From: Nanobdellota archaeon
Lineage (GTDB): Archaea; Nanobdellota; Nanobdellia; Pacearchaeales; GW2011-AR1
Assembly: GCA_022703705.1 (NCBI GenBank)
Contig: JAKLDD010000005.1
Coordinates: 1-35,849, forward strand
Length of the DNA stretch: 35,849 nucleotides
Direction of reading: 5' to 3'
Below, piece by piece: positions 1 to 35,849 of this stretch. Each line of letters begins with the position of its first letter. Position 1 is the first letter of the stretch. The notes below the pieces were generated by a model. It was not told the DNA's origin and searched no databases. It saw nothing but the letters and a program-made list of their open reading frames with translations. A program made the position numbers and the translations under genes.

Positions 1-1438
1 CTGTTTTTATTGAGAATGAATTTTTTAAATATCTTTTAAATGATTTCCATTTTTGATATTCAATATAATTATTTTCTTTATATTTAGAAAATAAAGTTCC
101 TTGAGTTAAAGGAATTGTTAAGAAAAGAAGCAAAATAAATACAGCATAAATTAAATCAAAAATATTCGTAAAATCAAAAAAAGGTTTAAGTACAAATGTA
201 AAAAATATAAACAAAGATACAACTAGAATAACATATGCGTGATTGTTATTAATATATTTTTTCCCTTTTTCTTTAACATATTCATTTATTTCTAAAAAGA
301 TACTTCTAAGATTTGGATTCATCATAGCCTTCTTAAGATTAAAATATTCTTCATCAAACAAATCTTTCTTATCTTTCTTCCATAAATATCCCCCACTAAA
401 AGGACCTTTTTTCATCTCTTCTTTCAGCAATTTTTCAGCTTCAACAAGCAAGTTATAGATTTTCATTTCTAAATCATCCCCCTTAAACTTGTTCAGTTTA
501 ATATAAATCTCCTTATCTTTTTCTTTTATATCAATTATTTTTTTATTATAAAAATTTAAGAGGGTAGCAGCAAAAAAATTCTGGTTAATTCTAGAAAAAG
601 GGGGATTGAAATATGCTGCAACTTCCCAAAATACTCTTTTAGTTGGAAAGGAACTTAATTCTCTTGGAACTGATTCATAAGTATTTTCTTTACCAAAAAT
701 AAACCAAACTAAAAAGAAGAGAATTCCTGGGAAGAAAAAAAGAAGGTATTTTATTTTATATTTAAAATCCGAATCAAAATCAAAATCTTTTAATTCAATT
801 ATATTAAATGAACTGGTTTCTCCGAAATAAGGGATGTACAATATAACATTTTGGTTTTCAAAATATTTTTCATCTTTTACAACTTCTCCATAAACTTCAA
901 AATTTTCATTAGTAAGCATTATATGATTTCCAGGAGAATATGCAACAAATTTAATGTAATAATTATTGTTTATTTTAAATAAATTTTCTGGGTGAATTTC
1001 ATATTCTGCATTAATAATGTAATCATTTCCTTTTGAAAATCCTAAAACATCTCCGAAAGTGCATCCATATTCATTGTTTTCAGTATATGGGTAGTTTTCA
1101 GGATAAAAATTTCCATAATAATCTTTAAAATAATAATTTCCATGAGAGCATTTTACACCTTTAATAAGAAAATAATTTTTTGAATAAATATCAGACTTAT
1201 TAATGGAATATATTTCACTTTCAAAATTTCTATATAATGTATGGTAGTCTTTATCTGGATTATAATGCAGTTCTTCTTGTATATTTTGTCCATCAACCAC
1301 AATTTTTGAAGAATAAAAATTAAATTTGGAGTCTGGTTGAGAAAATAAAAATAAAGCCCCCCCTAAAAGAAGCAAGAAAGTAATTATTAAAACAACAGGC
1401 AATTCTGGATTTATTCCAATTCCTTTAAACTTTGACAT
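1..1438 (-). CDS. DUF2207-family membrane protein, 3' end outside the window
   Basis: The minus-strand frame is open from an ATG at 1438 to the left edge, about 479 codons, so the C-terminus is missing. Seen: a hydrophobic segment at residues 11-28 (signal or anchor), an extracellular Tyr/Asn-rich domain of about 250 residues, a second membrane segment (LLFFFPGILFFLVWFIFG), a cytoplasmic domain, and two adjacent membrane segments close to the left edge. The last visible residues, WKSFKRYL followed by KNSFS, match the conserved tail segment after the last membrane helices of DUF2207 (YciQ-like) proteins, whose function is unknown. The gene lies 19 nt downstream of hisS on the same strand and could be cotranscribed. 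The family call rests on topology and that tail motif; the name is fairly sure, a biological role is not. Confidence 0.7.
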   Translation of the reverse strand, partial: MSKFKGIGINPELPVVLIITFLLLLGGALFLFSQPDSKFNFYSSKIVVDGQNIQEELHYNPDKDYHTLYRNFESEIYSINKSDIYSKNYFLIKGVKCSHGNYYFKDYYGNFYPENYPYTENNEYGCTFGDVLGFSKGNDYIINAEYEIHPENLFKINNNYYIKFVAYSPGNHIMLTNENFEVYGEVVKDEKYFENQNVILYIPYFGETSSFNIIELKDFDFDSDFKYKIKYLLFFFPGILFFLVWFIFGKENTYESVPRELSSFPTKRVFWEVAAYFNPPFSRINQNFFAATLLNFYNKKIIDIKEKDKEIYIKLNKFKGDDLEMKIYNLLVEAEKLLKEEMKKGPFSGGYLWKKDKKDLFDEEYFNLKKAMMNPNLRSIFLEINEYVKEKGKKYINNNHAYVILVVSLFIFFTFVLKPFFDFTNIFDLIYAVFILLLFLTIPLTQGTLFSKYKENNYIEYQKWKSFKRYLKNSFSIKT

Positions 1439-1457
1439 TTTTGTTATTTATTATACC

Positions 1458-2633
1458 CTATTTTCTCTGCACAATCAAATTCTTTTTAGTTCTTTTTTCT
1501 AATGTTAATATTTTTTCTTTTCCTGTAATCATATCTTTAACTTTAAATCTCTTTTTTTTAACCTCTTCTGCCCCAACAAAAATTACCTGTTTTATATTAT
1601 AGGAATTTGCATATTCAAGTGCTTTCGAAGGTTTCCCATAGAATATTGAAACATTATCCCCCCTCTCCCTCATAAGATTTGCAATTTTAATTGCTTGTTT
1701 ATCTTCATTAAGAGAGACTATCAAAACATTTTTATTTTGTTCGGGTATTTTTGCTAAGATACTTAACCTATCTAATCCAAATGCAATTCCAGTGCATTGT
1801 ACCCCATTAAACTCATAACTCCCTCCCCCGCAAATAGTTTCTTTTATTTTATCTGTTTTAATTTCAAAAACTGTTCCATTATAATAACTAAGCCCTCTTG
1901 ATAAAGAAGGTAAAAACTCAACATATTTTTCCAAGCCATATACTTTAACACTATCTTCAAATTCTTTTATCTCTGAATAAGAAAAGTATTTTTCAAAGAA
2001 TTTCCTTTCTTTTTTTAAAATATCAATAATTTTTTCTGCCCCATATTTTTTAAGATTATCTTTTATTTCCTTTTCAGGAAGTTTATCCATTTTATCAATT
2101 TCTTTTATGACATTGATTTTATCTTTTTCTTTTACTCCCTCTTTTTCCAAAACTTCATTTAAAAATTTCCTATTATTAAAATAAATCTTAAATTTTATTC
2201 CAAGTTTTTCAAGAACTTCTTTGGAAAGAGAAAGAATTTCTATCTCATCTTTTATTTTGCTTCCAACAACATCTACATCTCCCTGAACAATTTGTCTGAA
2301 TCTGTTTGTACTTACGGGCTCATCTCTAAAAACTTCTCCGATTTGGTATCTCTTATAAGGAAGTTTTTTATTTTGCATTAATCTTTTTAATTGAAATGTA
2401 AATTCATATCTCAGCGCCAAATCTCTTTTGCCTTTATCTTCAAGTTTAAAAATATCACTAACTGCTTCATCTTGCTTATTTTCTCCTTGAACAAATTCCC
2501 GATATTCAATTAAGGGGGTTTCAGCTGGTTCAAACCCGTATTTTTCAAAAGTATTCACTAGAATTTTCTTTATCTCAGCCCTCTTGCGAGCTTCTTCTCC
2601 AGTATAATCATTAAATCCTTTTACTGTTTCCAT
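1458..2633 (-). CDS. hisS: Histidyl-tRNA synthetase
   Basis: Cytosolic class II aminoacyl-tRNA synthetase that charges tRNA-His with histidine using ATP. Seen in 391 residues: motif 2 (RYQIGEVFRDEP, followed by a conserved RFRQ segment), the histidine-specific segment with LSRGLSYYNGTVFEI and GGGSYEF, motif 3 (GIAFGLDRL, about residues 282-290), and a C-terminal HGTP-type anticodon-binding domain of about 100 residues. It is slightly shorter than the usual 410-430 residues, which suits a compact genome. The ATG at 2633 gives the standard N-terminus (METVKGFNDY). The mRNA leader holds an 8-bp hairpin at 2648-2666. Upstream on the same strand are a small phosphatase and tRNA-His itself, so enzyme and substrate genes sit within 600 bp. 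Identification is secure. Confidence 0.97.
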   Translation of the reverse strand: METVKGFNDYTGEEARKRAEIKKILVNTFEKYGFEPAETPLIEYREFVQGENKQDEAVSDIFKLEDKGKRDLALRYEFTFQLKRLMQNKKLPYKRYQIGEVFRDEPVSTNRFRQIVQGDVDVVGSKIKDEIEILSLSKEVLEKLGIKFKIYFNNRKFLNEVLEKEGVKEKDKINVIKEIDKMDKLPEKEIKDNLKKYGAEKIIDILKKERKFFEKYFSYSEIKEFEDSVKVYGLEKYVEFLPSLSRGLSYYNGTVFEIKTDKIKETICGGGSYEFNGVQCTGIAFGLDRLSILAKIPEQNKNVLIVSLNEDKQAIKIANLMRERGDNVSIFYGKPSKALEYANSYNIKQVIFVGAEEVKKKRFKVKDMITGKEKILTLEKRTKKNLIVQRK

Positions 2634-2647
2634 TTTCTACCATTGTA

Positions 2648-2666
2648 GGTTCTTTCTTAAAGAACC
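2648..2666 (-). promoter_or_regulatory. Hairpin in the hisS leader
   Basis: Perfect 8-bp inverted repeat GGTTCTTT / AAAGAACC with a 3-nt loop, 15 nt upstream of the hisS start. On the minus strand it is preceded by AAAATGGG and followed by CTACAATG. Nearly the same arrangement (AAAATGGG, 8-bp hairpin, CTACAACG) precedes the gene at 6871-7245. There is no T-run after the stem on either strand, so a simple terminator is unlikely. A leader regulatory hairpin or a dispersed short repeat fits better. Confidence 0.5.
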
Positions 2667-2686
2667 CCATTTTACTATTTCCATGT

Positions 2687-3112
2687 TCATTTTAATTTTC
2701 TCTTCAATTCATCATTTAAATCATCTACCTTTTTAATAATTTTTTTAATCACTTTTTTCACACTTTTTTGATCTTTATAATTTGCATCTTTTATATTCCA
2801 TAATAAAACTTTTTTTCCCATTTTTCTACTTTTATCAAATACCTGCGAGGGAACATCATCTGCAACAACCACAACTATATTTTGATTTTTAATAACAGCA
2901 CTTGACAATCCATTAACTTTTCCAACAATATCTAACCCAAACTTCTTTGCATTTTTTATTGTTTCTGGGCTTAAAGACATTCCCCTAAATAAACCTGCAC
3001 TTCTAACTTTTATTTTTTTATTTTTATTTATTTTCTTAAAATATGCTTCAGCAATCCTGCTTCTAAATCGATTATATCTGCATACAAAAAGAATATTTAT
3101 TGTGTTTTTCAT
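2687..3112 (-). CDS. Low-molecular-weight protein-tyrosine-phosphatase / arsenate-reductase-fold protein
   Basis: A 141-aa cytosolic protein of the LMW phosphatase fold. Seen: the P-loop CX5R near the N-terminus (Cys11, Arg17, followed by Ser18), preceded by the beta-strand INILFV, and an Asp109 (WNIKDAN) where the family places its general-acid Asp. Cys11 would form the phospho-enzyme intermediate. The basic C-terminal helix is Lys-rich. The frame remains open upstream through tRNA-His to 3199, but the ATG at 3112 gives the normal family N-terminus and clears the tRNA, so it is preferred. Substrate (phosphotyrosine, phosphoarginine or arsenate) cannot be told from sequence. It lies between tRNA-His and hisS on the same strand. 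Confidence 0.85.
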   Translation of the reverse strand: MKNTINILFVCRYNRFRSRIAEAYFKKINKNKKIKVRSAGLFRGMSLSPETIKNAKKFGLDIVGKVNGLSSAVIKNQNIVVVVADDVPSQVFDKSRKMGKKVLLWNIKDANYKDQKSVKKVIKKIIKKVDDLNDELKRKLK

Positions 3113-3160
3113 TTTATTTTCCTCTCTTTTAGTTTTGTAGTTTTTTCTACCATTGTTCAG

Positions 3161-3233
3161 GGCGGAAGGAGAGAATCGAACTCCCTTTTCACGGACCACA
3201 ACCGTACGTCATAGCCATTAGACCACATCCGCC
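3161..3233 (-). tRNA. tRNA-His (GTG), G-1 encoded, no CCA encoded
   Basis: The minus strand folds into a cloverleaf: acceptor GCGGATG / CTTCCGC, D-arm, anticodon stem TACGG/CCGTG around loop TTGTGGT (anticodon GTG), T-arm GGGAG/CTCTC with loop TTCGATT. An extra encoded G at 3233 pairs with discriminator C at 3161, the G-1:C73 identity pair of tRNA-His. Acceptor position 6 is a T:T mismatch. The 3' CCA is not encoded. It lies just upstream of the phosphatase-hisS pair. Confidence 0.95.
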
Positions 3234-3259
3234 ATAATACATTTAATTTAGGTGGGGAT

Positions 3260-3270
3260 GGTATAAAAAT
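3260..3270 (-). promoter_or_regulatory. TATA box of tRNA-His
   Basis: The minus strand reads ATTTTTATACC, centred about 31 nt upstream of the tRNA-His 5' end, where an archaeal TATA box is expected. The plus-strand reading of the same bases (GGTATAAAAAT) could also serve transcription toward 3465, so the promoter may be bidirectional. Confidence 0.55.
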
Positions 3271-3276
3271 ATTCGC

Positions 3277-3334
3277 ACAGCTAGAAATATTGTTCTCTTT
3301 AAAAATGATGGGGATAACCCCATGCTTTAGCTGT
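3277..3334 (+). other. Nested inverted repeat, possible structured RNA
   Basis: An outer 7-bp stem (ACAGCTA at 3277-3283 with TAGCTGT at 3328-3334) encloses a perfect GC-rich hairpin (ATGGGG, loop ATAA, CCCCAT at 3308-3323). A TATA-like element lies just before it on the plus strand. It is either a small structured RNA or part of a long leader of the 59-aa gene at 3465. I could not match it to C/D-box or H/ACA rules, so no RNA class is assigned. Confidence 0.4.
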
Positions 3335-3450
3335 CATAGTAAAAACTATAATATAATGGTTTTTAAAATTAACTAAAAAATAAAAGAACAAAAGCAAAAG
3401 GAAACAAAACATTTAATAATAATCAAAACTTATTTTATTTAGAAAGAAAA

Positions 3451-3458
3451 AAGGAGGT
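3451..3458 (+). promoter_or_regulatory. Strong Shine-Dalgarno site of the 59-aa gene
   Basis: AAGGAGGT lies 7 nt before the ATG at 3465. It stands out because many neighbouring genes appear leaderless, and it supports translation of this very short ORF. Confidence 0.7.
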
Positions 3459-3464
3459 AATAAA

Positions 3465-3644
3465 ATGCAATTGTGGGGAACAATAGTCGGAATTGTTGCT
3501 GTTATATGCGCTGTTTGGGTCATCTATGATGTTTGGACAAAACAAAAAAAGATGAAGGATTTAGAAAAAATTGTGTGGACAGTAGCAGCAATTGTACTTA
3601 GCATACTTACTGCAATAGTTTATTATTTTGTAAAAAAGAAATAA
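3465..3644 (+). CDS. Small two-helix membrane protein, PLDc_N-like
   Basis: A 59-aa ORF starting MQLWGTIVGI and ending YYFVKKK. Seen: two hydrophobic helices (residues about 4-24 and 36-55) joined by a charged cytoplasmic loop TKQKKMKDLEK, with a Trp at the start of helix 2 and a basic tail. This resembles the stand-alone phospholipase-D N-terminal-like (PLDc_N) two-helix fold, a family of unknown function. It carries the clearest Shine-Dalgarno site in the window and a long upstream region with a nested inverted repeat, and is followed by T-rich sequence. It is real on codon and RBS grounds; the family assignment is tentative. Confidence 0.7.
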   Translation: MQLWGTIVGIVAVICAVWVIYDVWTKQKKMKDLEKIVWTVAAIVLSILTAIVYYFVKKK

Positions 3645-3648
3645 ACTA

Positions 3649-3670
3649 ATTTTTTATTTTTTTATTTTAA
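3649..3670 (+). terminator. T-rich terminator after the 59-aa gene
   Basis: A run of T with isolated A residues begins 5 nt after the stop codon at 3644, without a stem. Archaeal terminators are often plain oligo-T stretches, so this likely ends the short transcript. Confidence 0.45.
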
Positions 3671-3799
3671 TTGATAATTGATTTTTAGGGGGTATTTTAC
3701 AAAAGAATACCTGGAAGTTTTTTAATTTGTTTAATAAGTGCATGATAGGATATTTCAAAAATCATCACACTTAAAAACCATAAATTTCTACATATTTTT

Positions 3800-5008
3800 A
3801 TGAGAATAGATAAAAATTCTTCAAAATATGAACTCTTAGCCCCAGTAGGAGACTTTTCAATGTTGCAAACAGCAGTTAATGCAGGAGCAGATGCAGTTTA
3901 TTTTGGATTAAAAGAGTTTTCAATGAGAAAAAATGCAGGAAATTTTGAAATAAAAAACCTCTCAAAAATAAATGAAATCTGTAACAAAATACCAGATAAA
4001 AAAGTCAAAAAATATTTAACTTTAAATACAATAATTTATAATGAAGAACTTCCAAAAGTTGAAGAGATAATAAAGAAAATTAAAGGCATGGTTGATGCAA
4101 TAATTTGCTGGGATTTTTCAGTAATTTCTCTTTGTAAAAAATACAAAATTCCTTTTCATATTTCAACTCAAGCGTCTGTTTCTAATATTGAATCAGCAAA
4201 ATTTTATAAGAATTTAGGGGCAAAAAGGATTATCCTTGCAAGAGAATTAAATTTAAAACAAATTAAAGAAATTTCAAAAGTGATTGATGTGGAGTGTTTT
4301 GTGCATGGAGCAATGTGTGTTGCTATCTCAGGAAGATGCTTGACAAGCCAATTTTTATTTAATAAATCTGCGAACAGGGGGGAATGCCTTCATCCATGCA
4401 GGCGCTCCTATATTGTTAAGGATAAACAAGAAGGATATGAACTTGAGGTTAAAAATGATAAAATCCTTTCTGCAAAAGATTTATGCACTCTCCCATTCAT
4501 AGAAAAATTAAAATCAGCAGGGGTTATCTCGTTTAAAATTGAGGGCAGAAACAGAGATGCAAGATATGTTGATATTGTAACAAGAATATATAAAAGAGCA
4601 TTAAATAAAAAATTAACAGAAGAAGAGATAAGAAGTTCTATTGAGCAATTAAAATTAGTGTACAACCGGGATTTTTCTTCTGGATTTTATTTTGGACTTC
4701 CAACTTCTGATGATTTTGCAAAAACAGAAAATAGCGCGGCTAAAGAAAAAAAACATTTTATTGGGAAGGTAACCCATTATTTTCCAAAAATGAATGTTGC
4801 AACAATTAAATTAGTTTCAGAATTAAACTTGGGAGATAAAATAATAGTAATAGGAAAAACAACTGGATTAATAAATTCTAAAGTAGAAAGGATAGAAATA
4901 AATCATCTTCCAGTAAAAAAAGCAATAAAAGGACAAGAAATAGGAATCAAACTTCCAAGTGTAAGGAAGAATGATGAAATTTATAAAATAAAAAAAATAA
5001 AAAAATAA
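3800..5008 (+). CDS. U32 family Fe-S protein (TrhP/RlhA-like RNA hydroxylation protein)
   Basis: A 402-aa member of the 'peptidase U32' family, whose studied relatives are not proteases in the main but RNA hydroxylation factors (TrhP: 5-hydroxyuridine in tRNA; RlhA: 5-hydroxycytidine in 23S rRNA) or ubiquinone-synthesis proteins. Seen: N-terminal ELLAPVGDF and AGADAVYFG; the U32 signature from Glu165 (ECFVHGAMCVAISGRC); Cys173, Cys180, Cys196 and Cys200, a four-cysteine set suited to a 4Fe-4S cluster; then a C-terminal beta-rich domain from about residue 315, as in TrhP. Length fits the TrhP class better than the shorter UbiU class. A TATA-like ACTTAAAAACC about 25-30 nt upstream suggests a leaderless mRNA. 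Substrate is inference. Confidence 0.85.
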   Translation: MRIDKNSSKYELLAPVGDFSMLQTAVNAGADAVYFGLKEFSMRKNAGNFEIKNLSKINEICNKIPDKKVKKYLTLNTIIYNEELPKVEEIIKKIKGMVDAIICWDFSVISLCKKYKIPFHISTQASVSNIESAKFYKNLGAKRIILARELNLKQIKEISKVIDVECFVHGAMCVAISGRCLTSQFLFNKSANRGECLHPCRRSYIVKDKQEGYELEVKNDKILSAKDLCTLPFIEKLKSAGVISFKIEGRNRDARYVDIVTRIYKRALNKKLTEEEIRSSIEQLKLVYNRDFSSGFYFGLPTSDDFAKTENSAAKEKKHFIGKVTHYFPKMNVATIKLVSELNLGDKIIVIGKTTGLINSKVERIEINHLPVKKAIKGQEIGIKLPSVRKNDEIYKIKKIKK

Positions 5009-5013
5009 AATAT

Positions 5014-5514
5014 TTAAGCAGCGAATTGAAGCGAGTTCATACTTGAACAAAGCACATCAACTCCATCTTCATCGTCATAAAAGATAACTACTCCAATCTT
5101 AGTAGCATTTCCTATAAATGCATTAGCTGGAACTTCTACTTCTTTAGTAACAATTCCTAATCTACTAAATCCGTTTGAAACATCAGCTGAATTAATCTTA
5201 ACAATGAAGGTATTTTGTTCTGTAGCATCAGTAAATACAAGACTTACTCCTCCAATTTGATCATCTCCTGCAGTTCTCTCAAGAGTTACTCTGTAAGTAG
5301 TGTTAGTAGGTACAGCAGGGTCTCCATATGTAACTGCGGTAACTTGTTTAGCTACAACTTGTGAAAGAATACACTTTGTTCCAATATCTACCTGTCCAGT
5401 GTTAGTCATTATAACATTTCTTACTACAACCCAAATAATTCCTACTGCAACCAATACTAATAGAATAATTATAAGAGTTGCAACAATAGTCGATAAACCT
5501 TTTTTATTCTTCAT
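5014..5514 (-). CDS. Type IV pilin / archaellin-like protein
   Basis: A 166-aa exported subunit. Seen: the class III signal peptide MKNKKG, with prepilin-peptidase cleavage expected after Gly6, followed by LSTIVATLI and a hydrophobic helix to about residue 33, which would form the filament core; then a Thr/Val-rich beta domain of about 130 residues. Cys48 and a Cys near the C-terminus could form a disulfide. A Shine-Dalgarno site (5518-5526) precedes the ATG. It is the simplest of the pilin-type proteins in the window; those at 32200 and 33136 carry extra modules. No assembly ATPase or prepilin peptidase gene is in view. Whether it forms adhesive pili or archaella cannot be told. Confidence 0.85.
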   Translation of the reverse strand: MKNKKGLSTIVATLIIILLVLVAVGIIWVVVRNVIMTNTGQVDIGTKCILSQVVAKQVTAVTYGDPAVPTNTTYRVTLERTAGDDQIGGVSLVFTDATEQNTFIVKINSADVSNGFSRLGIVTKEVEVPANAFIGNATKIGVVIFYDDEDGVDVLCSSMNSLQFAA

Positions 5515-5517
5515 CTT

Positions 5518-5526
5518 AACCTCCTT
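5518..5526 (-). promoter_or_regulatory. Shine-Dalgarno site of the pilin gene
   Basis: The minus strand reads AAGGAGGTT, ending 4 nt before the ATG at 5514. It fixes the start codon of the pilin and indicates a leadered mRNA. Confidence 0.7.
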
Positions 5527-5618
5527 TCAATAAATTTTTATGTGATAGGAAATATTACTTTCCTTTCATTACGGAAAAATTAAAGAAAATCTACTATAAA
5601 AACCTTTTTGTTTAATAT

Positions 5619-6827
5619 TTATTTATTAAAACTATCAATAATTTTAAAAAAATCCTTGCTGTCCATTACTTTATCAACATCAGTTAATCCTCTCTGTTCT
5701 GCAAATTTTGCAAATGATTCTGGTTTATATCCTCTTTTTCTGAGAGAAGCTATTGTCGGTAATCTCTCATCATCATCTCCTGTAAATTCTCCTGAATCAA
5801 TAAGAGAATTCAATTTCCTCTTAGACAAAATTAAATCATTAAATTTTATTCTTCCCATAAAATATGTCCAAGGAAATTTTTTCTTGAAAACATCAAAGAT
5901 CATTCTCTGCCTTTTTGAATTATCCATATGATCTTTTCCTCTTATAATATGAGTCATCTCCAATTCCATATCGTCGATTGGAACAACTAAATTCATTAAA
6001 GGCCATACTCTGTATTTCTTTTTTTGTTTTGCATGTTCATGTTCGTTTATTCTTGCTAATGGAAAATCTCTCATCGCCGGATTAGGATCTTTCATTCCAA
6101 GAGTAGATTTAAATCTTATAACTGCTTCACCAGGTTTATATCCTTGTTTTTTATCAAGCATTTTTTTCCATCTATAATTATTCTCTTTCAAATCATTATT
6201 TCCGCATGGACAATTTTCTTTTAATTCTGAAAAACCCTTAAACTTTTCAGAAGAGCAGGTACAAACATAAGCAACATTCTTATGTATCATCTTATCAATA
6301 TAATCATAATAAATTTTCATTCTATCTGAAGAATTAATATACTCCATTACATTCCCAAATGTCCAATCACAATCTCTCTTAATATTTTTATATGCTTCTG
6401 CACGTGTTGTTTCAGGATCAGTATCGTCTACTATAATATAAAATTTACCTCCGTACTTTTTAACATACAATGAAGAAATCATACAAGAGATTATATGCCC
6501 AACATGCATAGGCCCAGAAGGAGCAGGTCTAAATCTCATAACAACGCCTTTCTTTGGAACATCGGGTAATTCTTCAAGCCCTTCTCTATGTTCTCTTTCT
6601 GAAATAATATCCTGCAATTTTTCATATTCTCTTTTCTGTTCTTCTAAAGATAATTTATTTACAGAAGTAACTATTTCATTTATCTTTTTACCATATTCCT
6701 TCATCTCTTCTTTTTTCAATCCCTCTGCAAATAATCCAGATACAACTGCTCCAGGATTTGCTTTTCCATTATAGTGTACTGCATTTTTTAATGCATAAGC
6801 CCTCGCTTTTTTTTCAAAATCTTTCAT
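5619..6827 (-). CDS. gltX: Glutamyl-tRNA synthetase, archaeal type, lacking the anticodon-binding domain
   Basis: Class I synthetase of the archaeal/eukaryal GluRS group, charging tRNA-Glu (in most archaea also tRNA-Gln, for later amidation). Seen in 402 residues: the archaeal helical N-terminus (NAVHYNGKANPGAV), RFRPAPSGPMHVGH (HIGH motif, residues 108-111), a Cys pair and a CPC segment near residues 190-215 that may bind zinc, DDMELEMTHIIRGKDH, and the KMSKS equivalent LSKRK at 334-338. Only about 65 residues follow it. Archaeal GluRS is usually near 550 residues with a C-terminal beta-barrel anticodon-binding domain; here a stop codon ends the frame and the next gene starts 105 nt on, so that domain is absent rather than frameshifted. 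Enzyme identity is secure. Confidence 0.93.
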   Translation of the reverse strand: MKDFEKKARAYALKNAVHYNGKANPGAVVSGLFAEGLKKEEMKEYGKKINEIVTSVNKLSLEEQKREYEKLQDIISEREHREGLEELPDVPKKGVVMRFRPAPSGPMHVGHIISCMISSLYVKKYGGKFYIIVDDTDPETTRAEAYKNIKRDCDWTFGNVMEYINSSDRMKIYYDYIDKMIHKNVAYVCTCSSEKFKGFSELKENCPCGNNDLKENNYRWKKMLDKKQGYKPGEAVIRFKSTLGMKDPNPAMRDFPLARINEHEHAKQKKKYRVWPLMNLVVPIDDMELEMTHIIRGKDHMDNSKRQRMIFDVFKKKFPWTYFMGRIKFNDLILSKRKLNSLIDSGEFTGDDDERLPTIASLRKRGYKPESFAKFAEQRGLTDVDKVMDSKDFFKIIDSFNK

Positions 6828-6870
6828 AAAGAAAATTGGATTTGCATATTTATTAATTTAACTTAATATG

Positions 6871-7245
6871 TTAAATTTCATCAGAATAATCAGAATTATA
6901 ATTATTAACATTTATTTTCTTTTCTAAAACTTCAACTCTTTGTTGTAAAAGATAGATTGTATTTGATAAATCTTCCATTTTATCTGTCATATTTTTTAAT
7001 CTTCTCGCCAATCTTCTTCTTTTTTCTTCTGCATCAAGAGAATCAAAATTTTCTTGAGTTTGTTTTCTTTGATAGTATTCTCCAACTGTTCCTTCTCCAG
7101 AGGTTTCAGACATTTCAAAAAAACTTCCTTGAGAAGAAGAATTATTAGAGGGCTCTTGAACTTCTGAAGAACTTGAAGGGCGAGTCTTTCTTGAAGAATA
7201 TCCTTCTGTGTAATCAATCACTTTTTTTTTACCAAATAAACCCAT
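6871..7245 (-). CDS. Small coiled-coil protein of unknown function
   Basis: A 124-aa protein not recognised as a known family. Seen: N-terminal MGLFGKKK, a Ser/Glu-rich low-complexity linker (residues about 15-60), then a charged helical region ending in a leucine-heptad coiled coil (about 85-114) and an acidic tail. This suggests a soluble oligomerising or scaffold protein. It is divergently transcribed from the cluster starting at 7365. The leader contains the 8-bp hairpin at 7275-7294 that resembles the one before hisS. Confidence 0.6.
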   Translation of the reverse strand: MGLFGKKKVIDYTEGYSSRKTRPSSSSEVQEPSNNSSSQGSFFEMSETSGEGTVGEYYQRKQTQENFDSLDAEEKRRRLARRLKNMTDKMEDLSNTIYLLQQRVEVLEKKINVNNYNSDYSDEI

Positions 7246-7274
7246 TGTTATTTACCTTTTTCTTACGTTGTAGA

Positions 7275-7294
7275 TTCTCTTTTTAGAAAGAGAA
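7275..7294 (-). promoter_or_regulatory. Leader hairpin of the coiled-coil gene
   Basis: Perfect 8-bp stem TTCTCTTT / AAAGAGAA with a 4-nt loop, 30 nt upstream of the ATG at 7245. Flanks match the hisS leader element: ATGGG on one side and CTACAACG on the other in minus-strand reading. The stems differ in sequence but keep pairing, which supports an RNA structure. Confidence 0.5.
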
Positions 7295-7335
7295 ACCCAT
7301 TTTTAAGTATTTCTGAAATAAACTACATCAAACAT

Positions 7336-7344
7336 TTTTTAAAT
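7336..7344 (+). promoter_or_regulatory. TATA box of the five-gene cluster
   Basis: TTTTTAAAT lies 21-29 nt before the ATG at 7365, the spacing expected if transcription starts at the start codon. No Shine-Dalgarno site is seen, so the first gene is probably leaderless. Confidence 0.6.
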
Positions 7345-7364
7345 AGGGAAATCTTTAATTTGAT

Positions 7365-8882
7365 ATGGCATCGATTCAACAGATTATAGCAACCATAAAT
7401 CCTGAATTATATTATGACACCAATTCTGCAAATCCGGGAATTTATAATGAATTTGATTCTCCAAAAGAAAAATTAAGAAAATTTAAAGAGTATATAAAAA
7501 CAGAAGGGTTTCAAAAGGCTGCAAACAAAGCAAAAGCAAAATCAGATGCAAAGCATACAATGGGTTATGAATCTTCTATAGAAACCTTGGAACCTGTTTA
7601 TTTCTTTATTCTTGATTTAATGAATGACTTCGGATTTTCCACAGAAAAAATAATTGATAATTTTTCTTCTTCTCCTGGTTCAGGACATTTTATTGAATTA
7701 AATCAAAGAGCTGCGTCAATGCAAAATCAAGCATCACAATTATTGGGAAGTATAAATGCAGTAATAAAAAGTGTTTTAAATTTAATTTATGATTTAAAAG
7801 AATTTAGAATAAGGCTCCAAACATATGAGGATTTAAGAACAAATGAGGAAGGAGCAAGACTTTCATTAAAGCAATTATGGATGGATAAAGTAGATGTAAT
7901 GAAAGGAAATACTTCAATAAAAGGTTTGGCTTTAGGACAAGCAGGTTATATTACTTTAATTGACGCTTTTCTTGCAGCAAAAGATGAAAAAGATGTTGAA
8001 AAAATAGATTTGAATGAAAGAGTTAAAAGAATTCTTATATCACGAATTCATGAATTTAATATTTGGGTTATTCAATCAGAACAAGAATTAAAAAAAAGAT
8101 ATGAACTTGAAAAAACATACTTAAAAAGCCAGGTTAATAATTTAAAACTTTATTCTAGGTGGGTAAAACCCTATCTTAAGGCAGCATCTGATTTAGAAGC
8201 AAAAGATGTGGGGAGAGAGCCTTCTCTTGTAAAAACATTCAACACAATTCTTCTTGAATTAGTTTTGCTAGGAAAAAGAAAAATAAACATAAAAGATTCT
8301 GCATTAGAAGGAAGTTTGCCAAAAGAATTTGCAAATGAGAGTTTTTTAAAAACAATCAAAAAGGATTATTACAGTTGTATCCTAGTGGAATTTAAATTTA
8401 GGGGAATTCCCCAGAGAGTAATGCAACAAGCACATTATGCATTTGGAGGTAAAGCAGATATAACTTTTTATTCATATGCTCTTACAAATGAAGAATTAGA
8501 ACAGCTTAATAAAGAAATGGAAGGTTCTGATTTAGAAGACATAATGAAACTTGCAAAAGGAATTACTGATGACAGCTTGGAGCAAATGCAAGAAGATATA
8601 AATTTCTTTTTGGAAGAAAAAGAACTTAAAGAGCAGGCAATAAAGAAAAAATATGCGGATCAATCAAATCCTTTTTTAGCTTTGTTTGGAGGATATAACA
8701 AAAAAGAAAATCCAAAAGAAATAAAAAAAGATAAAAAAGAAAAACAGTTAGTATCCCCTTCTAAAGATAATTGGATAGAATCAACTCATGTTAGGCCCTT
8801 AGCAGCAAAGGCAGCACAGGAAAATGCATTTACTCTTTTTGATATTTACAAAAAAGCGCATGGAATGGCAAGCTTTACATAG
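7365..8882 (+). CDS. Conserved-looking 505-aa helical protein, unknown function (cluster gene 1)
   Basis: I do not recognise a named domain. Seen: an almost entirely alpha-helical, charged, soluble protein. The central part (about residues 115-260) has long helices resembling coiled coils (LNQRAASMQNQASQLL; YELEKTYLKSQVNNL). A more globular segment follows with a short beta-like stretch (YYSCILVEFKFRGIPQRV and GGKADITFYSYAL). Then come an acidic helical hairpin, a Lys-rich linker (about 433-455), and an ordered tail (WIESTHVRPLAAKAAQENAFTLFDIYK) that may be a peptide ligand for a partner. There is no signal peptide or membrane helix. It heads a five-gene plus-strand cluster with its own TATA box. 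A structural or complex-forming role is inference. Confidence 0.65.
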   Translation: MASIQQIIATINPELYYDTNSANPGIYNEFDSPKEKLRKFKEYIKTEGFQKAANKAKAKSDAKHTMGYESSIETLEPVYFFILDLMNDFGFSTEKIIDNFSSSPGSGHFIELNQRAASMQNQASQLLGSINAVIKSVLNLIYDLKEFRIRLQTYEDLRTNEEGARLSLKQLWMDKVDVMKGNTSIKGLALGQAGYITLIDAFLAAKDEKDVEKIDLNERVKRILISRIHEFNIWVIQSEQELKKRYELEKTYLKSQVNNLKLYSRWVKPYLKAASDLEAKDVGREPSLVKTFNTILLELVLLGKRKINIKDSALEGSLPKEFANESFLKTIKKDYYSCILVEFKFRGIPQRVMQQAHYAFGGKADITFYSYALTNEELEQLNKEMEGSDLEDIMKLAKGITDDSLEQMQEDINFFLEEKELKEQAIKKKYADQSNPFLALFGGYNKKENPKEIKKDKKEKQLVSPSKDNWIESTHVRPLAAKAAQENAFTLFDIYKKAHGMASFT

Positions 8883-8934
8883 TAAAGCAAAACCTGGTTG
8901 ATTGAAGTGTGAAAAACCTACTGGAATTTTTAAA

Positions 8935-9558
8935 ATGGAAAAAAGAAAAAAAAGGGTGAAGAAAAAAACTCAAAAAGAAAAAGAAGAATTAAAAGAGCAA
9001 AAAGAAATTAAAAATCTTTCTTATGATGAAAAAATCTTAGAAGAAAAGATAAAAGAATTAAATAAAGAATTAAAAGAAAACAATCCCTCAAGCCCTATTG
9101 AACCTCAACGATTTATTTCTCAAAGTCCCTTGAAAGAAGTTGAAACCAAGAAAGGAGTAGCTCATCCAATAAGATTAGAAAGAAGCATAATCTCTTCAAA
9201 TCCCTCAATAACTAAGGAGATAGAAGATGATTCTATTGAATACACCCCTTTAATTGGGGAAAAGAAAAAAGAAGAAAAATATAATATTCTTAGCAAAGAT
9301 TATTCTGTAATGCAAAAAGAGGCAAGAAGACAAAATCCAAATTTTTTAGTTCAATCTGATTTTGAAGAATTTACTAAAAAAAACATTAGTGAAAATTTTC
9401 AAAAAAGAAACATAAATCCTTTTGCAGAAGAAAGCTTAAAAAGTTCAAATAAAAATAATGAAGAATATTTTGTAAAATCTTCTTTTACTGAAAAAGAAAG
9501 AAAACCGCATAATCCATTTGAGAAAAAAGAGATTAAATATGACACAATTGGACAATAA
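8935..9558 (+). CDS. Highly charged, probably disordered 207-aa protein (cluster gene 2)
   Basis: Unknown. Seen: a Lys/Glu-rich N-terminus (MEKRKKRVKKK, then a helical KEKEELKEQKE stretch), followed by a low-complexity, Asn/Ser/Glu-rich region with repeated short motifs ending in NPF-like tripeptides (NPNF, NPFAEE, NPFEKK), typical of a disordered linker or scaffold that binds partners through short peptides. The frame is open from a TTG at 8902, but the ATG at 8935 is preceded by AT-rich sequence and begins a plausible N-terminus, so it is preferred. It lies 52 nt after cluster gene 1 and 30 nt before the TIM-barrel gene. Confidence 0.55.
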   Translation: MEKRKKRVKKKTQKEKEELKEQKEIKNLSYDEKILEEKIKELNKELKENNPSSPIEPQRFISQSPLKEVETKKGVAHPIRLERSIISSNPSITKEIEDDSIEYTPLIGEKKKEEKYNILSKDYSVMQKEARRQNPNFLVQSDFEEFTKKNISENFQKRNINPFAEESLKSSNKNNEEYFVKSSFTEKERKPHNPFEKKEIKYDTIGQ

Positions 9559-9568
9559 CTATATAAAT
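9559..9568 (+). promoter_or_regulatory. Internal TATA box before the TIM-barrel gene
   Basis: CTATATAAAT lies 21-30 nt upstream of the ATG at 9589, so the TIM-barrel gene can be transcribed on its own as a leaderless mRNA in addition to any read-through. Confidence 0.55.
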
Positions 9569-9588
9569 AAAAATTTATTTGTTTAAAC

Positions 9589-11469
9589 ATGGTAAAAAAA
9601 GGGAATTATACAATTGAAAACCTTTATCAGGGAGGATATTCATCACTTGATTCAAACAAATCTTATTCCACACAATTTTTAGGGTATAGAATAAAACAAA
9701 GCGAATTGGGAGCCCCAACAAAGCCAGATACAGCCAATCAGCTTCAACAAGCAGAACAATTATTAAATCAGGGAATTGTTCCAATTGAAGTAGGCGCATT
9801 AAGTGCTGAAGTTTTCAGCCAAATACCAAAACAGCATTTTAAAGAAATTGATAGATTGTCTAAATTAACTGGAGCAAAAATTTCTGTTCATGCTCCAATT
9901 GTTGAACCATCAGGTATGGGGGAACAAGGCTGGAGTGAGGCACAAAGGCAACTTGCTGAAAGGCAATTAAATGATGCTATTGAAAAAGCTTATGATTTGA
10001 ATTCTACTGGAAGTGTTCCAATAACAATACATCCGTCTGCAACTTATGGTTCAGAATATGCACCAGACAAAGAAAAGGGGAGAAAGATTCAAAGAATGGT
10101 TGCTGTTGAAAGAGAAACAGGAAAACCTGTTCAGATTATTGAAGAAGAAACTCTTCATTATCCAAATATGATTGAGATGAAACCAGAAGTTGAAGCAAGA
10201 TTTTTGGGTGGAAAAATTTCAAGAAAGCAACTAAATCAAATGCCTTCTGAGGAAAAATACAACAGTATATCTGTCGAACAGGGAAAAATTTATACTCCTG
10301 AAGCTCGTTTAAGATCAATAAACCACACTCAGTGGGATGACTCAATAAATCAAATAATCTTTAATAAAGAAAGAGCAGATGAAATCTTAAGAACAAATCA
10401 AATTCAGATACAACATTTATTGGAGGATTTGAAAACAAAAAATTATAATGAGGGGCTTTTAACTCCGGGTGAAAAACAAGCTTTAAATTCATTCAGAAAT
10501 GCAGAAACTTATCTGCAAGACACCCAACAGCATATTGAAAGTTTATTTAACAAGGCCTGGAAAAACACAAAAGGAGATGAAATGGGAAGAAGTGTTTTAA
10601 GAAAAGCATCAGAACAGTATGCAAAAGAATTAGAGGAAAGTCAAACTCTATTAGGACAATCACAGGCAATGCAGAATTTATTGTTTAATCTGAAAAAAGT
10701 AACTCCTGAATTTATAATTCCGATTGAAAAATTTGCAATAGAAAAATCCTCCCAAACTTTTGCAAACGTAGCTTTTAATGCTTATAGTAAATTTGGAGAA
10801 AAAGGGAATATACCTAAGATAAATATTGAAAATCTTCCCTCTGGAATGGGTTTTTCATCCTTAGAAGAAGTTAAAAATTTAATTGTTGAATCAAAACATA
10901 AATTTGCTCAGAGATTAATTAATGAAAAAGGATTAAGCAAAGAAGTTGCGCAAAAAAAAGCAGATGAAGTAATTGGCATGACTTTAGATGTTGGACATTT
11001 AAATATCTCTAAAAAACAGGGATTTACAGACAATGATTTGCTTAAAGAAATGGAGCAAATTGCAAAGTATGTAAAACACGTTCATTTAACAGATAATTTT
11101 GGATTTTCTGACTCGCATCTTCCTCCTGGAATGGGAAATGTTCCGTTCAAAGAAATGCTGGAAAGATTAGATAAAGAAGGATTCAAGGGAAACAAAATTG
11201 TTGAAGCAGGAGGATATGTTCAACATTTTGGACAATCTCCATATATGCCAAGTTTAGAAGCATTTGGCTCTCCAATTTATTCTAGTGGAAAAAGTCCATA
11301 TTGGAATCAAGCTCTTGGTTTTCAACAAGGATATTTATCAGGTTATGGAGAAATGCTTCCACAAAATAATTATCAAACTTTTGGAACAGGATTCTCTCAA
11401 TTACCTGGAGAACTTGGGGGAAATATTCGTGGAAGTGGGGGAAGATTTAGTCAGAGAGAAATGGAATAA
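9589..11469 (+). CDS. TIM-barrel metalloenzyme-like protein with large helical insert (cluster gene 3)
   Basis: A 626-aa protein of the xylose-isomerase-like / AP endonuclease 2 (EndoIV) superfamily. Seen: first barrel half with KISVHAPI and PITIHPSATYG (residues about 95-150); a helical insertion of roughly 300 residues; second half with MTLDVGHLNIS, VKHVHLTDN, a SHLPPGMGNVPF segment and KIVEAGG. The His, Asp and Glu residues at these strand ends are those used for divalent metals in the superfamily (known). The C-terminal about 70 residues are Gly/Ser/Gln/Tyr-rich and likely disordered. Whether it is a sugar isomerase/epimerase, a nuclease or something else cannot be decided; the insert is far larger than in ordinary members. 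Its neighbours are unknown proteins and a nucleotidyltransferase. Confidence 0.75.
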   Translation: MVKKGNYTIENLYQGGYSSLDSNKSYSTQFLGYRIKQSELGAPTKPDTANQLQQAEQLLNQGIVPIEVGALSAEVFSQIPKQHFKEIDRLSKLTGAKISVHAPIVEPSGMGEQGWSEAQRQLAERQLNDAIEKAYDLNSTGSVPITIHPSATYGSEYAPDKEKGRKIQRMVAVERETGKPVQIIEEETLHYPNMIEMKPEVEARFLGGKISRKQLNQMPSEEKYNSISVEQGKIYTPEARLRSINHTQWDDSINQIIFNKERADEILRTNQIQIQHLLEDLKTKNYNEGLLTPGEKQALNSFRNAETYLQDTQQHIESLFNKAWKNTKGDEMGRSVLRKASEQYAKELEESQTLLGQSQAMQNLLFNLKKVTPEFIIPIEKFAIEKSSQTFANVAFNAYSKFGEKGNIPKINIENLPSGMGFSSLEEVKNLIVESKHKFAQRLINEKGLSKEVAQKKADEVIGMTLDVGHLNISKKQGFTDNDLLKEMEQIAKYVKHVHLTDNFGFSDSHLPPGMGNVPFKEMLERLDKEGFKGNKIVEAGGYVQHFGQSPYMPSLEAFGSPIYSSGKSPYWNQALGFQQGYLSGYGEMLPQNNYQTFGTGFSQLPGELGGNIRGSGGRFSQREME

Positions 11470-11499
11470 TGTTCCTTATTAAAAACTTAAAAATAAAAA

Positions 11500-12417
11500 A
11501 TGGCAAAAGAACAAGAAGAATTTTCAGAAGAAGATTTAATTAATAATGCTGTTAAAGCAGGACTGCAAGTTCTTATCTCACAGCCGGGAATGGAAAGATC
11601 TAATGTTTTTATAACTCATAATTTAGACAGAGAAAAGATTTATTCGGCAGTTGATGAGATAAAAAGTGAACTTGAAAATAGAAAAATAACTTCCCCTAAA
11701 GAACAATACAAGATTATCTATAAAGGAATTGCAAGCTATGTTGCTTCAGGGAATGCATTAAATGATAAAGGAAAGAAAATTTTATTAGAAAAAAGCTACA
11801 AGGGAAAATTAGACCAAGGTGTTCTTGAGAAATTAGTAAGTGTGTTCAAACCAAATAAATTTGAAGGACAAAAATATTTTGAAAAAGCTAGTAATGCATA
11901 TCGAGATATGTACGATATTCTTTCCCAAGATGAAGTTGCGCAACAGGAAATTCCTGAACTTACCAAAGCCGCAAAAGCAATGAAGATGTACGGATTTTTA
12001 GATACTGCATTAAATATTTTTAAAACCCATGGGATGATGGACGAAAAATTGTACAAACAACTATCTCAAGAACTTTATCAAAAAACAACAGAAAAGGCAC
12101 ATAAAGGAATGAAAGGAATTGAAGAATATATAATGTCAAAAGACGAAGTTGATGAAAAAAAAGAAATGTATCAAAAAGCAGCTGTTTTAATTATGGGAAT
12201 ATTTGGGGTGATATTAATAATGACTAATATCAGAATGACTGGAGCAGTAATAGGAAATATTTCAAATGTAACTTTAGGTATTTTTGGGATGGGTCTAGCC
12301 GCAACGGCTTTGTTAATTTTTTTAAAAAATCAGAAAAAAGAAACTTTAAAAACAGAATATTCGTATAATAATAAGAAAAAAGATGAAAAAAAAGAGGAAA
12401 GAAAAAAAAGAAATTGA
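11500..12417 (+). CDS. C-terminally anchored membrane protein, unknown function (cluster gene 4)
   Basis: A 305-aa protein without a recognised domain. Seen: a soluble helical region of about 220 residues, then two membrane helices (about residues 225-245, then a NIRMTGAVIG turn, then about 255-275), and a Lys/Glu-rich cytoplasmic tail. With no signal peptide, most of the protein probably faces the cytoplasm and is tethered by the hairpin of helices. Its 3' end overlaps the start of the nucleotidyltransferase gene by 35 nt in another frame, which implies translational coupling. It may anchor the other cluster products at the membrane (inference). Confidence 0.65.
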   Translation: MAKEQEEFSEEDLINNAVKAGLQVLISQPGMERSNVFITHNLDREKIYSAVDEIKSELENRKITSPKEQYKIIYKGIASYVASGNALNDKGKKILLEKSYKGKLDQGVLEKLVSVFKPNKFEGQKYFEKASNAYRDMYDILSQDEVAQQEIPELTKAAKAMKMYGFLDTALNIFKTHGMMDEKLYKQLSQELYQKTTEKAHKGMKGIEEYIMSKDEVDEKKEMYQKAAVLIMGIFGVILIMTNIRMTGAVIGNISNVTLGIFGMGLAATALLIFLKNQKKETLKTEYSYNNKKKDEKKEERKKRN

Positions 12418-13249
12418 AAAACCCATTAAAAAGAAGGGGAAAATAAATCCAAAGAATATTCCAAGCCTGCAGTTAAAAACAGAAAATGATATTGCTATGG
12501 ATTTTGCTGTAAAAGTCTATAAAAAATTTGACAGAATAATAAAATCTATTATTCTTTTTGGTTCTAATGTCAAACAAAACGCTGTTGCTGGTTCTGATAT
12601 CGATATAGTTATAATTATTGATGATGCATCTGTAAAATGGGATCCAGAATTAATTGTGTGGTATAGAGAGGAACTTGAAAAAATAATACAAGCAAGCCCA
12701 TATAAAAAAGATTTACATATTAACACAGTAAAGCTAACAACTTGGTGGGAAGATTTAATTAGGGGGGATCCAATAGTAATAAATATTTTAAGATACGGAC
12801 AAGCAATGGTAGATGCTGCTGGTTTTTTCAATCCATTAAAATATCTTTTAATTGCTGGGAAAATAAAATCTACTCCAGAGGCAATTCATTCATGTCTTCA
12901 GAGAGCTCCAGAACATTTTGCCAGGAGTAAATCTGCTGAACTTGCATCAATAGAAGGGTTATATTGGACAATGGTTGATTCTTCTCATGCTGCTCTAATG
13001 GCAAATAATATCTCTCCCCCTTCTCCAGAACATTTAATTCTTGAATTAAAAGAAAATTTTGTAAATACTGGAAAATTAAAGATGAAATATGTTGTCTGGT
13101 TCAGAGATTTAAATTTTCTTCACAAAAAAATATCCCATGGAGAAATTACAGATTTAAAGGGTGTTGAGATTGATGATTGGCAAAAGAGAGCAGAAGAATT
13201 CCTTAACGAAATGATAAGGATAGTTAATGAAACAATAAAGCAGCAATAA
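12383..13249 (+). CDS. Nucleotidyltransferase with C-terminal HEPN-like helical domain (cluster gene 5)
   Basis: A 288-aa protein of the DNA polymerase-beta-like (MNT) nucleotidyltransferase superfamily. Seen: a basic N-terminal tail (about 25 residues), then LFGS (Gly60-Ser61) followed by GSDIDIV (Asp72 and Asp74, the metal-binding pair), so the active site looks intact. Residues about 145-260 form a helical domain like the HEPN partners of MNT enzymes, and contain Arg241-X5-His247, compatible with but not proof of the HEPN RNase motif. Such pairs add nucleotides to RNA or protein in toxin-antitoxin and other systems (known for the family). The 600-aa protein at 16773-18575 is a clear paralogue: GK(I/L)K, a shared PEAI, RSK, and a Pro-rich segment align along the helical domain. 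Confidence 0.8.
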   Translation: MKKKRKEKKEIEKPIKKKGKINPKNIPSLQLKTENDIAMDFAVKVYKKFDRIIKSIILFGSNVKQNAVAGSDIDIVIIIDDASVKWDPELIVWYREELEKIIQASPYKKDLHINTVKLTTWWEDLIRGDPIVINILRYGQAMVDAAGFFNPLKYLLIAGKIKSTPEAIHSCLQRAPEHFARSKSAELASIEGLYWTMVDSSHAALMANNISPPSPEHLILELKENFVNTGKLKMKYVVWFRDLNFLHKKISHGEITDLKGVEIDDWQKRAEEFLNEMIRIVNETIKQQ

Positions 13250-13256
13250 TTTACTA

Positions 13257-13559
13257 TTATAAATTCATTATTTTTTCAAGTTCTTCTAATTTTTTCAATT
13301 CTTTTATCTCTTTAGCTCTTTCAATTGCAAAATATCTCTCAGCTAAATTAAATGCTTCATTTTGAATTTTTTGATTATATCTCAAACCATATTTTTTCTT
13401 ATTTTTGAATTCTTTTAAACCTGCTCTTACATAAACTTCTAAAGCTTCTTGGAAAGAAACATAATTCCTTGCTGCTAGTTCATAAACCCGGGGGGCAAGA
13501 CTAATAAATCTATTTGTACTTTCCATTTCTAGTTTGTTTATTTTTGATTTATTTTTCAT
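13257..13559 (-). CDS. 100-aa basic helical protein, unknown
   Basis: Not recognised. Seen: Lys/Asn-rich start, a helical core (RFISLAPRVYELAAR, then SFQEALEVYVRAGLKEF), a basic linker (KNKKKYGLRYNQ), and a long charged helix with Glu/Lys/Leu heptads at the C-terminus. There is no membrane segment. Composition and small size would suit a nucleic-acid-binding or adaptor protein, but this is only a guess. An internal ATG at residue 12 is an alternative start. It is convergent with the nucleotidyltransferase gene, whose stop lies 7 nt away. Confidence 0.5.
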   Translation of the reverse strand: MKNKSKINKLEMESTNRFISLAPRVYELAARNYVSFQEALEVYVRAGLKEFKNKKKYGLRYNQKIQNEAFNLAERYFAIERAKEIKELKKLEELEKIMNL

Positions 13560-13637
13560 TTTTATGCAATTCTTAATTTTTAAATAAGAATAAAGAATTA
13601 ATCCCTTTTTTCTATTTATAAATTTATCCTAAGAAAA

Positions 13638-13802
13638 TTAAAGTTTTGAAGCTAAATTCTTTTTTTGAGGAACATTATTTGAATTAGGCATTTCTTTATA
13701 ATTTTTTATATTTTCTCCATAAACACACCAATCAAATTCTTCTTTAGTGTAATAACCTTTTTCAAGACCGTATATCAATAAAGCATGTTTGTGACTTTTC
13801 AT
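13638..13802 (-). CDS. 54-aa microprotein coupled to the upstream 211-aa gene
   Basis: A short ORF (MKSHKHALLI at the start, NLASKL at the end) whose ATG overlaps the TGA stop of the gene at 13799-14434 as ATGA. This 4-nt overlap implies translational coupling and supports it as a real gene. The product is soluble with one helix-turn region (LEKGYYTKEEFDW) and a disordered tail. There is no known family that I recognise. Partnership with the 211-aa protein is inference from the coupling. Confidence 0.55.
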   Translation of the reverse strand: MKSHKHALLIYGLEKGYYTKEEFDWCVYGENIKNYKEMPNSNNVPQKKNLASKL

Positions 13803-14434
13803 TTTTCTTCTTCTCCTTTGGATTCGTCCTTTGGAGCATACATTTCATTAAGAGCATCAACTGCTACGCCTTCTTCAACTCTTGTTCTGAATTTTCCATC
13901 TTTAAGTTTTTCAAGCAAATAGAATGTGGTTGCAACTCTTTGATATTTTTCCTTTGTTTTTTGAGCTTCCTCAACCTGTTCATCAGTGCTTTTTCCAAAC
14001 TCTTCACCATCAATTATATAGTCTGCTTCTTTTATTTTTCTGAGTATTTCTCCGTATTTTTCTTTGGCAAAATCAGATAATTCTGTATTTGCTCTTTCAA
14101 AATTATCCCCAAGATGTTTAGTCAAATCACCGTTATATCTTGTCATTAAATCACCCACAGTTTGTTGTTTTTTGAACATTTCATAAGTATTCAATTGATT
14201 TGCTATTGTTTTTCTAAGAACTTCTGGATCAGTAACAGTTTGAACTATCCAAGGGTCTTTAATATTAGCGTCTTTTAAGATATATTCTAAAGATTTTTGC
14301 ACATAAGGAACCCCATCTCTTCCTTTTTTCAAATAATCACCTGCAACAGTAGCATAACCGAGTAAATCCCAGTCATAACTAAGAGTAGGTAATTCTGGTT
14401 CTTTTGTTTTTTCTTTTAATTGGTCTTTTTCCAT
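13799..14434 (-). CDS. 211-aa soluble helical protein, unknown
   Basis: Not recognised. Seen: charged N-terminus (EKDQLKEKTKEPELP), a motif LSYDWDLLGYATVAGDYLKKG, a mainly helical body, and an acidic tail ending in GEEEK. It is cytosolic with no membrane segment. It has a well-formed promoter (14454-14471) whose TATA spacing to the ATG indicates a leaderless mRNA, and is coupled by ATGA overlap to the 54-aa microprotein. Its promoter is nearly the same as that of the ribosomal operon at 15616-15633, suggesting strong constitutive expression (inference). Confidence 0.6.
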   Translation of the reverse strand: MEKDQLKEKTKEPELPTLSYDWDLLGYATVAGDYLKKGRDGVPYVQKSLEYILKDANIKDPWIVQTVTDPEVLRKTIANQLNTYEMFKKQQTVGDLMTRYNGDLTKHLGDNFERANTELSDFAKEKYGEILRKIKEADYIIDGEEFGKSTDEQVEEAQKTKEKYQRVATTFYLLEKLKDGKFRTRVEEGVAVDALNEMYAPKDESKGEEEK

Positions 14435-14453
14435 GCTTTTTATAGAGGTTCAA

Positions 14454-14471
14454 AGTTTATAAATCTTTCGG
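14454..14471 (-). promoter_or_regulatory. BRE/TATA promoter of the 211-aa gene
   Basis: The minus strand reads CCGAAAGATTTATAAACT. The TATA core lies about 25 nt before the ATG at 14434, so the mRNA is probably leaderless. The 18-nt pattern is shared with the L35Ae operon promoter. Confidence 0.7.
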
Positions 14472-14499
14472 TTTGTTACCATTAACTAAAAGTAACAAA
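14472..14499 (-). terminator. Hairpin immediately after rpl10e
   Basis: Inverted repeat TTTGTTAC / GTAACAAA (8 bp, 12-nt spacer) starting right after the L10e stop codon and ending beside the next promoter's BRE. A terminator of the ribosomal operon is likely; an operator for the next gene is the alternative. Confidence 0.45.
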
Positions 14500-14516
14500 T
14501 TAAGAATTCTTAATTT
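14497..14516. repeat. Perfect 20-bp palindrome across the rpl10e stop codon
   Basis: The sequence AAATTAAGAATTCTTAATTT equals its own reverse complement and includes the TAA stop of L10e. It may contribute to 3'-end formation together with the adjacent hairpin, or be chance in AT-rich DNA. Confidence 0.5.
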
Positions 14517-15042
14517 CATACAAAACTTTTGTTCTTCCAGGGAGTTTTGATTTAACCTGTTTAAAAATTTGCCTTGCAATTGCAACTGCTTTTGGATTTG
14601 CTAAAGCAATATAAAAAAGCTCTGAATTTGGCTTCAATATTGCTGATTTGCCCACTGACTTTCCAAAGGATAATTGCATTCCTGTCTGCATTCTATCAGC
14701 TCCTGCACCAGTAAGCATCTTATTTTCTCTTTGAATATGGTGTGGAAAAGGAATAACTCTAAAAAGATATTGTCCTGGAAGCTCTTTGTCTAACTTTTTA
14801 TTAATATATTGTCTGCAAGCTTCAAGAGCATTATGTCTAATTTGAACTTTTTCTGTTGAAATAATTGTTAAAACATGAGGAAATTTTCCAGCAGCATTTG
14901 CTTTGCTATCTCCCATATTAAATTTAACTATCTTTTGGGGGGGAACTACTTTTATATAAGATTTCTGCTTTCTTTTACTAATTCTTGTAAAAGGGGTAAC
15001 CTTTCTTTTTGAGTATGCATTTGCTTTTCTAAGTGCTGCCAT
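14500..15042 (-). CDS. rpl10e: Ribosomal protein L10e (uL16)
   Basis: Large-subunit protein of the L10e/L16 family that sits near the peptidyl-transferase centre and helps place the CCA end of tRNA (known). Seen in 180 residues: basic N-terminus (ALRKANAYSKRKVTPFTR), HNALEACRQYINKKL, the loop region VIPFPHHIQRENKMLTGAGADRMQTGM with its RM/GAGADR core, and FGK(S)VG. Length is the usual about 175-180. It is last in a three-gene minus-strand operon after L35Ae and a 96-aa unknown, with a 1-nt gap to the latter. Identification is secure. Confidence 0.95.
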   Translation of the reverse strand: MAALRKANAYSKRKVTPFTRISKRKQKSYIKVVPPQKIVKFNMGDSKANAAGKFPHVLTIISTEKVQIRHNALEACRQYINKKLDKELPGQYLFRVIPFPHHIQRENKMLTGAGADRMQTGMQLSFGKSVGKSAILKPNSELFYIALANPKAVAIARQIFKQVKSKLPGRTKVLYEIKNS

Positions 15043-15043
15043 T

Positions 15044-15334
15044 TTATTTCTCGACTATTAACTTCCCTCCATCCTCATAAACTTTATCATGATTCAAATC
15101 TATTTTTATTGGATAACCCTTGTGTTTTACATAAAACCCCAACTGATCTAAAGGTTGTTTATCTGAGATTCTACCAAGAAGATATGAAGAAGACATATCC
15201 ACAAAAATATCTTTCTTCATCCCCCCGAAAAATAACTGACTATTTACAATGCTTGCATTTTCACCATTAGTCATGAGTTTAATATTATTGAAAAGTTTCT
15301 TTTCTAATAATTTAACTTTTCCTTTTCCACCCAT
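15044..15334 (-). CDS. 96-aa unknown protein inside the L35Ae-L10e operon
   Basis: Unknown. Seen: basic start (MGGKGKVKLLEKKLF), a mid segment with several hydrophobic beta-like stretches (SQLFFGG, IFVDMSSSYLLGRI), and a beta-rich C-terminus (GFYVKHKGYPIKIDL, GGKLIVEK). It is soluble with no cysteines. Its ATG directly abuts the L35Ae stop codon (0 nt gap) and its stop is 1 nt before L10e, so all three are translated from one mRNA at matched position. A ribosome-associated or assembly role is inference from the context only. Confidence 0.6.
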   Translation of the reverse strand: MGGKGKVKLLEKKLFNNIKLMTNGENASIVNSQLFFGGMKKDIFVDMSSSYLLGRISDKQPLDQLGFYVKHKGYPIKIDLNHDKVYEDGGKLIVEK

Positions 15335-15595
15335 CTATTTTACCTCCACCTTGGTTGTTATTGCCTGTCCAGGTAATCCCTTCTCAAAGATAACTCTTAC
15401 AACTCCCTTATTTCCATGAGTAGCAGCAATCTTGCCATTAATTTCTTTTCCAGCAGGGGATTTCCAAACAACACTTTTTCCAACAAATTTGCTGGCCTTT
15501 TCTTTATCTGCAACTCCTTCAATTTCAATTAAGAAATGTCTTTCAGTAATTGTTTTTCTTCCTCTTCTGAATTGTATAATTTTACCTGCGACCAT
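15335..15595 (-). CDS. rpl35ae: Ribosomal protein L35Ae (eL33)
   Basis: Large-subunit protein shared by archaea and eukaryotes. Seen in 86 residues: KIIQFRRGRKTI, the family motif VGKSVVWKSPAGKEINGKI, THGNKGVVRVIFEKGLPGQA, characteristic of L35Ae beta-barrels that bind RNA. The length is normal for archaea. It is the first gene of the three-gene operon, with a BRE/TATA element at 15616-15633 placed for a leaderless or nearly leaderless mRNA. Confidence 0.93.
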   Translation of the reverse strand: MVAGKIIQFRRGRKTITERHFLIEIEGVADKEKASKFVGKSVVWKSPAGKEINGKIAATHGNKGVVRVIFEKGLPGQAITTKVEVK

Positions 15596-15615
15596 AACTA
15601 TTAATCAATAAAATT

Positions 15616-15633
15616 AGTTTAAAAGCTCTTCGG
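15616..15633 (-). promoter_or_regulatory. BRE/TATA promoter of the L35Ae-L10e operon
   Basis: The minus strand reads CCGAAGAGCTTTTAAACT, with the TATA core 22-29 nt before the ATG at 15595. It aligns over 18 nt with the promoter at 14454-14471, giving a clear picture of the strong core promoter used here. Confidence 0.7.
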
Positions 15634-15649
15634 TTTTATTTTAAATAGT

Positions 15650-16735
15650 TTATTTTTCCATAACAACAATTTCTCTTCCAACAATTTGGTTTTTTCTAAA
15701 TTCTTCTATTGGAAAATTTGGGCATATTTTCAATCCTGTCTTTTCTGAAATTTTTCCAAAATTACATTCAAGCCTATTTTTTCCTATTCGTATTAGGGGG
15801 GTAGTAAATACAAATTTTCCTTTAACACTTTTTTTCAGATTATTCAAGACATTAATCATAAGATTTTCAAATTTTTTTATCATATATTCTGCTTCTTTTC
15901 TATTGGGGGAAGATTTAAGTATTTGCCCAAAATCAGGTTCACTAACTAAAGCATTAACTTGGCCTATTTTAATTTTAGAAGAATCATTATTTAGAAGAGA
16001 ATAATTCTCTTTTGAAAATTTAAAAAAATTAAGATTCTCCTGAACCCCTTTAATTGCTTCAGAATCTTTATCTATGCCTATTACTTTTAATTCCATGTCT
16101 AATGCTTCAATTAATATCACCCCAATACCACAAAAAGCATCCACTATCTTTTCATTTTCTTTAATTTCAGAAAGATTTATCATTATTTTAGCCAGTCTAG
16201 GAGAAATGCTTAATTCTTCTCTTCTAAATGGTTTTTTCATATCTCTTTCCTCATTTTTTCTAGAATCTGTTTTTTGAATTATTTTTCCAAAATACTCTTC
16301 ATACACAAAATACTCTTCATCAATTAAATTTGAAGAAACAACATCTATTTTCCCTCCCTCTTGCAAACTCATTCTACCAGTAAATTTTTTTTCAACAGAT
16401 TTTAATTTTTCCCTTCTAAATCTTTTTTTTAAATAATCTGAAATTTCGTCGGTTCTTTCTGAGAAATTCCAAATAGAATAATTAAATTTATTGCTTTCTC
16501 CAAGATAAATTTCTTTTTTATCAATATCCTTTAAATTACACAAAACTATTCCAATTGAAAGTGTTCCTCCAAGTAAATTAATTGTTCCTGCATCTAAAGG
16601 GTGTTCTAAATCTACCAAGAATCCATTTTTCTGAATTGTTTCATCCAAAATTTTATTATTTGTACGATTGAGAAAACTTTTTATTTCTGCAATTGAAAGT
16701 TTAAAGTTTCTGCCAAGAATGAATAAGTATTTCAT
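15650..16735 (-). CDS. TRM11-like THUMP/SAM methyltransferase with divergent catalytic motif
   Basis: A 361-aa protein resembling archaeal tRNA guanosine-10 N2-methyltransferase (Trm-G10/TRM11). Seen: N-terminal YLFILGRNFKLSIAEI and THUMP-like region to about residue 155; SPRLAKIMINLS; SAM motif I VDAFCGIGVILIEA (about 198-211) and IGIDKDSEAI; but motif IV, normally (D/N)PPY, reads SEPDFG (265-270). The changed motif suggests a different substrate or altered chemistry; catalysis by a variant motif or loss of activity are both possible. Divergent TRM11-like proteins occur in small-genome prokaryotes. Assignment to the superfamily is firm, the reaction is not. Confidence 0.75.
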   Translation of the reverse strand: MKYLFILGRNFKLSIAEIKSFLNRTNNKILDETIQKNGFLVDLEHPLDAGTINLLGGTLSIGIVLCNLKDIDKKEIYLGESNKFNYSIWNFSERTDEISDYLKKRFRREKLKSVEKKFTGRMSLQEGGKIDVVSSNLIDEEYFVYEEYFGKIIQKTDSRKNEERDMKKPFRREELSISPRLAKIMINLSEIKENEKIVDAFCGIGVILIEALDMELKVIGIDKDSEAIKGVQENLNFFKFSKENYSLLNNDSSKIKIGQVNALVSEPDFGQILKSSPNRKEAEYMIKKFENLMINVLNNLKKSVKGKFVFTTPLIRIGKNRLECNFGKISEKTGLKICPNFPIEEFRKNQIVGREIVVMEK

Positions 16736-16772
16736 ACCTAATAAAGGAAATACTAACTTAAAAAGATTTCAT

Positions 16773-18575
16773 TTACAGCACAATCTCAAAATCTCCAAAT
16801 TCTTTTTTCAAAACTTCAAAAATTTTTGGATTAAATTCAACATCTTTTTTGTTTTTTTGAGATTCAACAGACTGAGAAACTTCTTCCAGATTTGAACTCT
16901 CTACTTTTGTTGTTATTTTAAAAACTGCATTGTTTTTAAATAAAAATGATTTCCCGTCGGAGTTTAATAATTCTGCAACTTCCTCTTTAAATTTTAATTT
17001 CATTTTCCCTCTTTCCATAAATATTAAATCACATCTCTGAGAAAATTCAATTAAATCGTTTATTAAGGTAGAAGCTTCTTTCCTTGCATTGTCAACTTTA
17101 TGAGCATCTAATTTACCTTTCTTAAATTCTGTTCTTGCGGTTATTATATTTTTTAGGATTCTTAAATGCTGTTGAGTCATTTTGCCTTTCTTAACTAAGT
17201 TTTTTTCAAATTCAAAAACTAATTGCTGTTGAGATTTCTTTCCAAAAATAGCATTCAAAAGATTAATTGTGTCAGAATAAATCTTTTCAATTGTCTTTTC
17301 CTGAGCTTTCTTATCTATTTGTATTCTCAATTCTTTTAATCTCTTCAAAAATTCTTCAGTATCTTTAAGAAGCTTGTCAATTTCAGTTCCAGAAATTTCT
17401 TTTACCTTTTCATGTTCATAATCTCTCCATGTATTGATGATTTTCTCCATAAAATCAACATATTTCTTTTCAATCATCTTTGTATCTACAAATTCCTTCT
17501 TGAAATCTCTAACAAGTTCCTTCTTTGCATTCGGTGGAGGGCACCCATTCAACATAAGCAAAGCCTGTGCAGGAGTTGTCACCCCCCAGAATATATTAAC
17601 AAAAATATCTGAAAGCAAGGTCCTTTTGCTTCTTGGGATTATACCATCCCCCATACTCATAAACATATCAATTGCTTCTGGAGAAGGTTTCAATTTACCC
17701 ATTTTAAGAAGAGCTTTCCAAGGCATGAATGTACCTCTATCGTAAATTGGAACACCATCTCTTATGAATGTAAACATAACAGGGTGAGCATCTTTAACAG
17801 CTTCCCAAAAATCAGTAAGAAGATAAATTTGGGGTTCAAGCTTATTATGAACCCCTGCAAGAGCGCTAGCTTCTCCAACATACTGATAAATTATACCTCT
17901 TAATCTCTCTTTAAGTTCAAGCCTTGGCATTCTCTTAACATCTGTATCATTAATTATAACAAATACATCTACATCAGAATCTTTTGTTGCATCTCCTCTT
18001 ATTAGGCTTCCACCTAAAACATATGAAACAACATATTTCTCAAATTTCTGCAATACAAGAGATTTGTGTATTTCAGATACCCTCATAGCACCCAAAATTC
18101 CTTTATCATGAAGGGGAAAAGACATTGCCAGTGCAGCATATAATTCAAATTTTTGATCATTACAAATTTCCCAAATCTCAGAAGGAATCTTTATATGAAC
18201 CCAAACTTCTTGTTTTGTTTTTTCAATTTGTTCAATAATCTGTTTTTTCATCTCAGGAATCTTCTTTTCTTTATCTTCAGGCACAATTAAAAAAATATGA
18301 ATCTTTTTTTGAAGTTTTTCAAATTTTTCCTTAGGAATATCATCTCCAATTTCTTCTTCCAAAAAGTCTTTTATTGATTGAGGGGGAAGTATACTAATTG
18401 ATTGAATAAAAGGATATTTTTTAATGATAAAACCTTTTAATTTTTCAAGCTCTTTTTTTACTTTTTCCATCTTTTTAGCATCTTTTTCAGTGTTTTCTGG
18501 AACTACGTTATTTTTTACAGAATAATTTTTATCCAAATTCATTTCAGGGATATTTGGCATATTGTCTTGAGTCAT
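16773..18575 (-). CDS. 600-aa nucleotidyltransferase: degenerate copy, active copy, HEPN-like domain
   Basis: Paralogue of the nucleotidyltransferase at 12383-13249. Seen: an active-looking domain (about 183-300) with LGGS (Gly189-Ser190) and SDVDVF (Asp201, Asp203); a helical domain (about 300-420) aligned to the paralogue, containing WRDYEH; then about 180 extra helical residues. Residues about 55-175 line up with the active domain: KIHIFLIVPED where DVDVFVIIND stands, a KKIPE / KRMPR pair after it, WVHIKIPSEIWE against QIYLLTDFWE, and PLHDKG against PIYDRG. Here the two catalytic Asp are Lys and His and the GS loop is lost, so this first copy is inferred to be an inactivated duplicate. Substrate unknown. 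It lies on the opposite strand from its paralogue, 3.5 kb away. Confidence 0.78.
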   Translation of the reverse strand: MTQDNMPNIPEMNLDKNYSVKNNVVPENTEKDAKKMEKVKKELEKLKGFIIKKYPFIQSISILPPQSIKDFLEEEIGDDIPKEKFEKLQKKIHIFLIVPEDKEKKIPEMKKQIIEQIEKTKQEVWVHIKIPSEIWEICNDQKFELYAALAMSFPLHDKGILGAMRVSEIHKSLVLQKFEKYVVSYVLGGSLIRGDATKDSDVDVFVIINDTDVKRMPRLELKERLRGIIYQYVGEASALAGVHNKLEPQIYLLTDFWEAVKDAHPVMFTFIRDGVPIYDRGTFMPWKALLKMGKLKPSPEAIDMFMSMGDGIIPRSKRTLLSDIFVNIFWGVTTPAQALLMLNGCPPPNAKKELVRDFKKEFVDTKMIEKKYVDFMEKIINTWRDYEHEKVKEISGTEIDKLLKDTEEFLKRLKELRIQIDKKAQEKTIEKIYSDTINLLNAIFGKKSQQQLVFEFEKNLVKKGKMTQQHLRILKNIITARTEFKKGKLDAHKVDNARKEASTLINDLIEFSQRCDLIFMERGKMKLKFKEEVAELLNSDGKSFLFKNNAVFKITTKVESSNLEEVSQSVESQKNKKDVEFNPKIFEVLKKEFGDFEIVL

Positions 18576-18638
18576 ATATTAAAAAATAATTTATTTACTT
18601 TTAAATGTTTGGATAATTTATAATTATTAAAAAGCAAT

Positions 18639-21062
18639 TTATTTAACTTTAAAATAACTTTTTTGGGAGCTTACAAGTCCAGAATTGTCTGTGCAATAAA
18701 ATGTTACAAAATGGCATCCTTTTGAAATTAAATAATTTTTAGAAGTCCAGTAATCTCCGTAAATATTTGTCATTGTTACATTTTTATTAAAGTCCAGAGA
18801 ATAAACACAAGATTTAATTCCAGAATCATCAATTGCAGTTACACTAAATAGAACTGGTCTTCTATATATCCAATTATTTAATGGAGAGTTAATTTTTAAC
18901 ATTGGAGGAACAGTATCAACTACTTTTAATGTAAAAATATCATCTATCTTATTTTGCTGAGTTGTAAAGTCTACAGTGTGAATCTCCGGGGTATATCCTG
19001 TCTTGCTTGCACTTATTGAATAATTTGAATAATATGTTTTTGTTCCCCCAAGATTAACATAATCAAGAATTTCTTGTTTTGGAATAAATCCAGAAGAATC
19101 TGTTAATGCACTAAATTGCAAATTGTTAAAGGTATCATAAGCAGAAACCTCTGCTTCTGAAAGAGGGTTGTTAGAACTGTCTTTAACTTCTGCTTGATAA
19201 TACCATTTTCTTATAAGTTCATTTCCTGCACTTACTTCTTCTGTATCATAAGAGCAATTTAAGAAAGTGTTGTTTGTACTATAAACTGAACTTCCATTTA
19301 GATAAACTCCTGTTGTTCCTTGAATATTACAATCTTTGAAAAGATTATTGCTTGATCTTTCAAGTAAAACCCCATAATTTGCACCTATTGCTATAGAATC
19401 AATTAAAGTGTTATTTGAAGAACCCAAAAGATAAATCCCCTTGCTGTCTGCACTTATTCCTGTGTTACCTATTAAAACCTGATTTGAAGAATAATCTAAT
19501 AGAATACCTACATTAAGTCCTTTTTCACATATTCCAAGATTGTTTATTAAATTGCTATTTTGAGATCTATAAACAGTAATTCCTCCATAAGGATTGCCAG
19601 ATGCTTTACTATTGGTGGTTATTCCTGTATTGTTTATCAAAGTATTATTTGGAGAATCGTAAATTCTAATCCCCGCAATATATCCGCCCACCCCATCTGG
19701 ATCGTAAGATTTTCCTGTATTATTTACCAACATGGTATTTGGAGAATAATAAGTACCAATTCCACTTTGTAAAGCCGATATTCCAACATTATTTGTAAGA
19801 GTATTATCTGGTGATTCAATTATGGTAATTCCTCCTCTCCCCTCAACAAAATTATTGGTTAAAATATTATTTGAAGATTTTTCAACACGAAGTGCCTCAC
19901 TTAGTGCGCGATAATTATTCACTATCTTATTTGAACTTAATTCATTAAAGTTTGCTGAGTTATAAAGATAAATTCCTGCACTTTTATTGGTATTTATAAA
20001 ATTATTAGACACTTTTGAATTATCAGCTGAATCTAAGAAAATTCCAGTTCGAGTGTATTGTGATGAATCAAAATTTCCATCTAAAATATTACAATTCTTT
20101 ATTGTTGTACTCTCTTGATTAGTATATACCCCATATGTATTTGCATTTCCACTAGTTGAATATATTATAGTTTTATTATTGCAATTCAAAGTAACATTTT
20201 CTGCTGTAATATTAAAGCATGTATCTGTTGAAATTACATCTTTTGTTAAAACATATGTCTTTCCAGATTCAGAAAGAGTTCCGCAGGATGAAATAGGTTT
20301 TTCAAGAGATTTAAAAACATAGTCCCAATCATTATCATAAGCACAGAAAGCACCAGTTGTTAATGCAGCCCACTCAGAATTATCTATTACTTCTGGGATT
20401 TCATCTCCATTTCTATAATGAGTTACAGCTAAATTTTGCCTTAACCAAATTTGTGTTCCAATTTGGACAGTGTCATAAACATTTCCGTCATAATCCACAA
20501 CTACTTCCCCTTCTGCCCATTCATCTGAACTATCACGAATACAACGAACACTGCTTCCAGCTTTTTTCCTATTTGCACCAACCCATATATCTCCTGATGA
20601 ATATGAAGATAAATATATTTCAAAACAATCATATGAACGATTTTGTTCTGGGTATACCTCTGAAAACGAAGTAGAAGATATAAAATCTGCTCTTTCTTTT
20701 AATTCAATAAAAATTCCAGTATAAGTTCTCATCCCCCCACCCAATGCAGAAAAACCTGTTTCATCAGTTGCACCTTCGTTAGGAACCCAATGATCAGTAC
20801 CCACTTCCTTTATCTTATAATCCATATAAAAATAACTAACTGGTTCAAGATATTCGTGGAAAGTTTGAAATTCAGTATATGAAGGCACGTGCCAACCTTC
20901 AGGACACAAACCTCTTGAGTCATCAACAGTATACCAATTGTAAAGTAAACCATATTCAACATCACTTGAAGTATCAGATGCAGAAACAAAATTCATTAAG
21001 AAAAATAGGGATAAAAAAGCTGTCAAAATTAAAGACAAAATAATTTTATTTTTTTTTCTCAT
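18639..21062 (-). CDS. Secreted beta-helix surface protein with FISUMP-like module
   Basis: An 807-aa exported protein. Seen: Sec signal peptide (about 1-28, ending VSASD); residues 37-177 match the C-terminal half of the Fibrobacter succinogenes major paralogous (FISUMP) domain (YGLLYNWYTVDD, CPEGWHVPS, SVRCIRD); residues about 184-247 match its N-terminal half (DYDGNVYDTVQIGTQIWLRQN, ALTTGAFCAYDND), so the order is reversed. Then comes a NosD/PbH1-type right-handed beta-helix of short Asn-rich repeats (about 270-590, recurrent NNTLINN), and two C-terminal beta domains (RKWYYQAEVKDSSNNPLSEAEV; an Ig-like domain starting PPMLKINSP). Beta-helices usually bind or cleave polysaccharide. FISUMP is otherwise best known from Bacteroidetes and Fibrobacter, so transfer is likely. 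An AACCTTAAAAA promoter lies about 25 nt upstream. Confidence 0.8.
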   Translation of the reverse strand: MRKKNKIILSLILTAFLSLFFLMNFVSASDTSSDVEYGLLYNWYTVDDSRGLCPEGWHVPSYTEFQTFHEYLEPVSYFYMDYKIKEVGTDHWVPNEGATDETGFSALGGGMRTYTGIFIELKERADFISSTSFSEVYPEQNRSYDCFEIYLSSYSSGDIWVGANRKKAGSSVRCIRDSSDEWAEGEVVVDYDGNVYDTVQIGTQIWLRQNLAVTHYRNGDEIPEVIDNSEWAALTTGAFCAYDNDWDYVFKSLEKPISSCGTLSESGKTYVLTKDVISTDTCFNITAENVTLNCNNKTIIYSTSGNANTYGVYTNQESTTIKNCNILDGNFDSSQYTRTGIFLDSADNSKVSNNFINTNKSAGIYLYNSANFNELSSNKIVNNYRALSEALRVEKSSNNILTNNFVEGRGGITIIESPDNTLTNNVGISALQSGIGTYYSPNTMLVNNTGKSYDPDGVGGYIAGIRIYDSPNNTLINNTGITTNSKASGNPYGGITVYRSQNSNLINNLGICEKGLNVGILLDYSSNQVLIGNTGISADSKGIYLLGSSNNTLIDSIAIGANYGVLLERSSNNLFKDCNIQGTTGVYLNGSSVYSTNNTFLNCSYDTEEVSAGNELIRKWYYQAEVKDSSNNPLSEAEVSAYDTFNNLQFSALTDSSGFIPKQEILDYVNLGGTKTYYSNYSISASKTGYTPEIHTVDFTTQQNKIDDIFTLKVVDTVPPMLKINSPLNNWIYRRPVLFSVTAIDDSGIKSCVYSLDFNKNVTMTNIYGDYWTSKNYLISKGCHFVTFYCTDNSGLVSSQKSYFKVK

Positions 21063-21155
21063 GCAGTTTGATAATTCATTTTCTTTTTAAGGTTATATTT
21101 TGTGAGATGTATATTTTGCATTTTAATAGATTGGATTGTTATAAATGCTTCTCCC

Positions 21156-21176
21156 CTCACAGAATCGAGGAGTGAG
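21156..21176. other. Short hairpin between mazF and the secreted protein gene
   Basis: CTCAC / GTGAG stem with an 11-nt loop, partly extended by TTCTC / GAGAA, in the 135-nt gap downstream of the mazF stop. It may end the toxin-antitoxin transcript. The rest of the gap is AT-rich and holds the promoter of the secreted protein. Confidence 0.35.
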
Positions 21177-21197
21177 AACCCTGCTCTTAGAAAGATT

Positions 21198-21542
21198 TTA
21201 ATCCAAAGCTAAACTAATCTTTAATGCCATATCTACTTTATTCATAATAAAATTGTCAATAAATCCTATTTTTTTAACAATCCTTCTTTTATCAATTGTT
21301 CTTATTTGATTTAGTAAAATTGTTGAATTTAATTTTAATTTAGAATCTTCCTTATTAATTATTACATTTGTAGGATATTCTTTTGTGTAAACCTTGGATG
21401 TAATTGGTGCTACAATAATTGTTGGAGAATATTTGTTAAGAGTATCATTCTGGATTATTAAAACGGGTCTGACACCTCCTTGTTCTGAACCCTTAATAGG
21501 TTTTAAATTGGCAATTACAATTTCACCCCTTATAAATTCCAT
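21198..21542 (-). CDS. mazF: MazF/PemK-family toxin (mRNA endoribonuclease)
   Basis: A 114-aa protein of the MazF family, ribosome-independent endoribonucleases that cut mRNA at short sequence motifs. Seen: RGEIVIANLKPIKGSEQGGVRPVLIIQND, the family's opening strands with the GxEQ and RPVLI elements; then TIIVAPITSK (catalytic Thr/Ser strand) and LLNQIRTIDKRRI. The length is usual. It overlaps the upstream antitoxin gene by 13 nt, so the pair is co-translated. It resides beside a disrupted tRNA-Gly gene, a common setting for accessory modules. Confidence 0.9.
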   Translation of the reverse strand: MEFIRGEIVIANLKPIKGSEQGGVRPVLIIQNDTLNKYSPTIIVAPITSKVYTKEYPTNVIINKEDSKLKLNSTILLNQIRTIDKRRIVKKIGFIDNFIMNKVDMALKISLALD

Positions 21543-21775
21543 TTTTCGTTTTTATCTAAACCATCCATTAATGTCCTTTCCCATTCTTGAGTAATATTTA
21601 ATATATCCCCATACATTTCTTTGCAGCCCTCTATTAATAACTGTTCTTCTTCTCTTCTGCATTTTTCCGCAGTCTTCATCAGATTCAAGATAACCTCTTC
21701 ATAAGTCTCTTTATTAGATTTCATCCTATCTAGTGCATTTTTTACATTTTCGTTAAGTTGAATTGTTGTTACCAT
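21530..21775 (-). CDS. Antitoxin of the MazF pair, VapB-like (DUF7557-type) N-terminus
   Basis: An 81-aa partner of the MazF toxin. Seen: N-terminal VTTIQLNENVKNALDRMKSNKETYEEVI, the ribbon-helix-helix-like pattern of archaeal VapB-type antitoxins, usually found with VapC. A C-terminal helical tail (about residues 40-81, with Trp and acidic residues: TQEWERTLMDGL) resembles the peptide by which MazE-type antitoxins block MazF. The RHH end should bind the operator at 21780-21796. The combination of VapB-like DNA-binding part and MazF partner suggests module swapping (inference). Confidence 0.75.
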   Translation of the reverse strand: MVTTIQLNENVKNALDRMKSNKETYEEVILNLMKTAEKCRREEEQLLIEGCKEMYGDILNITQEWERTLMDGLDKNEKWNL

Positions 21776-21779
21776 AATT

Positions 21780-21810
21780 CTATAGATTAACTATAGTTTA
21801 TATATATTTT
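21780..21810 (-). promoter_or_regulatory. Toxin-antitoxin promoter and operator
   Basis: CTATAG, 5-nt spacer, CTATAG (21780-21796) sits directly upstream of the antitoxin ATG at 21775, and a TATA box (TATATATAAA in minus-strand reading) covers about 21799-21808. The symmetric repeat lies between TATA and the start site, where a bound antitoxin would block transcription. The binding claim is inference from position and symmetry. Confidence 0.6.
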
Positions 21811-21918
21811 GTTTATTATCTTACTTTTTATAAGAATGCGCTCCCGGGGAGTCGGACCCGGCCCACCTCGTCTTTGCTGTTTTCTTCCTTCTTTGTTTTT
21901 TAAGGAGGTTGATTGTCA

Positions 21919-21983
21919 AGGAACCTTGGTTCCTCACAAGTCTCTTAAGGGAGAGAGTGTGAGGAAGAACCGTTAGGTTCTTC
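21919..21983 (-). other. Three hairpins in the tRNA-Gly intron
   Basis: In plus coordinates: GAAGAACC/GGTTCTTC with 4-nt loop (21964-21983, 8 bp); CCTCACA/TGTGAGG enclosing TCTCT/AGAGA (21932-21964); AGGAAC/GTTCCT with 4-nt loop (21919-21934). The last two share three bases and cannot both form fully. Such dense pairing in an AT-rich genome suggests the intron is a structured RNA or a remnant of one. Confidence 0.55.
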
Positions 21984-22002
21984 TCATTGGCAACGAGATA
22001 TT

Positions 22003-22013
22003 CTACCGATAAA
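22003..22013. repeat. 11-bp direct repeat, copy 1 (tRNA-Gly D-arm)
   Basis: CTACCGATAAA (TTTATCGGTAG on the minus strand) is identical to bases 24101-24111, 2098 bp away in the same orientation. Recombination between the copies would rejoin a full-length tRNA-Gly gene. Confidence 0.6.
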
Positions 22014-22066
22014 TTATAAAGAAGTATAATATATCCGGAAATGAGAAAACTAGGAAGAAAGGGAGG

Positions 22067-22693
22067 TTATTTTTTCTTCTTGTTTATTACCAATATTTCT
22101 GGTACTGCAGCATAAAAAGCTATCAAAAAGCTATCAAAATCCCAAACATATTCTTGCCCATCGCTTGGATTAAGCACTTTAAACCCTTTGTTAGTATATC
22201 CTACGACAATAACTTTATGATTCATGTTTATTCCTGCAGAAGATCTTTTACTGATAAATGCAGGCTTAACCTCAACTAAGAAAAATTTTTCTTTATCAAT
22301 TATTTTCTTTAATTTTTTAACATTAAGATTATCAGAAACAATTTTACCTCCTAATTTTAAGAACTGCAAGGCCTGATTAACATAATATTTACCAAAACCA
22401 AAATAACTTTTAGACTTTAGTTCAAGAGATTTCTTTAAATTATCTGGATGTTTATTGTTATTCAGAATAATTGGGTTATATCCAAGATACTGAACATCTA
22501 AACCAAATTTGAGGGCAGTAACCCCTAAACTTAGAATGGGGTTTCTTAGTTCTTCTCCTTTTCCAAAAGACTGGTTTTTCTTCCAAATATCTTTTTCAGA
22601 ATAATTATTCCCATAATAGTTAATGATACTCCTTAAACAAGCTATTCCACATGATTTATTCGTCTCTTGTTTTAAGATTTTAATTCTTTTCAT
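22067..22693 (-). CDS. Peptidase C39-like (papain-fold) protein
   Basis: A 208-aa soluble protein of the C39-like cysteine peptidase fold. Seen: ILKQETNKSCGIACLRSIINYYG at the N-terminus, giving oxyanion Gln9 and nucleophile Cys15; NMNHKVIVVGY with His159; NPSDG with Asp178. The triad is complete, so the enzyme is probably active. There is no signal peptide or transporter fusion, unlike bacteriocin-processing C39 domains. Its ATG overlaps the stop of the GNAT gene upstream (ATGA). GNAT and C39 domains also occur fused in that order in some proteobacterial proteins, which supports joint function. It lies inside the segment bounded by the tRNA-Gly fragments. Confidence 0.78.
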   Translation of the reverse strand: MKRIKILKQETNKSCGIACLRSIINYYGNNYSEKDIWKKNQSFGKGEELRNPILSLGVTALKFGLDVQYLGYNPIILNNNKHPDNLKKSLELKSKSYFGFGKYYVNQALQFLKLGGKIVSDNLNVKKLKKIIDKEKFFLVEVKPAFISKRSSAGINMNHKVIVVGYTNKGFKVLNPSDGQEYVWDFDSFLIAFYAAVPEILVINKKKK

Positions 22694-23145
22694 CTTAACC
22701 TCTTCCTTATCATAAATCCTTCTTCATTAGAAGAATATCCTAATTTATGATAGAAATTAAGTACTTTTTTGTTTTTTACAAAAACAAAGCTTTGTATTGA
22801 TTTGCAACCTTTCTTTTTAAGGTAATCTTCAAGTGCTTTCATAAGTTCTTTCCCATAACCCATAGAACGATAATCCTTAGAAACAATCAACTCATGAATT
22901 ATTCCCCCTCTTCCTATCATTGATTCTCTGTATTCTCCACTAACAACTCCTCCAAGCCTTCCATCAATATCAAGAACAAAAACAACTGCTCGTGGTTTCT
23001 TCATAAGTAAATTAAAGAAATCTTTTCTCTCTTTAACTGAATCAACTTTGTGTCTTTTATCCAGTGCATTTTCATATCTATCATATTCTCCAAATAATTC
23101 AACAACCCCTTCAATGTCTTTTTTTGTAGCTCTGCGAATTTTCAT
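22690..23145 (-). CDS. GNAT family N-acetyltransferase
   Basis: A 151-aa cytosolic acetyl-CoA-dependent transferase. Seen: N-terminal KIRRATKKDIEGVVELF, IIHELIVSKDYRSMGYGKELMKALEDYL (acetyl-CoA loop R-x-x-G-x-G as RSMGYG), and the C-terminal VLNFYHKLGY typical of GNAT enzymes. It is the first gene of a two-gene unit with the C39-like protein, coupled by a 4-nt overlap. The acceptor substrate is unknown; by context it could be a protein N-terminus or peptide handled by the C39 partner (inference). Confidence 0.85.
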   Translation of the reverse strand: MKIRRATKKDIEGVVELFGEYDRYENALDKRHKVDSVKERKDFFNLLMKKPRAVVFVLDIDGRLGGVVSGEYRESMIGRGGIIHELIVSKDYRSMGYGKELMKALEDYLKKKGCKSIQSFVFVKNKKVLNFYHKLGYSSNEEGFMIRKRLR

Positions 23146-23270
23146 ATATTTTTAATAATAAAACTAACTTTTTAATCTTTTATAAGGCTTTTTTATTAAT
23201 TAGATTTATCTAATATACAACAAACGTATTTTTTAGATATTTTTTTAAAGATACTTTTCTTTTTTATTAT

Positions 23271-23963
23271 ATGAAGAAGATAACACAACTTGAGAAGAAT
23301 TTTAAGAAATTTAAAAGATTAACAAAAGAAGAGTATTTTATTGCAAAGGAAATAAAAAACAAAGTAAAAATTAGAGAAAAAGACACTATTTTAGATGTAG
23401 GATGTGCAGATGGTAAACTCTCAAGATCTTTGGTAAAAGATTCCAGGAATATAACTTTTTTGGATGTTAATGAATTTGACTTTTCTCCACAAGAAGAATT
23501 TATTCATTCATCATTTGAAAAAGCACGTATGAATAAGAAATATGATTATATTCTAACTTCACATGTTTGGGGGCATTTTTATAGAAATAAAAGTTTTAAT
23601 TTCTGTTTTAATAAAGCTCTTAATTTGCTTAAAGAAAATGGAAAATTAATAGCTATTCACAATTCAAATAAAGATTTTACTGGAAGGCTAATAGAATTTT
23701 CAAAAGGTATTTTCAAAAAGATGGAATTTGATGTTTTTTTGGAAAAATATCTAGAAAAAGCAGACTATAAAGAAGATTATTTTAATGTAAAATTAAAAGC
23801 AAAAACCTACAGAGAATTAGCAGAATTAATTCAAGTATTAATAATAGTTCCAGATAAATTATATTATAAAAATATTGAAAAAATTATAAAATTTCTAAAA
23901 GATAATTTAAAAAAACCAGAATTTAATATAAATCAAAGAATTATAGTTATAAATAAAAATTGA
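23271..23963 (+). CDS. Class I SAM-dependent methyltransferase
   Basis: A 230-aa protein. Seen: SAM-binding motif I TILDVGCADGKLSRSL (about residues 39-54), an acidic strand end (ITFLDVNEF), a motif YDYILTSHVWGHF where family members have the post-II strand, and LKENGKLIAIHNS, the usual motif after it. The C-terminal about 90 residues are helical and Lys-rich. The substrate is unknown. A TATA-like TTTTTTTAAAGAT about 25 nt upstream suggests a leaderless mRNA. It lies inside the segment bounded by the tRNA-Gly fragments, opposite in strand to the GNAT-C39 pair. Confidence 0.8.
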   Translation: MKKITQLEKNFKKFKRLTKEEYFIAKEIKNKVKIREKDTILDVGCADGKLSRSLVKDSRNITFLDVNEFDFSPQEEFIHSSFEKARMNKKYDYILTSHVWGHFYRNKSFNFCFNKALNLLKENGKLIAIHNSNKDFTGRLIEFSKGIFKKMEFDVFLEKYLEKADYKEDYFNVKLKAKTYRELAELIQVLIIVPDKLYYKNIEKIIKFLKDNLKKPEFNINQRIIVINKN

Positions 23964-23988
23964 GTGTTTATTTTTAATTATTATAAAA

Positions 23989-24059
23989 TGCGCGGAGCGG
24001 GAATCGGACCCGCACCACCTCGTTGGCAACGAGATATTCTGCCACTAAACTATCCACGC
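23989..24059 (-). tRNA. tRNA-Gly (GCC), intron-less
   Basis: The minus strand gives a full cloverleaf of 71 nt: acceptor GCGTGGA/TCCGCGC (one G:T pair), anticodon stem TCTCG/CGAGG around loop TTGCCAA (anticodon GCC), T-arm GCGGG/CCCGC, discriminator A, no encoded CCA. Its anticodon arm and D-arm 3' side are identical to the intron-containing tRNA-Gly at 21837-22023, but acceptor and T-stem differ, so the two are paralogues and not a recent copy. Confidence 0.96.
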
Positions 24060-24086
24060 ATGACTTTTTTGCCTTATAACCCGTAT

Positions 24087-24114
24087 TAGTTTATCGTTCG
24101 CTACCGATAAACTA
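24087..24114. repeat. 10-bp inverted repeat next to the tRNA-Gly 5' fragment
   Basis: TAGTTTATCG (24087-24096) and CGATAAACTA (24105-24114) form a perfect stem with an 8-nt loop. One arm is the D-arm of the tRNA fragment at 24101-24121. It could be a recombinase-type core, or the 3' extension of a tRNA piece that folds back on it. Confidence 0.65.
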
Positions 24115-24121
24115 GGAACGC
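24101..24121 (-). pseudogene. 5' fragment of tRNA-Gly (nt 1-21)
   Basis: The minus strand reads GCGTTCC, TA, GTTTATCGGTAG. It aligns to nt 1-21 of the intact tRNA-Gly (15 of 21 identical). Its acceptor GCGTTCC pairs at all seven positions (one G:T) with GGAGCGC, the orphan 3' acceptor strand at 21838-21844. Its last 11 nt duplicate bases 22003-22013. A TATA-like TTTAAATATA at 24151-24160 lies 30-39 nt upstream, so it may still be transcribed. Confidence 0.65.
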
Positions 24122-24178
24122 TTAAATCTCTAATCAAAGATTAATTAAGATATATTTAAAATTTTATATTTTCTTAAA

Positions 24179-24376
24179 TTACATTCCAAGATACTTAAGT
24201 AGTTCAAAAACTAAAAATGCAGGCCAAACGAGTGCTTTTAAAAACCCAAGAATTCCCATCCAAAAACTCTCTGCATATAAAATATAATAAATAGCTGCAC
24301 CAATAAAACCCAAACCATAAACAGCACCTGCAGAACCACAACCTATATGATTGTCTTGATTAATTCTTTTTTTCAT
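24179..24376 (-). CDS. Small conserved membrane protein
   Basis: A 65-aa protein with two membrane helices. Seen: GCGSAGAVYGLGFIGAAIYYI followed by a short loop and FWMGILGFLKALVWPAFLVFELL. I recognise this as a widespread small membrane-protein family in bacteria and archaea with the YGLGFIGA and VWPA elements, without known function. The ATG at 24376 gives a short charged N-terminus. Its stop is just upstream of the tRNA-Gly 5' fragment on the same strand. Confidence 0.75.
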   Translation of the reverse strand: MKKRINQDNHIGCGSAGAVYGLGFIGAAIYYILYAESFWMGILGFLKALVWPAFLVFELLKYLGM

Positions 24377-24417
24377 ATCTAATAAAATAAATTCTATTTT
24401 AAATATTTTTCTAAAAA

Positions 24418-24801
24418 TTATTTAATATCATAATATTTTTTATTATGAACACAAAACACTTTACCTCTCTTAAAATATTTCTTTTCCTGCATATCAATGA
24501 ATTTTTTGACACCTTTTTTATGAATATTTTCCAGATTATCAATCATGCTCATATTATATTTTGTCCTGTATCGCTTATCCAAATCTCTTAACCTTTTACA
24601 AGGATATTTATTGCATTTATTAGAACAAAACTTAAGTTTGTTTTTCTTTAATATTTCACAGTTTTTTATTATACATCTAACACGACTAATTGATTTGTCT
24701 TCCCACATAACCCTACATCCAGGACATTTGTTTTTCTCTCTCAGATAACCAAGGCAAATCGAACAATTCATACCGCAGGGGGCAATAAGTTTTGAATTCA
24801 T
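24418..24801 (-). CDS. DUF3795 cysteine-rich protein
   Basis: A 127-aa soluble protein. Seen: N-terminal LIAPCGMNCSICLGY, then CPGCR, CIIKNCEI, FCSNKCNKYPCKRL: paired cysteines matching DUF3795, a family proposed to bind zinc or an Fe-S cluster and of unknown function. The C-terminal part is basic and helical. It lies 8 nt after the zinc-ribbon gene on the same strand and may be cotranscribed with it and the 164-aa gene upstream. Confidence 0.8.
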   Translation of the reverse strand: MNSKLIAPCGMNCSICLGYLREKNKCPGCRVMWEDKSISRVRCIIKNCEILKKNKLKFCSNKCNKYPCKRLRDLDKRYRTKYNMSMIDNLENIHKKGVKKFIDMQEKKYFKRGKVFCVHNKKYYDIK

Positions 24802-24809
24802 TTTATAAA

Positions 24810-25049
24810 TTATTTTATCTTTTCTTTAGCATCTAAAAGCTTTATTTTCTTTCTAATATAATCTTTATCTATAAATTCCGGCCTTCTTTCTATTTCCTTA
24901 GAAAATTTCTCAGGATTTTCAGAATAATGTTTTTTTATTGTATTTTCTGAAAGTAATTTTAATTTGAATTTACAAGAGTCACAAATAATATAACCATGAA
25001 ATAAATTACCTTTTTTACCGCAATTAAAACATAAATCTTTTTCATTCAT
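24810..25049 (-). CDS. 79-aa zinc-ribbon protein
   Basis: Seen: CFNCGKKG and, 10 residues later, CDSCKFK, a four-cysteine zinc ribbon at the N-terminus, then a charged helical tail. The frame is open from a TTG at 25070, but the ATG at 25049 starts 4 nt after the upstream stop and places the ribbon at the usual distance from the start, so it is preferred. Role unknown; small zinc ribbons of this kind bind nucleic acids or proteins. Confidence 0.65.
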   Translation of the reverse strand: MNEKDLCFNCGKKGNLFHGYIICDSCKFKLKLLSENTIKKHYSENPEKFSKEIERRPEFIDKDYIRKKIKLLDAKEKIK

Positions 25050-25053
25050 TTTA

Positions 25054-25548
25054 TCATTCAACCTTTGCAAACAAAATCATGTAATTATTTTCAAACTTCT
25101 TAGCACATTTCGGACAATATGCATAATGAATGTAATAATCAGAATCTTTTGAAATTTTATGTCCTTCTTTCTCTAAATAATTATTCATATCTTTTACAAA
25201 TTTAGGTATTGAATTATATCCTCCATCATAAACTCTAGCAATAAAAGTTCCTGAAAGCTTAACATTATTTGCTCCATTAACTTTTCCTGTTACAGAAATA
25301 TAAATATGAGATTTGAATGCACTTGGATCTCTAAACAAGACTAACACTTCATCTTTTTTAGAAGACATTTTCTTTGAAGTTCCTATCAATTTCATCATCT
25401 TAGTTATTTTCTTTCCAATCATTGGTGGAAAAGGAATATGAAAAAATGTAGGTATTGTTTCCTTAATAAAGAGCTTATCTTTCCAGACAAAAGTCTTTTT
25501 GTCCCATTTTTTAGTATTAAATTTTGGGCAACATTCTTCTTTTTTCAT
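25054..25548 (-). CDS. Uncharacterised 'hydrolase'-labelled family protein, GyrI-like fold likely
   Basis: A 164-aa cytosolic protein. Seen: CCPKFNTKKWDKKTFVWKDKLF at the start, IPTFFHIPFPPMIG, a SGTFIARVYDGGYNSIPKFV segment, and the terminal YCPKCAKKF. I recognise the pattern (CCPKF, KLF(I/V)K, a conserved SGTF, CPKCAK) from a bacterial and archaeal family often labelled simply 'hydrolase' and thought to have a GyrI-like small-molecule-binding fold. Function is not established. It heads a three-gene minus-strand run with the zinc-ribbon and DUF3795 proteins, all cysteine-rich. Confidence 0.65.
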   Translation of the reverse strand: MKKEECCPKFNTKKWDKKTFVWKDKLFIKETIPTFFHIPFPPMIGKKITKMMKLIGTSKKMSSKKDEVLVLFRDPSAFKSHIYISVTGKVNGANNVKLSGTFIARVYDGGYNSIPKFVKDMNNYLEKEGHKISKDSDYYIHYAYCPKCAKKFENNYMILFAKVE

Positions 25549-25592
25549 GAAAATTAATAGAAATTATTATTTATAATTCTATCTTAAAGAGA

Positions 25593-25904
25593 TTATTTTT
25601 TCTTTATAAAATAACTTTGATTTCTAATAATCTTCCCCGCCTCATTATAGAAAACCTTATGACTTCCGATACCGGCTACCATATTATTTTTATCATATCT
25701 TACAGGATTTCCCTTAAATTGAATTATCCTGCCTAAGCTATCATATTCAACAATGTATCCGTCCATCTCTTCAAGCTTAACAGTAGTATCTTGAATATTC
25801 AAATATTCTACATCTTTAATAATAGAATTCTTATTATTACATGAAACTAATCCTGCTAAACCTACAATTAAGATACCTTCCAAAAACATTTTTTTTGAAA
25901 TCAT
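25593..25904 (-). CDS. Small putative lipoprotein with RHS/YD-like C-terminus
   Basis: A 103-aa exported protein. Seen: signal peptide (MISKKMFLEG, hydrophobic core) with lipobox LVSC at about residues 19-22, so lipid attachment at Cys22 is likely; then an EYDSLGRIIQF and VFYNEAGKIIRN pair that resembles YD/RHS repeat strands of secreted bacterial proteins. It is unlike the surrounding genes in style and may be acquired from bacteria. Its promoter shares an identical 17-nt core with the next upstream gene. Confidence 0.55.
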   Translation of the reverse strand: MISKKMFLEGILIVGLAGLVSCNNKNSIIKDVEYLNIQDTTVKLEEMDGYIVEYDSLGRIIQFKGNPVRYDKNNMVAGIGSHKVFYNEAGKIIRNQSYFIKKK

Positions 25905-25927
25905 AATAAAAACTACTGCAAGACTAA

Positions 25928-25944
25928 TTTTTAAGGATTTATAT
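25928..25944 (-). promoter_or_regulatory. Promoter of the lipoprotein gene (17-nt shared core)
   Basis: The minus strand reads ATATAAATCCTTAAAAA; the TATA-like part ends 24 nt before the ATG at 25904. The identical 17-mer occurs at 26485-26501 before the next gene, with the same spacing. Confidence 0.6.
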
Positions 25945-26048
25945 TAAAAAAGTGCATTATGAGCCTAAGAAGGAATCAAGACCTTCTGAATACTTGCCTG
26001 TAAAGAATATTAATATAAAAATTGAGAATTGTAAAATTACACTCTTAT

Positions 26049-26462
26049 TTAGAATAATTTAGTCAAATCCCCATTTAGGACTTTTGGTTTCATCGCCTCA
26101 ATTTCATCTTTATAATTAAGATTGGGTATAGGATTGTATAAAAATAGTTTTTTATTTAGGATATGAGCAAAACCCATCTCTAAAAAAGTGTTTCCCCCAA
26201 TATAATTATCAATCCCCCCCTTAGAACCATTATATATCAATACACCATCATGCTCTTTTATTACATCAAAATATCCCTGAATTAAATCGTAACTTACCTT
26301 ATTATGTGCTGATTCTAAGTGCATATTATCTCTTGAATTTAAAGTAGCATAGTGTTCAGTAAATTCTGGTAAAGTAACCTCATGTCCTAACTCGGTTAAT
26401 CTCTTTTTTAATTCTACCATCTCTGGTGAGAAAGTCATACTTGAGCAAACTGCTATTTTCAT
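26049..26462 (-). CDS. Nucleoside 2-deoxyribosyltransferase-like protein
   Basis: A 137-aa cytosolic protein. Seen: KIAVCSSMTFSPEM, ELGHEVTLPEFTE, HDGVLIYNGSKGGIDNYIGGNTFLEMGFAHILNKKLFL: the Rossmann-like fold with the GGNTFLEMGFA helix used in nucleoside 2-deoxyribosyltransferase-like enzymes and relatives that handle nucleotide sugars or base exchange. Catalytic Glu would be in that helix. The frame is open from a TTG at 26471, but the ATG at 26462 matches the family start and the promoter spacing (26485-26501). The substrate is not known. Confidence 0.75.
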   Translation of the reverse strand: MKIAVCSSMTFSPEMVELKKRLTELGHEVTLPEFTEHYATLNSRDNMHLESAHNKVSYDLIQGYFDVIKEHDGVLIYNGSKGGIDNYIGGNTFLEMGFAHILNKKLFLYNPIPNLNYKDEIEAMKPKVLNGDLTKLF

Positions 26463-26484
26463 AAAATTCAAGCATTAATAATAC

Positions 26485-26501
26485 TTTTTAAGGATTTATA
26501 T
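26485..26501 (-). promoter_or_regulatory. Promoter of the deoxyribosyltransferase-like gene (17-nt shared core)
   Basis: Same 17-mer as at 25928-25944, with its TATA-like part 23-28 nt before the ATG at 26462. The AATCC BRE followed by TTAAA also precedes the gene at 31098-31493. Confidence 0.6.
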
Positions 26502-26515
26502 AAAAAAATGTTAAA

Positions 26516-26586
26516 TGGACGCTGGAGGAATCGGACCTCCGCCATCTCGGTGTAAACGAGAGGGTCTACCATTAGCCTAAGCGTCC
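26516..26586 (-). tRNA. tRNA-Val (TAC)
   Basis: The minus strand gives a cloverleaf: acceptor GGACGCT/AGCGTCC (perfect), anticodon stem TCTCG/CGAGA around TTTACAC (anticodon TAC, valine), T-arm GGAGG/CCTCC with loop TCCGATT, discriminator A, no CCA encoded. There is no intron. Confidence 0.95.
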
Positions 26587-26700
26587 GTATAATTAAAGAA
26601 TATCGATGGTTTATAAAAGTTATTTTTTATAAAATTAAAGAAGATATTTAAACGCTACTAATCAAAATATAATTACTAAAAAGATCTAAGAGAAAATAAA

Positions 26701-27408
26701 ATGGAAGAAAAATTTCAATGTCGAAAATGTGGAGACTGTTGCAGATTTTTTGGTGAAACTGATAATTGGTTACCCCTATTTGAATGGGAAAAAGATAAAA
26801 TGAAAGAATTGGCAGAACAGAAAAAAATTTCTTTCGAGGCTAAACCAATAGAATTAATATTTGACAAAAAATCCAATTTAGCTTTTTTTATTAATTATGG
26901 GCTGAAAGGTCCTTGTCCATTTCTTATAAATAATAAATGTTCTATTTACGAAGATCGCCCTCTAATCTGTAAAGCATTTCCAATGGGAAAAAATCCCTAT
27001 TTTGTTGAAGAGATTATGAATATAAATCTTCCAAATTGCAAATCTTTTACAAAAAACGAATGGAGTTTAACTTTTAAAGAAATTTTGGGAGATGAATCAA
27101 TCCCAATAACAAGACAAGATATGGCAAAGAAATACAAAAAATTGTTTGGAGAAGAATGTTTTTTTAATTCTTTCATCATAGGACAAATAAAAATTCGGAT
27201 CAGCAATATAAAAGAAGAATTAATTCAGAGTAAAAAGATTAAAGCTAGAAAAATAAATAAATTTGATTATGAAAAGTACAACGCAGTTCCCTTTTTTGAA
27301 TTCTTAAGATTAAAGGGGTTATTAAATCAAGAACAAAAGTTTAATCTGATTAATTCATTGACAGACTATAATCAAATTAAAAATATTATTTTTTCGCAAG
27401 GTTTTTAA
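26701..27408 (+). CDS. YkgJ-family cysteine cluster protein
   Basis: A 235-aa cytosolic protein. Seen: CRKCGDCC (Cys7, Cys10, Cys13, Cys14), then CPFLINNKCSIYEDRPLICKAFP, the family pattern CPFL-x-C-x-IYxxRPxxC. The eight cysteines are expected to hold Fe-S or zinc. Function is unknown for the family. The following C-terminal part (about 130 residues) is helical and lineage-specific. A GATATTTAAAC element at about 26642 could be its promoter. It precedes an EamA transporter on the same strand by 30 nt. Confidence 0.85.
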   Translation: MEEKFQCRKCGDCCRFFGETDNWLPLFEWEKDKMKELAEQKKISFEAKPIELIFDKKSNLAFFINYGLKGPCPFLINNKCSIYEDRPLICKAFPMGKNPYFVEEIMNINLPNCKSFTKNEWSLTFKEILGDESIPITRQDMAKKYKKLFGEECFFNSFIIGQIKIRISNIKEELIQSKKIKARKINKFDYEKYNAVPFFEFLRLKGLLNQEQKFNLINSLTDYNQIKNIIFSQGF

Positions 27409-27438
27409 GAGTTTCTAACTTCATAAAAAACAAGAGAG

Positions 27439-28290
27439 ATGATATATTTACCAATTTTAGGAGCAATTGCCCTTGCGGGGGGAACTATACTTGAAAGGCA
27501 TATTCTAAAAAGAAAAGAGATGAATATAAAAAAATATCAAACACTGGAATTTCTGGCAATTTTAATAATAATGCTTCCTTTGCTTTATTTTTTTTGGAAA
27601 GTAGACAGCCAGGCTTTAGAATTGAAAAATATTCTTATCTTTATTGGAGTAATAATCTGCTCAGTGATTGCAAATCTTTTCACATTCTATTCAATGAAAG
27701 GAGAAAAGGTAAACAATTTAGAACCTGCGAAGATGCTTGAACCATTATTTACAATATTACTTGCAATTATTTTTAGTTTTTTCTTTCAAGGAGTTTATGA
27801 AAGCAATACAAAAGTAATTATTCCTGCATTAATAGCGGGATTAACTTTAATCTTAACGCACATAAAAAAAGAACACTTGAATTTTAATAAATATTTTACA
27901 GCAGCAATAATTGGAAGTTTCTTTTTTGCTTTTGAAATAATTATCTCAAATTTAATTTTAAATCTTTACTCTCCAGTAACTTTCTATTTCTTAAGGTGCC
28001 TTGGGATTTTAATTATAAGTTTAATACTCTTTCATCCAAAATTATCCAAAATAGATAAAAAATTAAAAATAAATTTAATTTTAGTAGGAATAATTTGGGT
28101 TGTTTATAGGGTTGTTGCCTATTATGGCTATCTTAAAATTGGAATAATTTCTACAACATTAATATTAATGCTTGGAGCAATATTAACTTATGTTTTTGCA
28201 AAAATATTCCTTAAGGAAAAAATAAGCCTCAGAAACATAATTGCTTCAATTATTATATTAGCGTGTGTTATCTATGTTATGTTTGCTTAA
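27439..28290 (+). CDS. EamA/DMT-family transporter
   Basis: A 283-aa membrane protein with about ten hydrophobic helices in two halves. Seen: the inner repeat ending in LEPLFTILLAIIFSFF and the C-terminal one with TTLILMLGAILTYVFAKIFLKEKIS, the EamA signature (small polar residues, then LKEK before the last helix). Members export amino acids, metabolites or nucleotide sugars; the substrate is not readable here. It follows the YkgJ gene by 30 nt with an AGAGAGAT possible ribosome-binding site, so the two may be one operon. Confidence 0.85.
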   Translation: MIYLPILGAIALAGGTILERHILKRKEMNIKKYQTLEFLAILIIMLPLLYFFWKVDSQALELKNILIFIGVIICSVIANLFTFYSMKGEKVNNLEPAKMLEPLFTILLAIIFSFFFQGVYESNTKVIIPALIAGLTLILTHIKKEHLNFNKYFTAAIIGSFFFAFEIIISNLILNLYSPVTFYFLRCLGILIISLILFHPKLSKIDKKLKINLILVGIIWVVYRVVAYYGYLKIGIISTTLILMLGAILTYVFAKIFLKEKISLRNIIASIIILACVIYVMFA

Positions 28291-28295
28291 AAAAT

Positions 28296-29420
28296 CTAAG
28301 GGATTATCTCAGGACCAAAATATTTCTCATATTCAAAATCATGTTCCAAGACAATTTTCTTTTCAATTAAATCTCTTATCTTAGGTAATTTGTCTTGAAT
28401 TCCTTCTATTAAATGAATGATGCTTTCACAGATTAATTTTTGCCCTTCTTCAGGCCAAAGCTGAGCATAATTACTATATAAACATCTTCCTCCACAAATA
28501 TCCAAATATCCGCATGAACTGCAGGGTTCTTTAACATAAATTTCTTTTAATTTTTCATGAGGATTTTTTAAATCCCCACAATAAAAATCTTTAACACCAT
28601 TCATTATAGGGCAAGCAACAATTTTTCCACTAGTTGATATAGTATAATTTGCATATCCAGAACCACAATGAAGTTTTGTTTTTCTACCATAATACAAACT
28701 CTCAAATATTCCTAAGAAAGAATAAAACTTCAAAACTTTCTTATTTTCTTTCATATATTCAACCCAAAAATCCAGTAATCTATCTATAGATTTATTATAC
28801 TCTTTGACAAATAATTTAAACTGCTTCTTATTAAAATCAGATTTGTAAAATCCAGCATCAATTTGCCAATGAACAGAATTAAATATTCCCTTTTCAATTA
28901 ATTCAACAATATGACTAACCTGCTCAAAAATATCTGGAAAAGACAAAGTCATTCTTGCAACAATCTCTCCTTTATACCCTTTTTTTCTTAATTCTATTAT
29001 ATTTTTCAAAACTTTATTATATGTTTCAAACCCCCTATTATAATCTGTTCTTTTCATGTCCCCATCTATTGAAACAAGCATCTTGGACATCTTATTTATG
29101 TAACTCCAAGGTATTTCATCAAGCAATTTTCCATTTGTTTGAATATAAAATTTTATCTTTTTCTTGGACTTTTCAACTGCATCCATGATTTCCTTCATCT
29201 TTTGAAAATTAACTAAAGGCTCTCCACCATAAAATATTAGGCTATCTCCATCTTTCAAAAAATCAGCAACATCAACTCCCTTAACTTCTGAATCGCATGG
29301 AACATCATAATCAAACTCAAATTTGTCTTTAAGTCCATTATCAAATTCTTCCATTGACTTTTCATAACAATATCTGCAATGAGAATTGCATCTTTCTGTA
29401 AGTATAATGTGATAATACAT
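28296..29420 (-). CDS. Radical SAM/SPASM protein, AF1577 type (TIGR04084-like)
   Basis: A 374-aa enzyme. Seen: MYYHIILTERCNSHCRYC with Cys11, Cys15 and Cys18 (CX3CX2C, binds the 4Fe-4S cluster that cleaves SAM); FYGGEPL, the usual second motif; STSGKIVACPI and the SPASM cysteines in EPCSSCGYLDICGGRC for auxiliary clusters. The opening residues match the archaeal AF1577 family, annotated as putative peptide-modifying enzymes. No precursor peptide or transport gene is obvious beside it. A TTAAAAACAG promoter about 25 nt upstream suggests a leaderless mRNA. Substrate unknown. Confidence 0.85.
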   Translation of the reverse strand: MYYHIILTERCNSHCRYCYEKSMEEFDNGLKDKFEFDYDVPCDSEVKGVDVADFLKDGDSLIFYGGEPLVNFQKMKEIMDAVEKSKKKIKFYIQTNGKLLDEIPWSYINKMSKMLVSIDGDMKRTDYNRGFETYNKVLKNIIELRKKGYKGEIVARMTLSFPDIFEQVSHIVELIEKGIFNSVHWQIDAGFYKSDFNKKQFKLFVKEYNKSIDRLLDFWVEYMKENKKVLKFYSFLGIFESLYYGRKTKLHCGSGYANYTISTSGKIVACPIMNGVKDFYCGDLKNPHEKLKEIYVKEPCSSCGYLDICGGRCLYSNYAQLWPEEGQKLICESIIHLIEGIQDKLPKIRDLIEKKIVLEHDFEYEKYFGPEIIP

Positions 29421-29465
29421 GAAAAGAATTAGAAAAATCTGTTTTTAAATATTAATTAAAAGAGA

Positions 29466-31085
29466 TTACTCCAATCCGCTCATATAATCTGGCCTTGTTC
29501 CTTCAAAATTCATTCTTCCTTTTTTATCTGGTTTAGAAGCAATGACATCGTCTATCCTTAAAATCATTGTTGCTACTTCAGTTGCTGAACTAATTGCCTG
29601 ACTTTTTATCTTTGATGGTTCAATTATTTTTGATTCAAGAACATCAACTATTTTATTTTCAAATAAATTAAGTCCAGCATTCCTTTCTCCAGAATCATGT
29701 CTTGATTTTAATTCGGTTAAAGTATCTATTGGGTCTATTCCTGCATTTTCTGCAAGAGTTATTGGTATAAATTCAAGAGCACTTGCAAATTCTTCAACTG
29801 CAAGTTGTTCTCTCCCACTCAAAGACTGTCCAAAATTTCTTAATCTTTTTGAAAGTTCAATTTCAACTGCACCTCCACCCGGAACAATTAAACCATTTTT
29901 CAATGCACACGAAACATCTCCCAATCCATCAGCAATTGCTCTTTCAACTTCATCCAAAATATGATCTGTACCCCCTCGAATTAAAATAGTCAATGCCTTG
30001 GGATTTCTACATCCTCTTACATAAGTAAGTTTATCTTCACCTGTTTTAATTTGCTCAACAACCCCTGCTTCCCCTAAATCAAATTCAGTTAAATCATTTA
30101 AATTATTTATAATTTTAGCCCCTGTTGCCTTGGATAATTTCTCCATATCACTTCTTGAAACTCTTCTGCATGCATAAATTCTTGATTTAGCCAATAAAAA
30201 ACTTGCAAAATCATCAATTCCTTTTTGACAGAAAATAACATTTGCTCCAGAATCTTTTATGGATTGAACCATCTCTTTAATTGAATTTTCTTCTTGTAAA
30301 ATGAAACTTTGCAATTGTTGAGGAGAAGAGATAGATACTTCTGTTTTTATATCTGGACTTTTTATCTCTATTGGAAAATCTATTAATGCTATTCTTGCAT
30401 TATCAACAACAGACGGCATATCGTATGAAGTTTTTTCCTTGTCAAAAACAACTCCAGAAATTAATTGCGTATCCCCAATTCCTTCGCCTTTTATTTTTTC
30501 AATTTTTATATCATTCAAATCAACTTTTAGATTGTCTCGTAATTGCTGAATTGCTTCAACAATAATGTCTGAAAGTTTTTCTTTTGAATCTTCTGCACCT
30601 TTTCCAGTCATTGCAGTCATTGCTATCTGCCTTAAATATTCATTATTTTCTATAGGGATTTTAATTGATATTTCTTTCAAAATCTCCTGTGCTTTTTCAC
30701 AAGCAAGCCTATATCCCTTAACAATTACTGTGGGATGGATTTTTTTATCTAATAATTTTTCCGCATTGTCTAAAAGTTTTCCTGCAATCATAACTGCTGA
30801 GGTAGTTCCATCTCCAACTTCAATTTCTTGAGTTTTTGCTATTTCCACCATCATCTTTGCTGCAGGATGTTCAATTTGCATTTCTTTAAGTATAGTTGCG
30901 CCATCATTAGTAATTACAATATCATTTGTGGGGGATACAAGCATTTTATCCATCCCTTTTGGGCCAAGAGTAGTCTTCACAATTTCAGAAATCATTTTAG
31001 CAGCAGTTATATTATTTCTTTGTGCATCTTTCCCCATTATTCTTTGAATATCTTCTGGCATTAAAACAATTGGTTTGTCTGACAT
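29466..31085 (-). CDS. thsA: Thermosome subunit (group II chaperonin)
   Basis: A 539-aa cytosolic ATP-dependent chaperonin forming a double ring. Seen: [13 protein letters not shown] (residues 38-50), ITNDGATIL (NDG at 60-62), [12 protein letters not shown] (91-95 the GDGTT motif), [10 protein letters not shown] and [10 protein letters not shown] near the C-terminus. The length is normal. The tail ends in [12 protein letters not shown] instead of the Gly/Met-rich tail common in other thermosomes. It is followed on the minus strand by radical SAM after a 45-nt gap, and preceded by the 131-aa unknown by 12 nt, so it is the second gene of a two-gene unit. Identification is certain. Confidence 0.97.
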
Positions 31086-31097
31086 TTATTAATTCCC

Positions 31098-31493
31098 CTA
31101 GTTTTTTACCTCTCTGGTTATGAAATTTTGTTCAAATCTTGAATTTTTAAATTTTTCTTGATATTTACTAAAATGCTTTTTATTATAGGCATATCCAGGT
31201 ATTCTCCAAATTTTTATAATTCCCCTATTATCTTTTGCGAATCTTCCCATCCCTGCATAAGAATAATTTTCTCCATCCAAATTTTTTGGGATTTCTGAAT
31301 CTGGAGATATTGGCAGATAAGAAATTTTAAAGTTTTTTAGAATTTCAGATAAAAATAGATATGATTCTTCTAAAACAAATTTTTCTCCTAATTTAAATTT
31401 TTTACAAAAAATCTCAGGTTCATTATTTATATAAACTTGAATAAATTCTGCTGTTTCTCCTTTTTGTATATCCTCCAGTCTTTTTAAAGGCAT
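31098..31493 (-). CDS. 131-aa protein upstream of the thermosome, unknown
   Basis: Not recognised. Seen: MPLKRLEDIQKGETAEFIQVY, mixed alpha/beta content, and a basic Phe/Tyr-rich C-terminus (KKHFSKYQEKFKNSRF). It is soluble with a single cysteine. Its AATCCTTAAAT promoter (about 31513-31523) lies 22-30 nt before the ATG, so it is the leaderless first gene of a unit with thermosome 12 nt downstream. A co-chaperonin or folding-linked role is only inferred from position. Confidence 0.55.
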   Translation of the reverse strand: MPLKRLEDIQKGETAEFIQVYINNEPEIFCKKFKLGEKFVLEESYLFLSEILKNFKISYLPISPDSEIPKNLDGENYSYAGMGRFAKDNRGIIKIWRIPGYAYNKKHFSKYQEKFKNSRFEQNFITREVKN

Positions 31494-31590
31494 AAAAAAA
31501 GATAATTTATATTCTATTTAAGGATTATTGTAATAAATTTTATATGTAAGGTATAAAAAAGGTTTTAATATATCCTCAAGTAGTAACCAA

Positions 31591-31599
31591 TATTTATAA
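31591..31599 (+). promoter_or_regulatory. TATA box of the CBS-domain gene
   Basis: TATTTATAA lies 23-31 nt before the ATG at 31622 (leaderless spacing). It sits back-to-back with the thermosome unit's promoter. Confidence 0.6.
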
Positions 31600-31621
31600 G
31601 TAAAAAAGATATTAAAAAAGT

Positions 31622-32182
31622 ATGGAACATATCCTTGTTTCAGATATAATGACGCGGGAGCCAATTATTACCAAACCAGAAACAAATTTGCTTGATTGTG
31701 CCAGAAAAATGGTTAAAAAAAACACTGGTAGCCTTCTTCTCGTGGAAAAAGATAAACTTGTTGGAATTATTTCAAGACAAGATATTTTATGGGCTCTTGT
31801 AAAGCAATCTAAAAAAAATTTAGAAGATATAAAAGCAATAGACATTTCTCCAAAAAAGATTTTAACAATAAAACCTTCTGCTACTCTTGACGAAGCAGTA
31901 AAAAAAATTAAACTTAGCAAATTTGAGAGATTGCCTGTAGTAGAAAATAATAAACTTATGGGAATAATAACTGTAAAAGATATCTTAAATTTTAATCCAG
32001 AAATTTATCCTGAATTAGAAGAATTTGCGAAAATAAGAGAAGAATCAAAAAAGCTAAAATTAGTGAAAAAAGCAAAAGAAAAAACTTATCCTGAAGAAGG
32101 AATATGTGAAGAATGTGGAAATTACGGACCATTAGAAAGGTATAATGGTATGCTTATATGTGATTCGTGCAGAAATTCTTAA
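31622..32182 (+). CDS. CBS-domain pair with C-terminal zinc ribbon
   Basis: A 186-aa cytosolic sensor-type protein. Seen: two CBS domains (residues about 4-60 and 74-130: VSDIMTREPIITKPETNLLD, then LVGIISRQDILWALV; LTIKPSATLDEAVKKI, then LMGIITVKDIL), a helical linker, and a zinc ribbon CEECGNYGPLERYNGMLICDSC at the C-terminus. CBS pairs bind adenosine nucleotides or SAM; the ribbon may contact nucleic acid or a partner protein. Archaeal CBS-ribbon proteins are common but mostly uncharacterised. It is single, divergent from the thermosome unit. Confidence 0.9.
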   Translation: MEHILVSDIMTREPIITKPETNLLDCARKMVKKNTGSLLLVEKDKLVGIISRQDILWALVKQSKKNLEDIKAIDISPKKILTIKPSATLDEAVKKIKLSKFERLPVVENNKLMGIITVKDILNFNPEIYPELEEFAKIREESKKLKLVKKAKEKTYPEEGICEECGNYGPLERYNGMLICDSCRNS

Positions 32183-32199
32183 TTTTTATTAAATGAAGT

Positions 32200-33036
32200 T
32201 TATAATAAAATACAAACTTTAGAAGAAGAGCAAAAATATCCGGGAGAGCATGCATCTCCGCATGAACTGCAGTGAATATCTGTTCCTAATGTGGCTTCAC
32301 ATCCATTTGTTCTATTTCCATCACAATCTCCATAACTACTTATACATGTAGGTTGACAAGTTCCAGCAACACATAAATTTGTTCCGTGTTCATTGATGCA
32401 TTCCCCACAAGTTCCTCCAGGGCAACCATTGCTTCCACATTCCCTTCCAGTACATTTAGGGAGACAAATACATGTTCCGTTAGTACAAAAAGATCCAATT
32501 GAACATTTTCCACAGCTCCCCCCACATCCATCGTCTCCACAGACTTTTCCATCACAATCTGGAACACATTCATAAATCCCAGAAGGATTTTTCTCCCAAA
32601 CTGTCTTGAATGAACCAATCTCTTCTTTTCCCGAAGTCAGCAGAAAAATTGGGGCTATTTTTATGTTAGTAATATTTTGAGAAGAAACTTTATCTAAAGT
32701 AAAATTAAAGTTTCTAATTTCATATTGATTAAGAGAGACATACTCTACAAATTCTTCTGAATTTTTCTCATCTTCAATTATAAATTTTAATCCAATAAAA
32801 TCACCATCTCCTTCATTCCTCATAACAGTTACACTTATTGTATTATCTGGTAAAACTTTTACTCTCTCAATTCTTAGGTCCATAATTAATTTTTGCAATG
32901 AAAGTTGTTCGGAATCACTTAAAACAAAATCTCTTACAATAACCCAAATAACACCAAGAATAACTAAAGATATTGTAAGAATTAAAATAACATCCAAAGC
33001 TTTTGATAACCCTTTTTTCTTATTTCCAAAAAACAT
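32200..33036 (-). CDS. Pilin-like surface protein with cysteine-rich C-terminus
   Basis: A 278-aa exported protein. Seen: class III signal (MFFGNKKKG, cleavage after Gly9) and hydrophobic helix (about 10-34), as in pilins; a beta domain of about 120 residues; then repeated cysteine modules CxxxCxGKxCGxDGCGGxCGxC (about 160-182, 193-215) and a DCDGNRTNGCEATLG segment followed by CSSCGDAC. The modules are disulfide-rich and typical of secreted proteins. The protein could be a minor pilin that exposes a stable adhesin tip. A TATTTAAATT promoter (about 33057-33066) suggests a leaderless mRNA. Its pilin-adjacent segment resembles that of the larger gene upstream. Confidence 0.8.
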   Translation of the reverse strand: MFFGNKKKGLSKALDVILILTISLVILGVIWVIVRDFVLSDSEQLSLQKLIMDLRIERVKVLPDNTISVTVMRNEGDGDFIGLKFIIEDEKNSEEFVEYVSLNQYEIRNFNFTLDKVSSQNITNIKIAPIFLLTSGKEEIGSFKTVWEKNPSGIYECVPDCDGKVCGDDGCGGSCGKCSIGSFCTNGTCICLPKCTGRECGSNGCPGGTCGECINEHGTNLCVAGTCQPTCISSYGDCDGNRTNGCEATLGTDIHCSSCGDACSPGYFCSSSKVCILL

Positions 33037-33135
33037 AGTTTTACTAACCGAGATGAATTTAAATATATTGTTGTCTAAAAGATAATCTTCTTCTAAAAAT
33101 AAATTATAAAAAATATTCCAAAAATAAACTTTAAA

Positions 33136-35849
33136 TTAATGATATTCATAAGCTCCAATATCTGGAGCACTTCCTTGAGGAACAGATGTTCTTTCAAAAT
33201 CGCTTGTTAATCCTAAATTTAAACCTGCATTAATTGCAGGGCTACTAGATTGTAGGTGGAAATTTCCAGTGCTGGCTCCTACAAAGAGAGGATTACTAAC
33301 TAAATTTCCAGAATTAGTATAATTTGAAGGCGTTCCGCTAAGAGAGACTTGATTACTTCCGCTGTTATAAAATATATTGTTTTGAATATACAACCCGTTT
33401 ATAGAAGAAGTTGAAAATCTCATAGGACCTCCTCCGAAGTTTATAATTACATTATTTTTAAATTGCATATTTGTTCCAGTATATCCTGAACCAGCTGTAG
33501 ATATTGATAGGGCATATCCTAAAGATGATGCAGAATGTCCGTGGAAAATATTATTATAAAAATAAAATCCGTTTATTTGAATATTACTTGGTTCAACAAC
33601 CCTCAATCCCTCAATATAATATCCACTAGTCATTACATCCTGACAGATATTATATCTTATTGTAACGTTATTCATTGAACCCGTTCTTGGAGTAAACATG
33701 AAACATGGGCTTGCATTAACCAACAAATTATTTTCTACAAGAACATTTTCACTTGAAAATTCAAGAACTATTGCTGAAGCTGAATCATGCCAACCAGATA
33801 TAGGTCCAGCAGGCCCTACAACATTATCATGTATATAAACAGAATAAGGATACTCTGAACTTGCAAGTTGATAATTCAAATCTATAGAGCCAATTATTCT
33901 ATTATCATAAATTTCCATTCCTTTTTCATAATTTGATTCTATTGCAAAATCCCAAAGAGCCCAACTTGTTTTTTCCAAATGATTATTATAAATCTTTACC
34001 CCTTTACTCCATCCATTCCAATACCAGAATTTTATAGGATATCCCTGATTTGATGTCCTATTTTCTAACATATAATTATCATGTATAAGCATTCCATCCT
34101 GTCCGCCCAGCATCAATGCTCCTAAAACTGTCCCAGGATCATTGGCATCTCTTCCTGCACCATTAATTACAATATTATTATAGAATTCACTACCTTTAAT
34201 ATAATCAGTACTTGACGGCTCGTTCCAAGTAGTGTCTTTAGTTGTCCATCCTATTGCGAAATAATTAAAATTAGTAAATGTACAATGATGTATTTTAACA
34301 TTATGTCTTCCTCTAATATCCAATGCATGCCCGGCCTTAAAATTACTTCCATCAAATTTAATATAACTTATACTTTGAGCACCATTTGCAGTAGGACTAG
34401 AATATGCCTTTACAATTCCACCCCCGCCATAAGTTGTTATTGATGTAGATGTTATTACAGAAGAATTTCCTGCACCAAGAATACTAACCCCGACTTTAAG
34501 ATTACATTGTTGTGTTTCTGTGTATGTTCCAGGATTTACATATATAGTGCTTCCTGTAGCAGATACACTATTACATGCTTTAGCTAATGTTTTCCAAGGA
34601 TTACTTGAAGTTCCTGTTCCTGTTGAATCATCACCTGTTGTGGAAATATAATATACTGTTCCAGTAGGGCAACTTCCACAATCAGTTGAACATGTTGAAC
34701 ATGTTTCATCGCCATTACACTGGCCATCCCCACAAACAGCGGATGCAACACAAACATTATTTACACAAGTATTTGGAGAAACACAAGGTAATGTTCCTGT
34801 CATTGTAACAGTTGTATTGCAATTAGTTGTAACACTTCTACTTCCACAAAATGTATTCAAAGCAGGAGTATAACTGGTAACAGTACAAGCTTGACAAACA
34901 TTATTTACACAAGTATTTGGAGAAACACAAGGTAATGTTCCTGTCATTGTAACAGTTGTATTGCAATTAGTTGTAACACTTCTAGTTCCACAAAATGTAT
35001 TCAAAGCAGGAGTATAACTGGTAACAGTACAAGCTTGACAAACATTATTTACACAAGTATTTGGAGCAGCACAAGGTAATGTTCCTGTCATTGTAACAGT
35101 TGTATTGCAATTAGTTGTAACACTTCTAGTTCCACAAAATGTATTCAAAGCAGGAGTATAACTTGTAACAGTACAACCCTCATTAATACACTGATCAATA
35201 ACACATATTTGTGTTGAATTGCAATCTTGTTTTATACCTTCAATTTGTCCGCAGCTATTCCACCAATAAACATCTCCGTTAGTGCAATTAAAAGTTTCTT
35301 GAGGTGTGCAAGAAGTTATACACTCCCCTCCAATACAAGTTTGTGTTAAATTACAAACAATATTACACCCCCCACAATTATAATTATCTGTTTCTAATGA
35401 AGTTTCACATCCATTTATTCTATTTCCATCACAATCCCCCCATAATGGATAACAACTAGGTTGGCATATTCCATTATCACAAGATGTTGTTCCCCAATCA
35501 TTCCTACAAGTTCCACAACTTCCACTACATCCATCTGAACCACATTCTTTACCAGAACAATTTCTAATACAAGGTTCTGCTGTACATTGATAATCAGAAC
35601 AAATAGGTGTTAAACCAGAGCATCCTTCTCCACAAGTTCCACCACATCCATCTGAACCACATTGAGCTCCAAGAGGGCAGGTTGGAGAACATTGAGATAC
35701 AGGGGAAGAACCTTGTTTCCAGGTATCTTTAACACTTCCTGTAACCTCTTTTCCTGATTCTAATCTAAATATTGGATAAATTTTTATTTTTTTAATTTCT
35801 TCTGGATTAATTGTAGTTAAAGTAAAATTAAATGTTTTTAACTCAAGTT
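33136..35849 (-). CDS. Large cysteine-rich repeat and beta-helix surface protein, 5' end outside the window
   Basis: The frame is open from the stop at 33136 to the right edge (at least 904 residues), so the N-terminus is cut. Seen, N to C: a segment like that of the 32200 protein (FNFTLTTINPEEIKKIKIYPIF, then SGKEVTGS), cysteine modules with CGSDGCGGTCG and CGSDGCSGSCGTC, a GDCDGNRINGCETSLETDN module, three 48-aa tandem repeats (CTVTSYTPALNTFCG, then TLPCVSPNTC), a Cys-rich link, and a right-handed beta-helix (from about GTVYYISTTGDDSTGTG) with Asn-rich strands to the C-terminus (SDFERTSVPQGSAPDIGAYEYH). The terminal motif is typical of choice-of-anchor or pectate-lyase-like bacterial proteins. 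An apparent ATG at 35148 is internal. Inferred role: adhesin or polysaccharide-binding pilin-linked protein. Confidence 0.85.
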   Translation of the reverse strand, partial: LELKTFNFTLTTINPEEIKKIKIYPIFRLESGKEVTGSVKDTWKQGSSPVSQCSPTCPLGAQCGSDGCGGTCGEGCSGLTPICSDYQCTAEPCIRNCSGKECGSDGCSGSCGTCRNDWGTTSCDNGICQPSCYPLWGDCDGNRINGCETSLETDNYNCGGCNIVCNLTQTCIGGECITSCTPQETFNCTNGDVYWWNSCGQIEGIKQDCNSTQICVIDQCINEGCTVTSYTPALNTFCGTRSVTTNCNTTVTMTGTLPCAAPNTCVNNVCQACTVTSYTPALNTFCGTRSVTTNCNTTVTMTGTLPCVSPNTCVNNVCQACTVTSYTPALNTFCGSRSVTTNCNTTVTMTGTLPCVSPNTCVNNVCVASAVCGDGQCNGDETCSTCSTDCGSCPTGTVYYISTTGDDSTGTGTSSNPWKTLAKACNSVSATGSTIYVNPGTYTETQQCNLKVGVSILGAGNSSVITSTSITTYGGGGIVKAYSSPTANGAQSISYIKFDGSNFKAGHALDIRGRHNVKIHHCTFTNFNYFAIGWTTKDTTWNEPSSTDYIKGSEFYNNIVINGAGRDANDPGTVLGALMLGGQDGMLIHDNYMLENRTSNQGYPIKFWYWNGWSKGVKIYNNHLEKTSWALWDFAIESNYEKGMEIYDNRIIGSIDLNYQLASSEYPYSVYIHDNVVGPAGPISGWHDSASAIVLEFSSENVLVENNLLVNASPCFMFTPRTGSMNNVTIRYNICQDVMTSGYYIEGLRVVEPSNIQINGFYFYNNIFHGHSASSLGYALSISTAGSGYTGTNMQFKNNVIINFGGGPMRFSTSSINGLYIQNNIFYNSGSNQVSLSGTPSNYTNSGNLVSNPLFVGASTGNFHLQSSSPAINAGLNLGLTSDFERTSVPQGSAPDIGAYEYH
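34750..35181 (-). repeat. Three tandem 144-bp direct repeats
   Basis: Copies start at 34750, 34894 and 35038, each exactly 144 bp (48 codons), with only few differences (for example Ser or Thr, Ala or Val codon changes). They preserve frame, so copy number can change without breaking the protein. Near identity implies recent expansion or homogenisation. Confidence 0.85.

What the first reader, a model, noticed from the sequence alone, without database searches (positions are those of the whole stretch)
21837..24121. tRNA-Gly(GCC) gene split by a 2.1-kb segment that carries its own intact tRNA-Gly(GCC)
Seen: the tRNA at 21837-22023 has a D-arm, anticodon arm with canonical intron and 3' half, but its 3' acceptor strand GGAGCGC lacks a partner. 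At 24101-24121 on the same strand lies a tRNA 5' fragment (nt 1-21) whose acceptor GCGTTCC pairs with that strand at all seven positions (one G:T). Both pieces contain the same 11 bp (22003-22013 and 24101-24111, direct repeat, 2098 bp apart). Joining them at the repeat recreates a complete tRNA-Gly whose D-arm matches the intact gene's pattern. Between the copies are C39-like, GNAT and methyltransferase genes plus a complete intron-less tRNA-Gly(GCC). Inference: an element inserted into a tRNA gene and carries a replacement tRNA of the same anticodon, or the pieces are a trans-spliced, multi-piece tRNA. Tri-split tRNAs with breaks near the D-arm and at 37/38 are known in Caldivirga. No integrase is visible.
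Basis: partly seen in the sequence, partly recalled or inferred. Interest (0 to 1): 0.88.

Follow-up and report, generated by a model that had tools for sequence, protein, structure and literature searches.

The report
Displaced, replaced tRNA-Gly in Pacearchaeota
In a tiny uncultured archaeon, the normal glycine-tRNA gene was broken inside its D-arm and its body now lies 2.1 kb away, behind DNA that brought a different complete glycine-tRNA which sits after the old gene's promoter; the break belongs to a lineage-wide habit in which tRNA genes are flanked by copies of their own ends with small hairpins.

Summary
Trans-splicing is not supported: no bulge-helix-bulge forms at the D-arm break, the 3' piece has no promoter, its T-stem is broken (30 other sequences keep it), and a complete tRNA-Gly(GCC) lies in between. 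Best reading: D-arm disruption plus replacement. The native promoter and nt 1-21 stayed, a divergent complete tRNA-Gly sits 41 nt downstream, and the native body is a pseudogene 2.1 kb away.

The 5' piece fits this architecture. The intron of the 3' piece contains a dispersed, tRNA-associated ~35-nt palindromic module. No integrase lies in the insert; the way of insertion and the order of events are inferred. Closest precedent: Caldiarchaeum tRNA-Thr disruption.

The parts
24153..24160 (-). TATA-like box TTTAAATA, 39 nt upstream of the 5' piece
   Evidence: weight matrix from 98 tRNA upstream regions of this family: score 8.35, above the 75th percentile; best upstream score is 2.18 for the intact gene (below the 10th percentile) and -0.21 for the 3' piece (below the 5th)
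24101..24121 (-). native tRNA-Gly(GCC) 5' fragment, nt 1-21
   Evidence: 21/21 identical to the rejoined query and to the continuous gene of G001
24087..24114 (-). hairpin TAGTTTATCG-GTAGCGAA-CGATAAACTA: D-arm strand of the fragment and its inverted copy
   Evidence: sequence; fold of fragment plus spacer z -2.7; complementarity score 20 against at most 14 with the spacers of the other units
23988..24060 (-). complete tRNA-Gly(GCC), the replacement gene
   Evidence: ARAGORN, Rfam 62.3 bits; only complete GCC-Gly gene found in the 622-kb assembly
23271..23963 (+). class I methyltransferase-like gene
   Evidence: Pfam Methyltransf_23, 5.7e-8
22690..23145 (-). GNAT acetyltransferase gene
   Evidence: Pfam PF00583, 2.2e-18; 58% aa match in G016
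22067..22693 (-). C39-like peptidase gene
   Evidence: Pfam PF03412, 1.6e-9; 81% aa homologue in G002 in an unrelated place
22047..22056 (-). possible decayed native nt 4-13 (TTCCTAGTTT) just upstream of the 3' piece
   Evidence: 10-nt exact match, Markov p about 0.0007; post hoc, tentative
21988..22013 (-). displaced native tRNA body, first exon, nt 11 to 37 (starts with the 11-bp repeat)
21872..21987 (-). 116-nt canonical intron (37/38)
   Evidence: BHB test 4/5/2 pairs; absent in G001 and G002
21890..21937 (-). dispersed palindromic module inside the intron
   Evidence: covariance model R2, 65.1 bits (this sequence is in the training set); near-identical copies in introns of at least seven other tRNA types of relatives
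21837..21871 (-). displaced native tRNA body, second exon with unpaired T-stem position 50:64 and acceptor strand GGAGCGC

Best explanation
The native single-copy tRNA-Gly(GCC) gene was broken in its D-arm. Its promoter and nt 1-21 stayed in place, while its body (nt 11 to the end, with an intron) now lies 2.1 kb away as a pseudogene. The DNA in between brought a divergent but complete tRNA-Gly(GCC) that sits 41 nt behind the 5' fragment, so it is probably transcribed from the native promoter as a longer precursor with a hairpin leader and trimmed at its 5' end; it supplies glycine decoding. Shown: the ancestral continuous gene, the exact pieces, the replacement gene, the lack of a promoter and of T-stem pairing in the displaced body, and a leader architecture shared with other tRNA genes of the family. 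Inferred: transcription through the fragment, 5' trimming, the way of insertion (one D-arm integration with an 11-bp core, or a leader duplication followed by insertion of the replacement), and the order of events, including when the intron was gained.
For: Continuous ortholog in G001, 70/71, and in G002, 93%. T-stem fully paired in the 30 other sequences, 4/5 in the displaced body. Promoter scores 8.35 / 2.18 / -0.21 for 5' piece, intact gene and 3' piece. No D-arm BHB. The replacement tRNA is 80% identical to the native gene and at most 86% to any relative found. Other tRNA genes show the same order promoter - 5' fragment - hairpin spacer (33-45 nt in most) - complete tRNA. Across the family loci scanned, partial copies that include the 5' end were only upstream and those that include the 3' end only downstream, all on the same strand. 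G032 shows a parallel: a decayed Gly-like body lacking its 5' end about 1 kb downstream of a complete tRNA-Gly(GCC), same strand. tRNA-gene disruption by inserted DNA is documented in Caldiarchaeum (PMC3293823), and integration into the 5' half of tRNA genes in other archaea (PMC8371274).
Against: No integrase or transposase in the insert, and only one tyrosine recombinase gene in the assembly. The three cargo genes are not found together in relatives. One assembled MAG only, no reads. The 5' fragment matches the displaced body, not the complete tRNA that follows it, unlike the other leaders. The intron, absent in G001 and G002, is not explained by the insertion itself.
Confidence: 0.72

Rival explanations
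1. Two-step origin (a variant of the best explanation): the 5' piece arose first as a D-arm micro-duplication leader of the native gene, as at Ile, Asn, Tyr and Arg, and later a segment with a foreign tRNA-Gly and three genes entered between leader and native gene. The 11-bp overlap is then incidental.
For: The 41-nt spacer with its inverted copy matches the leader architecture of other tRNA genes; a possible native nt 4-13 remnant lies upstream of the 3' piece.
Against: G001 and G002 Gly genes have no upstream fragment; needs two events; the remnant is post hoc.
Confidence: 0.35
2. One-step origin (a variant of the best explanation): site-specific integration of a mobile element at an 11-bp D-arm core by a recombinase acting in trans, comparable to known 5'-half tRNA integration.
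For: Exact 11-bp direct repeat in register with the ancestral gene; inverted repeat around the core; one recombinase gene in the genome.
Against: No recombinase in the element; the shared block ends in the middle of the inverted repeat's 8-bp spacer; no sister copy of the element found.
Confidence: 0.35
3. Trans-spliced two- or three-piece tRNA assembled from the separate pieces.
For: All seven acceptor pairs form between the pieces; the canonical intron BHB is intact; such genes exist in other archaea (PMC3218864).
Against: No BHB in any register at the D-arm junction; the 3' piece has no promoter; broken T-stem; a complete same-anticodon gene is present.
Confidence: 0.04
4. Assembly artefact: a mis-join in a MAG of 40 contigs.
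For: Single MAG, no reads available; tRNA genes can be assembly break points (the G002 contigs C5 and C11 both end in this gene).
Against: Synteny on both sides (600-aa gene, L35Ae and L10e on one side; 27439 gene, radical SAM gene and thermosome on the other) is the family's own; an 11-bp overlap is short for a mis-join.
Confidence: 0.07

Closest known systems
Caldiarchaeum subterraneum tRNA-Thr(GGU) disruption (Sugahara 2012, PMC3293823)
   Same: A 5' tRNA fragment and the rest of the gene on the same strand about 1.8 kb apart, an uninterrupted version in a relative, a short overlap (nt 25-27), intron gain.
   Different: There the downstream gene is complete and functional-looking and the insert carries a putative recombinase; here the downstream body is truncated and a different complete tRNA lies inside the insert.
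pTN3-like integrases with attB in the 5' half of tRNA genes (reviewed in PMC8371274)
   Same: Target in the 5' half of a tRNA gene.
   Different: [quoted passage not shown] here there is no integrase gene, only an 11-bp repeat, and replacement by another tRNA behind the native promoter.
Split (trans-spliced) archaeal tRNAs, including nearby split genes in Desulfurococcales (PMC3218864)
   Same: Pieces of one tRNA separated in the genome.
   Different: No BHB at the break, no promoter on the 3' piece, an intact copy present.
Partial tRNA genes listed as canonical genes in prokaryotes (PMC9897764)
   Same: Partial tRNA genes beside complete ones.
   Different: Here 5' fragments are systematic, upstream, and usually closed into hairpins by an inverted copy.

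Membership tests
Split (trans-spliced) tRNA | Bulge-helix-bulge at the exon junction formed by complementary flanks | tested here: not met
   12 registers tested, none with a full central helix plus full outer and inner helices
Split (trans-spliced) tRNA | Each piece has its own promoter | tested here: not met
   5' piece yes (8.35), 3' piece no (-0.21); by consensus only
Split (trans-spliced) tRNA | Mature RNA joining the pieces | not testable with these tools
   no RNA data
tRNA-targeted integrative element | Uninterrupted target in relatives and a direct repeat at both ends | tested here: met
   G001 and G002; 11-bp repeat
tRNA-targeted integrative element | Recombinase gene in the element | tested here: not met
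   Pfam finds only C39, GNAT and methyltransferase; the single PF00589 gene lies on contig C12
tRNA-targeted integrative element | Target tRNA reconstituted at one end | tested here: not met
   the body lacks nt 1-10; a different tRNA substitutes
tRNA-targeted integrative element | Same element found elsewhere | tested here: not met
   no relative holds the block; a close C39 homologue only in G002, elsewhere and without the other cargo
Canonical archaeal BHB tRNA intron | 3-nt bulges around a 4-bp helix at 37/38 | tested here: met

The most novel reading that the evidence does not exclude
The Gly locus is an uncollapsed intermediate of a lineage-specific process in which small hairpin-bearing DNA modules enter tRNA genes at the D-loop, anticodon loop or 3' end, and survive only when the tRNA is preserved (by a duplicated 5' end, BHB splicing, a duplicated 3' end, or a spare tRNA). 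The resulting 5'-fragment hairpin leaders would be an undescribed class of tRNA-associated element, possibly with a role in pre-tRNA folding or processing.
Probability: 0.35. Interest if true: 0.78.

Novelty: new variant of a known kind. Interest (0 to 1): 0.6.

Why it matters
How archaeal tRNA genes become broken, intron-bearing or split is an open question; the usual proposal is insertion of mobile DNA. Here the ancestral gene, the broken pieces and the rescuing tRNA are all visible, and the family offers dozens of further tRNA genes with end fragments and hairpin modules, so the sequence of events can be tested by population sequencing and small-RNA sequencing.

Tried and rejected
Trans-splicing at the D-arm: BHB search in all 12 registers, none complete. 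Tyrosine-recombinase core: the inverted repeat TTTATCG-8-CGATAAA looks like a core site, but the shared block ends in mid-spacer. Same element elsewhere: none found; the C39 gene alone lies between pcm-like and SMC genes in G002. Intron module as a copy of the 16S rRNA 3' end: similarity only in the short tail, not pursued. Known RNA families: Rfam at gathering thresholds finds only tRNAs and one LSU rRNA. A partial match of tRNA-Val in L118 was not followed. Several weak hits of the leader model R1 turned out to be plain tRNA genes. Literature searches gave no precedent for upstream 5'-fragment hairpins; the library is open-access only, so this is not proof of novelty.

Full report
WHAT IS THERE. 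All tRNA features lie on the minus strand. The 5' piece (24121-24101) is nt 1-21 of a tRNA-Gly; the 3' piece (22013-21837) runs from nt 11 to the 3' end with a 116-nt intron at 37/38 whose bulge-helix-bulge is canonical. Both contain TTTATCGGTAG, 2098 bp apart. Between them lie a complete tRNA-Gly(GCC) (24060-23988) and methyltransferase, GNAT and C39-peptidase-like genes. The rejoined sequence is 70/71 identical to a single, continuous, intron-less gene in same-genus genome G001 and 93% identical to that of G002.

WHICH COPY WORKS. In 30 other tRNA-Gly(GCC) sequences (29 relatives and the intact own gene) the T-stem is fully paired; the displaced body has one mismatch, which is the only difference from G001 in the rejoined 71 nt. 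A weight matrix from 98 tRNA upstream regions of this family places a strong TTTAAATA box 39 nt before the 5' piece (8.35), only a weak and misplaced one before the intact gene (2.18) and none before the 3' piece (-0.21). So the intact gene probably uses the native promoter with the 5' fragment in its leader, and the displaced body is probably a pseudogene. The intact gene is 80% identical to the native one and at most 86% identical to any relative found, so it is not a recent duplicate of the native gene.

WHY NOT TRANS-SPLICING. In none of 12 registers do the 5' tail and 3' leader form a complete BHB; the 3' piece has no promoter; a complete gene of the same anticodon is present.

THE WIDER PATTERN. 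In this genome six complete tRNA genes (Ile-GAU, which ARAGORN calls Thr because of an intron, and Asn, Tyr, Arg-UCU, Lys-CUU, Glu-UUC) have a copy of their own 5' end (nt 1 to 15-27) upstream; Arg and Tyr have two copies in tandem. Fragment plus spacer mostly fold into hairpins because the spacer holds an imperfect inverted copy of the D-arm strand. On seven such units the named structure has a covariation score above all 500 shuffles and above slid controls (few, related sequences, structure chosen by hand). Thr-UGU in G001 and G002 has GTGAT/ATCAC against GCGAT/ATCGC. Four family genomes have 18 of 119 tRNA genes with an upstream 5' fragment; two genomes outside the family have 1 of 85, and that one is a neighbouring tRNA. 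A covariance model of the leader found convincing cases only within this family among 186 genomes (strict filters, so weak cases are missed). In the family loci scanned, fragments that include the 5' end were only upstream and those that include the 3' end only downstream, always on the same strand. The 5' piece at 24101-24121, with its 41-nt spacer and inverted copy, fits this pattern, except that it matches the displaced body rather than the tRNA that follows it.

THE INTRON MODULE. The intron of the displaced body holds GAGGAACCAAGGTTCCTTGACAATCAACCTCCTT. Nearly the same sequence lies in introns of tRNA-Leu(UAA) of this genome and of Gly(GCC), Gly(CCC), Ala, Arg, Glu and Thr tRNAs of relatives, in an RNase-P-RNA-like region (L094, by eye), at the stop codon of an ORF (L129), and after a 5' tRNA-Gly fragment inside a 59-bp duplication (L096). 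An exact pattern scan of 84,980 species found it only in MAGs labelled Pacearchaeota or Nanoarchaeota; one of these contigs (JACOWL010000006.1, 6971 bases) appears to be the contig held here as G018:C13, same family as the window. In G049, 7 of 15 copies lie inside or within 4 nt of a tRNA gene (binomial p about 1e-10; two of the 15 helped to build the model).

A PARALLEL. In G032 a decayed Gly-like body lacking its 5' end lies about 1 kb downstream of the complete tRNA-Gly(GCC), same strand, with an insertion in its T-arm region.

MECHANISM. Disruption in the D-arm plus replacement is well supported. Whether it was one integration event with an 11-bp core or a leader duplication followed by insertion cannot be told from this sequence. 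No recombinase is in the insert and one tyrosine recombinase gene is in the assembly.

COMPARISON. The nearest precedent is the Caldiarchaeum tRNA-Thr locus (PMC3293823), where inserted DNA separates a 5' fragment from a complete tRNA gene; integration into the 5' half of tRNA genes is known for pTN3-like elements (PMC8371274). The present case differs by the replacement tRNA and the truncated native body. It is therefore a new variant of a known kind; the family-wide 5'-fragment hairpins may be something new, but their function, if any, is unknown to me and untested.

LIMITS. One MAG (87.5% complete, 40 contigs), no reads, no RNA data. Promoter statements rest on a consensus.

Noticed in passing
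L031 1500-1790 (G000:C34); L011, L016, L023: Leu tRNA genes of this genome are followed by extra copies of their own 3' end starting 41-82 nt downstream (two after Leu-UAA), with spacers similar between different Leu genes.
   Followed up: partly
L096 1-250 (G057:C5): tRNA-Gly(GCC) preceded by a 59-bp duplication of its upstream region and nt 1-19, with the palindromic module between the two copies.
   Followed up: partly
L094 3120-3230 (G057:C81): Copy of the palindromic module within what looks by eye like RNase P RNA, downstream of 23S rRNA; Rfam did not call it at the gathering threshold.
   Followed up: no
L084 2780-3030 (G049:C7): Two successive 5' fragments upstream of tRNA-Glu(CUC), each followed by hairpin modules and inverted copies of the tRNA 5' end.
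   Followed up: partly
G049:C8:3409-3459, C10:7095-7139, C12:655-706, C35:22071-22120: Palindromic module on the opposite strand 1-4 nt upstream of tRNA genes, a recurrent placement.
   Followed up: partly
L040 2500-2620 (G032:C10): Decayed Gly-like tRNA body without 5' end, about 1 kb downstream of a complete tRNA-Gly(GCC), with a hairpin-like insertion in its T-arm region.
   Followed up: partly
window 16773-28290: The Val/Gly tRNA cassette is inverted relative to the flanking 600-aa nucleotidyltransferase-like gene and the 27439-28290 gene, compared with family members such as G054 and G046.
   Followed up: partly
window 21198-21775: MazF/PemK-like toxin gene with a short antitoxin-like partner directly downstream of the displaced tRNA body.
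   Followed up: no
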